Assembly (NCBI RefSeq): GCF_001696715.1
Contig: NZ_MBFM01000006.1
Span: 100,484 to 164,483 of the forward strand
Length of the DNA stretch: 64,000 bases
Origin: Thauera phenolivorans
GTDB taxonomy: Bacteria; Pseudomonadota; Gammaproteobacteria; Burkholderiales; Rhodocyclaceae
Direction of reading: 5' to 3'
Shown: positions 1 through 64,000 of the stretch, piece by piece
Layout of the letters: the number at the start of each line of letters is the position of its first letter
Numbering within the stretch: position 1 is the stretch's first letter
The notes under the pieces: generated by a model
Database searches by the model: none
Seen by the model: only the letters and a program-made list of their open reading frames with translations
What the model was told of the DNA's origin: nothing
Translations under genes and position numbers: made by a program

Positions 1-258
1 CTGGCGGAGGTCGCGCCGCACTTCCGCCCGATTGCGCAGATGCCGATGGTCGCCAACGGCGCCTTCGACGCCCGCAAGGCCGAAGCCTGGCTCGAGGCGG
101 GCTGGTGCGATGCAGTCGCCTTCGGCAAGCCCTTCATCTCCAACCCCGACCTCGTCGAACGCTTCCGCCGCGGCGTGCCACTCGCCGCATGGGATGCGGA
201 TACCTTCTATCAGGGTGGCGAGCGAGGCTTTGTGGACTATCCTGTTCTCGGGGCGTGA
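1..258 (+). CDS. Old Yellow Enzyme family NADH:flavin oxidoreductase, C-terminal part
   Basis: The reading frame is open from base 1, so the start lies outside the window; 85 residues remain. The text ANGAFD, then DAVAFGKPFISNPDL, is the FMN-phosphate-binding end of the Old Yellow Enzyme (alkene reductase, NemA/XenA) TIM barrel, and the tail ending FVDYPVLGA is typical of these proteins. The family uses FMN and NAD(P)H to reduce activated C=C bonds or nitro compounds in the cytoplasm. Substrate and upstream neighbours cannot be judged from the fragment. Confidence 0.85.
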   Translation: MAEVAPHFRPIAQMPMVANGAFDARKAEAWLEAGWCDAVAFGKPFISNPDLVERFRRGVPLAAWDADTFYQGGERGFVDYPVLGA

Positions 259-337
259 ATGCTGCGTCGCGGTATGGCAGGAGCGCACGAAAGTCCCGAA
301 ATTGCTGGTCTTCCGGCCCGCCGGCCGCTTGCGGGGG

Positions 338-346
338 TGCTAGAAT
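338..346 (+). promoter_or_regulatory. Extended -10 promoter element for the HU gene
   Basis: TGcTAGAAT forms an extended -10 about 50 bases upstream of the HU start codon. No good -35 hexamer is seen at the usual distance, which fits an extended -10 promoter. Confidence 0.45.
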
Positions 347-396
347 CCCGCCGGTCTAGCCGTCTTTCATCCAAACACACCAAATCGAGGAAAAGC

Positions 397-675
397 ATGA
401 ACAAAGGTGAATTCGTCGAAGCCCTGGCCGACCGCCTGGATTTGTCCCGCGCGCAGGCCGACCGCGCCCTGTCCGCTGTGCTCGATATCATCTCCGAGCA
501 GCTCGCCGAGGGCGGCAAGGTGTCCTTCACCGGGTTCGGCTCTTTCGAAGTCTCGGAGCGCGCCGCGCGCACCGGCCGCAATCCCCAGACCGGCGCCGCG
601 ATCGAGATCGCTGCCTCCAACGTGCCCAAGTTCACGGCCGGCGCGACCCTGAAGGCGAGCGTCAACGCCAAGTAA
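397..675 (+). CDS. hup: HU-family histone-like DNA-binding protein
   Basis: This 92-residue protein has the HU/IHF length and layout: helical N-terminus starting MNKGEFVEALA, the FTGFGSFEVSERAAR strand region, then the DNA-binding arm with RTGRNPQTG. HU is an abundant dimeric nucleoid protein that bends DNA without strong sequence preference. The ATG at 397 was chosen because GAGG lies 7 to 10 bases upstream and the protein then begins exactly like HU; an upstream in-frame extension would add unrelated sequence. It is monocistronic, with its own terminator. Confidence 0.95.
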   Translation: MNKGEFVEALADRLDLSRAQADRALSAVLDIISEQLAEGGKVSFTGFGSFEVSERAARTGRNPQTGAAIEIAASNVPKFTAGATLKASVNAK

Positions 676-710
676 GTCGAGGCGCCCCAGAGCGCATCGC
701 AGTCCCGAGA

Positions 711-748
711 AACGGCCCGGCGCTTCGTGCGCGGGCCGTTTTTCGTTT
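711..748 (+). terminator. Rho-independent terminator of the HU gene
   Basis: ACGGCCC and GGGCCGT arms, with further GC pairing around a TTCG-type loop, are followed by a T-rich run (TTTTTCGTTTTTTTT). It lies about 35 bases after the HU stop codon. Confidence 0.85.
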
Positions 749-786
749 TTTTTCATCGACTTCGAGACCTGACCGGGAAAGTCCGT

Positions 787-792
787 TATACT
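787..792 (+). promoter_or_regulatory. -10 box preceding a long leader of the RNA helicase gene
   Basis: TATACT matches the sigma-70 -10 consensus closely. No strong -35 is seen. If used, the helicase mRNA would carry a leader of about 350 nt (about 800 to 1150). Apart from this and the HU terminator, the gap from 676 to 1150 contains no gene that I can support. Confidence 0.4.
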
Positions 793-1150
793 TGCGCTCG
801 TTGTGCAATGCAGCAGCAGGGCCGAAGCATCACCGTTGCGGACCATCCGTCCGCCGATTCCGGCCCGAGGGACTGTAACCACAGCCCCATCGCCCCCGAC
901 CTCCCGCCGAACTCCATTCGTTCTTCCGATCGTCTGGCATCGTGACAACCGGTTGGTGCCGATGCGCGGTCGACCCGGCTACCGCCGAGCGACCGGCCAC
1001 GCCCATCGCGCGTTCGTCGCCCTTGCGATCCGACCGGCGTGCCGACTTCGTCCATCCGCGAAGAAGGCGCCGCGCGATGCCATGCGACCCGCTCCCGCGG
1101 GTCCGAATCCGTCCGGCCACAAGCCGGCCAGACCTACAGGAAGAACCCCA

Positions 1151-2452
<1,302 letters not shown>

Positions 2453-2476
2453 TCCCGCTCCTCGGCAGCATGAAAG

Positions 2477-2500
2477 ATCCCGCGCAAGCGGGATTTTTTT
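2477..2500 (+). terminator. Rho-independent terminator after the RNA helicase gene
   Basis: A perfect 7-bp stem ATCCCGC/GCGGGAT with a GCAA tetraloop is followed by seven T residues, 24 bases after the stop codon. Confidence 0.93.
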
Positions 2501-2520
2501 CGTCCGTCCGTATCGTCGCC

Positions 2521-2555
2521 ACGCCCACGCCCACGCCCACGCCGGTGCCGGTGCC
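2521..2555. repeat. Short tandem repeats ACGCCC and GGTGCC
   Basis: About four copies of ACGCCC are followed by two copies of GGTGCC in the gap between the helicase terminator and the ABC transporter gene. It looks like slippage-prone simple sequence; no function is claimed. Confidence 0.7.
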
Positions 2556-2582
2556 GGCGCGCCCCGGCCGCATAATGGACGC

Positions 2583-4373
2583 ATGGCCACCGATCCCCGT
2601 CCTGCGGCGCCGCGCCCGGTATCGACCCTGCGCGGGCTGTTGCCCTTCCTGCGCCCCTACCGCGCGCGGGTGGTGCTCGCCTTCGTGCTGCTCAGCCTCG
2701 GCTCGGCCACCATCCTGGTCGTCCCGCTGGCCTTTCGCGACCTGATCGACGCCGGCTTCGGCAGCGGCGTGCCGGCCGGGGGCGGCCTGCTCGGCACGCG
2801 CGGGCCCGATGCGCACTTCGTCCTCCTCTTCGGCCTCGCCGCGTTCTGGGCGCTGGTGGTGGCGGCGCGCTACTACACGGTGTCGTGGGTGGGCGAGCGG
2901 GTCGCCGCCGACCTGCGCAACGCGGTCTACGCGCGGGTCCTGCGCCAGTCGCCGCAGTTCTTCGAGACCCTGCAGACCGGCGAGGTGCTGTCGCGGCTCA
3001 CCGGCGACACCACGCTGATCCAGGCGGTGGTCGGCAGCTCGGTGTCGATGGGCCTGCGCAGCCTGTTCCAGTTCGTCGGCGGCATGCTGATGCTGGCGGT
3101 GACCAGTGCCTGGCTGTTCGGCCTCATCGTCGGCCTGATGGCGGTGCTCGCGGTGCCGATCGTCCTCGTCGGCCGGCGCGTGCGCAGGCTGTCGCGCGAG
3201 TCCCAGGACCGCATCGCCGACGCCTCGGCGCTCGCCGCCGAGGTCCTCAACGCGATGCCCACGGTGCAGGCCTTCACCCAGGAGCGCAACGAGGCGCGCC
3301 GCTTCGCCGCGCGCACCGAGACCGGTTTCCGCACCGCGGTGCGGCGCACCCGGGTGCGGGCGGCGATGAGCGCGCTGATCATCGCCGCGGTGATGGGCAC
3401 GATCATCTTCGTGCTCTGGATTGGCGCCCGCCAGGTGCAGGCCGGCGACCTCAGCCTGGGCGAGCTCGGTGCCTTCATGCTCTATGCCGCGCTGGTCGCA
3501 GGCGGTGCCGGCACCCTGGGCGAGGTGTGGGGCGAGGTGATGCGAGCGGGCGGTGCCGCCGGCCGCCTGCTCGAGCTGCTGCACGCCGAGCCGGCGATCC
3601 GCGATCCGGCCGTCCCGCGCACGCCGCCGCGCGCGGTTCAGGCGGGGATCGTGTTCGCGCATGTGGTCCTGCGCTATCCGGCGCGGCCGGCGGTGCGTGT
3701 GCTCGACGACGTCTGCCTCGAGATCGCCCCCGGCGAGCGGGTGGCCCTGGTCGGACCCTCGGGAGCGGGCAAGACCAGTCTGTTCCTGCTCCTGCTGCGC
3801 TACTATGAGGTCTCCGCCGGCGCGATCCGGATCGACGGCGAGGACATCCGCCAGCGCTCGCTCGGGGCGCTGCGCGCCGACATCGCGATCGTGCCGCAGG
3901 AGCCGGTGATCTTCTCGGCGAGCGCGCTGGACAACATCCGCTACGGCCGGCCCGCGGCGAGCGACGAGGAGGTCAAGTCGGCGGCGCGCGCGGCGGCGGC
4001 CGACGAGTTCATTACCCGCCTGCCCGAGGGCTACGACAGCTTCCTCGGCGAGCGAGGCACCCGCCTGTCGGGCGGGCAGCGCCAGCGCATCGCGATCGCA
4101 CGTGCGATCCTCAAGGGCGCGCGCCTGCTGCTGCTCGACGAGGCGACCAGCGCGCTCGACGCCGAGTCCGAGCGCCACGTGCAACGCGGCCTCGCGGCGG
4201 CGATGGAGGGGCGCACGACGCTGATCATCGCCCACCGCCTGGCGACCGTGCAGCAGGTCGACCGCATCGTGGTGATCGACGGCGGGCGCATCGTCGAGAC
4301 CGGTACCCCGGCCGACCTGCGCCGTCAGGGCGGGCTGTACGCCCGGCTGGCGGCGCTGCAGTGGGAGGTGTGA
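2583..4373 (+). CDS. ABC exporter, fused membrane and ATPase domains (MsbA/ABCB-like half transporter)
   Basis: 596 residues: a six-helix transmembrane domain over roughly residues 20 to 320, then a nucleotide-binding domain. Walker A GPSGAGKTS is near residue 391, the signature LSGGQRQRIAIARA near 494 and Walker B LLLLDEATSALD near 515; the H-loop reads IIAHRLATV. This is the homodimeric half-transporter architecture of lipid or multidrug exporters in the inner membrane; the substrate cannot be read from sequence. The ATG at 2583 gives a normal short cytoplasmic N-terminus; a longer frame extends through the helicase gene but is spurious. Converges with the DUF3025 remnant 6 bases downstream. 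Confidence 0.9.
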   Translation: MATDPRPAAPRPVSTLRGLLPFLRPYRARVVLAFVLLSLGSATILVVPLAFRDLIDAGFGSGVPAGGGLLGTRGPDAHFVLLFGLAAFWALVVAARYYTVSWVGERVAADLRNAVYARVLRQSPQFFETLQTGEVLSRLTGDTTLIQAVVGSSVSMGLRSLFQFVGGMLMLAVTSAWLFGLIVGLMAVLAVPIVLVGRRVRRLSRESQDRIADASALAAEVLNAMPTVQAFTQERNEARRFAARTETGFRTAVRRTRVRAAMSALIIAAVMGTIIFVLWIGARQVQAGDLSLGELGAFMLYAALVAGGAGTLGEVWGEVMRAGGAAGRLLELLHAEPAIRDPAVPRTPPRAVQAGIVFAHVVLRYPARPAVRVLDDVCLEIAPGERVALVGPSGAGKTSLFLLLLRYYEVSAGAIRIDGEDIRQRSLGALRADIAIVPQEPVIFSASALDNIRYGRPAASDEEVKSAARAAAADEFITRLPEGYDSFLGERGTRLSGGQRQRIAIARAILKGARLLLLDEATSALDAESERHVQRGLAAAMEGRTTLIIAHRLATVQQVDRIVVIDGGRIVETGTPADLRRQGGLYARLAALQWEV

Positions 4374-4379
4374 GCGGGC

Positions 4380-4820
4380 TCAGGCGCGGCGCGCGCGCGG
4401 GGCGGGGCGAAACTGGCGCGGATCGCGGTAATACTCGGCGTGCTCGCTGTCGGCGGTGACGCCCGGGATGCCGAGCAGCGGCAGCGGCGACAGGCTGCGC
4501 GGGGACAGGGACGGGAAGCCGGCGCGCAGCTGCGCGGCGAGCCAGGCGTCGGTTTCGGCGAGGGCCTCGGGCGCGGGCAAGGCCAGCCAGCCGGGCTCGA
4601 CCCGGCGATACACCGCCTTCGCGCACAGGCCGAAGAAGGGCGCCCGCAGCTGGTCCCAGCTGCCGTGGCCGAAGACGAGGAAGCGGGTGGTCGCGCGCAG
4701 CCGCGCCCGCCGCCGCCAGAAGGCCTGCTCCCAGGCGTGGGCCGCGAGCAGATCGGGGATCTCCGCGTCCGCCGAGACGACGATGCCGCATTCGTCGAAC
4801 TGGGTGAGGGCATCGCGCCG
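4380..4820 (-). pseudogene. 5'-truncated DUF3025 family gene
   Basis: Reading from about 4817 downward, the translation DALTQFDECGIVV, FLVFGHGSWDQL, LCAKAVYRRVEPGW and LPLLGIPGV matches the C-terminal half of DUF3025 proteins as I remember that family (usually about 250 to 280 residues). The expected N-terminal half, with its conserved NWHDLFNALVW-like region, is absent. The frame runs upstream into leuA on the same strand with no start codon or ribosome site near the homology boundary. It therefore looks like a remnant left by a deletion between leuA and this gene. Function of the family is unknown. Confidence 0.7.
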
Positions 4821-4885
4821 CCGGCCGCCCCGTCGCCCGACCGGATCTCCGGCACGGCCTAGCCCCTCGCCTCGCAGTCCCCGCC

Positions 4886-6589
4886 TCAGGCCGCCCGCAC
4901 CGCCCTCGCCGGCTGCAGGCGATTGACCCCGCTGATGAGGGCGCGGATCGAGGCGGTGACGATGTTGCCGTCGATGCCCACCCCGTAGCGCTCGCCACCT
5001 TGTGCGCCGAGCTCGATGAAGGCGCAGGCCTGCGCGTTGCCGCCGTCCTCGCTCGGCGCGATCGAGCGCTCCTCGTAGCTGCGCACCTGGACCTCGATGC
5101 CCGCGCCGCGCAAGGCATGGACCGCGGCGTCGATCGGGCCGTTGCCCTCGCCGACCAGCAACTGGCGGCTGCCCCCGATCTCGACCGCGAGGCGGATGCC
5201 CTGGGCCTTGCCGTGCTCGAACAGATGGTGCTCGAGATAACGCACCGGCGCCACGCCGTCGAGATAGGTGTGGGCGAAGAGCTGCCAGATGTCGGCCGCG
5301 CTCATCTCGCCGCCGCTGGCGTCGGTCGCCTGCTGCACCTCGCGCGAGAACTCCACCTGCAGCCGGCGCGGCATCACGATGCCGTACTCGGTTTCGAGCA
5401 GGTAGGCGACGCCGCCCTTGCCCGACTGGCTGTTGACCCGGATCACCGAGTCGTAGCTGCGGCCGACATCCGCGGGGTCGATCGGCAGGTAGGGCACGTT
5501 CCACGGACGAGTTTCACCGTCGACGGCCTTTTGGGCCGCAAATCCCTTCTTGATGGCGTCCTGGTGGGAGCCGGAGAAGGCGGTGAACACGAGATCCCCC
5601 ACATAAGGATGGCGCGGGTGGATCGGCAGCTGGTTGCAGTACTCGACGGTGCGCGCCACCGCGTTGATGTCGGAGAAGTCGAGCCCGGGCGACACGCCCT
5701 GGGTGTACATGTTGAGCGCCAGGGTGACGAGGTCGACGTTGCCGGTGCGCTCGCCGTTGCCGAACAGGCAGCCCTCGACCCGGTCGGCACCCGCCATCAT
5801 GCCGAGCTCGGCGGCGGCGACGCCGGTGCCGCGGTCGTTGTGCGGATGGAGCGAGAGGATCACGCTGTCGCGGCGGGCGAGGTTGCGGTGCATCCACTCC
5901 ACCTGGTCGGCATAGACGTTGGGGGTCGCGACCTCCACCGTGGCGGGCAGGTTGAGGATCACCTTGTCGTCCGGGCTCGCACCCCATTCGGCGGTGACCG
6001 CGTCGCACACCTCCTTGGCGAAGTCGAGCTCGGTGGCGGAAAAGGTCTCCGGGCTGTACTGGAGCACGATCTCGGTGCCCGAACTCGACTTCAGCTCGGC
6101 GGCGAGCTCCTTGATCAGGCGTACCGCGGAGACGGCGAGCGCCACCACCTGCGGCTTGTCCATGCCGAACACGACTTCGCGGAAGGTCGGCGAGGTGGCG
6201 TTGTACACATGCACGATCGCGCGCCGCGCACCGCGCACCGACGCCAAGGTGCGGCGGATGAGATCCTCGCGCGCCTGGGTGAGCACCTCGATGGTGACGT
6301 CCTGCGGAATGTGCCCGCCGTCGATCAGCCTGCGCACGAAGTCATAGTCGGTCTGCGAGGCCGAAGGGAAGCCGACCTCGATCTCCTTGATGCCGATGTC
6401 GCACACGGTGCGGAACATGCGCATCTTGCGCTCGACGCTCATCGGCTCGAACAGGGCCTGGTTGCCGTCGCGCAGGTCGGTGCTCATCCAGATCGGCGCG
6501 CGCTCGATCACCTTGTTCGGCCATTGGCGGTCGGCGAGCGAAATGGTGGGGAAGGGGCGGTACTTGGCGGCGGGGTCCTGCAACATCAT
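4886..6589 (-). CDS. leuA: 2-isopropylmalate synthase, long (LeuA2) form
   Basis: 567 residues, the length of the LeuA2 lineage. It condenses acetyl-CoA with 2-oxoisovalerate in the first committed step of leucine synthesis in the cytoplasm. The N-terminal TIM barrel shows the substrate/metal motif DLRDGNQAL near residue 40 and the metal-binding HPHNDRGTG near residue 250; the C-terminal third is the leucine-responsive regulatory domain. The start at 6589 lies after a GAGGACAG ribosome site. It is divergent from an Lrp-type regulator, with a long inverted repeat in between, which suggests amino-acid-responsive control. Confidence 0.96.
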
Positions 6590-6685
6590 GGCGCTGTCCT
6601 CGTGGGAATGCGTGGTTCGATGCCGAACAGTCTACGCGCCGGCGTGCGGCATAGGCTTGCATTGTTGCGGGCTTGACCCGGTATT

Positions 6686-6723
6686 TTGCGCAGAAATGGG
6701 CGTTTGACCTTTTTTCTGTGCAA
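6686..6723. promoter_or_regulatory. Long inverted repeat between leuA and the Lrp-type gene, likely operator
   Basis: TTGCGCAGAAA (6686-6696) and TTTCTGTGCAA (6713-6723) are 11-bp inverted arms with a single mismatch, 16 bases apart, in the divergent promoter region. The AT-rich flanks and location fit binding of the adjacent Lrp/AsnC protein. Binding is inferred. Confidence 0.5.
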
Positions 6724-6758
6724 GAATCTGCCGTCCATTGGAAAGACCGGAGCCGATC

Positions 6759-7241
6759 ATGCAGCTCGACCGCCACGACCGCCTGATCCTCGAGGTGCTG
6801 CAGCAGGATGCGCGCATCAGCAACCAGGATCTCGCCGAGCGCATCGCGCTGTCGCCCTCGTCCTGCCTGCGCCGGCTGCGCGCGCTCGAGGAGGCGGGCC
6901 TGGTGCGCGGCTATCGCGCGCTGCTCGACGCCCGCAAGCTCGGCCTGTCACTGATGGCGCTGATCCACATTTCGATGGACCGTCACACGCCGGAACGCTT
7001 CGAGCGCTTCGAGGCCGAGGTCGCCGCCACCCCCGAGGTGCTCGAGTGCCTGCTGATCACCGGCCAGGAAGCCGACTACCAGCTCAAGGTGGTGGTCGCC
7101 GACATGGACGCCTATCAGGAGCTGCTGCTGAACCGGATCACCCGCATCCCCGGCGTCACCGGCGTGCATTCGAGCTTCGTGCTGCGCCGGGTGGTGGACC
7201 GCACCGCGTTGCCGCTCGGGGAGGCGCGCCGGGCTTCCTGA
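6759..7241 (+). CDS. Lrp/AsnC family transcriptional regulator
   Basis: 160 residues with the family layout: N-terminal winged HTH (LDRHDRLILEVLQQDARISNQ, then LAERIALSPSSCLRRLRALE) and a C-terminal RAM/ligand domain with LITGQEADYQLKVVV and the ITRIPGVTGVHSSF strand. These proteins form octamers and sense amino acids. The ATG at 6759 is preceded by GGAG at 6749-6752; the TTG at 6738 would add seven atypical residues. Divergent to leuA, so leuA or the gene itself is the obvious target, but this is inference. Confidence 0.93.
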   Translation: MQLDRHDRLILEVLQQDARISNQDLAERIALSPSSCLRRLRALEEAGLVRGYRALLDARKLGLSLMALIHISMDRHTPERFERFEAEVAATPEVLECLLITGQEADYQLKVVVADMDAYQELLLNRITRIPGVTGVHSSFVLRRVVDRTALPLGEARRAS

Positions 7242-7307
7242 TCGGGGCCGCACTGGTTACACTCGGCAACCACAGGGACATATCGGCGCTGCCGGGAAAG
7301 ATCATCC

Positions 7308-8063
7308 ATGTCGTCAGCCACAGAAGTCGTCTGCCCCAAGTGCAAGAGTTCGCGATACCGGCTGTCGCGCTGGCACTCGTACGACGAAAAGCATGCCCAT
7401 CCGCACGCGTCCGCCTATCGTTGCCTCAATTGTTCGCACCGCTTCATCGTCGACCATGTCGCGCCGGTGCGCAGCCGGCCGGTGTTCGTGATCGCTGCGC
7501 TGGTGGTGGTGGTCGCGGTCGCCGTGGTCGGCGCGCTCGGGCTCGACGGGGTCCGGCTGGCGGCGCCCGAGCCTGCTGCGGAAGGCGTCGATTCGGTGAC
7601 GATGCAACGGGCGCAGGCGGGCGACGCCGATGCCCAGCTGAAAATGGCCAGGCTGCTGCTGCTCGACGCCGAATTCAACCCGGCGAGCACGAGGGAGGCG
7701 GTCGCCTGGCTGCAGCAGGCGGTCGAGGGCGGCAACACCGGGGCGATGGTCGAGCTCGGCCGCGTCTATCGGACCGGCGTGGGCGTGCTGCAGGATTACC
7801 AGCAGGCGACCAGCTGGATTGAGCGGGCGGCGATGGAGGGCGACGCCGAGGGCATGCTCGAGCTCGGCCGGCTGTATCGCGAGGGGGTCCTGCTCAAGCG
7901 CGATCCGGTGCTCGCCTACGTCTGGTTCAATCGCGCTGCGACCGCGCTCAACATGGCCGCGGTGCGCGAGCGCGACGAGATCGCCCGCCAGCTCAGCCCG
8001 ACCGAGCTCGCCGAGGGGCAGCGGCGCTCGGCCGAGCCGGTCGCCACCGCCGTGCCCCGCTAG
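7308..8063 (+). CDS. Zinc-ribbon, single-pass membrane protein with Sel1-like repeats
   Basis: 251 residues. An N-terminal zinc ribbon (CPKC near residue 9, CLNC near 39) is followed by one membrane helix around residues 58 to 80 (VFVIAALVVVVAVAVVGAL) and then Sel1-type repeats such as GAMVELGRVYRTG and GMLELGRLYREG. The Sel1 part would face the periplasm if the zinc ribbon stays cytoplasmic. Sel1 repeats act as protein-binding scaffolds; no partner is evident. Follows the Lrp-type gene on the same strand and converges with nusB. Role unknown. Confidence 0.8.
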   Translation: MSSATEVVCPKCKSSRYRLSRWHSYDEKHAHPHASAYRCLNCSHRFIVDHVAPVRSRPVFVIAALVVVVAVAVVGALGLDGVRLAAPEPAAEGVDSVTMQRAQAGDADAQLKMARLLLLDAEFNPASTREAVAWLQQAVEGGNTGAMVELGRVYRTGVGVLQDYQQATSWIERAAMEGDAEGMLELGRLYREGVLLKRDPVLAYVWFNRAATALNMAAVRERDEIARQLSPTELAEGQRRSAEPVATAVPR

Positions 8064-8069
8064 GCGGGC

Positions 8070-8567
8070 TCAGCGCTTCGCCCTGCGCGACGCCTCGAAC
8101 TCTTCCGGGCGCAGGCGGGCGGCGAGCTTGTCGAGCACGCCATTGACGAACTTGTGGCCGTCGGTGCCGCCGTAGCCCTTGGCGAGCTCGATCGCCTCGT
8201 TGATCACCACCCGGTAGGGCGTTTCGAGGTTGTGGCGCAGCTCGTGCGCGCCGAGCAGGAGGATCGCGTGCTCGATCGGCGACAGCTCGCTCACCGGGCG
8301 GTGGATCAGGGGCGAAAAGGCTTCCCGCAGCGTGTCGACGTTCTCCAGGGTGCCGCGCAGCAGGCCGACGAAGAGCTCGCGGTCGAGCTTGTCGAGGTTC
8401 TCGCTCTCGCTCTCGAGGTGTTTCTGCACCGCGGTCATCGAGTTGCCCGACAGCAGCCACTGGTACACGCCCTGCAGGGCGAGTTCGCGCGCCCGGCGGC
8501 GTGCCATCTTGCTCGTCGGGTTGGGCGCGGGCGCGCCCTCGGGTGCGGTGTGGTCGATGTCGCTCAT
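8070..8567 (-). CDS. nusB: Transcription antitermination factor NusB
   Basis: 165 residues, all-helical, with the family segments [16 protein letters not shown] near the N-terminus, [15 protein letters not shown] and the conserved [20 protein letters not shown]. NusB binds boxA RNA with NusE (S10) for rRNA antitermination. The ATG overlaps the ribH stop by 4 bases (ATGA), so it is translationally coupled as the last gene of the rib operon, the usual bacterial arrangement. Confidence 0.97.
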
Positions 8568-9067
8568 CGGACGGCCTTCAGCAGATTCGCCATTTCCACC
8601 GCGGCGCGGGCGCAGTCGGCGCCCTTCTCGCGCATGCGGGTGATCGCCTGGTCCTCGTTCTCGGTGGTCAGCACGCCGTTGGCGATCGGGATGCCGGTGT
8701 CGAGGCCGACGCGGGTGACGCCCGCGCCCATCTCGTTGGAGACGAGCTCGAAGTGGTAGGTTTCGCCGCGGATCACCGCGCCGAGCGCCACCAGGGCGTC
8801 GAAGCGGCCGCTCTTGGCCATCGTCTGCAGCACGAGCGGGATCTCCAGCGCGCCCGGCACGGTGACGATGCGGATGTCGCCGCGCGCCACGCCGAGTTCG
8901 AGCAACTCGTCGGTGCAGGCCGACAGCAGGCCCTCGCAGATGTCGAGGTTGAAGCGCGCCATCACGACGCCGACGCGCAGGCCGGCGCCGGCGAAGTCGG
9001 GGTCGATCTCGGCGATGCCGTCGTAGCGCGACTGGCGGCGGGCGTTTTCGGGTTGGTTGCGTTGCAT
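8564..9067 (-). CDS. ribH: 6,7-dimethyl-8-ribityllumazine synthase
   Basis: 167 residues. Joins 5-amino-6-ribitylaminouracil and 3,4-dihydroxy-2-butanone-4-phosphate to give lumazine, the penultimate riboflavin step. Visible family features are [36 protein letters not shown] (with the catalytic His) and the [13 protein letters not shown] strand. The ATG at 9067 gives the normal length; a longer open frame exists upstream but runs into ribBA. Lies 14 bases after ribBA. Confidence 0.97.
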
Positions 9068-9081
9068 GGCGTTTCCTGCGT

Positions 9082-10170
9082 TCAGTTCTTGTCGACGAAG
9101 CCGGTGATCTCGAGGCCGAAGCCGGTCATGCTCGGGATCTTGCGCGGGCTGGCGAGCAGCCGCATCTGGCCCACCTTGAGCGCGCGCAGGATCTGGGCGC
9201 CGACGCCGAACAGGCGGGCGTCCCACTTCACCGGGCGGTCCTGGGTGCCGTTGAGGCTGGCGAGCAGCTCGCGGCCCGACTGCGGGCGGTAGAGCAGCAC
9301 GATCACGCCGGCCTCGGCCGCCGCCACCGCGGCGAGCGCCTCGTTGATCGGGAAGCTGTGGCGATTGCTGGCCGGATCGAGGAAGTCCACCACCGAGATC
9401 GGCTCATGCACCCGCACCAGGGTCTCGCGCTCGGGCGTGATGTCGCCGCGCGACAGGGCGAAATGCACGTCGCCCGAGGTCTTGTCCTCGAAGGCGGACA
9501 GGCGGAAGGGGCCGTAGGGGGTGCTCACCTCCTTGTCGGCGACCTGCTCCACCAGGTGCTCGGTGGCGGCGCGGTACTCGATGAGGTCGCGGATGGCGCC
9601 GATCTTGAGCTCGTGTTCGCGGGCGAACTCGACCAGATCGGGCAGGCGCGCCATGGTGCCGTCGTCCTTGAGGATCTCGCAGATCACCGAGGCGGGCTCG
9701 AGGCCGGCGAGCTGGGCGAGGTCGCAGCCGGCCTCGGTGTGGCCGGCGCGGATCAGCACGCCGCCCTTCTGCGCGGTGAGCGGGAAGATGTGGCCGGGGG
9801 TGACGATGTCGTCCGGCTTGGCGTGGCGGCCGACCGCGACCTGCACGGTGCGGGCGCGGTCGTGGGCCGAAATGCCGGTGGTGACGCCGGTGGCGGCCTC
9901 GATCGAGACGGTGAAGGCGGTGCCGTGCGGGGTGCGGTTGTCGCGCACCATCTGCTGCAGGCCGAGCTGGCGGCAACGCTCCTCGGTGAGCGTCAGGCAG
10001 ATCAGGCCGCGGCCGAAGCGCGCCATGAAGTTGATCGCCTCGGGGGTGACGAATTCGGCCGCCATCACGAGGTCGCCCTCGTTCTCGCGGTCCTCCTCGT
10101 CGACCAGGATGACCATTTTCCCGGCCTTGATGTCGGCGATGATGTCGGTGATCGGCGCGAGTGCGCTCAT
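9082..10170 (-). CDS. ribB: 3,4-dihydroxy-2-butanone-4-phosphate synthase with degenerate GTP cyclohydrolase II domain (RibBX-like)
   Basis: 362 residues. The first ~200 form an intact DHBP synthase: acidic loop [10 protein letters not shown] near residue 25, and [15 protein letters not shown]. The second half is shaped like GTP cyclohydrolase II ([30 protein letters not shown]). But where RibA has CLTGD...RCDCG with three zinc-binding cysteines, this protein reads [16 protein letters not shown] and has none. So it should make DHBP but not open GTP; a separate ribA is expected elsewhere. Such RibB-RibX hybrids are known in proteobacteria. The start at 10170 follows AAAGGACA. Confidence 0.93.
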
Positions 10171-10208
10171 GCTGTGTCCTTTGTTCGGCGTGCTTGCGCT
10201 GCGGCGGT

Positions 10209-10820
10209 TCATGCCCGCGGCGACTGTTCGTCGCGCCAGGCGAGCATGCGTTCGACGTAGCGGGCGATGAGGTCGATCTCGAGGTTCACCCGGCTGCCCG
10301 CGGCAAGCTGCTTGAGGTTGGTCACCGCCACGGTGTGCGGGATCAGGTTGATCGAGAAGTCGCGTCCGTCCACCCGGTTGACCGTCAGGCTGACGCCATT
10401 GACGGTGACCGAGCCCTTCTTCGCGATGTAGCCGGCGATCTCCGCAGGGGCGCGGATCACCAGCTCGTGGCTCTCGCCGATCGGCGCGAACTTCAGCACC
10501 TCGCCGACGCCGTCGACATGGCCGGTGACGAGATGGCCGCCGAGGCGGTCGGCCAGGCGCAGCGCCTTCTCGAGATTGACCTCGTTGCCTTCGGCGTCGA
10601 GGCCGACGGTGCAGTTGAGCGTCTCGCGCGAGACGTCGAAGCTCAGGCGCGGGCCGTCGATCCCGATCACGGTGAGGCAGACGCCGCTGTTGGCGATGCT
10701 GTCGCCGATGATGACGTCGGACAGGTCGAGGCCGCCGCTGTCGACGGTCAGGCGGACGCCGTCCGCGAGCGGGGTGATGCGTTCGATGCGGCCGCAGGCG
10801 GCCACGATGCCGGAAAACAT
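10209..10820 (-). CDS. ribE: Riboflavin synthase, alpha subunit
   Basis: 203 residues with the two tandem lumazine-binding barrels of this trimeric enzyme: the first starts [15 protein letters not shown] and has [14 protein letters not shown], the second has GHVDGVGEV and [13 protein letters not shown]. It dismutates two lumazines to riboflavin. First gene of ribE-ribBA-ribH-nusB. I looked for an FMN riboswitch upstream; only 85 bases separate it from dsbD, filled by the dsbD terminator and a -10 box, so none is present there. Confidence 0.97.
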
Positions 10821-10850
10821 GAAAGGCCTGCCGGAATAGGGAAACGTCGA

Positions 10851-10856
10851 ATTGTA
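10851..10856 (-). promoter_or_regulatory. -10 box for the rib operon
   Basis: TACAAT on the minus strand lies 30 bases before the ribE start, directly downstream of the dsbD terminator. No clear -35 is seen. Confidence 0.4.
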
Positions 10857-10860
10857 GGCG

Positions 10861-10901
10861 AAAAAGCCCGCGAAAGCCGACCCTGGAGCGACCGCGCGGG
10901 C
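10861..10901 (-). terminator. Terminator of dsbD
   Basis: On the minus strand GCCCGCG and CGCGGGC form a perfect 7-bp stem closing a ~22-nt loop, followed by TTTTT. It starts 5 bases after the dsbD stop. Confidence 0.75.
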
Positions 10902-10905
10902 GCGC

Positions 10906-12717
10906 TCAGCTGCCGAGGGCGCGGTCGAGCACCGCGCCGAACGGCGCCGCCTTCATGAAGCCCACCACCCGCAGGCCCTCGCGTTCGCCCCCTTCGGCGT
11001 CGAAGAAGATGATGCCCGGCGGCCCGAACAGGCCGAAGCGCTTGAGCAGCGCCTTGTGCTCATCGTCGTTGGCGGTGACGTCGGCCTTCAGCAGCAGCAT
11101 GCGTCCCATGCGCTCGGCCACCTGGGGGTCGCTGAAGGTGAAGCGCTCCATCTCCTTGCACGACACGCACCAGTCGGCATAGAAGTCGAGCATCACCGGG
11201 CGATCGGTGGTCTCGAGCCTGGCCTCGAGCTCGGCCAGCGTGTTCACCTTCTCGAACTGCGGCACGGCGGCACGCGTGCCGGCCTCGGCGCGCAGCACCG
11301 CGAGCGGCTGCAACGGGTCGCGCGAGCCGGCCAGCGCGCCCACCAGCATCGCCGCGCCGGCCAGCAGCAGCACTACGCCGACGCCCTTCCAGAAGCGCTG
11401 CCAGCCCTTCGCCTGCGGCGGCAGCGGGTCGAGCGCATGGAGGAAGATCGCCGGGAACAGCAGCAGCGCCGTCCAGCCCAGCATCACCGCCAGCGGCGGG
11501 ATCACCGGGGTGAGCATCCACAGCGCGACCGCGAGCAGCATCACGCCGAAGGCTTTCTTGACGCCTTCCATCCACGGCCCGACCTTGGGCAGCAGGCTGC
11601 GCGAGGCCACGCCCACCGCGAGCAGCGGCGCGCCCATGCCGAGCGCCATCACGAACAGCGCCCAGCCGCCCAGCACCGCATCGCCGGTCTGCGCGATGTA
11701 GAGCAGGGCGCCGGCCAGCGGCGCCGCCACGCAGGGGCCGACGATCAGCGCCGACAGTACGCCCATCACGGCCACGCCGCCCACGCTGCCGCCCTTGCCG
11801 TGGCTGGCGGTGGTGGCGAGCCGGCTCTGCAGCGCGGTGGGCAGCTGCAGCTCGTAGAAGCCGAACATCGACAGCGACAACAGCACGAAGATCAGCGCGA
11901 ACACCGACAGTACCCATACGTTCTGCAGGGCCGCGCTCAGCATCGTGCCCGACAGGCCGGCGGCGACCCCCGCCAGCGCGTAGGTCACGGCCATGCCCAG
12001 CACGTAAGCGAGGGAGAGCGCGAAGGCGCGCGTGTGCGAGACCTTGTGGCCCTGGCCGACGATGATGCCCGACAGGATCGGGATCATCGGGAAGGTGCAC
12101 GGGGTGAAGGCGAGCAGCAGGCCGAAGCCGAAGAAGCTCAGCAGCACCAGGGGCACGCTGGCGCCGACGAGCAGGCGGGCGATGTCGCCGCTCTCGTCGC
12201 CGGCGACGCCGCCGTCCGTCGCCGCAGTGGGACTGGCGGCGCCTGCGCGGCCGGCGAGCGCGCGCTCGAGCAGTCCGCCCCCCAGCGCCACCGGCGGTGC
12301 GGCGAGGTCGATCGCGGCGGTCTGCGGCGTCGGCGGATAGCAGATGCCGCCGTCCCAGCAGCCCTGGCTGCTGACCGTCAGCGTGAAACGGCCGAGGCCC
12401 TCGGGCGCAACCACCGGCAGCAGCAGGCGCAGGCGGCCGCGGTGGGTCTCGACCTTGCCGAAGAAAGCGTCGTCATGGATCTCGCCGGCCGGCTTGTCCA
12501 TCGCGCCGAGCTGCACCGTGCCGGGGTCCGCCTCGAAGCGGAACTTGTCGCCGTAAAGGTAGTAGTCCTTGGCGATGTCGAACACCACCTCCACCGTGCC
12601 CGCGTCGAGCGCCTGCGCCTGCATCGCGAAGGCCTTCTCGGGGGCGATCGGGTTGGCCTGGGCGGCGGGGGAAAGCAGGCTCGCGAGCAGGGCGAGCAGC
12701 AACAGCAGTCTTTGCAT
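10906..12717 (-). CDS. dsbD: Thiol:disulfide interchange protein DsbD
   Basis: 603 residues in the three DsbD parts. A signal peptide (MQRLLLLLALLASLLSPAAQA) leads to the periplasmic alpha domain with the CWDGGICYPP redox pair. The eight-helix membrane domain carries its two cysteines in TPCTFPMIP and GPCVAAPLAG. The C-terminal thioredoxin domain has DFYADWCVSCKEM near residue 514. It carries electrons from cytoplasmic thioredoxin to periplasmic partners, including the CcmG encoded at 38 kb. The start at 12717 is set by the signal peptide. It is 38 bases after cutA, probably cotranscribed. Confidence 0.96.
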   Translation of the reverse strand: MQRLLLLLALLASLLSPAAQANPIAPEKAFAMQAQALDAGTVEVVFDIAKDYYLYGDKFRFEADPGTVQLGAMDKPAGEIHDDAFFGKVETHRGRLRLLLPVVAPEGLGRFTLTVSSQGCWDGGICYPPTPQTAAIDLAAPPVALGGGLLERALAGRAGAASPTAATDGGVAGDESGDIARLLVGASVPLVLLSFFGFGLLLAFTPCTFPMIPILSGIIVGQGHKVSHTRAFALSLAYVLGMAVTYALAGVAAGLSGTMLSAALQNVWVLSVFALIFVLLSLSMFGFYELQLPTALQSRLATTASHGKGGSVGGVAVMGVLSALIVGPCVAAPLAGALLYIAQTGDAVLGGWALFVMALGMGAPLLAVGVASRSLLPKVGPWMEGVKKAFGVMLLAVALWMLTPVIPPLAVMLGWTALLLFPAIFLHALDPLPPQAKGWQRFWKGVGVVLLLAGAAMLVGALAGSRDPLQPLAVLRAEAGTRAAVPQFEKVNTLAELEARLETTDRPVMLDFYADWCVSCKEMERFTFSDPQVAERMGRMLLLKADVTANDDEHKALLKRFGLFGPPGIIFFDAEGGEREGLRVVGFMKAAPFGAVLDRALGS

Positions 12718-12755
12718 CTTGGTTCGCTTGTGGAGGCCGGGCGGAAGCGCGCGCC

Positions 12756-13091
12756 TCAGTCGGTTTCGGCTTCGGTTTCGGACGCGACCCAGGCGAGGTA
12801 GGCCGGGAGGCCGCGCTCCACAGGGACCGCCACGATCTCGGGAAGTTCGTAGGGGTGGGCGGCGAGGATCGCGGCCTCGAGCGCGGGATAGCGCGCGGCG
12901 CTGGTCTTCAGCAGCAGCGGCACCTCGCTCGTGGTCTCGAGCGCGCCCTGCCAGCGATAGACCGAGGTGCACCCGGGGAGGACGTTGGCGCAGGCGACGA
13001 GACGCTGCGCCACCAGGCGGGCAGCGAGCTTCGCCGCCGCCTCGGCGTCGGGCAGGTTGGTCAACACGAGCAGGGTAGCGGTGGCGGACAT
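12756..13091 (-). CDS. cutA: CutA1 divalent cation tolerance protein
   Basis: 111 residues; matches CutA in length and motifs (LVAQRLVACANVLPGCTSVYRW, EVPLLLKTS, HPYELPEIVAVPV). CutA forms a very stable ferredoxin-like trimer in the cytoplasm; a copper tolerance role was proposed but the cutA-dsbD pairing is the more consistent fact. The ATG at 13091 gives the usual start MSATATLLVLTNLPD. The region upstream is cut off by the IS256 element 123 bases away, so its promoter may be partly displaced. Confidence 0.95.
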   Translation of the reverse strand: MSATATLLVLTNLPDAEAAAKLAARLVAQRLVACANVLPGCTSVYRWQGALETTSEVPLLLKTSAARYPALEAAILAAHPYELPEIVAVPVERGLPAYLAWVASETEAETD

Positions 13092-13213
13092 CGGCTGTCT
13101 CGGCGTACGGCAGGGGCGCCATTGTCCCAGACTTGCCGGCGGACAGAACTGTCGCCGGTCAAACCCAGCGCGAGAACGGCGATGGTGCCCCCGAGAAGTT
13201 GTGTGCGTCAAGT

Positions 13214-14596
13214 TGTGCAAAAGGGTTGATCAGGTATTCGGTTGATTCCGGGTTGCCGTGGTCGGCGCGCAGGGCGTAGCCCGGAGCGCCGACCACGGCG
13301 GCGGCCGTCAGGCGGCCAGTCTCAACAGCTCCTTCTTCTGCTCGGCCAGCAGTGCCATGTTCAGGTAACGGTTGTCCTCGAGCCACGTCTCGTGGGTTTC
13401 GACGCACAGCGCCCGAATCAGCCGCAGACACGACTCGGTGTTCGGGAAGATCCTCACCACGCGCGTGCGCCGCTTGATCTCCTCGTTGAGGCGCTCGAGC
13501 ATGTTGGTGCTCTTCAAGTGCTTGTGGTGCGCCCGGGGCAGCCGGTAGAAGCTCAAGGTTTCGCCGATGTTGCTCTCGGCCCAGTCGACGAGCTTCGGGT
13601 ACTTGCCCTGCCACTTGGTGATCCACGCCGCCAGATCGCGGTTGGCTTCCTGCAAGTCGCGCCGGTCGTAGATCCAGCGCAGCTCCTGCAGACAGTCGTC
13701 GTCGGCCTTCCTGGGCAGGTAATCGAGCGCGTTGCGCAGGAAATGCACATAGCAGCGCTGCCATGCCGCTTCGCACAACACCTCGCTGATCGCCTTCTTC
13801 AGGCCCGCGTGGTCGTCCGAGACCACGAACTCCACGCCGGTGAGCCCACGCTCCTTGAGCCGCAGCAGGAAGTCCTTCCAACTGCTCAGGCTCTCCCGGT
13901 TTGCCGTCTCGACCGCCAGCACCTGACGCTGCCCCTCCCAGTTGATGCCAATGGCGATCTGCACCGCCATCGAGCGGATCACACCGTCCTCGCGCACCTT
14001 CTCGTAGCGCGCATCCAGAATCACGTACGGATACGCCTCTTCCAGTTGCCGGCTGGCAAAGCGCTCGAGCGCCTCGTCCAGGCTCTTGTTGATCGCCGAG
14101 ATGGCCGAGGCCGAGAAGCTGTGCCCGCACAGCTCTTCGGTGATCGCCTTGACCTTGCGGGTCGAGACACCCTGCACGTACATCTCGGCCAACGCCGCCA
14201 CCAGCGCCTTCTCGCTGCGCGCATAGCGCTCAAACAGTGCCGTCGAGAATTCGCCGCTGCGGTCGCGCGGCACCCGCAGTTCCAGCTTGCCGATCCGCGT
14301 CACCAGCCCCCGGTGGTAGTAACCCGCCCGGTAACCGCTGCGCGTCTCGCTGCGCTCGCTCGGCGCCGCGCCGAGAAACTCCGTCATCTCGCCTTCGAGC
14401 ACCTCCTGCAGCGCTTCCTTCATCAGCGACTTCATCAGGTCACGGTCGCCAGACACCCACTCTTTCGCCGACAACGACACCGTATTACTCTTGCTCGTGG
14501 TCATGGTTTGCCCTCCTCAGGGATCAAGGTCGATCTGCACAATCAACCTCTTACCATGACCACCCTTCTCTGCAAGCCCGTTCGGGCTTTTGCACA
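13214..14596 (-). mobile_element. IS256-family insertion sequence
   Basis: The ends carry a 10-bp inverted repeat, TGTGCAAAAG at 13214-13223 and CTTTTGCACA at 14587-14596, giving 1383 bp with one transposase gene, normal for IS256. No matching 8-9 bp target duplication is seen (flanks GCGTCAAGT and CTGATCAGA). A GCCCGTTCGGGC hairpin followed by TTTT sits just inside the right end and could block read-through. The element marks the border between core chromosome and the ICE remnant. Confidence 0.85.
13308..14504 (-). CDS. IS256-family transposase (Mutator superfamily DDE)
   Basis: 398 residues, full length. Characteristic segments are RSGYRAGYYHRGLVTRIGKLEL, GVSTRKVKAITEELCG, ILDARYEKVRE (first catalytic Asp), VVSDDHAGLKKA (second Asp) and CYVHFLRNALD, with the STNMLERLNEEIKRRTRVVRIFPN region containing the catalytic Glu. 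No frameshift is visible, so the element may be active. It starts with MTTSKSNTVSLSA after an AGGAGGG-like site. Confidence 0.95.
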   Translation of the reverse strand: MTTSKSNTVSLSAKEWVSGDRDLMKSLMKEALQEVLEGEMTEFLGAAPSERSETRSGYRAGYYHRGLVTRIGKLELRVPRDRSGEFSTALFERYARSEKALVAALAEMYVQGVSTRKVKAITEELCGHSFSASAISAINKSLDEALERFASRQLEEAYPYVILDARYEKVREDGVIRSMAVQIAIGINWEGQRQVLAVETANRESLSSWKDFLLRLKERGLTGVEFVVSDDHAGLKKAISEVLCEAAWQRCYVHFLRNALDYLPRKADDDCLQELRWIYDRRDLQEANRDLAAWITKWQGKYPKLVDWAESNIGETLSFYRLPRAHHKHLKSTNMLERLNEEIKRRTRVVRIFPNTESCLRLIRALCVETHETWLEDNRYLNMALLAEQKKELLRLAA

Positions 14597-14666
14597 CTGA
14601 TCAGAACACTACCTGCGCGAACGGCCATCGCCTGTCGATGGCGATGTCACCAAGCTGCTCCATCAA

Positions 14667-14700
14667 CCCACGCGGGGGTTCCACACCTCCCGCGCTTGGG
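14667..14700 (+). repeat. GC-rich hairpin upstream of the DUF3577 gene
   Basis: CCCACGCGGG pairs with CCCGCGcttGGG around a ~12-nt loop. It lies 40 bases before the start codon, without a following T-run. Similar hairpins precede three other ICE genes (near 16000, 21700 and 23630). Confidence 0.55.
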
Positions 14701-14740
14701 TCCGGTGTGTCTCCGCCTCATTGTTCTCAGGAGATTCACC

Positions 14741-15295
14741 ATGACCACTTCCAACGAAAAGTCCTACTTCGATCTGCACATCACCGGCCTCGGGTATCTC
14801 AATCGCATCCGCGAAGTGAAACCCAAGAAAGGCGATTCCTTCCTGGCCTGCGACATTGCAGCGCTCAATGGCCCCATCGACGACGTCTCGTATGTGCGCT
14901 TCGACGCGCGCGTATCGGGATCTGAAGCGCAGCACCTGGTGCGTCGTTGCATACAGGCAGTCGATGCCGAGAAGAAGGTGATGATCGGGTTCCGCCTGGG
15001 TGACCTGTGGACCGACACCTTCACCTACTCCAAGGGCAAGCGTGCCGGCGAGCAGGGGGTGAGCCTCAAGGCCCGCCTGTTGTTCGTCAGTTGGATCAAG
15101 GTTGACGGCAGGCTCGTCTACAAGGCCGAACCCAAGTCGACCGAGACCGACGAGCGTGGTCCGGAGGTCACTCTGGCATCCGACCGACCCGCCGCGCAGC
15201 AAGGCCCGGTGCCGGCGTCATCCGAGCTCGTCACCGAAACTGCCGACGGCGACGCTGCCGACGTCCCTGCATGGGCTGTTGCCGAGTCGTTCTGA
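14741..15295 (+). CDS. DUF3577 protein, STY4534 family ICE replication protein
   Basis: 184 residues. The N-terminal ~125 residues (YFDLHITGLGYLNRIREV, FLACDIAALNG, FRLGDLWTDTFTY) are the DUF3577/STY4534 domain found in SPI-7- and ICEclc-type elements, likely an OB-fold single-strand-binding-like protein used in element maintenance. The C-terminal ~55 residues are acidic, low-complexity and probably disordered, as in SSB tails. The start at 14741 follows AGGAG at 14729-14733. First gene after the IS256 border. Confidence 0.85.
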   Translation: MTTSNEKSYFDLHITGLGYLNRIREVKPKKGDSFLACDIAALNGPIDDVSYVRFDARVSGSEAQHLVRRCIQAVDAEKKVMIGFRLGDLWTDTFTYSKGKRAGEQGVSLKARLLFVSWIKVDGRLVYKAEPKSTETDERGPEVTLASDRPAAQQGPVPASSELVTETADGDAADVPAWAVAESF

Positions 15296-15349
15296 TTCGC
15301 AAGGCGCATCCCCGGGGCTTCGTCCTCTCTTCGTCAGCAGGAGACTTTC

Positions 15350-15961
15350 ATGATCACCATCCCCGGCCAACTGGCCATCAAGACCATCCATGGCCGCAAC
15401 GGCGACTTCAATGTCGGCCGCCTGGCGACCTCGATCGGCGAGTTCGTCGTCAAGAACGCCGAACTCGATCAGTACGGCGAGGGCAAGTACGACGGTGATT
15501 TCGTCATCGTCGAGATTCGCCCCTCCACGTACAACGCCAACGGTCGCATGGTCATCGAGATCCGCGCCCATCTGGGCGGAATGGCGCTGTCCAACATCGA
15601 CGCCCTGAGCCGCGACGAAGCTCGCCAGTTGGGCCCGCAGGAAGTCGATCCGATCGACGAGGAAGCGCAGTCGCTCGCGCCGGCTTCGCCTCCGGCCAAG
15701 CCGAAGGCGAAGCAGGGAAGCCCGCGCGATCCCCTGGTCGATACCACGCCGTTCGGCAACGAGCCGGTCGCCGCATCCTCCGAAGCATCGGTCGAGGCGG
15801 ATGACGCGGTGCTGTTCGGCGCGCTCTGGCCGCTGAGCGAGATCGTCAAGCTCGATGCCACCGTGGATCGCCGCGTTCTGCGTCAGCAACGCGATCGTCT
15901 CGGTGCGTTGGGCTACAAGTTCGCGCCGCTGTCCCAGGACTGGCATCTCGCCAAGGCCTGA
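15350..15961 (+). CDS. DUF3275 family ICE protein
   Basis: 203 residues. The N-terminal ~90 residues (LAIKTIHGRNGDFNVGRLATSIGEF, GKYDGDFVIVEI) are the DUF3275 domain typical of ICE accessory regions, here separated by a Pro/Lys-rich linker from a C-terminal helical segment (DRRVLRQQRDRLGALGYKF). It follows the DUF3577 gene by 54 bases with its own AGGAG site, the order seen in ICEclc-like elements. Molecular role unknown; a DNA-maintenance role is inferred from context only. Confidence 0.8.
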   Translation: MITIPGQLAIKTIHGRNGDFNVGRLATSIGEFVVKNAELDQYGEGKYDGDFVIVEIRPSTYNANGRMVIEIRAHLGGMALSNIDALSRDEARQLGPQEVDPIDEEAQSLAPASPPAKPKAKQGSPRDPLVDTTPFGNEPVAASSEASVEADDAVLFGALWPLSEIVKLDATVDRRVLRQQRDRLGALGYKFAPLSQDWHLAKA

Positions 15962-15990
15962 TCCCAACCGTCGCGTCAGCGGCGCTACAC

Positions 15991-16022
15991 CACCCGCCGG
16001 GGTTCTTCCCCGGTGGGGCGGG
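15991..16022 (+). repeat. GC-rich hairpin upstream of the DUF932 gene
   Basis: CCGGGG TTCTT CCCCGG forms a perfect 6-bp inner stem, extended by CACCCG with GGGGCGGG. It lies 30 bases before the start codon. Confidence 0.65.
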
Positions 16023-16051
16023 ACTCCGGTCTCTCATCCAAGGAGATCGCC

Positions 16052-16783
16052 ATGCAACTCGCGTCCCGCTTTTCTCATCGGTCCCCAGTGCTGCGGTCGA
16101 ATCATCCGCTGTCGGATGATCAGATTCGTGCCGTCGCGCCCTCCATCTTCGCGGAAACCCCGCACGAAAGTCGCTCCGAGCGGTACAGCTACATCCGCAC
16201 GGCGACCGTGCTGACCGAACTGCGCAAGGAAGGCTTCCAACCGTTCATGGTGTGCCAGACCCGCGTGCGCCACGAGGACCGCCGGGATTACACCAAGCAC
16301 ATGCTGCGCCTTCGCCATGCGAGCCAGATCAACGGCGACGAGGCGAACGAAATCATCCTGATCAACTCGCACGATGGCACGAGTAGCTATCAGATGCTGG
16401 CAGGCATGTTCCGCTTCGTCTGCCAGAACGGCCTGGTGTGCGGCGACACGTTCGCCGACGTGCGCGTGCATCACAAGGGCAACGTCATCGATCAGGTGAT
16501 CGAAGGCGCCTACGAAGTACTACATGGCTTCGAACAGGTGCAGGACTCGTGCGACGGCATGCGTGCCATCGCGCTCGATGACGGCGAGGCCGAAGTCTTC
16601 GCCCGATCGGCCCTGGTTCTCAAGTACGACGAACCCGGCAAAACCCTGCCGATTACCGAAAGCCAGATCCTGCGCCCCCGTCGTTTCGACGACGCCCACG
16701 CGGACCTGTGGTCCACGTTCAACCGGGTGCAGGAGAACCTCGTCAAAGGCGGCCTGACCGGCAGCAGCGCCAATGGGCGATGA
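16052..16783 (+). CDS. DUF932 family ICE protein, ended early by an in-frame TGA
   Basis: 243 residues as read. The body (PSIFAETPHESRSERYSYI, FQPFMVCQTRVR, KHMLRLRH, FRFVCQNGLVCGD) is the DUF932 domain of phage and ICE proteins, function unknown. The frame is cut by TGA at 16781-16783. In the same frame the sequence then continues QRTRPVQGIDQNVRLNRALWLLAE to a stop at 16877-16879, and this is the family's normal C-terminus as I recall it. A single CGA to TGA change would explain it. The product probably lacks 32 residues. AGGAG precedes the start. Confidence 0.85.
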   Translation: MQLASRFSHRSPVLRSNHPLSDDQIRAVAPSIFAETPHESRSERYSYIRTATVLTELRKEGFQPFMVCQTRVRHEDRRDYTKHMLRLRHASQINGDEANEIILINSHDGTSSYQMLAGMFRFVCQNGLVCGDTFADVRVHHKGNVIDQVIEGAYEVLHGFEQVQDSCDGMRAIALDDGEAEVFARSALVLKYDEPGKTLPITESQILRPRRFDDAHADLWSTFNRVQENLVKGGLTGSSANGR

Positions 16784-16879
16784 CAGCGCACACGGCCTGT
16801 CCAGGGCATTGACCAGAACGTCCGGCTCAACCGGGCACTCTGGCTGCTCGCCGAAGGCCTGCGCAAGCTGAAAGCCTGA

Positions 16880-17249
16880 CCCCCAAGCGGATCGTGTCCA
16901 TCGCGGCATGGTCCGCTCTTTCTTTGCCGATCTGCGAGGTGGGCTTACGACTTCGACCTTGGCGTGCCAGATGACGTCTGCAAAGTCGCGGTCTACTCAC
17001 CGATCGTCAAGCTGCCAGCCGCTTCCTTTCCGACTGACAGCCTCGTGCTCGGCCCGACCCGACACCCACCGTCTCTCTCGATCGACGATCAACGGCCGCT
17101 ATCGGAACGCGTTTCCCAATAGCGGCATGCGGCCATGACCCGCCGTTCGGCCCGCAGGCAAAGTTGCCGCTAGAACGGCTGCTCCACTTGGGCTGCTGCC
17201 ATCCGGTCAGTTCCCTACCCGTTCTGTCCGAAGTACGGCAAGAAGGACG
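16880..17249. other. 370-bp gap between DUF932 gene and IS66 element
   Basis: No gene with a start codon and ribosome site is supported. An open stretch at 16940-17122 on the plus strand reads AYDFDLGVPDDVCKVAVYSP and similar protein-like text but has no start, so it may be a gene remnant. The last bases before the IS66 end also look coding but match nothing I recognise. Confidence 0.4.
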
Positions 17250-17331
17250 GTAAGCGCTCCACGAACCCCATCCTTACGTAGCCCTGGGTGAGCCCGCATG
17301 CTTCGGCTTCCGTTTTCCGGGGAGCACGAGC

Positions 17332-17649
17332 ATGTCGGAGCGCAGCACGTTTTGGTTGTCGCACCTGTCGGCGATCGAGGCCGAGGGCATCACCACGAAG
17401 GCCTACGCCGAGCGCGAGGGCCTGTCGCCGCAAGCGCTTTACCAATGGCGTAAGCGCCTGGTGGCCGGCGGTCGCCGCAGCCGCGCCAAGCTTGGCGGAT
17501 TCGTTCCGATCCAGATCGAGCCTTCGATGACGGCCCGCACGGGCTGCACGGTAATGATCGGCGCACAGCTGCGGCTCGAGTGCGCGACGCTGCCCGGCGT
17601 CGACTGGCTGGCCGCGCTGTCGGCGGCGCTCTCGGAGCGGAGGCGCTGA
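17332..17649 (+). CDS. tnpA: IS66 accessory protein TnpA
   Basis: 105 residues with an N-terminal helix-turn-helix of the IS66 Orf1 type: FWLSHLSAIEAEGITTKAYAEREGLSPQALYQWRKRL. It is needed with TnpB for IS66 transposition, probably in DNA binding. The stop overlaps the tnpB start (TGATG), indicating translational coupling. Confidence 0.92.
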   Translation: MSERSTFWLSHLSAIEAEGITTKAYAEREGLSPQALYQWRKRLVAGGRRSRAKLGGFVPIQIEPSMTARTGCTVMIGAQLRLECATLPGVDWLAALSAALSERRR

Positions 17650-18008
17650 TGCATCCGGGGCACACCATCGGCGCGGTGTATCTGTACCGGCCGGCGATCG
17701 ACTTCCGCAAATCCATCGGCGGGCTGTCGGCGCTGGTCGAGCAGGAACTGGGGCTAAACCCGTTCGGCGACGCGCTGTACCTGTTCATCAACCGCCGCCG
17801 CGACAAGCTCAAGGCGCTGTACTGGCACCGCAACGGCTTCTGCCTCTGGTACAAGCGACTCGAAGCCGAGCGCTTCGCCTGGCCGGCGGCCGAGGCGGGC
17901 CAGCCCACCTGCACGCTGACGATGAAGGAGCTTGAGTGGCTGCTCGAAGGCTTCGATCTGTGGGCGGCTAAACCGCATAAAACGCTGCATTACCAATCAG
18001 TTACGTAG
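17649..18008 (+). CDS. tnpB: IS66 accessory protein TnpB
   Basis: 119 residues: the IS66 Orf2 signature VYLYRPAIDFRKSIGGLSALVEQ, then FINRRRDKLKALYWHRNGFCLWYKRLE. The exact molecular role is unknown, but it is conserved in all three-gene IS66 elements. The ATG at 17649 was chosen for its one-base overlap with the tnpA stop. Confidence 0.93.
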   Translation: MHPGHTIGAVYLYRPAIDFRKSIGGLSALVEQELGLNPFGDALYLFINRRRDKLKALYWHRNGFCLWYKRLEAERFAWPAAEAGQPTCTLTMKELEWLLEGFDLWAAKPHKTLHYQSVT

Positions 18009-18030
18009 CATGATCGGGTATAATTCCGGC

Positions 18031-19710
18031 ATGCCGCAACGTACCGCCGTCCCTCGCTCGAACCCCGCCGTCGGCGTGTGCGCATCCGTCCTCCCCGAGC
18101 AGTTGCCCGACGATCCAGCGGCGCTCAAAGCTTTGCTGCTGGCACAGCAGCAGGCGTTCGAGGCACGTGAAGCCGAACGGCAGGCAGCCTTTGATGCCCG
18201 CGAGGCGGAACTGCAAAAGGCCTTCGAGGCGCGCATCCTCGAGATCTACGAGCAACTACGCCTGGCGCGTCGGCGCATGTTCGGGCCCAGCAGCGAATCG
18301 CACGCGGGCCAGGGCTGGCTCTTCGACGAGGCCGAAGCGCTGGCCGCATCCGCACCCGAGGCGGACGACACCGCGACTCTGCCGCCCCCGGCCACCGAGC
18401 CGTCTGGCCAGACCCCGGCCGACGCCGGCAAGAAGAAGGCGCGCGGCAAGCGCAAGCCCTTGCCCATCGAGCTGCCGCGCATCGACGTCATCCATGACGT
18501 CCCCGAGGCCGAGCGCACCTGCGCCTGCGGCACGCCCATGGTCGAGATCGGCCAGGACGTCAGCGAACAGCTCGATATCGTGCCGATGCAGGTGCGCGTG
18601 CTGCGCCACATCAAGAAGCGCTACGGCTGTCCCAAGGGCGACCAGGCGCCCGTCAGCGCCCGCGCCCCGGCGCAGGTGCTACCCAAGAGCAACGCGAGCA
18701 ACGACCTGCTGGCGATGCTGCTCGTCACCAAGTACGTCGATGGGCTGCCGCTGGCGCGTTTCGAGTACGTGCTCGCCCGCGCAGGCGTGCTCGTGCCGCG
18801 CCAGACCCTGGCGCGCTGGGTGATCGGCACCGCACGGGCACTGCAGCCGGTCGCCAACCTGATGCGCGATGTGCTGCTCGGGCACGACGTCATCCACATG
18901 GACGAAACCCCGGTCCAGGTGCTCAAGGAGCCTGGCCGGGCGGCGACCAGCAAGAGCCAGATGTGGGTGCAGCGCGGTGGCCCGCCGGGTAGGCCGGTGA
19001 TTCTCTTCGAGTACGATCCGAGCCGCGCGCAGGCGGTGCCCTTGCGCCTGCTCGAAGGCTGGAAGGGGCATCTGATGGCCGACGGGCTCGAGAGCTACGG
19101 CGCCATTGCCTTCACCGAAGGGGTGACCCGGCTCGGTTGCTGGGTCCATGCACGCCGTCGTTTCGTCGATGCCGGCAAGGTGCTGCCCGAAGGCAAGCGT
19201 GGTCGCGCCCACGAGGCGCTGGCCCTGATCGGCAAGCTCTACGCCATCGAGAAGGAGGCGCGCGAACTGAACGACGCCGAGCGTCTGGCGCTACGCCAGA
19301 GCCGAAGCCGTGCCGTCATCGGTGAGCTTCGCGGTTGGCTCGATCAGGTGCTCCCCACCGTGCCGCCCACCTCGATACTCGGCGGTGCCCTAGGCTACCT
19401 GCATCGGCAGTGGCCGCGACTGACGCGCTACCTCGAGCGCGGCGACCTGCCGATCGACAACAACCCGGCCGAAAACGCCATCCGACCCTTCGTCGTTGGG
19501 AGGAAGGCGTGGCTCTTCTCGGACACCCAGGCCGGCGCGCGTGCCAGCGCGCTCATCTACTCGCTGATCGAGACCGCCAAGGCCAACAACGTCGAGCCGT
19601 ACCTGTGGCTGCGCCACGTACTGCGCGCCTTGCCTACCGCGACCACCGTCGAACACTTCGAGGCCCTCCTGCCCTGGAGTCTCAAGGCTGAGCAGTTGAT
19701 CACAGCGTAG
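18031..19710 (+). CDS. tnpC: IS66 transposase TnpC
   Basis: 559 residues, full length. An N-terminal coiled coil rich in AREAE repeats and the LARRRMFGPSSE leucine-zipper region lead to a zinc-finger-like CACGTPM and then the DDE core: VIHMDETPVQVL (first Asp), LMADGLESYGAI (second Asp) and DNNPAENAIRPFVVGRKAWLF (Glu). The ATG at 18031 is preferred; another in-frame ATG at 18010 would add seven residues. No disruption is seen, so the element may be active. Confidence 0.94.
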   Translation: MPQRTAVPRSNPAVGVCASVLPEQLPDDPAALKALLLAQQQAFEAREAERQAAFDAREAELQKAFEARILEIYEQLRLARRRMFGPSSESHAGQGWLFDEAEALAASAPEADDTATLPPPATEPSGQTPADAGKKKARGKRKPLPIELPRIDVIHDVPEAERTCACGTPMVEIGQDVSEQLDIVPMQVRVLRHIKKRYGCPKGDQAPVSARAPAQVLPKSNASNDLLAMLLVTKYVDGLPLARFEYVLARAGVLVPRQTLARWVIGTARALQPVANLMRDVLLGHDVIHMDETPVQVLKEPGRAATSKSQMWVQRGGPPGRPVILFEYDPSRAQAVPLRLLEGWKGHLMADGLESYGAIAFTEGVTRLGCWVHARRRFVDAGKVLPEGKRGRAHEALALIGKLYAIEKEARELNDAERLALRQSRSRAVIGELRGWLDQVLPTVPPTSILGGALGYLHRQWPRLTRYLERGDLPIDNNPAENAIRPFVVGRKAWLFSDTQAGARASALIYSLIETAKANNVEPYLWLRHVLRALPTATTVEHFEALLPWSLKAEQLITA

Positions 19711-19887
19711 CGAGCCCCGGAAGGATGGGGTTCGTGGAGCGCTTACAATTGAAGTACTGAGCACGCTCACCCAAGCCAGCCGGTTCCACTGACCCCGATG
19801 ATCGCTTTTTCCGCTTCTACCGCTGTTTTTCGAGGCCTTTCAGGCCCCGAGCGCCCATTTTCGGGCGCAGCGGGCGGATTTCGCCCA

Positions 19888-20838
19888 TCAAGTCATCAAG
19901 GCGCGCCTCGCAAGATAAAGATTGGTCAGACCGATCAACGAGAACACCTGTGCGGCGTTCTTCGCGATCCCCTTGTAGCGCACCTTCGTGTAGCCGAACT
20001 GGCGCTTGATGACGCGCAAGACATGCTCCACCCGCGCGCGGATCGAGGACATCTTGTGGTTGAAACGCTTGTTCGCCTCGGTCAGCGGGTGCTGCTTGCT
20101 GGCCTTGAGCGAGACGCCCCAGAACAGGCCCGCCTTGCGCGCGACGCGCTTGAGCTTGTTGTTCACGTACCCCTTGTCGCCGAACACCGCCCGGTCATCC
20201 TCACGCACCAGATGCGGCAATTGGTTGATGTCCGAGACGTTGGCAGGCGTCACCGAAACGGTATGCACGAGCCCGGAATTGACGTCGGCGCCCACATGAA
20301 CCTTCATGCCGAAGTACCACTGGTTGCCCTTCTTGGTCTGATGCATCTCGGGGTCGCGCTTGCGTTCCTGGTTCTTCGTCGAGGGCGGCGCATGGATGAT
20401 CGTGGCGTCGACCATCGTGCCGCCCTTGAGCAAGAGACCACGCTGATCGAGCGTGTCGTTGATGATGTTCATCATCTGCGAGGTCAGTGCGTGCTTCTCG
20501 AGCAGGTGGCGGAACTTGAGGATCGTCGTCTCGTCGGGCATCGCGTCGTCGGTGAGGTCCAGCCCAGCAAAGCGGCGCATCGACTCGACCTCGTAGAGCG
20601 CATCTTCCATCGCCGGATCCGACAGCGCGTACCACTGCTGCATGAAGTAGATCCGCAACATCGTCGAGAGCGGCATCGGCGGGCGACCACGCCGGCCCGT
20701 CGTCGGGTAGTGCGGCTCGATCACAGCCAGCAGCGCTGTCCAAGGCACCACGGCCTCCATCTCGGCCAGGAAACGCTCCCGACGAGTCTGTTTCTTCTTT
20801 CGTTCGAAGGCCAGCGAGGCGAAGGTCGTTTGCTTCAT
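19888..20838 (-). CDS. IS5-family transposase
   Basis: 316 residues, full length. It has the DDE_Tnp_1 layout of the IS5 subgroup: RRGRPPMPLSTMLRIYFMQQWY, MPDETTILKFRHLLE, GTMVDATIIHAP (first Asp), VFGDKGYVNNK (second Asp) and ARVEHVLRVIKRQFGYTKVRY (Glu). The start MKQTTFASLAFERKKKQTRRE is typical. Inside the ICE remnant, oriented against the ICE genes. Confidence 0.95.
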   Translation of the reverse strand: MKQTTFASLAFERKKKQTRRERFLAEMEAVVPWTALLAVIEPHYPTTGRRGRPPMPLSTMLRIYFMQQWYALSDPAMEDALYEVESMRRFAGLDLTDDAMPDETTILKFRHLLEKHALTSQMMNIINDTLDQRGLLLKGGTMVDATIIHAPPSTKNQERKRDPEMHQTKKGNQWYFGMKVHVGADVNSGLVHTVSVTPANVSDINQLPHLVREDDRAVFGDKGYVNNKLKRVARKAGLFWGVSLKASKQHPLTEANKRFNHKMSSIRARVEHVLRVIKRQFGYTKVRYKGIAKNAAQVFSLIGLTNLYLARRALMT

Positions 20839-20896
20839 GGTGGCAGCGCGGGTTATGACCTCAGTATTTTACCGGCTCTGAATAGATCAGAGGTTC
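19888..20896 (-). mobile_element. IS5-family element, ends not fully resolved
   Basis: The transposase is intact. On the right, GCTCTGAatagaTCAGAGG at about 20873-20891 looks like the terminal palindrome of many IS5-group elements. I could not find its partner in the 141 bases between the transposase stop and the IS66 end, so the left end may have been lost when IS66 arrived. Two hairpins (GGCCTttcAGGCC and GCGCCCattttcGGGCGC, about 19834-19870) follow the transposase gene and may end its transcript. Confidence 0.7.
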
Positions 20897-21691
20897 CCTA
20901 ATGGCTAGAGGGGCTGATGTCGAGGTGGTCGGAGACCGGTCGGATGGTGGCATGTCACTAAGTTCCAACGGACCAGTCAAGGAATACTGCCGCTGGTCCG
21001 TCGGCACGGGCCGATTGACAGACTGGAGTCGCTCCTGTCGTTCCTTTTTCCAGAGGCTTCGAGATCGCGGGCGCGCCGCGCATAATATTGGGCAGTCGAC
21101 GCTGTTCTGTCCAATAGGAAGGGCCGTCATACATCCCATACATATTTTTTCCAGCGGTAGCGGTAACAGAGTTGCCCGGGAACGGCCGGTTCGCTTGGGA
21201 AAGAGTCGCCCATCCTTCGCTTCAGCGACCGTCAGGTCAGGGTCGTTAGGGTGAATTGGAAATCCCAGCAGACGGTCATCCCCTTCGCATGCAGCCAAGC
21301 AGAATCGAAGGACCGAACTGGCCGACGACTTGACCCATGGTCATAACCGTCGACCGACTGGTTCCCGATCGCTTGTCTGACATTCGCACCCGCCCATTTC
21401 TTGCAGCCGAAAGGTCTCGCCCAGGCTGTCGAACCTCGCTACAGCGAACTGGGGCGACGGTATTGATGGCCGACTCGCTCCTCAGGGCATTGGCGCCAGG
21501 CAGCCAAACAAGGGCACACCGCGAGGCGGTTTTTCGCTTCGGCCCATTGATCGCCTGAAGCAATCTGCCCCCATGTCCGTCGGCGATGCCGACAACATGC
21601 CCAGGTAGCCAGGATCTTCAAGGCTATGGTGCGTTGCGACGCACAGATCCGTCTCTTCGCCATGCCGCTTGCGGCGCTTTCGTCCACCCCT
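20897..21691. other. 795-bp gap after the IS5 element without a recognised gene
   Basis: Several short frames exist on both strands (for example 21298 down to 20861, minus), but none has a convincing ribosome site or a recognisable motif, and some run through the IS end. The stretch is lower in GC than the neighbours and probably is leftover ICE sequence. A short hairpin marks the approach to the next gene. Confidence 0.4.
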
Positions 21692-21708
21692 GGGGCAGCA
21701 ACTGCCCC
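21692..21708 (+). repeat. GC-rich hairpin upstream of the 21749 gene
   Basis: GGGGCAG CAA CTGCCCC is a perfect 7-bp stem with a 3-nt loop, 40 bases before the start codon and without a T-run. It is the third of the recurrent ICE leader hairpins. Confidence 0.65.
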
Positions 21709-21748
21709 GGCGGGCCGTGCTGTCCCCGATTCCTTCGAGGACAACACC

Positions 21749-22405
21749 ATGCCTGCGACCCATCCTTCCAGGACGCTGTACCGCATCGACGAGTGCCCCG
21801 ACCTCATGGCCGACTGCTGCGTGGGTGACGAGCACGGCAACCTGGTCTTCCTGTCCGTCTGGGCGCGCGACACCGCCGTCCAGGAGTTTCTGGCTCGCCT
21901 GACCCTCGGGCGCGATGCGCAGGGGTTGGACCAGTTCCATGTCATCACCGACCAGGGTGCAAGCGTCCCACTCTTCGTCGGCAACGTCGAGAACCTGGAG
22001 AAGCGCATTACCCGCGCCTACCGCCGCACGCTGTTCGGCTCGCTGACCAACGTGTGGCTGTTCGACCGTCGCGCCGTGAAGCCGGACAAGGCAAACGCCA
22101 GCGCGCTGGCGCTGCTCCCGCGCGAGTCTGCACAGCGGGTCGACCGGCTGTGGTCGCTCGTGCGCGACACCTGCCCGCTGCCGCTGCTCGATCACTGGCG
22201 CGACATCGTGCTGGATCTGTTGCATGCGCGGTCGATGCTGACCCGTCTTCCGTTTGCCCTCGGGCCATTGGAAGGCCATCGGCTTGCCATCGATGTGCCG
22301 GCGCTGACCCAGGCGCTGGGCGGCTTGATCCGCAGCAACGTGCTCACCACGGAGGCCTTCGGGTACCCGATCACCTCCGACCTGCCGCTCGAAGCGGTGG
22401 CCTGA
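21749..22405 (+). CDS. Conserved ICE accessory protein of unknown function
   Basis: 218 residues, no signal peptide or membrane helix. Recognisable stretches are YRIDECPDLMADCCVGDEHGNLVFLSVW, FVGNVENLEKRITRAYRRTLFGSLTNVWLF and RSMLTRLPFALGPLEGHRL. I know no function; it sits directly before the DUF6094 gene, as expected for an ICE accessory block. The ATG at 21749 is preceded by GAGG at 21737-21740. Upstream in-frame sequence contains the leader hairpin, arguing against a longer start. Confidence 0.65.
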   Translation: MPATHPSRTLYRIDECPDLMADCCVGDEHGNLVFLSVWARDTAVQEFLARLTLGRDAQGLDQFHVITDQGASVPLFVGNVENLEKRITRAYRRTLFGSLTNVWLFDRRAVKPDKANASALALLPRESAQRVDRLWSLVRDTCPLPLLDHWRDIVLDLLHARSMLTRLPFALGPLEGHRLAIDVPALTQALGGLIRSNVLTTEAFGYPITSDLPLEAVA

Positions 22406-22472
22406 AGTCTCCCCACCGGACGTGCCCACGCGCAGGTCCGCTTCCCTCCATCGACATGCCCAGGAGATTCCC

Positions 22473-23582
22473 ATGGCACTCATGTTCCCGCGGCTCGCCC
22501 GCAATTTCGTGAAGAACGGGTACTTCCCCACCGATGAATCCACGCTCGAAAGAGCGCTCGCCGCACTGGCGCCCGCCGACGGCCCGCTGTGCATCCTCGA
22601 TCCCTGCGCCGGCGAAGGCGTGGCGATCGCCGAAGCCGCCCACGCCCTCGGGCGTGAGCAGGTTCAGGCCTTCGCCGTCGAGTACGACGCCGAACGTGCC
22701 CGCCACGCACGGCAACTGGTCGATCGCTGCATCCACGGCGACCTGATGGACACCCTGATCTCGCGCCAGTCCTTCGGGCTGCTGTGGCTCAACCCGCCCT
22801 ATGGCGACCTGAGCAAGGACGTGAACGGCAACATCGGCTATCAGGGCCAGGGCCGTGCGCGGCTGGAGAAGCTCTTCTACCAGCGCGCGCTGCCGCTGCT
22901 GCAGTATGGCGGCATGCTGATCTTCATCGTGCCGTCCTACGTGCTCGACGCCGAGCTGGTCGGATGGCTGACGCGCCACTTCGCCGATCTGCGCATCTAC
23001 CGTGCGGTGGAAACGCAGTTCAGGCAGGTGGTGGTCTTCGGTCGCCGGGTTCGCCAGCGCGACCAGGCGTCGGAGTCGGCCAAGGCCGCGCGTGGTCTGC
23101 TGCTGCAGATCGGGCAAGACGAGACGCAGGCCGAGGAATTGCCGCTCGAATGGCCGTTCCTGCCGTACACCGTCCCCGTCAGTCCGGCCGAGCCGGAGCA
23201 CTTCTATCGCGTGACGATGGAGCCCGAGCAGTTCGCCGATGAAGTCGGCCGGCTTCAAGGACTCTGGCCGGCGCTCGAGACGCACCTAGCTGCTGCACAG
23301 CAGTCGCTGCGGCCACCTGCGCGGGCCTTGTCGCACTGGCATCTCGCCCTGGCTCTGGCCGCGGGCGCGATCTCCGGCGCGGTGAGGTCCAGGACCGGGC
23401 GTGTGCTCGTCGCCAAAGGTGATACCCACAAGGAGAAGATGCTCCAGACGGAATACACCGAACGCGACGACGGCTCCGTGGCCGAGACGCGCATCCTCAC
23501 CGACAAGTTTGTGCCGGTCATTCGTGCATGGGACTTGACGCTGGGCTCGCCCACGTGGGGCGAAGTGCTGACCATCCGCTGA
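22473..23582 (+). CDS. DUF6094 protein, adenine methyltransferase-like
   Basis: 369 residues. The N-terminal half has class I SAM-dependent methyltransferase motifs: ILDPCAGEGVAIAEAA (motif I, residues ~47-60) and LLWLNPPYGDLS (motif IV NPPY, residues ~107-118), which is the arrangement of N6-adenine DNA methyltransferases. The C-terminal half (DDGSVAETRILTDKFVPVI) is specific to the ICE family DUF6094. It may modify element DNA or act as an anti-restriction function, but activity is not shown. AGGAG at 22462-22466 sets the start. A weaker hairpin CGGAC/GTCCG (22417-22440) lies upstream. Confidence 0.8.
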   Translation: MALMFPRLARNFVKNGYFPTDESTLERALAALAPADGPLCILDPCAGEGVAIAEAAHALGREQVQAFAVEYDAERARHARQLVDRCIHGDLMDTLISRQSFGLLWLNPPYGDLSKDVNGNIGYQGQGRARLEKLFYQRALPLLQYGGMLIFIVPSYVLDAELVGWLTRHFADLRIYRAVETQFRQVVVFGRRVRQRDQASESAKAARGLLLQIGQDETQAEELPLEWPFLPYTVPVSPAEPEHFYRVTMEPEQFADEVGRLQGLWPALETHLAAAQQSLRPPARALSHWHLALALAAGAISGAVRSRTGRVLVAKGDTHKEKMLQTEYTERDDGSVAETRILTDKFVPVIRAWDLTLGSPTWGEVLTIR

Positions 23583-23616
23583 TCGCTGTTCCCTGACGGT
23601 TCGCCGTCATGCTTTT

Positions 23617-23649
23617 CACCCACCGGGGTCACGTTGCCCCGATGGGGTG
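23617..23649 (+). repeat. GC-rich hairpin upstream of the chimeric gene
   Basis: CACCC and CGGGG arms pair with CCCCG and GGGTG around an 8-nt loop, 33 bases before the ATG at 23683. It is the fourth strong ICE leader hairpin. Confidence 0.6.
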
Positions 23650-23682
23650 CCGTGGCCCTCTTTTCCGAAAGGAGAAACCACC

Positions 23683-24462
23683 ATGGCACTCGCAGTCCTC
23701 AACCTCGCATCACAAGCACGCTTTTCGCCCGGGCAGGTGGTCATGACCGCTGGCGTCGACGAGCTGGTCCGACAGGGCCGGCTCAATCCCACGCCGTACC
23801 TGCGCCGCCATCTTCATGGCGACTGGGGCGGCCTTTGCGACGACGATTGGCAACTGAACGACGCCGCGCTGAAGTCCGGCGACCGCGTGTTGGGCGAACG
23901 CGAGCAGCGCACCTGCGAAAACTGCACGAAGACCCAGACCACGCCTGGCGTCGGGCTGACGCCAATGATCCAGGAAGAGTACGAGACCAAGCTGCTGGTG
24001 TTGCAGGAGTTGGTATCGGGCGCCCGACCGACGACGCCGACCAATCTCGACGCGGCCGGCAGCAGCTCGCTGCCAATCACCCGCGGCGTGATCGAGGCCC
24101 TGCGTGACGAACCCGATCAGGACGTGCTGGGCAAGCGCCTGGCGTCGGAGGCGGCGCTGTCGAGCGTGCTGGAGAAGGCCTTGCTGCTGCAACGCACGTT
24201 GCTGACCGGCAAGAAGGAGCCGAACGTTGCTGCCAACGAACTGGCCGTGCGGGCAGTCGACCAGGAGAGCAGGGCGCTGGAGCAGGAGATCGACAACCTC
24301 AAGACTGAGCTGGAGCTGCGCCGCACGCTGGCCGGTAACGCGGCGATGGCGATCGTCCAGCGCCACAGCACCCGCGCTGCCGGCTCGCGCGGCGTCTTCG
24401 AGGGCGACACCCTGCGCGACCGGCTGCGGGAAGTCCAGAAGCCGCGGAGCGTTACGCCATGA
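23683..24462 (+). CDS. Chimeric gene: small ICE protein N-terminus fused to PFL_4711-like transfer protein C-terminus
   Basis: 259 residues. Residues 1-72 (SPGQVVMTAGVDELV, LRRHLHGDWGGLCDDDWQLND) match a family of ~115-residue plasmid/ICE proteins. From about residue 73 the text REQRTCENCTKTQTTPGVGLTP, EEYETKLLVLQELVSG and SEAALSSVLEKALLLQRTLL is the C-terminal half of the integrating conjugative element protein PFL_4711 (TIGR03755) family, which normally starts with a signal peptide. Both families appear to share RVLGE at the joint, so a deletion through short homology is likely. The hybrid has no signal peptide and is probably nonfunctional for transfer. AGGAG precedes the start. Confidence 0.7.
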   Translation: MALAVLNLASQARFSPGQVVMTAGVDELVRQGRLNPTPYLRRHLHGDWGGLCDDDWQLNDAALKSGDRVLGEREQRTCENCTKTQTTPGVGLTPMIQEEYETKLLVLQELVSGARPTTPTNLDAAGSSSLPITRGVIEALRDEPDQDVLGKRLASEAALSSVLEKALLLQRTLLTGKKEPNVAANELAVRAVDQESRALEQEIDNLKTELELRRTLAGNAAMAIVQRHSTRAAGSRGVFEGDTLRDRLREVQKPRSVTP

Positions 24463-24812
24463 GCCGGGTGAGCTGGCGGCGGTTGCCTTGGCTGTTCAAG
24501 CGCCGCGTTGGTGTTGGGCTGCTGTGCACCCTGTTGGTGGTGGCTGTCGCGGCGGTGGTGAACATCGCCGGCATCCACATGATCGGCGGTTTCGAGGACT
24601 GGCAGCACTGGCTGCAGGCGCACGCCGGCCACTTCTTTGTGTGGCGGCTTGGCCTCTACGGGGCGACGGCGTACGGCTGGTGGTGGATGCGTCGGCGCCT
24701 GTTGCGGCGGGAGCCGTCCCGCGAGACGCGTCAGCGGCTGCTCCGGACGGAGATCGCCGTCGTGATTGCCGTGGTCGCACTGGAAGCCAGCCAAGCGTTA
24801 CGGCATGGCTGA
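24459..24812 (+). CDS. Small ICE membrane protein next to TraG
   Basis: 117 residues with hydrophobic segments at about 18-40 (GLLCTLLVVAVAAVVNIAGIH), 62-75 and 93-110, so two or three inner-membrane helices. It overlaps the preceding gene by ATGA and precedes the TraG-like gene by 15 bases, the usual place of a small unnamed protein between PFL_4711 and TraG in this ICE class. Function unknown. Confidence 0.7.
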   Translation: MSRVSWRRLPWLFKRRVGVGLLCTLLVVAVAAVVNIAGIHMIGGFEDWQHWLQAHAGHFFVWRLGLYGATAYGWWWMRRRLLRREPSRETRQRLLRTEIAVVIAVVALEASQALRHG

Positions 24813-24827
24813 GATCAGGAAGCGGGC

Positions 24828-26357
24828 ATGACGCTCTACACCACGGACTACCTGGAGTATTACCTGACTCTGCTGGCCTGGGTGGTCAGCAATGGCATCT
24901 GGAACATCCTCGTTGCCAGCGGCGTGTTCGCGCTGCCCTTCGTGGCGATCGTGATCCAGGAATGGCTCAAGGCCCGCAGCGAAGGCGCGGATGAGGGGAA
25001 CAAGGGCGTGCTGTCGTCGATGCGCATCGAGAACCGGGTGTGGGTGGCGATCGTGGTCATCCTGTTCGCCGGCATCCCGTTCGTCCCGGTGGATCTCGCC
25101 ACGATCAAGTTCGACACCACGCGCTCCGCGCAATGTCAGGTCAGCGTCCCGCTGCCCAACGACACGGGCTGGGCCAACGTCTACACCACGCTCGACAACC
25201 AGAGTGCGCTGGTGCCGGTGTGGTGGTTCTTCATGCATTCCATCTCGAAGGCGGTCACGGGCGCCGCGGTGGCAGCGATTCCCTGCGGCAACGACCTGCG
25301 TCAGATCCGCATGGATGTCGATGCCACGCGGATCGATGATCCGGTGCTGGCACAGGAGGTCGCCGATTTCACGCATGACTGCTACGGGCCGTCGCGCGCA
25401 AAGCTGTTCATGAGTCGTCCGACGCTTTCCGAGGAGCAGTTGAACGACGTCAGCTGGATCGGATCGAGTTACTTCCTCGACACGCCCGGCTTCTATGACA
25501 CCTATCGCTCGAAAACTCCGCGCACGGCCTGGCCCTACGACGCGACCCGCGATGCAGGGTTGGCACAGGTGGACAGCGGCGGCGGCTATCCGTCCTGCCG
25601 GCAGTGGTGGGCCGATGGCGATCAGGGACTGCGCGGCCGGCTTCTGGCACAGGTCGCCCCGGATCTGCTGACCCGCATCGGGCGCTGGGTGGGCTTCCTG
25701 TCGCAAGGCGAGGTCAATGACGCGGTGATCCGCGCCGTCGTCTCACCGCGGCAGCAGAAGATGAACCAGGGCGCCATCTACACCGACTACGGCGGCCAGA
25801 TCGACAAGACGCTGCCAAACTTCGTCACACGCGGCGCGGGCGAGTTGGGGATGACCGTTGGCGCGCTGGGCTTCTTTCCCGCGATGGACGTGGTGCGCCA
25901 GGCGCTGCCGATGGTTCTGACGATGCTCAAGATGGCGCTCGTCATCTGCATCCCGCTGGTGCTGATCATCGGCACCTACGACCTGAAGACGGCGGTGACC
26001 GTCAGCTGCGTCCAGTTCGCGCTGTTCTTCGTGGATTTCTGGTTCCAGCTTGCGCGCTGGATCGACAGCACGCTCCTGGACGCGCTTTACGGCCGGGGGT
26101 TTGGCGCGGACAGGCCGCACGCCAACTTCGATCCATTGATCGGCCTGAACAATGCGTTCGGTGACATGCTGCTGAACTTCGTCATGGCGATGATGTTCAT
26201 CGTGTTGCCGACGTTTTGGGTGATGGCACTGGCCTGGGCTGGTGTACGGGCAGGCAACATTCTTGGAGCGCTTACCGTCGCTACCGGCGACGCAAAGGCG
26301 GCTGGCGGTGGTGGCTCTCGCCTTGCGATGACGGCAGCGAAAGGCGCTGCCAAGTAA
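24828..26357 (+). CDS. TraG-like conjugal transfer protein (N-terminal TraG family, ICE type)
   Basis: 509 residues, membrane protein. It starts TTDYLEYYLTLLAWVVSNGIWNILV, with helices near the N-terminus and a second cluster at about 350-390 and 440-480 (MVLTMLKMALVICIPLVLIIGTY; MAMMFIVLPTFWVMALAWAG). This is the ICE version of the TraG N-terminal family, implicated in mating-pair stabilisation at the inner membrane. It appears full length, but the rest of the mating machinery is missing from the window. A GGAAGCGGGC stretch precedes the ATG. Confidence 0.85.
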   Translation: MTLYTTDYLEYYLTLLAWVVSNGIWNILVASGVFALPFVAIVIQEWLKARSEGADEGNKGVLSSMRIENRVWVAIVVILFAGIPFVPVDLATIKFDTTRSAQCQVSVPLPNDTGWANVYTTLDNQSALVPVWWFFMHSISKAVTGAAVAAIPCGNDLRQIRMDVDATRIDDPVLAQEVADFTHDCYGPSRAKLFMSRPTLSEEQLNDVSWIGSSYFLDTPGFYDTYRSKTPRTAWPYDATRDAGLAQVDSGGGYPSCRQWWADGDQGLRGRLLAQVAPDLLTRIGRWVGFLSQGEVNDAVIRAVVSPRQQKMNQGAIYTDYGGQIDKTLPNFVTRGAGELGMTVGALGFFPAMDVVRQALPMVLTMLKMALVICIPLVLIIGTYDLKTAVTVSCVQFALFFVDFWFQLARWIDSTLLDALYGRGFGADRPHANFDPLIGLNNAFGDMLLNFVMAMMFIVLPTFWVMALAWAGVRAGNILGALTVATGDAKAAGGGGSRLAMTAAKGAAK

Positions 26358-26384
26358 GGGCACTCACTCGCGCCGCTGCGATAG

Positions 26385-26753
26385 CTACGGCTCGTCGGGG
26401 TCGCCCGTGTCGTGGCGCCACTCATTCTTGTCGTACAGACCAAAGCCGCCGTGCCCTTCGCGCCATTCCGGCTGGCACTCATCGTCGTAATCGACGTTCC
26501 GTGCGAGCCATGCAGCGACCACGGCAAAGACCAGCAGCAGGGCCAGCCAGAACGCGGAGTAGAGCAACGCACCGAGGACGGCGAGCTTGATGATCCAGAG
26601 CACCGTCGAGGTCGCGCCCGCAGGCACCCCGCGCGTCACCAGCCAGCCGGCGACACGCTGCTCGCGGCGCAGGTATCCACGCCAGGCACGGCCAGCCCCC
26701 CGGCCCAGCCGGAGGCTCCAGCGCTCGTTGTGCGTGTTGGTGGTCATGCTCAT
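26385..26753 (-). CDS. DUF3742 family ICE protein
   Basis: 122 residues, convergent with the TraG-like gene, 27 bases apart, as in related ICEs. It has an N-terminal basic region (WSLRLGRGAGRAWRGYLRREQRVAGW), one or two membrane helices around residues 46-76 and an acidic C-terminus with GLYDKNEWRHDTGDPDEP. Function unknown. The start at 26753 (MSMTTNTHNERW) was chosen over a longer frame that lacks homology. Confidence 0.8.
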   Translation of the reverse strand: MSMTTNTHNERWSLRLGRGAGRAWRGYLRREQRVAGWLVTRGVPAGATSTVLWIIKLAVLGALLYSAFWLALLLVFAVVAAWLARNVDYDDECQPEWREGHGGFGLYDKNEWRHDTGDPDEP

Positions 26754-26962
26754 GTGCCTCGGCTTCAGTGTTGCCTCACCTCGCGGAGTGGCCGGTCGTG
26801 GCTTGCCCTCCAGCATAGACTGCGATCAGGAGGGGCGGGTTGCGGCTGGCAGAGCCGGGTTGGCTCGGGTCGCAGGTCGATTAGATTCTGCGATGGAAAT
26901 CAAACGTTATGCTACTTTCCCTGCACGTTCTTGCGATAGCTCTAGGGATTGATTGGATTCCG

Positions 26963-26978
26963 TGCTATTTTTATAGCA
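26963..26978. promoter_or_regulatory. Inverted repeat overlapping the abiEi start, likely operator
   Basis: TGCTAT TTTT ATAGCA is a perfect 6-bp inverted repeat whose right arm ends on the A of the abiEi start codon. AbiEi antitoxins are known to repress their own operon by binding inverted repeats near the start; that it does so here is inference. Confidence 0.5.
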
Positions 26979-27736
26979 TGGACGGAAATTCTAGGCACCA
27001 GGTAATCAAGCGGCTGCAGGCGGGACTCCCCCGCGGGGCGCCGTTCGACCTTGCCACCCTGAGCCAGTTCGGGGTATCGCCCCAGCTCGCCGCCCACTAT
27101 GCCGACGGCGGGTGGCTCGTGCGCCTGGCCCATGGCGTCTATGCCTTCCCGAACGATGAGTTCGGGGTCTACGGTGCGCTGAAGTTCCTGCAACAGCGCG
27201 TGCCCGGCCTGCACGTCGGCGGCAAGAGCGCCCTGGCCCTGCAGGGCGTGCGTTACAACCTGGGCAGCCGGGAGGCGCTGGTGCTGTGGGGCGACGGTCG
27301 CTTCGCGTTGCCGGCCTGGTTCACTTCGCGCTTTCCGGCCCGCTACGTCCACGCCCGCCTGTTCGACTGGCCGGACACGGCGCTGGCCGGCAAGACCCTG
27401 ACCACGCCGCCTGGCCTGCCCGAGGATCTGCGGGTGGCAGCCCCCGAGCGTGCCGTGCTGGAGCTGCTGTACGAAGCCGGCGTCAAGCAGAGCCTCGAAG
27501 AGGCCCGCAACCTCTTCGATGGACTGCGTTCCCCCCGCAAGGACTTACTCGGGCAACTGCTGTCCTGCTGCGCCAGCGTGAAGGCCGTGCGCCTGTTCCT
27601 GACCTGGGCGCGCGAGACCAGCCTCGTGGATGTCGATGCCCTGCTGGAGCAGTACCCGGTTCGCACCGGCAGCAACACGCGCTGGATGAGCCGGCTCGAT
27701 GACGGCACCTTGCTGAGCCTGAGACCTCATGGATAA
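26978..27736 (+). CDS. abiEi: AbiEi-type antitoxin (type IV toxin-antitoxin, transcriptional autorepressor)
   Basis: 252 residues. The N-terminal winged helix (FDLATLSQFGVSPQLAAHYADGGWLVRLAHGVYAF) and the AbiEi domain (HVGGKSALALQGVRYNLG, APERAVLELLYEAG, LRSPRKDLLGQLLSCC) identify the antitoxin of the AbiE system. It counteracts the nucleotidyltransferase toxin without direct contact and represses the operon. The ATG at 26978 is inside the inverted repeat. Its stop overlaps the toxin start by 8 bases. Confidence 0.9.
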   Translation: MDGNSRHQVIKRLQAGLPRGAPFDLATLSQFGVSPQLAAHYADGGWLVRLAHGVYAFPNDEFGVYGALKFLQQRVPGLHVGGKSALALQGVRYNLGSREALVLWGDGRFALPAWFTSRFPARYVHARLFDWPDTALAGKTLTTPPGLPEDLRVAAPERAVLELLYEAGVKQSLEEARNLFDGLRSPRKDLLGQLLSCCASVKAVRLFLTWARETSLVDVDALLEQYPVRTGSNTRWMSRLDDGTLLSLRPHG

Positions 27737-28583
27737 GACCTACGCGGACACCGTTCGCCTGCTGCTGGCCGTCGCGCCCGACGTGTTCGCCAACGACATC
27801 TTCGCCATGAAGGGCGGCACGGCCATCAACCTCTTCGTGCGGGAGATGCCGCGCCTTTCAGTGGACATCGACGTGGTGTACCTCCCGTGGCAGACGCCGC
27901 GCGACGAAGCGCTGCAAGCCATCAACCAGGAGCTGGCCGCCATCGCCACGCGCGTTGCGCCACTGGGCGTGCAGACACGCCTGGTTCGCGCCAAGGACCT
28001 GGGAGACACCAAGCTGATCGTCGAGAACGACGCCAGCCAGGTGAAGATCGAGGTCAACGTCGTGTTCCGAGGCAGCGTGCTGCCCGTCGAGCGGCGGCCG
28101 CTGAGCGCCAGCAAGCTGGTGGCCGCGCTGGATCGGCAGCACCCCCGCGACCTGTTCGACGTGTGGCAGCTCTTTGAGTCGGGCGACATCAGCGACGGCA
28201 TGGTCGAGTGCTTCGTGATCTATCTGGCGGGCCACAACCGGCCGCCCCACGAAGTGCTGTTCGGTAACGACAAGGACATCGCCGGCGAGTACGAGCGGGC
28301 CTTTGTCGGCATGGCCGAAGTGGGCTGCTCCCTGGAAACACTGCTCGACGCTCGCGCCAGGATGCGGCGCGAGCTGCCACGGCGACTGAGCACCGCGCAC
28401 AAGCAGTTTCTGAGCGGGCTGGCGCGCGCAGAACCGGACTGGTCGCTGGTGCAGTGCCAGCACGCCGCGCAACTGCCGGCACTGCGCTGGAAGCTCGCCA
28501 ATCTCGAAACCTTCCGCAAGCGCCGTCCCGACGACTTCGCAGCGCAATCCGCCGCCCTCGACGCCGGCTTGGGCCAGAGCTGA
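27729..28583 (+). CDS. abiEii: AbiEii-type nucleotidyltransferase toxin with probable internal deletion
   Basis: 284 residues. Nucleotidyltransferase motifs are present: AMKGGTAINLF near residue 23 and SVDIDVVY near 42 (catalytic Asp pair), then VKIEVNVVFRG and SKLVAALDRQHPRDLFDV. From memory, related AbiEii proteins have about 22 more residues between RPL and SKLVAAL, including a PELYG motif. Here RPLSASKLVAAL runs on directly, so an in-frame deletion is likely and the toxin may be inactive. It would otherwise modify tRNA or other NTP acceptors to stop growth and abort phage infection. Confidence 0.85.
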   Translation: MDKTYADTVRLLLAVAPDVFANDIFAMKGGTAINLFVREMPRLSVDIDVVYLPWQTPRDEALQAINQELAAIATRVAPLGVQTRLVRAKDLGDTKLIVENDASQVKIEVNVVFRGSVLPVERRPLSASKLVAALDRQHPRDLFDVWQLFESGDISDGMVECFVIYLAGHNRPPHEVLFGNDKDIAGEYERAFVGMAEVGCSLETLLDARARMRRELPRRLSTAHKQFLSGLARAEPDWSLVQCQHAAQLPALRWKLANLETFRKRRPDDFAAQSAALDAGLGQS

Positions 28584-28663
28584 CGAGCGTCCCGCAGCGC
28601 CCCACTTGCCGGGATTTCCCCATGCCGCATTCATTGTGGCGCCCGCGCAGCAGCGGCCCTATA

Positions 28664-28755
28664 TCCAAAGGCTTCCGACAAAGGCCAAAGGGCTGGGAAG
28701 GGGCAAAGGAAGGGCGCCAAGGGGAAAGGCTCTATCCTGAAAAGGCCAAAAAGGC
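28664..28755 (+). repeat. Purine-rich AAAGGC repeat tract upstream of the relaxase gene, possible oriT
   Basis: The motif (C/A)AAAGG recurs about seven times in 90 bases (CCAAAGGC, ACAAAGGCC, CCAAAGGGC, GCAAAGGA, GGAAAGGC, AAAAGGCC, AAAAAGGC), nearly all on one strand. It sits 33 bases before the mobH relaxase. Location fits an origin of transfer or accessory protein sites, but no nick site can be named. Confidence 0.35.
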
Positions 28756-28787
28756 GCCCTCGAGCAGCCCGCCATCCGGGGTTTGCC

Positions 28788-30635
28788 ATGCTCTCGCTGT
28801 TCCAGCGCAAACGGGTGCCACCCACCGCCGGCACACCGCCCACATCCGCCATCGAAGCTCCGAAAGGGTTGATGTGGCCGGAGTCGGCCACATCACTGCT
28901 GGCCACGCCGCGTCGGCAGAAACTGCTGGAACACATCTGGCAGCGTACATCGCTCTCGCGCCGACAGTTCGCCACGCTCTACCTCGCCCCACTTGAGCGC
29001 TACGCTGATCTCGTCCAGCAGTTCCCTGCCTCCGAAAACCACCACCATGCCTATCCAGGCGGCATGCTGGACCACGGCCTGGAGATCGTCGCCTATGCAG
29101 TGAAATTGCGGCAGTCGTACCTGCTGCCTGCCGGCGTCACACCCGAGGCACAGGCGGCCCAGGCCGAAGCCTGGACCGCAGGCACGGCCTACGCGGCCCT
29201 GCTGCACGACATCGGCAAGATTGCGGTCGATCTGTACGTCGAGCACGCTGACGGCAGCATCTGGCATCCCTGGCACGGCCCGTTGCGAAAGCCGTACCGC
29301 TTCCGTTACCGAAGGGAGCGCGAGTACCGCCTGCACAGCGCCGCCACAGGGCTGCTCTACGCACACATCCTCGATCGGGACATCTTCGACTGGCTCAGCG
29401 GCTATCCCGACCTCTGGGCCGCGCTGCTGTACGTGCTGGCCGGTCAGTACGAGCACGCCGGCACGCTCGGCGAACTGGTCGTGCAGGCCGACCAGGCATC
29501 CGTCGCCCAGGAACTCGGCGGCGATCCCAGCAAGGCGCTGACGGCGCCCCGGCATGCGCTGCAACGCAAACTGCTCGACGGCTTGCGCTACCTGCTCAAG
29601 GAAGAGCTCAAGTTGAACCATGGGGGGCCGGCGGACGGCTGGCTGACCCAGGACGCGCTGTGGCTGGTGAGCAAGACCGTCTCCGACAAGCTGCGCGCGC
29701 ATCTGCTGTCGCAGGGCGTCGACGGTATCCCGGCGAACAATACGGCGGTCTTCAATGTGCTGCAGGATCATGGCATCGTGCAGCCGACCCCGGATGGCAA
29801 GGCGATCTGGAAGGCTGTTGTCACGAGCGACGCCGGCTGGTCGCACACGTTCACCTTCCTGAAGGTATCGCCGGCGGTAATCTGGGATGCCGCCGACCGG
29901 CCGGCGCCGTTCGCAGGCCGCGTGCTGGTCGAAGAGGAGCAGGTGGGACCGACGCCGCGATCGCCGGCGGTGGGTGATGGGCTGCGCGTGGAAGGAATCG
30001 CAGCTGTACCGTCGGCCACGGCGCCGATCGCATCCGCAGACACCGGCGTGGCCGCGCTGCTCGATCTGCTGGGCGACAGCGCTACATCCACAGCACCGGA
30101 GATCAAGGCTTGTCCCGTCTCCGAGACTGAGCCGACGCCTTCGACCGGACTCCCGCAGGAGATGAGTCTCGGGCCTTCCGAGGATCGCACGGAGCCTTCC
30201 GGGGCACACCTCATGTCCTGGCTGCGTCAGAGCATCCAGACCCGCAAGCTCATCATCAACGACGCCAAGGCCCTGGTGCACACCGTCGCCGGCACGGCTT
30301 ACCTCGTCAGTCCCGGTGTGTTCCAGCGCTACGCTCAGGAGTTCCTTCAAGTCGCTGTGATGGCCAAGCAGGAGAAGCTGGAGGGGTGGCAGTGGGTACA
30401 GAAGCGCTTCGAAAAGTTGGGACAGCACCGCAAGCAGCCCAGCGGGCTGAACATCTGGACCTGTGAGGTCACGGGGCCGCGCAAGTCGCGCCGCCTGCAC
30501 GGCTACCTGCTCAACAGCGCGGATGCGTTGTTCTGCGAAGTGCCGCCGGATAATCCCTACCTGCGGCTCATCGACGAGGCTGCAAAGCGTGACAATGCAG
30601 TCCTTGGCGGCAAGGGTAATGACGATCAGGGATAG
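28788..30635 (+). CDS. MobH-family relaxase (TraI_2 domain)
   Basis: 615 residues. The N-terminal TraI_2 domain shows the MobH/HD-type metal motifs ENHHHAYPGGMLDHGLEI near residue 85 and LLHDIGKIAVDLY near 140. A Pro/Thr-rich linker of about residues 380-460 leads to a C-terminal DUF1528-like region (FQRYAQEFLQVAVMAKQE, LHGYLLNSADALF). It would nick the element at oriT to start conjugative transfer. It looks intact; with the other transfer genes missing it could at most permit mobilisation by another element. Confidence 0.88.
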   Translation: MLSLFQRKRVPPTAGTPPTSAIEAPKGLMWPESATSLLATPRRQKLLEHIWQRTSLSRRQFATLYLAPLERYADLVQQFPASENHHHAYPGGMLDHGLEIVAYAVKLRQSYLLPAGVTPEAQAAQAEAWTAGTAYAALLHDIGKIAVDLYVEHADGSIWHPWHGPLRKPYRFRYRREREYRLHSAATGLLYAHILDRDIFDWLSGYPDLWAALLYVLAGQYEHAGTLGELVVQADQASVAQELGGDPSKALTAPRHALQRKLLDGLRYLLKEELKLNHGGPADGWLTQDALWLVSKTVSDKLRAHLLSQGVDGIPANNTAVFNVLQDHGIVQPTPDGKAIWKAVVTSDAGWSHTFTFLKVSPAVIWDAADRPAPFAGRVLVEEEQVGPTPRSPAVGDGLRVEGIAAVPSATAPIASADTGVAALLDLLGDSATSTAPEIKACPVSETEPTPSTGLPQEMSLGPSEDRTEPSGAHLMSWLRQSIQTRKLIINDAKALVHTVAGTAYLVSPGVFQRYAQEFLQVAVMAKQEKLEGWQWVQKRFEKLGQHRKQPSGLNIWTCEVTGPRKSRRLHGYLLNSADALFCEVPPDNPYLRLIDEAAKRDNAVLGGKGNDDQG

Positions 30636-30660
30636 GCCGCGGTAGCCGCACGGGCGGCCT

Positions 30661-30960
30661 TCAGTCCACGGATGGGGCCGACTCCGCCAGCTTGGCTTCG
30701 GTCAGCGTCATCAAGTGGGCGGAACTGCACTTGAGCGCACGGGCGATCTTGAGGATGAGCGGGAGCGTGGGGACATGCTCGCCGCGCTCGATCTTGCCCA
30801 TGTGGGACCGTTCGATGCCGGCCATGTGGGCCAGCGCTTCCTGAGCGATTCCCTGGTTGGTTCTTTCCTCCCGCACGGCAGCCCCAAACGCGATGGCTGG
30901 TTTCGCTTCGTAGGTAGTGGTGCCGGTGGGGCGACCTCTTTGGATCGAACGCTTTTGCAT
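30661..30960 (-). CDS. XRE-family helix-turn-helix regulator
   Basis: 99 residues. The Cro/CI-type HTH covers residues ~27-85: FGAAVREERTNQGIAQEALAHMAGIERSHMGKIERGE. The start ATG at 30960 is preferred over an upstream TTG. Converges with the relaxase gene and has a palindrome upstream of its own start. In related ICEs this gene is a candidate regulator of transfer or integrase functions; here that is inference. Confidence 0.85.
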   Translation of the reverse strand: MQKRSIQRGRPTGTTTYEAKPAIAFGAAVREERTNQGIAQEALAHMAGIERSHMGKIERGEHVPTLPLILKIARALKCSSAHLMTLTEAKLAESAPSVD

Positions 30961-30996
30961 CGCCAAAAGCGTCGATCGCGGCCACGATCTAAACCA

Positions 30997-31010
30997 CGTT
31001 AAACTTAACG
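30997..31010. promoter_or_regulatory. Palindrome upstream of the XRE gene, likely operator
   Basis: CGTTAA AC TTAACG is a perfect 6-bp inverted repeat, 37 bases upstream of the XRE start, in an AT-rich promoter-sized gap. Autorepression is the simplest reading but is not shown. Confidence 0.45.
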
Positions 31011-31044
31011 CATAGGGCGGCCGCGACGTCAGTGGTCACAATTT

Positions 31045-31692
31045 TTGCCGCTTGGGGGGCTTGATTTGGTGTCGAGTGACGTCACCGCCGAGATACGCAT
31101 GGCCGTGCTCGGCGAATGGGTGCCGCCCCAACTTGCAAGCGTGCTCGCCCTGCAGCGTGCCGAAGAGCCGGACACCCATGTCGCCCTGGCCGGATGGACA
31201 GACCCCGGTCGAGCCCCGGAACTGCCGGGCGACAGCTTCGACTTCGCGCTGTCTGCGACTGACTGGCAGTGGCCTGGCTGGATATGCGAGCCGCTGTGGC
31301 ATGACACGCTGGCGGTCGCCATGACCAAGCGCTCCCACCTGTTGGCCTATCGTGAAGTGCCGTGCCAGGAAGTGCTCAAGCAGTCCGTGATCTGCTCGCA
31401 GTCGACGGCCCATGAACCATGGCGCATGACCGCGCAGCGCGTGTTCGATGGCATGCTGCAAGAGCGCGAGCAAACGGTGGCGACATTCGATGTGGCGATG
31501 ACCCTGGTTGGCGCAGGGTACGGGATCGCCATTGCGCCAGCCGCGCGACTGACGGGCTACCTGCACCGCGGCGTCGCTGTGCGGCCGCTGGCCGGCGCAC
31601 CGACGATCGTGATGGCTTATCTGCTCCGCCGCAACGCTTCCTTGTCGGACACCCAGGCAAGATTCGCCCGCCGCGCGCGCTTGGTGTCCTGA
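31045..31692 (+). pseudogene. LysR-type regulator lacking its DNA-binding domain
   Basis: About 210 residues that match only the substrate-binding half of a LysR regulator (VTAEIRMAVLGEW, FDFALSATDW, TLVGAGYGIAIAPAARL). The N-terminal winged HTH, normally ~90 residues, is absent; the frame begins at TTG/GTG codons without a ribosome site, just after the XRE palindrome. LysR genes of this kind often lie beside ICE integrases. It is best read as a 5'-deleted remnant; it cannot bind DNA as a normal LysR. Confidence 0.75.
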
Positions 31693-31739
31693 CAGGTGCG
31701 CGGGGATCGCGGTTTCGCCACACGATCCCGCTTCTGCCG

Positions 31740-33593
31740 CTAGGCCACCCGAACGTGCGGCGAGGTCCAGTCGGTTTCCTTCACGGCTGTGCTCACGGTC
31801 ATGACGAGCTTGTCGAGATTGCCGGCAGTCACGCCCTCCAGTGCCGAACGCCCCCGCAGCATCGAGCGCGGTTGAAGCAGTGCATGGTAGATCTGCCAAG
31901 GGTCCGCGCCCCGGCTCAGCTTCAGGATGGACTGGATCAACTCGTGCTTGAGTGGGTCGAGGTGCCAGTCCGGTACACGCTGGCCGCGGTTGCCCACGTT
32001 CAACGCCAGCAGGTTGCCTGCCTTGATCTCGTAGCTGATCCACCGGCGGGACTTGCCTGCCATCTTGGCGAACGCGGCGACGGGAAGGTTGTGCGGCGCT
32101 TCGAAGACATCGAACAGCTCCATCCTCTCGCGCTGAATGTTCGAGGGCACCAGCGGCGCAGCCGATCTCGGGGGCGAAACCGCCGGCAGCCGATGTGCGG
32201 CGGCAGAAACCATGGGCATGGCGTCGCCCGGCTTCGAGACGAGCAGGATTCGCGATGCGGGAACCGGCGTCGAGGGAGCGCTTGCGGCGTGCTCGCACGG
32301 GAATGCGGGCACGCCTTCCAGATGCACGGTGAGTGGCATGCTGGCCGCCTCGACCTGATTCTGCTCGAAGAGGTCCAGGCGATCGGCCCAGTCCTGCATC
32401 ATCCGGCGACGCTGCTCCACGTACTCGGCATGGTTGTAGGTCGCGCTGACCTTGTTGGGATCGACATGCGAGAGCTGCGAATCCACCCAGACCTTCGGGT
32501 AGCCGATCTCGTTGAGCGCAGTGGACATCGTGCCGCGGATACCGTGTCCGGTCAGACGTTCCTGATAACCCATTCGCTTGAGGGCTCCGTTGAGCGTGTT
32601 CTCGCTGATGCGCTTCTTCAGGTCGCTGTCGTGCCGGAAAAGGTAGCGCTGGGCCGGCTTGAACTCATCCAGAAGGTGCCGGACGATCTCCATGGCTTGA
32701 ATCGACAACGGTACGATGTATGGCGGGATGTCCGCCGGCTGCCGCCGCTTCTTGCGCATATCCAACTGGAGTTGCTTCACGACCTCGGGCGGGATGATCC
32801 ACAGCCCGCGAGCCAGATCGAATTGATCTGGCGTCGCCTGCCGCAGCTCACCGGTTCGCACGCCGGTCAGCAGCAATAGCCGCAACCCAAGCTGGGTCTG
32901 CCGCCTGCCGCGATAGCTGCGCAGCCTCTGCAACAACTTGGGCAGTTCGGCCATCCGCAGAAACGGGTTGTGCCTTACGGGTGGCAGTGGCAGCGCCACC
33001 ACGTCGAGATCTGAGGCAGGGTTCTGCTCCAGGCCCGGTACGATCACCAGCGCGTAGCGGAACAGTTGGTTGAACCACGTCCTGACCTTCTCGGCGATGG
33101 AGAGCGCACTGCGCTTCTCGATCTTGGCAATCACCTCCAGAAGATCAGGGCGCTTGATCTCATAGATCGACCGCTTCCCCAAGGTCGGGAGTACGTCCCT
33201 GTCGAAGATGCGCGGAAGCATCGCGAGGGTCGTCTGCCGGCCTTCCTTGAGGCTCAGCCCGCGATGCTCGAGCCACCCGCGATACACCGCCTCGAAGTTG
33301 TTCTCGTCGGCGAGCCGCACAGCGGTCCGCTTCTGCTTGCGGTGATCACGTGGATTGATGCCCTTGGCGATCAGGGCGCGCGCTTCGTCGCGCAGGCTGC
33401 GCGCCTCGCGAAGCGTCACCTCCGGGTAGGTTCCGAGCGAGACCCGTTTCTGCTTGCCCGCCCAGTAGTAGCGGAAGTGCCAAGTCCTGCCCCCCGCAGC
33501 CGTCACGGCCAGGGAGAGGCCATCCAAGTCAGGGAGGGTGTAGGCCTTGCCGGTTGCCTTGGCCTGTCGAACGACCAGGTCTGAGAGTGCCAT
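31740..33593 (-). CDS. int: Tyrosine integrase (ICEclc IntB13-like) with C-terminal extension
   Basis: 617 residues. N-terminal arm-binding domain (YTLPDLDGLSLAVTAAGGRTW, VSLGTYPEVTLREAR), then a catalytic core with TGVRTGEL (Arg near 243), HGIRGTMS (His-x-x-Arg near 351), LSHVD and YNHAEYVEQRR (Tyr near 387). Beyond residue ~400 comes a long extension. Its end (GNLLALNVGNRGQRVPDWHLDPL, GADPWQIYHALLQP, RSALEGV) resembles the Xre/MbcA/ParS-type toxin-binding domain. The ATG at 33593 follows AGGAG; an upstream ATG at 33611 has none. It catalyses integration at the tRNA-Gly 3' end. Confidence 0.93.
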   Translation of the reverse strand: MALSDLVVRQAKATGKAYTLPDLDGLSLAVTAAGGRTWHFRYYWAGKQKRVSLGTYPEVTLREARSLRDEARALIAKGINPRDHRKQKRTAVRLADENNFEAVYRGWLEHRGLSLKEGRQTTLAMLPRIFDRDVLPTLGKRSIYEIKRPDLLEVIAKIEKRSALSIAEKVRTWFNQLFRYALVIVPGLEQNPASDLDVVALPLPPVRHNPFLRMAELPKLLQRLRSYRGRRQTQLGLRLLLLTGVRTGELRQATPDQFDLARGLWIIPPEVVKQLQLDMRKKRRQPADIPPYIVPLSIQAMEIVRHLLDEFKPAQRYLFRHDSDLKKRISENTLNGALKRMGYQERLTGHGIRGTMSTALNEIGYPKVWVDSQLSHVDPNKVSATYNHAEYVEQRRRMMQDWADRLDLFEQNQVEAASMPLTVHLEGVPAFPCEHAASAPSTPVPASRILLVSKPGDAMPMVSAAAHRLPAVSPPRSAAPLVPSNIQRERMELFDVFEAPHNLPVAAFAKMAGKSRRWISYEIKAGNLLALNVGNRGQRVPDWHLDPLKHELIQSILKLSRGADPWQIYHALLQPRSMLRGRSALEGVTAGNLDKLVMTVSTAVKETDWTSPHVRVA

Positions 33594-33687
33594 GCTCTTG
33601 CTCCTGAACATGAGTCAGGAACCAGATGCTGGTCACATCGACCTCGCCCCTCGATCAACAATCCGGAAACCGCCGTGCCCTTAAAAA

Positions 33688-33804
33688 TGGACTTGTTTGT
33701 GGACTTAAAAGTCCCGGCTGTCGGCGGATCGCGGTGGAACACAGCAGAACGTCAAGGAGAGAAAAGTCCTTGTGCGCCAACGACTTGCATATTCTCCTGG
33801 ACTT
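33688..33804. repeat. Cluster of five GGACTT repeats, probable integrase arm-type sites
   Basis: GGACTT occurs directly at 33689-33694, 33701-33706 and 33799-33804, and inverted (AAGTCC) at 33709-33714 and 33764-33769. The three direct copies are all TGGACTT. All five lie between the integrase start and the tRNA attachment core. Spacing and mixed orientation resemble arm-type sites of tyrosine integrases. Binding is inferred. Confidence 0.6.
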
Positions 33805-33830
33805 CTACGGAACTCCGCAGATTGATGCGG

Positions 33831-33904
33831 TGGAGCGGGTGAAGGGAATCGAACCCTCGTATGCAGCTTGGGAAGCTGCCGTTCTGCCATTGAACTACAC
33901 CCGC
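33831..33904 (-). tRNA. tRNA-Gly(CCC)
   Basis: The minus strand folds fully: acceptor GCGGGTG/CACCCGC, D stem GTTC/GAAC, anticodon stem GCAGC/GCTGC with loop TTCCCAA (anticodon CCC), T arm around TTCGATT, and an encoded CCA end. Glycine tRNA genes of this type are the usual target of ICEclc-like integrases, and the integrase gene lies just beyond the 3' end. The gene remains intact after integration. Confidence 0.96.
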
Positions 33905-33942
33905 ATCGGCGGCGGCCGGAAGGCTGCCGCGAAGAGGCGCCC

Positions 33943-33971
33943 ATTCTAATGCGGGGCGCACCCGCACGCAA
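33943..33971 (-). promoter_or_regulatory. Promoter of the tRNA-Gly gene
   Basis: TTGCGT and TAGAAT are separated by exactly 17 bases on the minus strand, with the -10 about 40 bases upstream of the tRNA 5' end. Confidence 0.6.
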
Positions 33972-33998
33972 TGCGCGGAGGATGGCGCGCCGACCGCG

Positions 33999-34925
33999 TC
34001 AGCGCCTGGCGCCGAAGGCGCCGCCGTAGGTCTCCCAGCTGCCGGCCGCCTCGACCGCGAACACGCCGCCGAGCTCCTCTGCAGCCGGCCCGTAGAAGCG
34101 GCCGCGCACCGGCCCGCTCATCGTGCCGCCGGCGTTGGCCAGCGTGCCGCTGAAGTCGTTGCTGCCGGCCGCATAGGCGAGGTCGCTGCCGCGTAGCTCG
34201 AGCTCCGGCCGGGCGGCGCCGCTCGAGTCGAGCGTGCCGCTGGTGGCGAAGGCCAGGGTGCGCAGGCCGAAGTCCACATCGACCCGGACCGCGCCGCCGG
34301 TCGCGTCCTCGCCGGTCCCGGTCGGTCCGACGTAGAAGCCGACGAAGGCACCGAGATACCGCGCGCTGCCGGTCGCGGGCAGCGCCGAGGCCGGCGTCAC
34401 CCGGCCGTAGCTCACCGTTCCCAGGCTGGCGTTGCCCGCGCCGTCGTCCGTGCCCCACATGCCGAAGGTCTGGTAGTCCCAACCCGCAGCCTCGGCATCG
34501 ATGCCGGCATAGAAGGCGCCACGATCGCCGCCGCTGGCGGTGAACTCCGCCGTTTCGGCCTCGACGACCCCGCCAACGACCAGGATCGTGTCGCCGTCGG
34601 CGGTGGAGAAGCCGACCGTCCCGGTCGGGGTGGCGATGCTCAGCAGGACCAGCTCGCCGCCGAGATCCTCCCGCAGGCTCACCGTGGAATCGGGGGTCGC
34701 CGGCGATACGATCGGCGCGGCGGCCAGGCCTGCGTCGTCATAGCGGTAGCTGCCCTCCTGCGACAGCCCGGCGATGGCGACCGTGGTGTTGGGGCGGATC
34801 GCGCCCCAGCTGGCGAAGCCGCCGGTGGTGCCGTAGGTCGTCGAGCTGCCACCGCCGCCGCAGGCCGCCAGGCCGGACGCGACGACCGCCAGCAGACATG
34901 AGTTCGCATGCCAGTTGCGCTCCAT
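33999..34925 (-). CDS. Lipoprotein with transferrin-binding-protein-like beta-barrel domain
   Basis: 308 residues. The signal peptide ends in the lipobox LAAC (Cys at ~22) followed by GGGGSS, a tether typical of exported lipoproteins. The C-terminal ~120 residues (GPTGTGEDATGGAVRVDVDFG, SGPVRGRFYGPAAEELGGVFAVE, YGGAFGA) match the 8-stranded barrel of TbpB-like/Slam-dependent surface lipoproteins. It may bind a host- or metal-related ligand, but none is evident. The start at 34925 follows AGGGGGAA. Divergent from alr. Confidence 0.75.
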   Translation of the reverse strand: MERNWHANSCLLAVVASGLAACGGGGSSTTYGTTGGFASWGAIRPNTTVAIAGLSQEGSYRYDDAGLAAAPIVSPATPDSTVSLREDLGGELVLLSIATPTGTVGFSTADGDTILVVGGVVEAETAEFTASGGDRGAFYAGIDAEAAGWDYQTFGMWGTDDGAGNASLGTVSYGRVTPASALPATGSARYLGAFVGFYVGPTGTGEDATGGAVRVDVDFGLRTLAFATSGTLDSSGAARPELELRGSDLAYAAGSNDFSGTLANAGGTMSGPVRGRFYGPAAEELGGVFAVEAAGSWETYGGAFGARR

Positions 34926-35080
34926 GATTTCCCCCTGCGACACCGGGGCACCGGCGCCGACACCGCGCCGGAACGCACCCGGTCAACTGAAGATATAGCA
35001 GGCCGAACGCGCCCCCGCCGAACCGGTTCGAGCGGCGCGCGCAGGCACCGGAACCCCGCTTACGCCGCGGGGCCGGCCGC

Positions 35081-35086
35081 TATACT
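35081..35086 (+). promoter_or_regulatory. -10 box for alr
   Basis: TATACT matches the -10 consensus and lies 35 bases upstream of the alr start. The -35 region is weak. Confidence 0.45.
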
Positions 35087-35120
35087 TGGCGCTCTTCTCA
35101 CAGCCTTCCCTCCTCCCCGA

Positions 35121-36191
35121 ATGCGCCCCGCCCGTGCCCTGATCGACCTCGCCGCCTTCCGCCACAACTACCGCCTCGCGCGCCGCATCCATGGCGGGCG
35201 GGCGCTCGCGGTAATCAAGGCCAACGCCTACGGACACGGCTCGGTGCGCTGCGCGCAGGCGCTCGCCGACGAGGCCGACGGCTTCGCGGTGGCCTTCCTC
35301 GAGGAGGCGCTCGCGCTGCGCGCCGCGGGCGTCACCGCGCCGATCCTGCTGCTGGAAGGCGTGTTCGAGGCCGAGGAGCTGGCGGAGGTGGTCCATCACG
35401 GCCTGTGGATCGTGGTGCACGACGAGGCCCAGCTGCGCATGATCGAGGCCAGCCCGCTGGCGCGGCCGCTCCAGGTGTGGCTCAAGGTCAACAGCGGCAT
35501 GAACCGCGCGGGTTTCGTCGGTGAGGCGGTGGCAGCGGCCTGGCACCGGCTGCGGGCCAGCGGCAGGGTCGCCGGGATCACGCTGATGACCCACCTCGCG
35601 CGCGCCGACGAGCCGCAGGTGATCGCCACCGCCGAACAGATCGCACGCTTCGATGCCGCCACCTGCGGCCTCGAGGGCGCACACAGCCTCGCCAACTCGG
35701 CCGGCGTGCTCGGCTGGCCGCAGGCCCGCCGCGACTGGGCGCGGCCCGGGATCCTGCTGTATGGCGCTGACCCGATGCCGCAGGGCGACAGCGATCTGCG
35801 CGCGGTGATGACGCTGCAGAGCGAAGTGATCGCCGAGCGCCGCATCGAGGCCGGCGAGGCGCTCGGCTACGGCGCGCGCTTCGTCGCCGAACGCCCGACC
35901 CGGGTCGGCCTGGTGGCGATGGGCTATGCCGACGGCTACCCGCGATCGACGCCGGACGGCACCCCGGTGGCGGTCGACGGCCTCGGCTCTCGCCTGATCG
36001 GGCGGGTGTCGATGGACATGCTGACGATCGACCTCACCGGGCTGCCCGAGGCGGGCGTCGGCAGCACGGTCGAGCTGTGGGGTCCGCACATCCCGGTCAA
36101 CCGCGTCGCCGAGGCGGCGGGCACGATCGCCTACGAGCTGCTGTGCAACGTCAAGCGAGTGCGCTTCGACTACGTCGACCGGCCCGACTGA
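35121..36191 (+). CDS. alr: Alanine racemase
   Basis: 356 residues. PLP-binding AVIKANAYGHG (catalytic Lys near residue 33) and the second catalytic Tyr region ALGYGARF near 255 are present, as is the GYADGYPR and IGRVSMDMLTID core of the C-terminal barrel. It converts L- to D-alanine for peptidoglycan synthesis in the cytoplasm. The ATG at 35121 gives the usual start MRPARALIDLAAFRHNY. Its stop faces the end of ccmI, 31 bases away. Confidence 0.97.
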   Translation: MRPARALIDLAAFRHNYRLARRIHGGRALAVIKANAYGHGSVRCAQALADEADGFAVAFLEEALALRAAGVTAPILLLEGVFEAEELAEVVHHGLWIVVHDEAQLRMIEASPLARPLQVWLKVNSGMNRAGFVGEAVAAAWHRLRASGRVAGITLMTHLARADEPQVIATAEQIARFDAATCGLEGAHSLANSAGVLGWPQARRDWARPGILLYGADPMPQGDSDLRAVMTLQSEVIAERRIEAGEALGYGARFVAERPTRVGLVAMGYADGYPRSTPDGTPVAVDGLGSRLIGRVSMDMLTIDLTGLPEAGVGSTVELWGPHIPVNRVAEAAGTIAYELLCNVKRVRFDYVDRPD

Positions 36192-36222
36192 GGCGGCGGC
36201 CGGTGGCTGCCGGCCGCCGGGA

Positions 36223-37440
36223 TCATTCTCGCACGCGGTCGATGACGAGGCTGACGCCGCTGGCGTCGATCGCGACGTCCTCGATCGCGCCCTCGAGGTC
36301 GCCGGCGCCAGCCGCGGCGGTGCCGCCCTTGGCGACGCGGGCGCCGAGCGTGACCGTCGGCGGGATCTCGCTGCCCATCATCGTCGCCTGCTCGAAGCTG
36401 AACGAGAGCGGCAGGTCGGCGCCGCGGAAGCGCAGCGCCGCCACCGGCGGGCCGCCCTGCGCGGTGCGCGCAAACACGAACACGGTGTCGTCGGCTGCCA
36501 GCCGGTCGCGCAGCCCGGGGGCGATCTCGAGGCGGCCGTTGAGCGTGATCGGGCCGGGTGCCGCAGCGGCGGCCGGCCCGGGCTGGGCCAGGGGCGCCAT
36601 GCCCGCCTTCTGGCGCGCCTCGTTGACGCTCTCGATCACGCCGCGCGCCATTTCCGCGCCGGGCGGAATCCGCGCCAGGATCTTCTCCCACTGCGCGGCC
36701 GCGCCGGCAAAGTCGCCGCGCTGGTAGGCCATCGTGCCGGCGATCGCGAGCGCCTTCGGATGGCCGGGATCGATCGCCAGCGCGCGCTCGACCAGCGGCT
36801 CGGCCTTGCCGAGCACGCTGCCTTCGCTGGCGGCGGTAGCGTCCGCCCATTCGGTGATCACGTCGGCGTTGTCCGGCAGCAGCCCGGCGAGGTGCTCATA
36901 GGCGGCGGCGGCCTTCGGGTAGTCCTGCAGCATCGTGTAGGTGCGCGCGAGGATGCTCCAGCCCTCGACGTTGTCGGGCTCGTTCTCGAGCCGCGCGACC
37001 AGGGTGCCGACCATCTGCTCGACCTGCTCGCGGGTGAAGTCGCCACCGGTCTCGGCAACGTGATTCGCCGGATCGAGCGCCTCGGGTTCCCCGAAGGCGA
37101 GATAGCCGACCACCGCCAGCACCGGCACCATCACCGCCAGGCCGGCCGCCCAGCCCTTCGCGGGGCCGGCCTTGCTGGCGCTGATCGCGGCGTCGGCCGC
37201 CTGCCCTTCCTCGAGCGCCCGGCGCTCGAGCTCGTCGCGGCTGTTGGCATAGGTTTCCACATCGAGACGGCCGGCAGCACGCTCGGCCTCGAGTTCGGCG
37301 AGTTGCTCGCGCAGCACCACCAGCGCGGCGCCGGCTTGTTCCTGCTCGGCCTCGCGGCGCGCACCCTTGAGGACCGGAGGCACGAGCATGAGCAGGGCGC
37401 CGGCCACCATCAGGCCGGCGAGGATCAGGAAAACGGTCAC
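36223..37440 (-). CDS. ccmI: Cytochrome c biogenesis protein CcmI
   Basis: 405 residues. Two N-terminal membrane helices (VFLILAGLMVAGALLML at 3-19 and around 95-112) flank a cytoplasmic coiled coil rich in Glu/Arg. The periplasmic part has TPR repeats (NVEGWSILARTYTMLQDYPKAAAAYEHLA) that hold apocytochrome c for the CcmFH ligase. The start overlaps the ccmH stop by ATGA. Last gene of the ccm operon. Confidence 0.94.
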   Translation of the reverse strand: MTVFLILAGLMVAGALLMLVPPVLKGARREAEQEQAGAALVVLREQLAELEAERAAGRLDVETYANSRDELERRALEEGQAADAAISASKAGPAKGWAAGLAVMVPVLAVVGYLAFGEPEALDPANHVAETGGDFTREQVEQMVGTLVARLENEPDNVEGWSILARTYTMLQDYPKAAAAYEHLAGLLPDNADVITEWADATAASEGSVLGKAEPLVERALAIDPGHPKALAIAGTMAYQRGDFAGAAAQWEKILARIPPGAEMARGVIESVNEARQKAGMAPLAQPGPAAAAAPGPITLNGRLEIAPGLRDRLAADDTVFVFARTAQGGPPVAALRFRGADLPLSFSFEQATMMGSEIPPTVTLGARVAKGGTAAAGAGDLEGAIEDVAIDASGVSLVIDRVRE

Positions 37441-37985
37441 TTACGGGACTCCTCGGGGGAAGACGGGGGCTGCGCGGGGTCACCGGCGAGGAGGCTGCGC
37501 GCCTGGGCGCGCTCTGTGGCCGAGAGGGCGACCGTCTCGCGCAGCTCGACCGCGCGCCGCCGCAGACGCCAGGCGAGCCAGCCGGCGCCGCCGAACAGCA
37601 GCAGCGCGGGACCACCCCACAGCAGGGCGGTGGACGTCTTGAAGGGCGGCTCGTAAAGCACGAAGTCGCCATAGCGCTCGACCAGGTAGTCGATGACGTC
37701 ATCCTTGCTGCGGCCGGCCTGCAACTGCTCGCGGACCTGGTTGCGCAGGTCGAGCGCGAGCGGTGCGTTGGATTCGGCGATCGACTGGTTCTGGCACACG
37801 AGGCAGCGCAGCACGTGCGACAGCTCCATGACCTCCTTCTCGAGTTCGGGATCGGCCGCTGCGGTGGGCGCGATCTCGCCACCCGCTGGCGCCTGTTCGC
37901 CCGGCGCGTCGGCGGCCTGCGCCGGACTCAACCACAGCGCCGCGCACAGCGCGAGCGCTCCCCAGGCCGGCAGCCCCGGCCACAT
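37437..37985 (-). CDS. ccmH: Cytochrome c biogenesis protein CcmH
   Basis: 182 residues with a signal peptide ending near AQAA, the LRCLVCQNQSIAESNA motif (redox LRCxxCQ pair) and a C-terminal membrane helix (LLWGGPALLLFGGAGWLAW). It reduces or presents apocytochrome CXXCH cysteines during heme ligation. An insertion of about 20 Ala/Pro/Gly-rich residues separates the signal peptide from the usual start of the domain. The start was set at 37985; it follows ccmG by 10 bases. Confidence 0.94.
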   Translation of the reverse strand: MWPGLPAWGALALCAALWLSPAQAADAPGEQAPAGGEIAPTAAADPELEKEVMELSHVLRCLVCQNQSIAESNAPLALDLRNQVREQLQAGRSKDDVIDYLVERYGDFVLYEPPFKTSTALLWGGPALLLFGGAGWLAWRLRRRAVELRETVALSATERAQARSLLAGDPAQPPSSPEESRK

Positions 37986-37995
37986 AGTGCTGCGA

Positions 37996-38589
37996 TCAGC
38001 CTGCACGCTTGAGCTCCTCGATCTTCGGCAGCAGGACCTGCTGCAGGTTCTCCGGCGTGATCGGGCCGATGTGCTTGTAGCGGATGCGTCCATCGCGATC
38101 GATGAGGAAGGTCTCGGGCACGCCATAGACGCCGAAGTCGATGCCGACCCGGCCGTCGATGTCGAGCACCGACAGGGCGTAGGGGTCGCCGTGGTCGGCG
38201 AGCCAGCGACGGGCGCGCTGGATCGAGCGCGCGGTCTCGTCCTCCAGGCTCACGCCACGCATGTCGATGCCGCCGTCGCCGCGCAGTTCCTTGTAGTTGA
38301 GGCCGACGATCGGCACCACGTCCTGGCGCGCGAGCGAAACCAGCACCGGGTGTTCCTGGCGGCAGGCGACGCACCACGACGCCCACACGTTGAGCAGCCA
38401 CACCTGGCCGCGCATGTCCTCGGCGCCGAAGCGGGTCTCGGGCGCGTCGAGGCGGGCGAGGCTGAAGGCCGGCACCGGCTTGTCGATCAGCGGCGAGGGC
38501 ACCTCGCGTGGATTGAGGGTGAGGCCGAAGGCGAGGAAGCCGGCGAAGGCGAGGAAAAGGACCAGCGGTACGAGGAATTTTGCTTTCAT
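37996..38589 (-). CDS. ccmG: Thiol:disulfide oxidoreductase CcmG/DsbE
   Basis: 197 residues. An N-terminal membrane anchor (FLVPLVLFLAFAGFLAFGLTL) leads to a periplasmic thioredoxin fold with LLNVWASWCVACRQEHP (WCxxC near residue 75) and the cis-proline region GVYGVPETFLID. It passes electrons, received from DsbD (encoded at 11-12.7 kb), to CcmH and apocytochrome c. Lies 9 bases after ccmF. Confidence 0.96.
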   Translation of the reverse strand: MKAKFLVPLVLFLAFAGFLAFGLTLNPREVPSPLIDKPVPAFSLARLDAPETRFGAEDMRGQVWLLNVWASWCVACRQEHPVLVSLARQDVVPIVGLNYKELRGDGGIDMRGVSLEDETARSIQRARRWLADHGDPYALSVLDIDGRVGIDFGVYGVPETFLIDRDGRIRYKHIGPITPENLQQVLLPKIEELKRAG

Positions 38590-38598
38590 GAACGATTC

Positions 38599-40581
38599 TC
38601 AGGCGGCCCGACCGGCGGCCGCGACCGCCGCCGTCGAGCGATGCTCGGCGGTACGGCGGTAGCGGCGGTCGGCGGCGGCGAAGATGCCACCGAGCGCCAT
38701 CAGCAGGCAGCCCAGCCAGATCCAGCTGATGAAGGGCTTGTAGTAGAGGGAGACGATCCAGCTGCCGTCCTCGAGCTGCTCGCCGAGCGACACGTAGACG
38801 TCGCGCAGCGGGCCGATGTCGATCGAGGCCTCGGTCATCGGCATGCCCTGGGCGCGGTAGAGCCGCTTCTCCGGGGTCAGCGTGGTGAGTTGGCGTTCGC
38901 CACGATACAACCCGATGGTGGCGCGAGCGGCATCGTAGTTGGGACCGTCGGCGTCCTGCACGCCGCGGAACACGAAGCTGTAGCCGGCGAGCTCGGCGCG
39001 CTGTCCTTCCTTCATGCGCACGTCGAGGGTGGCGTCGAGGCTGCCCACCAGGGTGACGCCGATGATGAAGACGCCGATGCCGAGGTGGCCCAGCCACATG
39101 CCCCACCAGGCGCTCGGAATCGCGCGCAGACGGGCCGACAGCCTTGCAGCGCCGCTGCGGTCGCGCAGGCGGTTGCCGAGCAGCTGCAGACTGGCGAGGA
39201 CCACCCAGGCCGCCAGCACCAGACCGAGCACGGTGCGCCAGGTGACGTGATCGACCGCAAACGCGGTGCCGGTGCCGATGACGAGGGCGGCGCCGAGGGT
39301 CGGCGCCAGCCGCCGCAGCACGGGCGAGACGCCGTCGGTCTTCCAGCGCAGGAAGGGGCCGACCATCATCAGCACCACCACCGGCGTCATCAGCGGCACG
39401 AACACCGCCTCGAAATACGGCGGGCCGACCGAGATCTTGCCCATGTTAAGCGCGTCGAGGAACAAGGGGTAGAGGGTGCCGAGCAGCACCGAGGCGGCCG
39501 CCACCGCGAGCAGCACGTTGTTGGCGAGCAGCGAGGTCTCGCGCGACACCAGGCCGAAGCTGCCGCCGCCGGTCAGGCGCGGCGCGCGCCAGGCATACAG
39601 CACCAGCGACACGCCGATCACGATCACGAGCAGGGCGAGGATGTACAGGCCGCGCTTGGGGTCGGTGGCGAAGGCGTGGACGCTGGTGATGACACCGGAA
39701 CGGACCAGGAAGGTACCGAGCAGCGCGAGCGAGAAGGCACCGATCGCCAGCAGCACGGTCCAGCTGCGGAAGGCGCCGCGCTTTTCGGTGACCGCGAGCG
39801 AATGCATCAGGGCGGTGCCCACCAGCCAGGGGATGAAGGAGGCGTTCTCGACCGGATCCCAGAACCACCAGCCGCCCCAGCCGAGCTCGTAATAGGCCCA
39901 GCCCGAGCCCACCGCGATGCCGGCGGTCAGGAAGACCCAGGCCACCGTGGTCCACGGCCGCGACCAGCGCGCCCAGGCGGCGTCGAGGCGGCCGGTCAGC
40001 AGCGCCGCGATCGCGAAGGCGAAGGCCACCGAGAAGCCGACATAGCCCATGTAGAGCAGGGGCGGGTGGATGATCATCCCCGGGTCCTGCAGCAGCGGGT
40101 TCAGGTCGCGACCCTCGGCCACCGCCGGCAGCAGGCGCTCGAAGGGGTTGGAGGTGACGAGCAGGAAGGAGATGAAGCCGACGCTGACCCAGCCGAGCAC
40201 GCCGAGCACGCGGGCGACGAAGGCCTCGGGCAGGTGGCGGGAGAAGACCGTCACCGCCACCGTCCACAGCGCGAGCGACATCGCCCACAGCAGCAGCGAG
40301 CCCTCGTGGTTGCCCCACACGCCGGTGATCTTGTAGATCAGCGGAGTCGCGCTGTGCGAGTTGGTCGCCGCCAGCTGCAGCGAGAAGTCGCTCTGCACGA
40401 AGGCGATGGTGAGGCAGACGTAGGCGACGACGACGAAAAAGAACTGCCCCTGCGCCGCAGGGCGGCCCACCGCCATCAGCGCGAGCCGGTTGCGGCTGGC
40501 GCCGACCAGCGGCACCACCGCCTGCACCAGCGCGAGCACCAGCGCGAGCACGAGGGCAAAATGACCGAGTTCGGGAATCAT
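38599..40581 (-). CDS. ccmF: Heme lyase subunit CcmF
   Basis: 660 residues, about 15 membrane helices. The WWD heme-handling domain is clear: [19 protein letters not shown] near residue 235, preceded by [11 protein letters not shown]. Conserved flanking histidines and the large periplasmic loop near the C-terminus ([25 protein letters not shown]) are present. CcmF takes heme from CcmE and ligates it to apocytochrome c with CcmHI. Overlaps the ccmE stop by 4 bases. Confidence 0.96.
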
Positions 40582-41024
40582 TGGCTCAGGGTCTCCGCCG
40601 CCTTGGAAGCCTGCTCGACCGCATGCGCCGCCTCGGGCGGCATGTAGTTCTCGTCGTGCTTGGCCAGCACCTCGGTGGCATGGAACACGCCGTCGGCCTC
40701 GAGCCGCCCCTGCACCACCGCGCCCTTGCCCTCCTTGAAGAGGTCGGGCAGGGTGCCCTTGTAGCTGACCGGGATGACCTTGGCGGTGTCGGTGATCGCG
40801 AAGCTGACCGTCAGGCCGTCGCCCGCGCGCCGGATGGAGCCGTCCTCGACCATGCCGCCGACGCGGAAGGTCTTGCCGAGCGGCGCCTTGCCCTCGGCGA
40901 CCTCGGTCGGGGTGTGGAAGAACACCAGGTTCTGCTGGAAAGCGCTCAGCACGAGAGCGATCGCGGCCACGAGCAGGGCCACGCCGCCACCGACCAGCAT
41001 CAGACGTTTGCTACGGGGTTTCAT
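40578..41024 (-). CDS. ccmE: Heme chaperone CcmE
   Basis: 148 residues. One N-terminal membrane helix ([22 protein letters not shown]) and a periplasmic OB-fold. The covalent heme-binding His is in [21 protein letters not shown] near residue 123, followed by the conserved Tyr. It carries heme from CcmC to CcmF. It starts directly after ccmD. Confidence 0.96.
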
Positions 41025-41237
41025 CTATTGCGACTCCATGCGGGCATCCGTTCGCCCATTCCTGTCCTTGCCGATTGCACGACGCCAGCGCAACAGCTTG
41101 CGCACAGCTTCCTTCCGACGCCGCAACACCAGTACAAGTTCCAGCGCCACCAGCAGGAAAGTGACGCCGTAGCTGCCCCACACGAAGCCGGCCGCGCCGC
41201 CCATCTCCCAGAACGCGGACCACGATTCCCATTGCAT
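41025..41237 (-). CDS. ccmD: Heme exporter protein CcmD
   Basis: 70 residues, one membrane helix (GSYGVTFLLVALELVLVLRRR) followed by a basic cytoplasmic tail, the CcmD form. The N-terminus has the typical aromatic segment WSAFWEMGGAAGFVW. It helps release holo-CcmE from the CcmABC complex. The start shares one base with the ccmC stop (TGATG); the stop abuts ccmE. Confidence 0.9.
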   Translation of the reverse strand: MQWESWSAFWEMGGAAGFVWGSYGVTFLLVALELVLVLRRRKEAVRKLLRWRRAIGKDRNGRTDARMESQ

Positions 41238-42067
41238 CAGGCGCGCCCTCCCCGTTCTGTCGATTCCTGGTCGAGCAGCGCCCCCACCCATTCGGTGTGG
41301 CGCTCGCGCTCGAGGATCATCGGCCGCACCCGCCACAGCACCACGGCGATGGTGTAGGCCCACGCTGCCAGCGCCATCACCAGCATGCCGGCGAGCATCG
41401 TGGTCGCCATCGACGGCGCCTTGGTCAGGCTCACCGAGGCACCCTGGTGCAGTGTGTTCCACCACTGCACCGAGAAGTAGATGATCGGCACGTTGACCGC
41501 GCCCACGAGGGCGATGATCGCGCCTGCGCGGTCGGCGCGGCGCGGATCCTCGATCGCGCGGGTGAGCGCGATGAAGCCCAGATACAGGAAGAGCAGCAGC
41601 AGCTGCGAGGTCAGGCGCGCATCCCACACCCAGTAGGCACCCCAGGTCGGCTTGCCCCACAGCGCGCCGGTCCATAGCGCGACGAAGCAGAACATCGCCC
41701 CGGTGGGTGCCAGCGCCTGGCTCATGATGAAGGACAGGCGAGTGTTCATGACCAGGCCGACCGCCGCCCAGAAGGCCATGATGAGATAGATGAACATCGA
41801 CATCCAGGCCGCCGGCACATGGATGAAGATCACCCGGTACACCTCGCCCTGGGTGGCGTCGGTGGGCGCGACGAAGAAGCCGAGCCACAACCCGGCCAGG
41901 GTCAGCACCGCGGCGAGCGCCGCGAACCACGGCGCGAGACGGCCGGCGAGCGGGTAGAAGACCTGGGGAGCGGCGAAGCGGAACAGGCTGCGGCCGCGGT
42001 CGGAGGGGGTCATTTCGGGCTTGCCTGGGCCAGCAGCGCCGGCGCGTCGATTGGAAACAGTCGTCAT
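41237..42067 (-). CDS. ccmC: Heme ABC transporter permease CcmC
   Basis: 276 residues from the ATG that overlaps the ccmB stop (ATGA); a shorter start at 42013 would give 258 residues, closer to the family mean, and cannot be excluded. Six membrane helices; the tryptophan-rich WWD-like motif reads GKPTWGAYWVWDARLTSQ, with flanking histidines in FIHVPAAWMSM and SVQWWNTLHQG. It attaches heme to CcmE in the periplasm. Confidence 0.94.
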   Translation of the reverse strand: MTTVSNRRAGAAGPGKPEMTPSDRGRSLFRFAAPQVFYPLAGRLAPWFAALAAVLTLAGLWLGFFVAPTDATQGEVYRVIFIHVPAAWMSMFIYLIMAFWAAVGLVMNTRLSFIMSQALAPTGAMFCFVALWTGALWGKPTWGAYWVWDARLTSQLLLLFLYLGFIALTRAIEDPRRADRAGAIIALVGAVNVPIIYFSVQWWNTLHQGASVSLTKAPSMATTMLAGMLVMALAAWAYTIAVVLWRVRPMILERERHTEWVGALLDQESTERGGRA

Positions 42068-42732
42068 TCGGTCGAGATCCGCAGGGCCGCGGCGCAGGCC
42101 CACGGCGCCAGCGCGAGCGCGCCAGCCAGGCCACCGCCGAGAAGCAACAGGTGGGCCGCGGCACCGGTACCGGACAGCTCCGCCTCCACCGCGCCGGCGC
42201 CGAAGATCAGCACCGGCACGAACAGCGGCAGCACCAGCAGCGCCAGCAGCATGCCGCCGCCGCGCAGCCCGAGCGTCAGCGCCGCGCCGACCGCGCCGAG
42301 CAGCGCGAGGGTCGGCGTGCCGAGCGTCAAACTTAGGACCAGTACCGGCAGGCCGCCTTGTTCCAGGTCAAGCAACAGCGCGAGCGCCGGCGCCACCGCC
42401 ACCACCGGCAGGCCGGTGCTGAGCCAGAAGGCGAGCACCTTCGCACCCACCCAAAGCACGGCCGACTCGCTCGACAGCAGCAACTGCTCGAGGGTGCCGT
42501 CGACATGGTCCTGGGCGAACAGCCGGTGCAGCGACAGCAGGCAGGCGAGCAGGGCCGCGACCCACAGCACGCCCGGCGCGATCGCCCGCAGCAGGTTGGG
42601 CTCGGCGCCGACGCCGAACGGGAACAGACACACGACGATGATGAAGAAGGCGAGCGTCACCAGCACGTCGGCGCGACCGCGCCAGGCGAGCAGAAGGTCG
42701 CGCCGCAGCACCGCGAGGAAGGTGCTCAGCAT
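42064..42732 (-). CDS. ccmB: Heme exporter permease CcmB
   Basis: 222 residues, six membrane helices, with the conserved FAQDHVDGTLEQLLLS segment and PFGVGAEPNLLRAIAPGVLWV. It is the membrane partner of CcmA in the CcmABCD complex that releases holo-CcmE. Its start overlaps the end of ccmA by 7 bases. Confidence 0.95.
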   Translation of the reverse strand: MLSTFLAVLRRDLLLAWRGRADVLVTLAFFIIVVCLFPFGVGAEPNLLRAIAPGVLWVAALLACLLSLHRLFAQDHVDGTLEQLLLSSESAVLWVGAKVLAFWLSTGLPVVAVAPALALLLDLEQGGLPVLVLSLTLGTPTLALLGAVGAALTLGLRGGGMLLALLVLPLFVPVLIFGAGAVEAELSGTGAAAHLLLLGGGLAGALALAPWACAAALRISTE

Positions 42733-43352
42733 GCGAAAGCACCGACGTCGAGCACCGCCGGCGGACGGGCGAAGGGGGCGTCCTGGTGGGTGGTCAGCAT
42801 CACCATGCCGCCCGCGGCGCAATGATCGGACAGGGTGGCTGCGAGATCGGCGACCGCATGGACATCGAGCGCGGTGAAGGGTTCGTCGAGCACCCACAGC
42901 CGGCGGCCGGCCGACAGGAACAGGCGGGCGAGGCCCACCCGCCGACGCTGCCCGGCCGACAGCACGCGCGCCGGCAGATCGAGCTGGTTGCCGAGCCCGA
43001 TGCGCACCAGCGCCTGCATGCAGGCCTCCTCGTCGACCGCATCGCCGACCGCAGAGGTGGCGAAGCGCAGGTTCTCGAGCGGGGTCAGCAGGTCGTTGAG
43101 CGCAGCCAGATGGCCGAGGTAGAGCAGTTCGCCGTGGAAGGCCTCGCGCACGCGCCGGATCGATTCGCCCTGCCAGCGCACCTCGCCCGCCTCCGGCATC
43201 GCCAGCCCCGTCACCAGTCGCAGCAGGCTGGTCTTGCCGACCCCGTTGGGCCCGGCGACGCGCAGCAGATCCCCTGCCTGGAGGCGGAAGGCGAGGTCGC
43301 GGAACAGCAGGCGATCGCCCTTCAGGCAGGCGAGATCTTGGACTTCGAGCAT
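42726..43352 (-). CDS. ccmA: Heme exporter ATPase CcmA
   Basis: 208 residues: Walker A GPNGVGKTSLLRL near residue 35, signature LSAGQRRRVGLARLF near 132, and Walker B LWVLDEPFTALD near 152. It hydrolyses ATP to free holo-CcmE from CcmC. The ATG at 43352 gives MLEVQDLACLKGDRLLFRDL, the family start. Only 29 bases separate it from the narL stop, without an obvious promoter or terminator. Confidence 0.95.
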   Translation of the reverse strand: MLEVQDLACLKGDRLLFRDLAFRLQAGDLLRVAGPNGVGKTSLLRLVTGLAMPEAGEVRWQGESIRRVREAFHGELLYLGHLAALNDLLTPLENLRFATSAVGDAVDEEACMQALVRIGLGNQLDLPARVLSAGQRRRVGLARLFLSAGRRLWVLDEPFTALDVHAVADLAATLSDHCAAGGMVMLTTHQDAPFARPPAVLDVGAFAC

Positions 43353-43381
43353 GGGGACGGATTGAACCACAGCCGTGCCAG

Positions 43382-44020
43382 TCACGCCACTGAGCCGCGC
43401 AGGTGCTCCACCGCCCACACCGCCGCCTCGACCCGCGAGCGCAGCGCGAGCTTGCGCAGGATGTGCTTGACGTGCACCTTCACCGTCCCCTCGGCGATAT
43501 CCAGCTCGCGGCCGATCTGCTTGTTGGACAGCCCCTCGGTGATCTTCTGCAGGATGCGCCTTTGCTGTTCGGTGAGGACGGGCGGACCCGCCGTCTGCGG
43601 CTGCGACGGCCGGGCCGGGTGGCAGGGCCGCGGCGGGAGCACCACGCGGCCGGCGGCCACCGCCTGCAAGGCATCGAGCATCGCCTCGGGTTCCATGTCC
43701 TTGAGCAGGTAGCCGTCGATACCGGTCCGCAGCGCCGCTGCCACGTCCTCGTCGGCGTCCGACACGGTCACGATCACCACCCGCACGTCGAGGCGTTCGG
43801 CGCGCAGCGCGCGCAAGACTTCGAGCCCACCGAACTCGCGCATGTTGAGGTCGAGCAGGAGCAGATCGGGGCGCAGCTCGCGCGCCATCGCCAGCCCCTC
43901 GGCGCCGCCGGCGGCCTCGCCCACGAGGCGGAAGCCCGGCATCGTCTGCAGCAGCTGCACCATCCCCTTGCGAAACAGCGGGTGGTCATCGACGACGAGT
44001 ACGCGCTTCATCCCGTTCAT
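43382..44020 (-). CDS. narL: Nitrate/nitrite response regulator NarL
   Basis: 212 residues. An N-terminal receiver domain (VLVVDDHPLFRKGM, phospho-acceptor Asp in LLLLDLNM near 57, GIDGYLLKDM) and a C-terminal LuxR/NarL HTH (LTEQQRRILQKITEGLSNKQIGREL, AEGTVKVHVKHILRKL). The start overlaps the narX stop by ATGA. A site matching the NarL 7-2-7 consensus is present upstream of narX. Confidence 0.95.
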   Translation of the reverse strand: MNGMKRVLVVDDHPLFRKGMVQLLQTMPGFRLVGEAAGGAEGLAMARELRPDLLLLDLNMREFGGLEVLRALRAERLDVRVVIVTVSDADEDVAAALRTGIDGYLLKDMEPEAMLDALQAVAAGRVVLPPRPCHPARPSQPQTAGPPVLTEQQRRILQKITEGLSNKQIGRELDIAEGTVKVHVKHILRKLALRSRVEAAVWAVEHLRGSVA

Positions 44021-45489
44021 GGACGCGCCCCTCCCGCGTCGCATGGTGCGGGCGCCGCTGCGCTGGCCGCGCGGAAGCACACCCGGATGCACGTGCCGCG
44101 CGGCGCGGCGCTGACGATCTCGATTTCCCCGCCCATGCTGCGCGCGCGCTCGCGCATGATCGCGAGGCCATGGTGATTGGATGGGTCTGCCGGCGGCGCG
44201 CCGATGCCGCTGCCGTCGTCCTCCACGGTGAGCCTCACCTCACCGTCGTCCGCACCGCGCAGGTCGACCCGCGCGCGCCGTGCGCCGGCGTGCCGCACCA
44301 TGTTCGCCAGGGCCTCGCGCACGATCTGCAGCACATGTACCTCCTGGTTCGGGCACAGCCGGCAGGCGCCGAGATCGACCTCGAGCGCCACCGAGATGCC
44401 GCCCCGGCTGGCGTACTCGCGTGCCGCGTCCGCCATGAGGGTCGGGAGGTCGGCGGAGAGACGCAGGCGAAAGGACACCAGCAGCTCGCGCAGCTGGCGG
44501 TAGGCTTCGTTGATGCCCTCGCGCAGCTCGGCGAGGATGGGCTCCGCCTCGGCGCAGCGCGCCGGATCGCCCACCACCGATTGCAGCCGGCTGGCCTGGA
44601 TCTTCATGTAGGACAGCGCCTGGGCGAGCGAGTCGTGCAGCTCGCGCGCGATCGCCGAGCGCTCTTCCTGCAGCGCGAGCACGCGGTCGCTGCGCTGCAG
44701 CTCGGCGGTCTTCGCCGCGACCCGCGCCTCGAGCCCGCCGTAGGCCTGCGACAGTTCCTCCGCCATGTGATTGAAAACGACGCCGAGCCGGCCGAGCTCG
44801 TCGTGGCCGGTATGGCGGGCACGGGCGTCGAAGTCGCCGCGTGCCATGCGCTCGGCCGCGGCGCCGAGTTCGGCCAACGGCCGGTGCAGCGCCCGCTGCA
44901 GCATCAGGAGCACGACCAGGATCACCACCAGGGTCAGCACGATCGCGATGCCGAGCGTGGCCCGCAGACGCTCGATCCGGCGCTCGGTGCCTTCCTCGAT
45001 CACCCGCGCCAGTGCGTCGAGTTCGCCGACGAAGCCCTCGATCTCCGCCCGCACGGCCTCGAGCCGCTCGCCCGAGGGCGCGCCGCGCGCCGCGGCGACG
45101 GCCTCCAGCCGTGGCCGCAGGCCTTGCCGCCAGCCGGCCTCGACGTTGCGGTAGGCGGTGGCGAAGCGCCCCTGCGGCGAGCGCTCGATCACGCGCCGGA
45201 TCGACGCGTGCGCAAGCTGGCGCTCGAAATGCTCGATCGCCTGGGGAAGGGGCGGTGCGTCCTCGCCTGCGCCGAGCAGGTCGGCGGCCGCCAGGCTCCC
45301 CAGACGGTGGGCGAGCCGGCGCAGGCCGCCGGCGGCATTGAGCGCGCTCGCGTTGCCCTGCACCGTCTCCGCGACCAGCACCGAGGCGCTCATGCCGCCG
45401 AGGCTGATCAGCGCCAGCGCCAGCATGGCGAGCACGACCAGCAGCAGGATCGAGCGCCGGGCAAGGAAGTGGAGCGGGGACTGAAACAC
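44017..45489 (-). CDS. narX: Nitrate/nitrite sensor histidine kinase NarX
   Basis: 490 residues from a GTG start behind a strong GGAGGAG site. The first membrane helix (about 12-34) is followed by a P-box-like segment, ASALNAAGGLRRLAHRL, the nitrate-binding hallmark of NarX/NarQ. The second helix is near 155-175, then HAMP, the HisKA_3 box ARELHDSLAQALSYMK (His near 283) and a C-terminal ATPase domain (REALANMVRHAGA, VEDDGSGIG). NarX phosphorylates NarL in response to nitrate. Coupled to narL by ATGA. Confidence 0.94.
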   Translation of the reverse strand: MFQSPLHFLARRSILLLVVLAMLALALISLGGMSASVLVAETVQGNASALNAAGGLRRLAHRLGSLAAADLLGAGEDAPPLPQAIEHFERQLAHASIRRVIERSPQGRFATAYRNVEAGWRQGLRPRLEAVAAARGAPSGERLEAVRAEIEGFVGELDALARVIEEGTERRIERLRATLGIAIVLTLVVILVVLLMLQRALHRPLAELGAAAERMARGDFDARARHTGHDELGRLGVVFNHMAEELSQAYGGLEARVAAKTAELQRSDRVLALQEERSAIARELHDSLAQALSYMKIQASRLQSVVGDPARCAEAEPILAELREGINEAYRQLRELLVSFRLRLSADLPTLMADAAREYASRGGISVALEVDLGACRLCPNQEVHVLQIVREALANMVRHAGARRARVDLRGADDGEVRLTVEDDGSGIGAPPADPSNHHGLAIMRERARSMGGEIEIVSAAPRGTCIRVCFRAASAAAPAPCDAGGARP

Positions 45490-45552
45490 GCTGGGTTCTC
45501 CTCCGGTAGGGGGATCGACGGCGCCCGTTGCAAAAAAAACAGAGATGCAGGA

Positions 45553-45568
45553 TACCTCTTTGGAGGTA
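45553..45568. promoter_or_regulatory. NarL 7-2-7 binding site between narX and the Crp/Fnr gene
   Basis: TACCTCT TT GGAGGTA fits the NarL heptamer pair (TACYYMT, 2 bases, inverted heptamer) at all but one position and lies inside the larger perfect palindrome ATACCTC TTTG GAGGTAT. It is 64 bases upstream of narX and 102 bases upstream of the Crp/Fnr start, so it could control either. Confidence 0.75.
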
Positions 45569-45669
45569 TGCCTGCACCCATGCGATGTCGTTTGCGTTAC
45601 CGTGCGGGAACCAAAACGGCCGACCTCCAGGCGCCTGAGGCGAAAGCTTCGCAGCACAAGGACCACAGG

Positions 45670-46362
45670 ATGAAGACCGACTACCCGATCCCCCTCGTCG
45701 AAGCACTGCAGCAGATTCCTCCCTTCGATCTGCTCGACACCGTCACCCTGGGCGAGCTGACCGCCGGACGGCGCGTGATCCGCGCCGGGCGAGGCGAGGT
45801 CCTGGTCCATCGCGACAGCCCGGCCGAAGGCGTCCATGTGGTGCTCGACGGCGAGGTCAAGCGCTTCCTGCTGTCGTCCTCCGGCAGCGAGCGGATCGTC
45901 GCCCTCGCCAGCCGCGGTGAATCCTTCGGCGAGGAGGCGGCGCTGCTCGACCGCCCCCACCTCGTCTCCGCCCAGGCCACCCGTGCGAGCAACCTGATGC
46001 TGGTGCGCACCGCCCAGCTGCGTGCGGCGATGAGCCGCTGCGCCCGCTTCGCCGAGGCGGTGACGACCCGCCTCGCGCTGTCCAACTACGAACTGCTGTC
46101 GAGCCTGCAGCTCTACCTTCAGTGCAGCAGCACCCAGCGTGTCGCCCACTACCTGACCCAGCTCGCCCCCACCGACGCCGAGCACTGGGAGATCCGCCTC
46201 GAGAGCGACAAGCAGACCATCGCCGCCCAGCTCAACCTCACGCCCGAAACCCTGTCGCGGGTCCTTGCCCGCTTCACCCGCGCCGGCATGATCCGGCCGC
46301 AAGGGCGGCGCGTGCTGGTGCTGAGCAAGCTCTCGCTGCTGCGCGACTGCGCCGGCGACTGA
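45670..46362 (+). CDS. Crp/Fnr-family transcriptional regulator
   Basis: 230 residues: an N-terminal cNMP-like beta barrel (VHVVLDGEVKRFLLSSSGSERIVALASRGESFGEEAALL), dimer helix, and C-terminal HTH (ESDKQTIAAQLNLTPETLSRVLARF). The N-terminal cysteine cluster of Fnr is absent, so it should not hold a 4Fe-4S centre. A DNR/NNR-like nitric-oxide or other small-molecule sensor is plausible next to narXL, but is inferred. It is divergent from narX with the NarL site between, and ends 3 bases from the exonuclease stop. Confidence 0.9.
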   Translation: MKTDYPIPLVEALQQIPPFDLLDTVTLGELTAGRRVIRAGRGEVLVHRDSPAEGVHVVLDGEVKRFLLSSSGSERIVALASRGESFGEEAALLDRPHLVSAQATRASNLMLVRTAQLRAAMSRCARFAEAVTTRLALSNYELLSSLQLYLQCSSTQRVAHYLTQLAPTDAEHWEIRLESDKQTIAAQLNLTPETLSRVLARFTRAGMIRPQGRRVLVLSKLSLLRDCAGD

Positions 46363-46365
46363 GCT

Positions 46366-47793
46366 TCAGTCGCCGAGTTCGACCACCGCCGCGCGGTGCG
46401 CCGGCGCGTTCAGCCAGCGGCTGAGGATCCGATGGACGTCGATGTCGAAGCGGCGCGGCGCGCCAGCGAGCGCCCGCGCGCCCGCCTCGTCGGCCGCCGA
46501 GCCGAGCCGGCACCACTGGTCGAACACATGGAAGGCCTCGCGCCCGCTCGCCGCATGGCGCTCGGCCACCATCACCGGGCCTTTCCACGGCCACGCCCGC
46601 GGCCCCGCCCCGGCGAGCGCGCCGGCCAGGCGGTCGTCGTGCTCGGCGATCGTTTCCCGCCCGGCGCACGCACCGGCGCAGCGCTTCGCGAGATGAGCGG
46701 AGCACGAACCCTGGGTGCCTGGCTCGAGGCCGAGCCGGCGCGGACACAGTCGATACAGCGCCGCCAGTTCGCGCAGCAGATTGTCGGCCTCGCGGCGGTT
46801 GCGGAAGGCGCCGTGGAGCCCCTTCCACGCATGCGGGTCGGTGCCGGCGATATCCACCCGCTCGTAGATCGGCGGCCGTCGGCGGCCGGGGATCAGGCGC
46901 AACGCGAAGACCTCGTCGCCCTGGTGCAGCGGCCGGTTGTGCAAGGGCTGCAGACGCTTGAGCAATTCGGTCTCGCGCAGGTGAGCACCCAGCTCGCCGG
47001 CGCACTCCTCCCACTCCACCCGCTTCACCTGGGCGGCGAGTTCGGCTTCCTTGCCCTTGCGCAGGCTGGCGGCGAAGTGTTCGCCGACGCGCGCGCGCAG
47101 GCTCGCGGCGCGGCCGACGTAGAGCGGCGTCTCGCGCCGGCCCGCGGGCGCCGGCTCGGCTGCGGCGTAGAACAGGTACACGCCGGGGGCGTCGGGCATC
47201 GCCTCGAGCATGCCTTCGGGCAGACCGGGTGGGCGCGCCGGCGCCTTCATCGCGCGGACGACCGCGCGCGCGAGCTGCTCGGGCTCGAAGGCGGCCTCGA
47301 CCAGGCGGGCGAACTGCAGCAGCACCTCGACGTCGCCCATCGCGCGATGGCGTGCGGCGCACGTCAGCCCGTGGCGCGCCATGATCGCGTCCAGGCCATG
47401 GCGGTGATGCTCGGGGTAGAGCGCGCGCGAGAGCTTGACGGTGCACAGCACCGGCGCCTCGAACTCGCGGCCGAGGCGGGAGAAGGCGTTCTTGATGAAG
47501 CCGTAGTCGAAACGCGCGTTGTGGGCGACGAAGACGCAGTCCTCGAGCAGCGCGGAGATACGGTCGGCGAGCGCCTCGAAGGCGGGCGCCTGCGCCACCA
47601 TCCCGTCGCTGATGCCGACCAGATCCTGGATCATGCGCGGGATCGGCATCCCGGGATTGACGAGGCTCTCCCAGCGCTCGACCTCGACGCCGTCCTCGAT
47701 GCGGACGATCGCGATCTCGGTCAGGCGGTCGCGGACCGGGTGCGCGCCGGTGCTCTCGACGTCGACGACCGCCATCCGCCGCGGCAGCGTCAT
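46366..47793 (-). CDS. Fusion of DnaQ-type 3'-5' exonuclease and UvrC/Cho-like GIY-YIG domain
   Basis: 475 residues. The N-terminal ~175 residues are a DEDDh exonuclease: VVDVESTGAHPVRDRLTEIA, FVAHNARFDYGFI and HRAMGDVEVLLQF (HxxxxxD). After a Pro-rich linker comes a GIY-YIG domain (DAPGVYLFY, PLYVGRAASLRARVGEHF) and a UvrC-like segment with a Cys cluster (CSAHLAKRCAGACAGRE). Proteins of this double-nuclease layout are known in several bacteria and are thought to act in DNA repair; the role is not established here. It may follow the small DUF3460 gene. Confidence 0.9.
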   Translation of the reverse strand: MTLPRRMAVVDVESTGAHPVRDRLTEIAIVRIEDGVEVERWESLVNPGMPIPRMIQDLVGISDGMVAQAPAFEALADRISALLEDCVFVAHNARFDYGFIKNAFSRLGREFEAPVLCTVKLSRALYPEHHRHGLDAIMARHGLTCAARHRAMGDVEVLLQFARLVEAAFEPEQLARAVVRAMKAPARPPGLPEGMLEAMPDAPGVYLFYAAAEPAPAGRRETPLYVGRAASLRARVGEHFAASLRKGKEAELAAQVKRVEWEECAGELGAHLRETELLKRLQPLHNRPLHQGDEVFALRLIPGRRRPPIYERVDIAGTDPHAWKGLHGAFRNRREADNLLRELAALYRLCPRRLGLEPGTQGSCSAHLAKRCAGACAGRETIAEHDDRLAGALAGAGPRAWPWKGPVMVAERHAASGREAFHVFDQWCRLGSAADEAGARALAGAPRRFDIDVHRILSRWLNAPAHRAAVVELGD

Positions 47794-47857
47794 CGACTCA
47801 GCCGCACCGATGGCGGCCGCGGGGCGCGGCCGGGGGAAACACGACGCGCAAGGCGAC

Positions 47858-48046
47858 TCAGTGGCCGGTGTCGTAGTAGTAGGGCTTGACCGGCACGGTC
47901 GACGCGCGCTGGCGCTCGCGGCTGACGTCGTCCTGCGGCTTGTCCCACCACAGGGCGCGACCCTTCTGCTGCTCGACGCGCTGCTCGGGATGCTTTTCGA
48001 GCCATTCGCGCATGAACTTGGTGTGCTCGGATTCGTACATCGCCAT
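47858..48046 (-). CDS. DUF3460 family small protein
   Basis: 62 residues, hydrophilic, no cysteine or membrane segment. MYESEHTKFMREWLEKHPE followed by GRALWWDKPQD matches the small DUF3460 family of betaproteobacteria. It lies 47 bases after spoT and 64 before the exonuclease gene on the same strand. Function unknown. Confidence 0.8.
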   Translation of the reverse strand: MAMYESEHTKFMREWLEKHPEQRVEQQKGRALWWDKPQDDVSRERQRASTVPVKPYYYDTGH

Positions 48047-48093
48047 CTTCGCGGTCTCCAGTGTGCGAGGCCGCGATTCTACCCCGCACCGTC

Positions 48094-50295
48094 TCAGCTT
48101 GCGCGACCGTCGCCCTTCACCCGGCCGATGCGGACCACCTCGGGAATCCGGCGCACGCCGCGCATCGCCTTCGCGAGGTGCATGCGGTCGCGCACCTGCA
48201 CGGTGAAGTTGAGCGCGGTGTAGGCCCCCTGCTCGCCTTCCATGCTGACGCTCTGGATGTTGCAGTCGGACTCGGAGATCGCGCTCGCGACCTTGGCCAG
48301 CACGCCGCGTGCATTGTTGGTGAGCACGCGGATGGCGACGTCGAACAGCCGCTCGTTCGCGATCGCCTCCCATTCCACGTCGACCCAGCGGCCGCGGGCG
48401 CCGCGGCCCTTGGTCACCGCCGGGCAGTCGTGCGCATGTACCTCGAGGCCCTGGCCCTTGCGGATGCAACCGATGATCGGGTCGCCCGGAATCGGATGAC
48501 AGCAGCGCGCGAGCTGCACCGTGATGCCCTCCGAGCCGCGGATCATGATCGCCCCCACCGGCTTCGGCTTGACCACGTCGGGGCGGCCGGACTCCATGTC
48601 CTGCGCCTGCGACAGGCGGCGCGCGACGATCACCGGCAGGCGCTTGCCGAGGCCGATGTCGGCGAACACTTCCTTCTTGGTACGCACCCCACGGTCGCGC
48701 AGGAAGCGGTCCCAGGCGAAGGTGGAGATCTGCCCCAGGGTGAGGCCGTGCGGGCGCAGCGCCTGGTTGAGCATGCGCTCGCCGAGCGCGACCGACTCGT
48801 CCTGCTGGTCGCTCTTCATGAAGTGGCGGATCTGCGCGCGCGCCTTGCCGGTGCGCACGTAGGACAGCCACGCCGGGTTGGGGTTGGCGTGCGCCGCGGT
48901 GATGATCTCGACCTGGTCGCCGTTCTTGAGCTCGCTGCGCAGCGGCATCAGGTCGCCGTTGATGCGGCAGGCGACGCAGCGGTTGCCGATGTCGGTGTGC
49001 ACCGCATAGGCGAAGTCGACCGGGGTCGAGCCCTTGGGCAGGCTGAAGATCTTGCCGTGCGGCGAGAACACGAAGACCTCGCCCGAAAACAGGTCGACCT
49101 TGACGTGCTCGAGGAATTCGGTCGCTCCGCCCGAGGCCGACTGCAGCTCGAGCAGCGACTGCAGCCAGGAGTGGGTCTTCTGCTCGAGGTCGGTGAGCGT
49201 CTTCTCGTCTTCCTTGTAGAGCCAGTGCGAGGCGACGCCCGACTCCGCGATGTGGTGCATCTCGCGGGTGCGGATCTGGACCTCGACCGGCATGCCGAAG
49301 GGGCCGATCAGGGTGGTGTGCAGGCTCTGGTAGCCGTTGGCCTTGGGGATCGCGAGCAGGTCCTTGAACTTGCCCGGCACCGGCTTGTACATCGAGTGCA
49401 GCGCACCGAGCGCGAGGTAGCAGCTCGGCACGTCGCGCACGATGACACGGAAGCCGTAGATGTCCAGCACCTGGGAGAAGCTCAGGTTCTTCTCGACCAT
49501 CTTGCGGTAGATGCCGTAGAGGTGCTTTTCGCGCCCCTGCACTTCGGCCTGGATGCCCCACTGCGGCAGGCGCGCCTCGATCGCGTCGCGGATCTTGCTC
49601 ACCACTTCGCGGCGGTTGCCACGCGCGGAACGGATCGCCTTCGCCAGCACCGCGTAGCGCAGCGGGTACTTGTTCTGGAAGGACAGTTCCTGGAGCTCGC
49701 GGAACAGGTTGTTGAGCCCGAGCCGGTTGGCGATCGGCGCGTAGATCTCGAGCGTCTCGTTGGCGATGCGGCGCCGCTTGTCCGGGCGCATGTGATCCAG
49801 CGTCCGCATGTTGTGCAGGCGGTCGGCGAGCTTGATGAGGATGACGCGCAGGTCGCTCGCCATCGCCAGCAGCATCTTGCGGAAGTTCTCCGCCTGCGCT
49901 TCCTGGTGCGAGCGGAACTCGATCTTGTCGAGCTTGGAGAGGCCATCGACCAGCTCGGCCGAGACCTTGCCGAAGCGCTCGGCGATCTCCGCCTTCGAGA
50001 TGTGGGTGTCCTCCATGACATCGTGGAGGAGGGCCGCGGTCAGCGCCTGGGCGTCGAGGTGCCAGTCGGCGATGATGTCGGCGACCGCGACCGGGTGCGA
50101 GATGTAGGGCTCGCCGCTGACCCGGAACTGCCCGAGATGAGCGTCGGCGGAGAAGTGGTAGGCCGCTTCGACGCGGCCCAGGTCCTCGGGCTTGAGGTAG
50201 CCGCCGAGCTTTGACTTGAGACGCTCGAAATCGAGCGTCAGCACGCTGGAGACCGGGGGGCGGTAAGGTTGCGCAGAAGCGCCGTCGGCATCCAT
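48094..50295 (-). CDS. spoT: Bifunctional (p)ppGpp synthetase/hydrolase
   Basis: 733 residues in Rel/SpoT order: HD hydrolase (LLHDVMEDTHIS near residue 87, LIKLADRLHNMRTL), synthetase (YGFRVIVRDVPSCYLALG, EVQIRTREMHHIAE near 330), TGS (VFVFSPHGKIFSLPKGSTPVDFAYAVH), helical and zinc-finger region (ARCCHPIPGDPIIG), and C-terminal ACT (VASAISESDCNIQSVSM). Both catalytic centres look intact, so it makes and removes the stringent alarmone. The ATG at 50295 gives the normal start; it follows rpoZ by 20 bases. Confidence 0.95.
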   Translation of the reverse strand: MDADGASAQPYRPPVSSVLTLDFERLKSKLGGYLKPEDLGRVEAAYHFSADAHLGQFRVSGEPYISHPVAVADIIADWHLDAQALTAALLHDVMEDTHISKAEIAERFGKVSAELVDGLSKLDKIEFRSHQEAQAENFRKMLLAMASDLRVILIKLADRLHNMRTLDHMRPDKRRRIANETLEIYAPIANRLGLNNLFRELQELSFQNKYPLRYAVLAKAIRSARGNRREVVSKIRDAIEARLPQWGIQAEVQGREKHLYGIYRKMVEKNLSFSQVLDIYGFRVIVRDVPSCYLALGALHSMYKPVPGKFKDLLAIPKANGYQSLHTTLIGPFGMPVEVQIRTREMHHIAESGVASHWLYKEDEKTLTDLEQKTHSWLQSLLELQSASGGATEFLEHVKVDLFSGEVFVFSPHGKIFSLPKGSTPVDFAYAVHTDIGNRCVACRINGDLMPLRSELKNGDQVEIITAAHANPNPAWLSYVRTGKARAQIRHFMKSDQQDESVALGERMLNQALRPHGLTLGQISTFAWDRFLRDRGVRTKKEVFADIGLGKRLPVIVARRLSQAQDMESGRPDVVKPKPVGAIMIRGSEGITVQLARCCHPIPGDPIIGCIRKGQGLEVHAHDCPAVTKGRGARGRWVDVEWEAIANERLFDVAIRVLTNNARGVLAKVASAISESDCNIQSVSMEGEQGAYTALNFTVQVRDRMHLAKAMRGVRRIPEVVRIGRVKGDGRAS

Positions 50296-50315
50296 GGCTC
50301 CGCCCCCTGCCGGTC

Positions 50316-50531
50316 TCAGGCCTGGCCGCGGTTGAGCATCTCGAGGCCGACCTTGCCCGCCGCCACCTCGCGCAGCGCGATGACCGTCGGCTTGTCCCGG
50401 TCGCCGGGCTCGAGTTCGATCTGCGGCGTGCCGCCGGCGGTCAGCTGGCGGGCGCGATAAGTGGCCGCGAGCGTGAGCTGGAAGCGGTTGGGGATCAACT
50501 TCAGACAATCTTCGACGGTGATGCGGGCCAT
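50316..50531 (-). CDS. rpoZ: RNA polymerase omega subunit
   Basis: 71 residues: [30 protein letters not shown] and [17 protein letters not shown] are the omega signature. It helps assemble RNA polymerase and forms part of the ppGpp site, fitting its place just before spoT. It begins 2 bases after the gmk stop. Confidence 0.96.
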
Positions 50532-50533
50532 GT

Positions 50534-51148
50534 TCAGTCCTGTTCCAGAAATTCGAAATATTGCGGGTGACGGCGGCGCTGATTGGCGCCGGTCAGGCGC
50601 GCCGCGCGCACGACGGCGAGCACGTCTTCGAGCGCCGTCTGCAACTCATTGTTAATTATAACGTAGTCGAACTCGCCCACGTGACGCATCTCCTCGCGCG
50701 CGCCGGCGAGGCGGCGGCGGATGACGTCCTCGCTGTCGGTGCCGCGTGCGCGCAGGCGATTCTCTAGTTCGTCGACCGAGGGCGGCAGGACGAAGATGCC
50801 GATCGCCTCGGGGAAGACCCGGCCCACCGCGGCCGCGCCCTGCCAGTCGATCTCGAGCACGATGTCGCGTCCGGCGGCGATCTGCTCACGGATCCAGGCC
50901 TGCGAGGTGCCGTAGAAGTTGCCATGCACCTGCGCCCACTCGAGGAACTCGTCCCGGTCGCGCATGCCGCGGAAGGTCGGCACGTCGACGAAGTGGTACT
51001 CGCGACCGTCCATCTCGCCCGGCCGCGGGTCGCGCGTGGTGTAGGAGATCGACAGCTGCAGCGCGGAATCGCGCTCGAGCAGCAGCCGCACCAGGGTGGT
51101 CTTGCCCGTCCCCGAGGGGGCGGTGACGACGAACAGGGTTCCCGACAT
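50534..51148 (-). CDS. gmk: Guanylate kinase
   Basis: 204 residues. P-loop [14 protein letters not shown] at residues 9-22, GMP-binding [21 protein letters not shown], and the DWQGAAAV segment. It phosphorylates GMP to GDP. Part of the yicC-gmk-rpoZ-spoT operon, 10 bases after yicC. Confidence 0.97.
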
Positions 51149-51158
51149 CGCGCGCTCC

Positions 51159-52025
51159 TTATTCGATGTTCTGCACCTGTTCGCGCATCTGCTCGATCAG
51201 GACCTTGAATTCCATCGCGATCGCCGTCATGTCGGTGGCCGCGGACTTGGAGGCCAGGGTGTTGGCCTCGCGATTGAGCTCCTGCATCAGGAAATCGAGC
51301 CGCTTGCCGGCGGCACCGCCCGTCTCGAGGATACGCTCGACCTCGTCCAGATGCGTCGACAGCCGCGAAAGCTCCTCGGCGACGTCGATGCGCTGGGCGA
51401 ACAGCGCCACCTCCTGGCGGATGCGATCCTCGTCGAGAGAGGCCACCGCGTCGCGCAGACGCGCGGTGAGCCGCTCCTGGTATTCGGCGACGATCTCCGG
51501 CATGCGCGGCGCGCCGGCGGCGACCAGCGCGCGCATGCGCACCACCCGCTCGCGGATCATCGCCGCGAGCTTCTCGCCTTCGCGGCGGCGGCTGGCGACG
51601 AGATCCTCGAGCGCGGCCACGACCAGCTCGAGGATCACCGGCTGCATCTCGTCGAAGCCGAGGCTGTCGTCGGCCAGCATGCCCGGCCAGCGCAGGATCT
51701 CCGCCACCGACAGCGGCCTGGCGTCGGCGAAGTGGGCCTGCACCGCGTCCTGCGCGTCGGCCAGGCGTGCGGCCAGTCCGGCGTTGAGCGCGAGGCTGCG
51801 CGGCGCGGACTCGCCTTCCTGCAGGTTGAGCCGGCATTCGACCTTGCCGCGGTTCAGGCGCGCGCCGATGCGCTCGCGCAACGCGGGTTCGGCCTGGCGC
51901 AGCTCGTCGGCGATGCGGAAGGCGAGGTCGAGGTAGCGCGAATTCACGCTGCGCAGCTCGAGATGCAGGGTATGGCTGCCGACCTCGCGGTTCTGCACGG
52001 CGAAGCCGGTCATGCTGTGGATCAT
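51159..52025 (-). CDS. yicC: YicC family endoribonuclease
   Basis: 288 residues with the family start MIHSMTGFAVQNREV and LELRSVNSRYLDLAFR, and the conserved C-terminal GKRLDFLMQELNREANTLASKS. YicC proteins are endoribonucleases that act in RNA turnover. The ATG at 52025 was chosen for this start. First gene of its operon and divergent from the kinase gene (89-base gap). Confidence 0.94.
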   Translation of the reverse strand: MIHSMTGFAVQNREVGSHTLHLELRSVNSRYLDLAFRIADELRQAEPALRERIGARLNRGKVECRLNLQEGESAPRSLALNAGLAARLADAQDAVQAHFADARPLSVAEILRWPGMLADDSLGFDEMQPVILELVVAALEDLVASRRREGEKLAAMIRERVVRMRALVAAGAPRMPEIVAEYQERLTARLRDAVASLDEDRIRQEVALFAQRIDVAEELSRLSTHLDEVERILETGGAAGKRLDFLMQELNREANTLASKSAATDMTAIAMEFKVLIEQMREQVQNIE

Positions 52026-52114
52026 GGGGGAGTCTCCGGGACCTGCCGCGATCGGATACACTGGCGCGGCCCAACTGGGATAGCTGCAAAAGTCGAATAC
52101 TAGCCCCCCGAGAG

Positions 52115-53074
52115 ATGCTGCCTCAAGCCAACTGCGCGCTGCCCGAAGGTTTCCGGCTCGAGCCTTACCGCATCGAGCGCAAGCTTTCGCACGGCGGATT
52201 CTCGATCGTCTACCTGGCACGCGACGAAGACGGCGCCGAGGTGGCGATCAAGGAGTACCTGCCGGGCAGCCTCGCCCTGCGCGCCGAAGGCGAGATCCGG
52301 CCGCGGGTGCCGGAGGACAAGCTGGCGGTGTTCCGTTACGGCCTGAAGTGCTTCTTCGAGGAAGGCCGTGCGCTCGCGATGCTGTCCCACCCCAACGTGG
52401 TGCGGGTGCTCAACTTCCTGCGCGCCAACGACACGGTGTACCTCGTGATGGCCTTCGAGCACGGGCGCACCCTGCACGAGTACGCCCGCCAGCGCCACGG
52501 CCGGCTCGGCGAACGCTTCCTGCGCCTCACCTTCGTGCGCCTGCTCAACGGCTTGCGCGAGGTGCACGCGCGCAAGCTCCTCCACCTCGACATCAAGCCC
52601 TCGAACATCATGCTGCGCCCCGACGGCACTCCGGTGCTGCTCGACTTCGGCGCCGCGCGCCAGACCCTGAGTGCCACCCAGCCGATGCTCAAGCCGATGT
52701 ACACCCCGGGCTTCGCCTCGCCCGAGCAGTTCGCCGAACGCGGCGAGCTCGGGCCGTGGACCGACATCTACGGCGTGGGCGCCTGCCTCTACGCCTGCAT
52801 CGTCGGCCACCCGCCGCCGCGCGCCGACCATCGCCTCGAACAGGACGACTACCGAGCGCTGACGACCGGCGACGACCACGCGCGTTACTCCCTGCAGTTG
52901 CGCGCGCTGGTCGATTGGTGCCTGCAGCTCGATCCGCTGGCACGCCCGCAGAGCGTGCATGCGCTGCAGAAGGCCTTGCGCTACGAAGGCGGCGAGGGCA
53001 ACGAGGCCGACGACGCCAGCCTCGCCGGACGCCTCGCGGCGCTGATGAACGCGACGCCGGGGTGCGACGCATGA
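52115..53074 (+). CDS. Hanks-type serine/threonine protein kinase
   Basis: 319 residues, soluble. Glycine loop KLSHGGFSIVYLA near 24-36, VAIKEYLP with the catalytic Lys near 48, HLDIKPSNIML near 153 (HLD in place of HRD), LLDFGAAR near 173, and the activation segment ending FASPEQF. No transmembrane or sensor domain is present. It forms an ATGA-overlapping pair with the PP2C phosphatase, so the two probably set reversible phosphorylation of shared targets, unknown here. Confidence 0.93.
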   Translation: MLPQANCALPEGFRLEPYRIERKLSHGGFSIVYLARDEDGAEVAIKEYLPGSLALRAEGEIRPRVPEDKLAVFRYGLKCFFEEGRALAMLSHPNVVRVLNFLRANDTVYLVMAFEHGRTLHEYARQRHGRLGERFLRLTFVRLLNGLREVHARKLLHLDIKPSNIMLRPDGTPVLLDFGAARQTLSATQPMLKPMYTPGFASPEQFAERGELGPWTDIYGVGACLYACIVGHPPPRADHRLEQDDYRALTTGDDHARYSLQLRALVDWCLQLDPLARPQSVHALQKALRYEGGEGNEADDASLAGRLAALMNATPGCDA

Positions 53075-53991
53075 AGTTCACCATCTGCCAGGAAAGCCGC
53101 ATCGGCGCGCGCGGCACCAACCAGGATCGCATCGGCTACTGTTACTCGCACGACGCCCTGCTGATGGTGGTCGCCGACGGCCTCGGCGGTCATCTCCACG
53201 GCGAGATCGCGGCCGAGATCGCGGTGCGCTCGATCACCGGGTCCTTCCAGCGCGCCGCGCACCCCGCGCTCAAGGACCCGTCTCGCTTCCTGCCGCGCGC
53301 CTTGCTCGCCGCCCATCACGCGATCCTCGACCACGCGCTCGAGGAGGGCCTGGCCGAGGCCCCGCGCACCACGGCGGTCGCCTGCGTGGTGCAGGACGGC
53401 ATGGTGCACTGGGCCCACGCCGGCGACTCCCGCCTCTACCTCGTGCGCGCCGGAAGGATCAGCGGGCAGACGCGCGACCACTCGCGGGTGCGGCTGATGG
53501 TCGAGCACGGCCTGCTGAGCGAGGAGGAGGCGGCCAGCCACCCGGCGCGCAACCGCATCTACTCCTGCCTCGGCGGCAGCGGTCAGCCGCAGATCGACGC
53601 CTTCGACTCGGTCCAGCTGCGCGACGGCGACATCCTCGCGCTGTGCACCGACGGCCTGTGGGGCCCGCTCGGCGACAACGGCATCCTGCTCGGGCTGGCC
53701 GACGGCAACGTCATGCTCGGCGTGCCGCGCCTGCTCGATCGCGCCGAGGCCGCCGCCGGCGGCGATGCCGACAACCTGTCGGTGATCGCGCTGCGCTGGC
53801 ATGCCCGCCGCCAGACGGTGCGCGAGCGCACGGTGAGCACCGAGGAGATGGCGCCGACCGAATTCACCACCCGCTTCCTGAGCCCCGACGCCGCGGCCGG
53901 CCCCGCCACCGGGGCGGACGACGAGCGGCGCGAAGACCCTGCTCACGCCGTCCCCGAACTCGACGACGACCGCAGACCCACTACCCGATAG
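53071..53991 (+). CDS. PP2C-family protein phosphatase
   Basis: 306 residues. Metal-binding motifs are intact: [10 protein letters not shown] near 15-24, [13 protein letters not shown] near 35, [22 protein letters not shown], and [12 protein letters not shown] near 232. The last ~60 residues are acidic and disordered-looking. It likely dephosphorylates targets of the kinase encoded just upstream, with which it is translationally coupled. rph follows after 7 bases. Confidence 0.93.
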
Positions 53992-53998
53992 GACACGC

Positions 53999-54715
53999 AT
54001 GCGACCCAGCCAGCGACGCCCCGACGAACTCCGCCCGGTCCGCCTCACCCGCGGCTTCACCCGCCACGCCGAAGGTTCGGTGCTGGTCGAATTCGGCGAC
54101 ACCCGGGTGCTGTGCACCGCCAGCGTGGAAGATAGCGTGCCGCCCTTCCTGCGCGGCAAGGGCCAGGGCTGGCTCACTGCCGAGTACGGCATGCTGCCGC
54201 GCGCGACCCACACCCGAAGCGCCCGCGAAGCGGCCAAAGGCAAGCAGAGCGGCCGCACCCAGGAGATCCAGCGCCTGATCGGCCGCAGCCTGCGCGCGGT
54301 GGTCGACCTCGAGGCGCTCGGCGAACGCCAGATCGTCATCGACTGCGACGTGCTGCAGGCCGACGGCGGCACCCGCACCGCGGCGATCACCGGCGCCTGC
54401 GTGGCGGTGCATGACGCGATCGCCGGCCTGCTCGCCGAGGGCCGGCTCGCCGCCAGCCCGATGAAGGACTTCGTCGCCGCGGTATCGGTCGGCATCCATC
54501 AGGGCGAGCCGGTGCTCGACCTCGACTACGCCGAGGATTCGGCCTGCGACACCGACATGAACGTGGTGATGACCGCCAGCGGCGGCCTCATCGAGGTGCA
54601 GGGCACGGCCGAGGGCGCGGCCTTCTCGCGCGCCGAGCTCGACGCCCTGCTCGACCTCGCCGAGCGTGGGATCCACCGCCTGGTGGCGGCCCAGCGCGCG
54701 GCGCTCGACCTGTGA
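53999..54715 (+). CDS. rph: Ribonuclease PH
   Basis: 238 residues: [61 protein letters not shown] and [19 protein letters not shown] are the phosphorolytic RNase PH core. It trims tRNA 3' ends using phosphate. It is followed by rdgB, the common order. Confidence 0.97.
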
Positions 54716-54729
54716 GCGACGGCGCGGCG

Positions 54730-55335
54730 ATGAGCAAGCGACTCGTGCTGGCGAGCAACAACGCGAAGAAGACGACGGAGATGCAGGCCCTGCTCGCGCC
54801 GCTCGGCATCGAGGTGATCCCGCAGTCGGCGCTCGGCGTCGGCGAGGCCGAGGAGCCGCATCCGACCTTCGTCGAGAACGCGCTCGCCAAGGCGCGCCAC
54901 GCCGCGGCGGCGACCGGCCTGCCGGCGGTCGCCGACGACTCCGGCCTGTGCGTGGCGGCGCTCGGCGGCGCGCCGGGCGTGCTGTCGGCACGCTTCGCCG
55001 GCGAACCGAAGTCGGATGCGCGCAACAACGCCCTGCTGCTGGAAAAGCTCGCCCACCTCACCGGAGCCGAGGCGCGTCGCGCCCACTTCTACTCAACGGT
55101 GGTACTGGTGCGCCACGCCGACGATCCGCAGCCGCTGATCGCCGACGGCGAATGGCACGGCACCATCCTCGAGGCGGCGCGCGGCGAGGGTGGCTTCGGC
55201 TACGATCCGCTGTTCTGGCTACCCGAGCTGGAACGGAGCGCCGCCGAACTCGACGCCGGGCTGAAGAACACCTTGAGCCACCGCGGCGCCGCGATGCGTC
55301 ACCTGCTCGCGCGCCTCGAGCGCAATCCGCTGTGA
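54730..55335 (+). CDS. rdgB: dITP/XTP pyrophosphatase RdgB
   Basis: 201 residues from ATG 54730, the family length; a GTG at 54712 overlapping the rph stop would add six residues and may be used through coupling. Motifs are LVLASNNAKKTTEMQALL, FVENALAKARHAA, ADDSGLCVAALGGAPGVLSARFAG, GGFGYDPLFW and SHRGAAMRHL. It hydrolyses non-canonical purine triphosphates to protect DNA. Confidence 0.95.
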   Translation: MSKRLVLASNNAKKTTEMQALLAPLGIEVIPQSALGVGEAEEPHPTFVENALAKARHAAAATGLPAVADDSGLCVAALGGAPGVLSARFAGEPKSDARNNALLLEKLAHLTGAEARRAHFYSTVVLVRHADDPQPLIADGEWHGTILEAARGEGGFGYDPLFWLPELERSAAELDAGLKNTLSHRGAAMRHLLARLERNPL

Positions 55336-55366
55336 GCCGCGCCGCCCGACGCCAGGCCTGCCGCCG

Positions 55367-56593
55367 GTGAGCACCCGCCGCATCATCCCGCTCACCCCGG
55401 CCGCCGGGCCCGCACGCGCGCTGCCGCTGCCCGAACGCGCCCGGCTCGACGCGCCGCCGCCGCTGTCGCTCTATGTGCACTATCCCTGGTGCGTGCGCAA
55501 ATGCCCCTACTGCGACTTCAACTCGCACGCGCCGCGCGAGGGGACGGCGATCCCGGAAGCGGCCTGGCTGGACGCGGTGATCGCCGACCTGCAGGCGGCG
55601 CTGCCGCAGGTGTGGGGCCGACGGGTGCTGAGCGTGTTCATCGGCGGCGGCACCCCGAGCCTGATGTCGGCGCCCACGCTCGACCGCCTGCTGACCGCGA
55701 TCCGCATGCTGCTGCCGCTCGACCCGCTCGCCGAGATCACCCTCGAGGCCAACCCGGGCACGGTCGAGGCCGGCCGCTTCCGCGACTACCGCGCCGCCGG
55801 CGTCAACCGCCTGTCGCTCGGCATCCAGAGTTTCGACGACGCCATGCTCGCGAAGATCGGCCGCATCCACGGCGGCGTCGAGGCGCGGCGCGCGATCGAG
55901 GCCGCCACCACCCACTTCGAGCGGGTGAACCTCGACCTCATGTACGCCCTGCCGGGACAGACCCTGGCGATGGCGCTCGCCGACGTCGACACCGCGCTCG
56001 GCTTCGGCGTGCAGCACCTGTCGTGCTACCACCTCACGCTCGAGCCCAACACGCCTTTCGCCCATGATCCGCCGCCGCTGCCCGACGACGACATCGCCGC
56101 CGACATGCAGGAGGCGATCGAGGCCCGGCTCGCCGAGGCGGGCTTCGAGAACTACGAGACTTCCGCCTTCGCCCGTCCCCACGAACAGAGCCGGCACAAT
56201 CTCAATTACTGGACCTTCGGCGACTACCTCGGCGTCGGCCCGGGCGCGCACGGCAAGCTCTCCAGCCACGAGGGCATCGTGCGCGAGATGCGCCACAAGC
56301 ACCCGGCGCGCTACCTCGAGGCGGCTGCGCGCGGCGACTTCGTGCAGGAGCGGCGCGAGGTCGCGGTCGCCGAGCTGCCCTTCGAGTTCATGATGAACGC
56401 GCTGCGCCTGAGCGCCGGCTTCGCCCCCGCGCTGTTCCTCGCCCGCACCGGGCTGCCGCTCGAGGTGATCGCCACCGAGCTCGCCGAGGCGAGGACCCGC
56501 GGCCTGCTCGCGACCGCCGACGGCCTGATCCGCCCCACCCTCCAGGGCCGGCGCTTCCTCAACGAGCTGCTGCAGACCTTCCTGCGCGACTGA
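55367..56593 (+). CDS. hemW: Heme chaperone HemW (radical SAM)
   Basis: 408 residues from a GTG start. Radical-SAM cluster WCVRKCPYCDFNSH near residue 43 (CxxxCxxC), VFIGGGTPSLM, and the HemW-specific HNLNYWTFGDYLGVGPGAHG. HemW resembles coproporphyrinogen dehydrogenase but acts in heme delivery to respiratory enzymes. Its N-terminal ~30 residues are longer than usual, so the true start may be further in. It follows rdgB by 31 bases. Confidence 0.93.
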   Translation: MSTRRIIPLTPAAGPARALPLPERARLDAPPPLSLYVHYPWCVRKCPYCDFNSHAPREGTAIPEAAWLDAVIADLQAALPQVWGRRVLSVFIGGGTPSLMSAPTLDRLLTAIRMLLPLDPLAEITLEANPGTVEAGRFRDYRAAGVNRLSLGIQSFDDAMLAKIGRIHGGVEARRAIEAATTHFERVNLDLMYALPGQTLAMALADVDTALGFGVQHLSCYHLTLEPNTPFAHDPPPLPDDDIAADMQEAIEARLAEAGFENYETSAFARPHEQSRHNLNYWTFGDYLGVGPGAHGKLSSHEGIVREMRHKHPARYLEAAARGDFVQERREVAVAELPFEFMMNALRLSAGFAPALFLARTGLPLEVIATELAEARTRGLLATADGLIRPTLQGRRFLNELLQTFLRD

Positions 56594-56661
56594 GCGTCCG
56601 GGCCGCCGCCGGAAGCGTCACCGCCGCTGTGCTATGTTTCAGCAACAGCGGAGGATACGCG

Positions 56662-57402
56662 ATGAAGATCCGCCAGGCCCTGAGCTGGGAGTGGGATGCG
56701 ATCGCCGGCATCGCCGCCGCCTTCGTGGCGATCGTGCTGCATCTGCTGCACATCGTCGACGAGGCGGTGGTGCTGCCGATCCTGCTCGCGCTGCTGGGGC
56801 TGCTGTTCATCAACTTCATGCGCCACAGCCGCAGCAACGAGATCACCGCCGAAAAGGTCGAGCACGTGGCGCACACGGTGGACGGCCTGCAGGCCGCGCT
56901 CGAGGCGCCCGGCCTGGTGCTGATCGGGCCACGCCAGCTGCAGACCGCGCACCGCCGCTTCCTGCTCGCGATGAGCGGCGACACCGTGTGGTTCAACGTC
57001 TGCCTGTCGATGTATCGCACGCCGGCGCTGTTCGATGCACTGCTGCGTCCGGCGATCGACAATCCGGCGGTCAGCTCGATCCAGTTCGTGCTCGACGACA
57101 GCCAGCGCGCGCTCTGGGAGCGCAGCATCGCGCCTCAGGTCGCGGCCTGCGCCGGACGCGAGCGGGTACGGCCGCCGCGCTGGTGCCGGCTGGAGCGCAC
57201 CCTGTCCTTCATCCTCGCCGACAGCCAGCACAGCGGCGGCTGCGAGGCCCTGCTCAGCTTCTGGGGCGAACCCTTCATGGCTCAGGCGACCGGACGCGAC
57301 GTGCCGCGCTTCGTCTTCCATGTGCACAAGAACTCCGAGCTGCTGCCCCACCTTCTCGAACTCGAAGGCTGCAGCGCCCACTTCCGGGCGCGCGCGCAGT
57401 AA
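56662..57402 (+). CDS. Conserved membrane-anchored protein of unknown function
   Basis: 246 residues. Two adjacent membrane helices at about 13-30 and 35-52 (AIAGIAAAFVAIVLHLLHI, VVLPILLALLGLLFINFM) and then a soluble domain (GPRQLQTAHRRFLLAMSGDTVWFNVCLSMYRTPALFDALLRP) that could be phospholipase D-like, but no HKD motif is seen. CGGAGG at 56649-56654 sets the start. Monocistronic after hemW. Function unknown. Confidence 0.7.
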   Translation: MKIRQALSWEWDAIAGIAAAFVAIVLHLLHIVDEAVVLPILLALLGLLFINFMRHSRSNEITAEKVEHVAHTVDGLQAALEAPGLVLIGPRQLQTAHRRFLLAMSGDTVWFNVCLSMYRTPALFDALLRPAIDNPAVSSIQFVLDDSQRALWERSIAPQVAACAGRERVRPPRWCRLERTLSFILADSQHSGGCEALLSFWGEPFMAQATGRDVPRFVFHVHKNSELLPHLLELEGCSAHFRARAQ

Positions 57403-57622
57403 ACCGCATGCGGCCGGAGCGGCAGCTCGGACAGCAGCCAGGTAACGCCGGGGCAGCGCACCCACCAACGCCATCGTGCCGTCACGCTCGGGCAGGGCGA
57501 AGAAGAATCACCTGACCGCCCATGCTTGCTGCCCGTTCTTTGTGACGTATCAATATGCGCCAGGGCCTGTTGTGATTCGATGACTGCCTCTGAGCACGAC
57601 ATCACGCCCAAGGAGAGCAGGG

Positions 57623-59071
57623 ATGGCGAAAGTGAAGTTCTACGGCAACGAAGCGGTGCCCCTGGAAATGCACAAGGTGCGCATCGTCCAGAAGCTCAAC
57701 CTGCCACCGGTGGAGCGCCGGCTGGAGGCGATCACCGAGGCGGGCAACAACACCTTCCTGCTGCGCAACGCCGACGTGTTCATGGACATGCTCACCGACA
57801 GCGGGGTCAACGCCATGAGCGACCGGCAGCAGGCGGCCATGCTGGTCGCCGACGACAGCTATGCCGGCAGCGCAACCTACACCCGGCTCGAAAGCAAGCT
57901 GCAGGAGATTTTCGGCATGCCGTTCTTCCTCCCCGCCCACCAGGGCCGGGCCTGCGAGAACATCCTTGCCCAGGTGCTGGTGTCGCCGGGTTCCGTGGTG
58001 CCGATGAACTACCACTTCACCACCACCAAGGCGCACATCACGCTCAACGGCGGCGTCATCGAGGAGCTCGTCGCCGATGCCGGCCTGGAAGTGGTGAGCG
58101 TGAATCCCTTCAAGGGAAACATGGACCTCGCCAAGCTGCGCGACGTCATCGGCGCGCACGGCGCCGACAAGATCGCCTTCGTGCGCATGGAAGCGGGCAC
58201 CAACCTGATCGGCGGCCAGCCCTTCTCCCTGCAGAACCTCGCCGACATCCGCAAGGTGTGCGACGGGCACGGCCTGCTGCTGGTGCTCGACGCGAGCCTG
58301 CTCGCCGACAACCTGTACTTCATCAAGAATCGCGAGGAAAGCTGCAAGGCGCTCAGCATCCGCGAGATCACGCGCAGGATGGCCGACCTGTGCGACATCA
58401 TCTACTTTTCCGCGCGCAAGCTCGGCTGCGCCCGCGGCGGCGGCATATGCATCCGCAGCCAGGCGCTGTACCACCGCATGCGCGGTCTGGTGCCGCTGTA
58501 CGAAGGCTTCCTCACCTACGGCGGCATGTCGGTGCGCGAGATGGAAGCGCTCACCGTCGGCCTCGACGAAACCATGGACGAAGAGGTCATCAACCAGGGG
58601 CCGCAGTTCATCGGCTACATGGTCGATGAGCTGCAAAAGCGCAGCATCCCGGTCATCACGCCGGCCGGCGGCCTCGGCTGCCACGTCAACGCGATGGAGT
58701 TCGTCGACCACATCCCGCAGTCCGAGTATCCCTCCGGAGCGCTGGCCGCAGCCCTTTACATCGCCGGTGGCATCCGCGGCATGGAGCGCGGCACCCTGTC
58801 CGAGCAGCGCGAGCCCGACGGCAGCGAGGTCTTCGCCAACATGGAGCTCGTGCGCCTGGCGATGCCGCGCCGCGTGTTCACCCTGTCGCAGGTGAAGTAC
58901 GCGATCGACCGCCTCGAATGGCTCTACGCCCACCGCCGCCTGATCGGCGGCCTGACCTTCGTCGAGGAGCCCGAGATCCTGCGCTTCTTCTATGGCCGAC
59001 TGAAACCGGTCTCCGCGTGGCAGCACGACCTGGTGGAACGTTTCAGGAAGGATTTCGGCGACAGCCTCTGA
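57623..59071 (+). CDS. Beta-eliminating lyase, tyrosine phenol-lyase-like, divergent
   Basis: 482 residues, PLP-dependent lyase of the tryptophanase/tyrosine phenol-lyase family: FYGNEAVPLEMHKVRIVQKL, FFLPAHQGRACEN, NYHFTTTKAHI, FSARKLGCARGGG (PLP Lys near 266). GIRGMERG near 385 has the Met-x-Arg pair of tyrosine phenol-lyase (M379, R381 in Citrobacter), not the tryptophanase residues. However, the DATR motif Arg is replaced by Leu (LDASLL) and the Lys before the PLP Lys is Arg. It probably splits an aromatic amino acid into phenol or indole, pyruvate and ammonia; the substrate is unsure. A GGAGAGCAGGG stretch precedes the start. Confidence 0.85.
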   Translation: MAKVKFYGNEAVPLEMHKVRIVQKLNLPPVERRLEAITEAGNNTFLLRNADVFMDMLTDSGVNAMSDRQQAAMLVADDSYAGSATYTRLESKLQEIFGMPFFLPAHQGRACENILAQVLVSPGSVVPMNYHFTTTKAHITLNGGVIEELVADAGLEVVSVNPFKGNMDLAKLRDVIGAHGADKIAFVRMEAGTNLIGGQPFSLQNLADIRKVCDGHGLLLVLDASLLADNLYFIKNREESCKALSIREITRRMADLCDIIYFSARKLGCARGGGICIRSQALYHRMRGLVPLYEGFLTYGGMSVREMEALTVGLDETMDEEVINQGPQFIGYMVDELQKRSIPVITPAGGLGCHVNAMEFVDHIPQSEYPSGALAAALYIAGGIRGMERGTLSEQREPDGSEVFANMELVRLAMPRRVFTLSQVKYAIDRLEWLYAHRRLIGGLTFVEEPEILRFFYGRLKPVSAWQHDLVERFRKDFGDSL

Positions 59072-59227
59072 CCAGGGCTTCCGCCCGCTTTCCATCATTC
59101 GGCGGCGGGCGCTGACGGTGGGCGACAGCGGAGTGCGACCAGCGTACGCCCGGCGCGACGATCCGCAGGATTTCCACAGCGGCCCGCGCCGAGCGGCCGG
59201 ATGCGGTCATCCCGCAAGCGATCGTGC

Positions 59228-59923
59228 TCAGGACGATCGCTTCAGCAACGCGATGCGGATGCGCTCGATCGCGTGCGACGGGCTCAGCCCCTTGGGGCAG
59301 ACCTCGGTGCAGTTCATGATCGTGCGGCAGCGGTAGAGCCGGTAGACATCGTCGAGGAAGTCGAGCCGTTCGGCGGTGGCGACGTCGCGGCTGTCGGCGA
59401 TGAAGCGGTAGGCCTGCAGCAGGCCGGCGGGACCGATGAACTTGTCCGGGTTCCACCAGTAGGAGGGGCAGAACGCGCTGCAGCAGGCACACAGGATGCA
59501 TTCGTAGAGGCCGTTGAGCCGCTCTCGCTCGTCCGGCGTCTGCACCCGCTCGCGCTCGGGCGGCGGCTCCTCCGCGATCAGCCATGGCTTGATCGAGTGG
59601 TAGTGGGCGAAGAACTGCGTCATGTCGACGATGAGGTCGCGGATCACCGGGAAGCCCGGCAGCGGGCGCAGCACCACGGGCTCCTTCAGCCCCTCGAGCG
59701 CGGTCAGGCAGGCGAGGCCGTTGCGACCGTTGATGTTCATCGCGTCCGACCCGCAGATGCCCTCGCGGCAGGAGCGGCGGAAGGACAGACTGTCGTCCGC
59801 CGTGCGCAAGCGCATCAGCAGGTCGAGCAGCTTCTTGTCGCCCGCCGCGGGCGCGACGTCGTAGTCCTGCATCCGCGGCGGCTCACCGGTTTCCGGGTTG
59901 AAACGGTAGATCGACAGCTTCAT
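59228..59923 (-). CDS. sdhB: Succinate dehydrogenase iron-sulfur subunit
   Basis: 231 residues. 2Fe-2S ligands CREGICGSDAMNINGRNGLAC near residues 53-73, then CILCACCSAFCP and CRTIMNCTEVCPKGL for the 4Fe-4S and 3Fe-4S centres. It passes electrons from the flavoprotein to the quinone site. A GGAGGAG site precedes the start. It lies 19 bases after sdhD; the flavoprotein gene sdhA that normally stands between them is missing. Confidence 0.95.
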   Translation of the reverse strand: MKLSIYRFNPETGEPPRMQDYDVAPAAGDKKLLDLLMRLRTADDSLSFRRSCREGICGSDAMNINGRNGLACLTALEGLKEPVVLRPLPGFPVIRDLIVDMTQFFAHYHSIKPWLIAEEPPPERERVQTPDERERLNGLYECILCACCSAFCPSYWWNPDKFIGPAGLLQAYRFIADSRDVATAERLDFLDDVYRLYRCRTIMNCTEVCPKGLSPSHAIERIRIALLKRSS

Positions 59924-59942
59924 TTCGGCTCCTCCGCGCCCC

Positions 59943-60287
59943 TCACAGGCTCGTCGCGAAATGCGCCGCCAGGGTCAGCAGGACGCGCACCATCACCGCG
60001 AAGAGGACCACCGCGATCGCGCTCAGCACCGCCAGTCGCAGCGCGCGCGGCTGGATGTAGTCGAGCACGATGTCCCGCATGCCGACCCAGGCGTGGGCGC
60101 TCAGCGCGGCGAAGAACAGCACGATCAGGGGCGCGACATGCACGCCGGTGGCAAGCGCATGCCATCGCGCATGATCGAGCGCCGGGCCGAACAGCAACAG
60201 CACGCCGCCCACCAGCAGCAGAAGCAGGATCAGCAGGGCGCTGACGCGTTGTACCAGCCAGGCCCGCTGGCCGCTGAACAGTCTCAT
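59943..60287 (-). CDS. sdhD: Succinate dehydrogenase membrane anchor SdhD
   Basis: 114 residues, three membrane helices (VSALLILLLLLVGGVLLL, VAPLIVLFFAALSAHAWVGMRDIV, LAVLSAIAVVLFAVMVRVLL). The AHAWVGMRDIVLDY segment has the heme-ligand His and the quinone-site Asp-Tyr pair of SdhD. It overlaps sdhC by ATGA. Confidence 0.92.
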   Translation of the reverse strand: MRLFSGQRAWLVQRVSALLILLLLLVGGVLLLFGPALDHARWHALATGVHVAPLIVLFFAALSAHAWVGMRDIVLDYIQPRALRLAVLSAIAVVLFAVMVRVLLTLAAHFATSL

Positions 60288-60670
60288 GTCAGCCACCCCG
60301 CCGCGAAAACCAGCGCCAGCAGCACCGCCACCACCAGTACCGCACGCGCCGAGGCGCGCGCCTGCGCGAGGCCGCCGCCGATGCCCACGTCCATCAGCAG
60401 ATGGCGGATGCCGGCGAGCAGATGATGCGCCGCCGCCCACACCAGGATGAGCCCGACGAGTGCGCGCCACGGCGACGACAGCAGGTCGCGCATGGCCTCG
60501 AAGCCCGCCTCGCTGCGAAGCGAGGCGTCCAGCCCGAGCGCCAGCGGCGGCAAGGCGAGAAACAGCAGCACGCCGGCCACGCGATGCGCGATCGAGGCGA
60601 TCGCCCCCACCGGGAAGCGGATCCGGAGCAGGTTCAGGAACACCGGCAAGGGTCGAACGGGTCTGGCCAT
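60284..60670 (-). CDS. sdhC: Succinate dehydrogenase cytochrome b556 subunit SdhC
   Basis: 128 residues. RPLPVFLNLLRIRFPVGAIASIAHRVAGVLLFL contains the SIxHR quinone/heme motif (Ser, Arg), and HHLLAGIRHLLMDVG the second conserved His group. Three membrane helices. First gene of the cluster; the 50 bases upstream run straight into a truncated LysR gene, so its native promoter may be lost. Confidence 0.93.
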   Translation of the reverse strand: MARPVRPLPVFLNLLRIRFPVGAIASIAHRVAGVLLFLALPPLALGLDASLRSEAGFEAMRDLLSSPWRALVGLILVWAAAHHLLAGIRHLLMDVGIGGGLAQARASARAVLVVAVLLALVFAAGWLT

Positions 60671-60759
60671 GTGCGCCCTCCTTCGGGCCGTCCGCGGCCC
60701 TTAACTGGACCATAGACCATGGGACGCGAAAGTGGGCGCCGAGGCAGCGCGCCGGCCCG

Positions 60760-61354
60760 GTCGGCGAGGTGCTGGCGCTGTGGCCCAGGCAGCTGTGCTG
60801 CGCGAATTCGGACGGGTGGCCCGGACAGCCCCGCTGCGCCAGATACGCCGGCGAGGCCACCGCCAGCAGACGCGCCTCGCCCAGCCTGCGCGTCACCTTG
60901 CCGGGGTCCAGCCTGGCGGTGACGCGGATCGACAGATCGACGCCTTCATCGATGAGATCGGTATGACGATCGGTGAAACCGAGCGCGAGGCTGATCTCCG
61001 GATACTGCGTCTGGAATCGGGGCAGCAAGGGGGCGATCCGCCGCAAGCCGAAGCTCACCGGCACGCCCAGCCTCAGATTGCCGCGCGGCGTCAGCCGCGC
61101 CTCCATGACGTCGGCCTCGGCACTGTCGACCAGGTCGAGAATCGTGCGGCATTTTTCCAGATTGGCCGCGCCAGCGCCGGTCAGGGTCAGCTTGCGGGTG
61201 GCGCGCATCATGAGCTTCACGCCCAGGTGCGCCTCCAGCGCGGCGATCTGGCGGGTGACGGCCGAGCGCGCCACCCCAGCTGGCTGGCGGCCGCCGCAAA
61301 ACTGCCGAGATCGGCCACCCGGATGAACAGGGTCATCGCATCGAGGCGGTTCAT
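60760..61354 (-). pseudogene. LysR-type regulator, frameshifted and 3'-truncated
   Basis: The start at 61354 reads MNRLDAMTLFIRVADLGSFAAAASQLG, a LysR HTH. Then one C is missing from the run at 61274-61277 and the frame shifts; the correct continuation ARSAVTRQIAALEAHLGVKL is in another frame. The substrate-binding part runs to SPAYLAQRGCPGHPSEFAQHSCLG and stops near 60760, about 110 residues short, where the sdhC leader begins. It was probably the divergent regulator of the cytochrome b561-YceI-pirin cluster. Confidence 0.8.
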
Positions 61355-61482
61355 TGTTGCTTCATTCGCGATTATGCATTTCCCATTGCCCCCTATTTCG
61401 GGTCACCGGAGACGTCTAGAGTTCGCTCATCGCAAAAGCAGGAACGACGGCCGTCGCGCCGATCGTCGATCCAACACCGACC

Positions 61483-62018
61483 ATGAGCGCGACGTACACC
61501 GCGACCGCCAAGACCCTGCACTGGGGCATCGCCATCCTGATCCTGGGCCTGCTCGGGCTCGGCTTCTACATGACCGGCCCGGCGCTGTCGCCCACCAAGC
61601 TGCAACTGTATTCGTGGCACAAGTGGGTGGGCGTCAGCGTGCTTGCGCTGGTGATCGTGCGCCTGGCCTGGCGCCTCACCCACCGGCCGCCGGCGCTGCC
61701 GTCGCACATGCCGGCGATCGAGCGCCCCGCCGCCCTGCCAGCCATCACCTGTTCTACCTGCTGATGTTCGCGATTCCCCTGTCCGGCTGGCTGATGAGCT
61801 CCACCAAGGGCTTCCAGACGGTGTGGTTCGGCGTGCTGCCCATCCCCGATCTGCTGGCCAAGGACAAGGCCCTCGGCGAGTTGCTGCAGTCGGTGCACTC
61901 GAGCCTGAATCTTCTGCTGATCGCGGTGCTGCTCGGCCACATCGGCGCCGCGTTCAAGCACCACTATTTCGACAAGGGCGAGGTCCTGACCCGCATGCTG
62001 CGCCACCGCCCTCGCTGA
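61483..62018 (+). pseudogene. Cytochrome b561, interrupted by a frameshift
   Basis: The first frame (YTATAKTLHWGIAILILGLLGLGFYM, SWHKWVGVSVLALVIVRLAWRL) gives helices 1 and 2 with heme-ligand His residues, then ends at 61764. The rest (SHHLFYLLMFAIPLSGWLMSS, LNLLLIAVLLGHIGAAFKHHYFD) is in another frame up to 62018. One missing base near 61735 (CAT reduced to CT in the AAHASHH region) explains both. Intact proteins of this kind are about 180-residue diheme membrane electron carriers, often beside YceI genes. Confidence 0.85.
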
Positions 62019-62050
62019 CCCGAACGACCCCAGTCAAGGGAACCGACACC

Positions 62051-62608
62051 ATGAAACGCCTCGCTTTCGCCCTGCTCTCGAGCTTCGCCCTCGCCACTTC
62101 CGCCCATGCGGTCGAATACAGCCGGGTGCCCGCCGACAAGAGCCGGATCGCCTTCGCTTACCAGCAGATGGGCGTGTCCATGGAAGGCGCGTTCGGGACA
62201 TTCGCCAGCCAGCTGCGTGTCGACCCCGCAGCGCCGCAAGCCGCGTCGGCCACCATCGAAGTCGATCTGGCCAGCGTGGATACCGGCAGCGCCGAGGGCG
62301 ACGCCGAGGCGGCGGCCAAGGCCTGGTTCAACACCCCGGTCTTCCCCACCGCCCGCTTCGAATCCACCGGCGTCAAGGCGCTCGGCGGCAACCAGTATGA
62401 AGCTGCCGGCAAGCTGACGATCAAGGGCACGACCCAGGAGGTCGTGCTCCCCGCCAGCTTCACACCGCTGGGCGACACCGGTGTGTTCGACGGCAGCCTG
62501 ACGATCAAGCGCGGCGATTTCGCGATCGGCGAAGGCGCCTGGAAAGCCTTCGACATCGTCGCCAACGATGTCGTGATCAAGTTCCCCCTCACCGCTGCGG
62601 CCAGATAA
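62051..62608 (+). CDS. YceI family periplasmic protein
   Basis: 185 residues. The signal peptide MKRLAFALLSSFALATSAHA is followed by a YceI lipocalin-like barrel (VPADKSRIAFAYQQMGVSMEGAFGTF, ATIEVDLASVDTGSAEGD, WFNTPVFPTARFESTGVK, GKLTIKGTTQEVVLPASF). YceI proteins bind isoprenoid-type lipids and are often encoded with cytochrome b561. Complete and in frame. Confidence 0.92.
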   Translation: MKRLAFALLSSFALATSAHAVEYSRVPADKSRIAFAYQQMGVSMEGAFGTFASQLRVDPAAPQAASATIEVDLASVDTGSAEGDAEAAAKAWFNTPVFPTARFESTGVKALGGNQYEAAGKLTIKGTTQEVVLPASFTPLGDTGVFDGSLTIKRGDFAIGEGAWKAFDIVANDVVIKFPLTAAAR

Positions 62609-62660
62609 GCCCGCACGCAAACCCGATTTCACCTTACCCCAACCCCAAAGGGACAAATCC

Positions 62661-63056
62661 ATGAACCGAATCGCCAGGCTCTCCGCTGCCCTGATCCTCT
62701 CCGCCGCCGCCGCTGCCCCGGTGCTGGCCGCGCCGGAAACCTACACCGTCGATGGCACCCACACCTTTCCGCGCTTCTCGTACAGCCACTTCGGCCTGTC
62801 GACCCAGTTGTCGCGGTTCAACGCCACCACCGGCACCGTCACGCTGGACAAGGCCGCCCGGACGGGCGCGGTCGACATCACCATCGACATGACGTCGGTC
62901 GACACCGATTATGAAACCTTCAACGGCCGCATCCAGGGCGAAGACTTCCTCGACACCGCCAAGTACCCAGCCGCGACCTTCAAGTCGACCAAGGTCAAGT
63001 TCGAAGGCGACAAGCCGGTGGCCATCACCGTCTCGCTCGAAGCGATCAAGGGCTGA
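62661..63056 (+). CDS. YceI family protein with internal deletion
   Basis: 131 residues with a signal peptide (about 1-23, ending VLAAPE). The N-terminal barrel half is normal (YTVDGTHTFPRFSYSHFGLSTQLSRF, VDITIDMTSVDTDYETFNGRI, FLDTAKYPAATFKSTKV). At GDKPVA the text jumps to ITVSLEAIKG, the final strand of the family. About 55 residues, including the GNLTIKG and KRSDF regions, are missing in frame compared with the ~190-residue norm. The barrel cannot close normally, so the product is probably nonfunctional. Confidence 0.85.
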   Translation: MNRIARLSAALILSAAAAAPVLAAPETYTVDGTHTFPRFSYSHFGLSTQLSRFNATTGTVTLDKAARTGAVDITIDMTSVDTDYETFNGRIQGEDFLDTAKYPAATFKSTKVKFEGDKPVAITVSLEAIKG

Positions 63057-63127
63057 AGCCCGAGGCGTACCCCGGGCGCACCGCCCAGGCTGCGCCCGTG
63101 CCAGGCCGTCCGACAGAGGAGATGGAC

Positions 63128-63748
63128 ATGATGGAGCTCCGCCCCGCCGCAGAACGCGGCCTCGCCAACTTCGGCTGGCTGCACTCGCAGCACAGCTTCT
63201 CGTTCGGCAGCTACTACGACCCGCAGCACCCGGGGTTCTCGGACCTGCTGGTGATCAACGAAGACCGCGTGCGCCCCGGGCCGGGGTTTCGACACCCATG
63301 GCCATCGCGACATGGAGATCTTTTCCTACATCCTCGACGGGGCGCTCGCACACAAGGACTCGATGGGCACCGGCTCGTGATCCGCCCGGGCGACGTACCG
63401 ATGATGAGCGCCGGCACCGGCGTGCGCCACAGCGAATACAAGGCCTCGCGCGCAGAATGCGTGCATTTTCTGCAGCTCTGGATCGTGCCCGATCGGACGG
63501 GCGTCGCGCCTCACTCTCAGCAGCGCCACTTCGCCGCTGGAGAGAAGCGCGGAAAGCTGCGCCTGATCATCTCGCCCGACGGCACGGAGGGTTCCTTGTC
63601 GGTCCATCAGGATGCCCGGGTGTACGCCGGCCTGTTCGACGGCGATGCGGTCAAGCCGCGCAAGGTGCGCGAGATCGAGTTCGCCAGCGGCGAGGACGCC
63701 GAGGTGCTGCTGTTCGACCTGCGCCCCACCGAGATCCCGCATTACTGA
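63128..63748 (+). CDS. Pirin family protein carrying two compensating frameshifts
   Basis: 206 residues. Start [30 protein letters not shown] and end ([31 protein letters not shown]) are pirin. Between about 63287 and 63377 the frame is shifted: an extra T in GGGGTTTCG and a missing G in TCG(G)TGATC. In the alternative frame that stretch reads [29 protein letters not shown], the true pirin text. The encoded protein thus loses the two metal-binding His of THGHRDME while keeping the later ones (HSE). Start chosen 6 bases after AGAGGAG. Confidence 0.85.
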
Positions 63749-63769
63749 ATCCTCGGGCCGGCGGTTCGC

Positions 63770-63954
63770 CCCTCGACCGACGGCAATCAAGTGGCCTCCG
63801 TGGTGCTCGAATCGAATGGCTACGGCGCGACCACGATCGCCGGCGGCGCGCGCATGCCGAGCGAGAACGAACTGGCGATCGCCCGGTTCCAGGGCCGGAC
63901 GTGGCGACTATGGCGCCGATAGGGAAGGATGGAGCCCCCTCATTGCGGATGTGA
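63770..63954 (+). pseudogene. Remnant of a WrbA-type NAD(P)H:quinone oxidoreductase C-terminus
   Basis: In frame from 63782 the text GYGATTIAGGARMPSENELAIARFQG is the WrbA family C-terminal signature; one missing base near 63897 shifts the final DVATMA segment into another frame. No N-terminal flavodoxin part precedes it. It is a fragment with a frameshift, in the usual pirin-WrbA neighbourhood. After it, the last ~45 bases of the window hold nothing recognisable. Confidence 0.65.
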
Positions 63955-64000
63955 ATTAGTATTCGAATACCCCCTGCAGCATGGGGCCCATCGATCCACT

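Follow-up and report, generated by a model that had tools for sequence, protein, structure and literature searches.

In Stutzerimonas, the Crp/Fnr gene dnrE, which belongs to the nar cluster, is reported to be under direct NarXL control (PMC13086519, citing Hartig 1999); according to that article, two putative NarL sites lie upstream of dnrE, an FNR box is lacking and the role of DnrE is unknown. According to an excerpt of PMC6152468, dnrE and the dnr gene of Pseudomonas aeruginosa both bear a NarL motif and are NarL-dependent, and no NarL site was located before narXL in Marinobacter; the same excerpt is our source for the NarL consensus and its 7-2-7 layout. The accessible part of PMC1805755 has E. 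coli NarL activating narXL, and records that no NarL sites were located before narX in Yersinia. NarL represses nap in P. aeruginosa (PMC8139620), so species may differ in whether NarL activates or represses. At the E. coli nrf promoter, NarL and NarP act from -74.5 (PMC5434802, likewise an extract). In the open-licence literature, covered as titles and the starts of abstracts, we found no description of a NarL site at the narX-Crp/Fnr locus of Thauera or Azoarcus.

We analysed a stretch of 64,000 nucleotides from Thauera phenolivorans, referred to below as the window. It contains a narX-like sensor kinase gene (44017..45489, minus strand), encoding a PilJ/NarX-type sensor followed by HAMP, HisKA_3 and HATPase domains, and, divergent from it, the gene of a Crp/Fnr family regulator with an E-SR (PETLSR) recognition helix (45670..46362, plus strand, with its ATG at 45670). 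From a GGAGGAG ribosome site we infer that narX starts at the GTG at 45489. The narL response regulator gene follows narX (43382..44020, minus strand), its product scoring above the NCBIfam NarL cut-off (267.5 bits with profile NF007935, against a cut-off of 250). A further 29 bp behind narL is ccmA, the first gene of a cytochrome c maturation cluster (42726..43352, minus strand), and ccm is probably co-transcribed with narXL.

The first-pass annotation had proposed that a near-consensus NarL 7-2-7 pair occupies 45553-45568, between the divergent narX and Crp/Fnr genes, and this was borne out. The letters there are TACCTCTTTGGAGGTA: two inverted heptamers, TACCTCT (45553-45559) and GGAGGTA (45562-45568), 2 bp apart with the spacer TT, which together fit TACYYMT-N2-AKRRGTA at 13 of 14 positions. 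The sole mismatch is the last base of the second heptamer, as the own-strand reading of that heptamer is TACCTCC. We regard the 16 letters as a putative NarL-type operator (TACCTCT-TT-GGAGGTA, 45553..45568) by virtue of its sequence, uniqueness and conservation. Both heptamers are contained in a perfect 7-bp inverted repeat, ATACCTC-N4-GAGGTAT (45552..45569; in full, ATACCTC-TTTG-GAGGTAT), which is extended by outer arms, TGCAGG (45546-45551) and CCTGCA (45571-45576), into a quasi-palindrome with one bulged base that folds as a hairpin in silico (45546..45576). None of these three features is assigned to a strand. At two other loci (L016 and L095) the dyad is prolonged perfectly by at least 8 extra bases per side, compared with the weaker, bulged extension in the window; the perfect extensions look as if they had arisen by quasi-palindrome correction.

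A first pattern allowing no mismatches had no match anywhere in the window. When the intergenic region was shuffled 20000 times with dinucleotides preserved, at least 11 of the 12 specified NarL positions were matched 13 times, and a 7-bp inverted repeat with an N4 spacer arose 289 times. Across the 3.69-Mb genome, TACCTC-N4-GAGGTA has one exact occurrence; allowing one mismatch adds no place and allowing two adds 22, and these 23 places compare with 42 for the reversed control pattern. The looser NarL consensus, with one mismatch allowed, was not enriched genome-wide (17 places versus 41 for the reversed control). Because the loose pattern is not in excess over its control, the consensus match on its own is modest evidence, conservation carries the case, and no regulon can be derived from the scan.

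Conservation was examined in 29 Thauera genomes, that of the window included. Of these, 27 have a Crp/Fnr orthologue (the window's genome among them, with 54-66% identity in the others); the two genomes in which none was found are estimated to be 77% complete. narX is the divergent neighbour of the Crp/Fnr gene in 26 of the 27. Exactly one TACCTC-N4-GAGGTA per genome is present in 25/29, in each case no more than ~170 bp from the crp match, and versions with one mismatch are seen at L011 (TACCACTTCGGAGGTA) and at L022 (TACCCCTTAAGAGGTA, which matches the NarL pattern at 12/12). In one metagenome-assembled genome (L024), narL was matched beside crp with no narX match between them, and the operator is kept. 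Beyond the genus, 121 genomes of the family were searched for NarX and the loci of the 30 best were retrieved. Of these, 27 are from other genera (L068-L094); 22 of these 27 have a site of at least 10/12 upstream of narX, and the remaining five (L085, L086, L087, L089 and L092) have no upstream site at that threshold.

We then assembled 40 regions in which a crp orthologue (>35% identity) is beside narX or narL: the 27 from the genus, L032, and 12 others with more upstream sequence. All 40 match at 10/12 positions or better, a level reached in 114 of 4000 shuffles, although the loci are mutually related and the counts are thus of non-independent events. Pairwise identity averages 0.90 over the 14 heptamer positions versus 0.31 in the flanks (up to 0.81 in single columns); palindrome conservation upstream of narX, named in the first-pass annotation as a check on its proposal, is therefore confirmed. 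The invariance of TACC and GGTA is partly by construction, since the expression used to locate the rows, satisfied by 40/40 loci, fixed those letters (positions 1-4). Among the 80 heptamers, substitutions were seen at position 5 in 5 and at position 6 in 1 (C to A), where the NarL consensus has N and M, respectively; position 7 is free, being T in just 30.

Recurrent elements also flank the site. Towards crp, 35/40 loci have a -10-like hexamer (TA, A/C/G, A/T, CT) at a set spacing: it begins 60-62 bp away from the middle of the site in 26 loci and 71-72 bp away in the other 9, and no copy is present at any other position downstream of that middle point. If the hexamer spans -12 to -7, the site centre would be at about -74.5 or about -84.5 from the deduced crp start in most relatives, one helical turn apart; this spacing agrees with activation of the kind seen at E. 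coli nrf. The five loci without the hexamer at this spacing are L006, L007, L008, L016 and the window. The first four have variant hexamers close by, as judged by eye, and the window has no recognisable crp -10 element at its relatives' spacing. Towards narX, 28/40 loci have another, single heptamer-like sequence 93-96 bp from the centre, and in 8/40 a full IHF consensus starts 35 bp from the centre. The window belongs to a compact class with neither the IHF-like element nor the second narX-proximal heptamer, and a Sigma-70 and terminator scan of 45400-45760 gave no calls. The proposal that narX is autoregulated and that NarL controls the Crp/Fnr gene gains support from the positions of these elements in the relatives (35/40 and 28/40), but in the window's own genome neither promoter-side element is recognisable.

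The genes behind narL also differ between genomes. Four relatives (L212, L213, L214 and L217) share the arrangement dnaQ, crp (reversed), narX, narL, nap, ccm, and in L213 napF, napA, napG and napH score above their family cut-offs; in L215, L216 and the window, ccmA follows narL directly with no nap between. No NarL site of at least 10/12 was found before napF in the four. By eye, an FNR-type box (TTGAT-N4-ATCAA or near) precedes napF in each, and is a candidate target of the E-SR Crp/Fnr protein. Among 14 genus genomes examined, narG was over its cut-off in 2 (with fragments in G024), and napA was present in 10, in every case with one copy no more than a few kb from crp (with fragments in G022). 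The window's genome has neither narG nor napA above the family cut-offs. Alongside narXL and the site it holds a cytochrome d1 gene, called nirS-type from its PF02239 match, and a nosZ gene that scores above the TIGR04244 cut-off and below that of TIGR04246. Its NarX is missing ~140 residues, in frame, between HAMP and HisKA_3; this central linker, with its Cys motif, is present in 6/6 aligned relatives. A NarX that has lost its Cys cluster is also described from Yersinia (PMC1805755). The window's genome is an interesting exception: it has kept both regulator and putative operator although neither Nar nor Nap is above cut-off there and the crp promoter element of the relatives is missing.

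Which protein reads the site can be addressed from the two DNA-reading helices and from the company that the site keeps. The alignment of the window's NarL to E. coli NarL runs through the DNA-reading helix, where TVKVHVKH is identical (EGTVKVHVKHILRKL here versus ESTVKVHVKHMLKKM in structure 1a04). Alternatively, the palindrome could be the operator of the divergent Crp/Fnr protein, regulating its own gene with NarL uninvolved: a perfect N4 dyad beside a Crp/Fnr gene is a usual layout for such autoregulation, and crp and site occur together in 40/40 loci. However, E193, S196 and R197 of the Crp/Fnr protein are invariant across 27 aligned sequences, and this E-SR helix in FNR reads TTGAT-N4-ATCAA (PMC9765128, from an extract). 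The Crp/Fnr protein, with its FNR-type helix, would be expected to read TTGAT, but the half sites here are TACCTC. Occurrence also argues against self-regulation. Among 80 crp relatives in the contig set (many of the loci coming from genomes already counted), a site of at least 10/12 accompanies all 37 that adjoin narX (36) or narL (1), but only 5 of the 43 away from narXL (the 43 including L155, which has no upstream sequence) reach 10/12, and three of these five have one shared sequence. L135, 54% identical and away from narXL, is without the site, and at L024 the site precedes narL with no narX match between. Conversely, seven narX loci in which a divergent neighbour other than the crp orthologue was identified keep the site, at 11/12 each; at L111-L114 the neighbour is a NarK-like MFS transporter, at L108 a cytochrome d1 protein of nirS type, and at L107 and L110 a Crp/Fnr protein of 27-28% identity, and L083, L090 and L091 are left out of this count. 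Because these loci without the crp orthologue keep the site and crp relatives away from narXL are mostly without it, the site accompanies narXL, not crp. We consider Crp/Fnr self-regulation very improbable and rejected it, since the site tracks narXL and the helix of the Crp/Fnr protein is FNR-type. The E. coli-like NarL helix, the FNR-type Crp/Fnr helix and the association with narXL together make NarL the most likely reader. As side observations, TACTCCTTTGGGGTTA, a 10/12 match to the NarL pattern, is common to L164, L166 and L168, lying 117-119 bp upstream of a crp relative that has no narX match near it; and a comparison of the Crp/Fnr protein with plasmids returned 103 records, every one below 60% identity.

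The dyad could instead act as RNA, as a hairpin in the narX leader serving as an attenuator or stability element, and the minus-strand fold does reach -27.2 kcal/mol (z -5.3) and is followed by a run of U. Long flank pairing is, however, confined to the window (bulged) and to L016 and L095 (perfect), being absent from most of the 40 loci, and no terminator-like site was called. As the flank pairing is not conserved, we deem this role very unlikely. The palindrome might also be a relic, an ancestral NarL operator that the window's genome has ceased to use, which would agree with the missing narG and napA, with the absence there of the crp -10, the IHF-like element and the second heptamer, and with a NarX that has shed its central linker. 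Yet the palindrome has stayed letter-perfect amid diverged sequence, no reading frame is broken in narX, narL or crp, and both DNA-reading helices are preserved. Continuing selection would be expected to leave this picture, and disuse is in our judgement unlikely. We favour the reading, with a probability of roughly 87% on these comparative grounds, that the palindrome is a NarL operator serving the divergent narXL and Crp/Fnr promoters under a nitrate/nitrite signal.

NarX senses nitrate or nitrite, leading to phosphorylation of NarL, as is established for the family. A phosphorylated NarL dimer would then bind both heptamers of the palindrome and act on two divergent promoters, those of narXL and of the Crp/Fnr gene; we infer both the binding at this site and the sign of its effect. 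The narXL arm would constitute autoregulation, and would reach any co-transcribed genes: possibly nap and ccm in the relatives, and ccm in the window's genome. In the lineage of the window, a nitrate-regulator module made up of NarL, one strong operator and the Crp/Fnr gene divergent from narX may have outlived both dissimilatory nitrate reductases, with the circuit rewired to nitrite or to incoming nitrate. We offer this as a tentative and rather doubtful suggestion, prompted by the loss of the Cys-containing linker from NarX and by the position of narXL directly before ccm. If true, the rewired circuit would set cytochrome c maturation and nitrite-to-N2 denitrification, not nitrate respiration.

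Thauera, Azoarcus and Aromatoleum are known denitrifiers of wastewater and of aromatic degradation. The comparative evidence marks the likeliest NarL binding place in these genera and the gene pair that nitrate should switch. Because the site is almost invariant and the genus can be cultured, the step from NarL to the Crp/Fnr gene can be tested through a few base changes, and retention of the operator where neither Nar nor Nap is above cut-off provides a natural test of a purpose for NarXL beyond nitrate respiration.

Several known systems share parts of this arrangement. The E. coli nap-ccm (aeg-46.5) operon is under NarL/NarP control, and its order, nap then ccm, is that of four relatives; unlike in E. 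coli, narXL is here directly before nap-ccm, and nap is missing from the window's genome. The NarL/NarP site of E. coli nrf is likewise at -74.5, the distance deduced for many relatives. E. coli nrf has an FNR site at -41.5 and IHF sites in addition; inspection of the crp promoter here by eye showed no FNR-type site. The P. aeruginosa DNR protein (structure 3dkw) is a distant homologue of the window's Crp/Fnr protein, and dnr is presumably not the divergent neighbour of narX in the narXL-narK1 region of that species. The suggested link from nitrate to a second regulator thus has reported counterparts in dnrE of Stutzerimonas and dnr of P. aeruginosa, and for that reason is not new in kind. The nearest precedent of the narX-Crp/Fnr site, most likely a genuine and strongly conserved NarL operator, is the DnrE-type circuit. 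As far as the Stutzerimonas (Pseudomonas) stutzeri narXL-dnrE region is described in the excerpts, the two differ in setting, dnrE being in a nar (narG) cluster with two NarL sites and the present gene in a narXL-(nap)-ccm locus with one 7-2-7 site. The likeness, which we draw from gene arrangement and site, is that in both a Crp/Fnr gene stands beside narXL with a NarL-type site before it.
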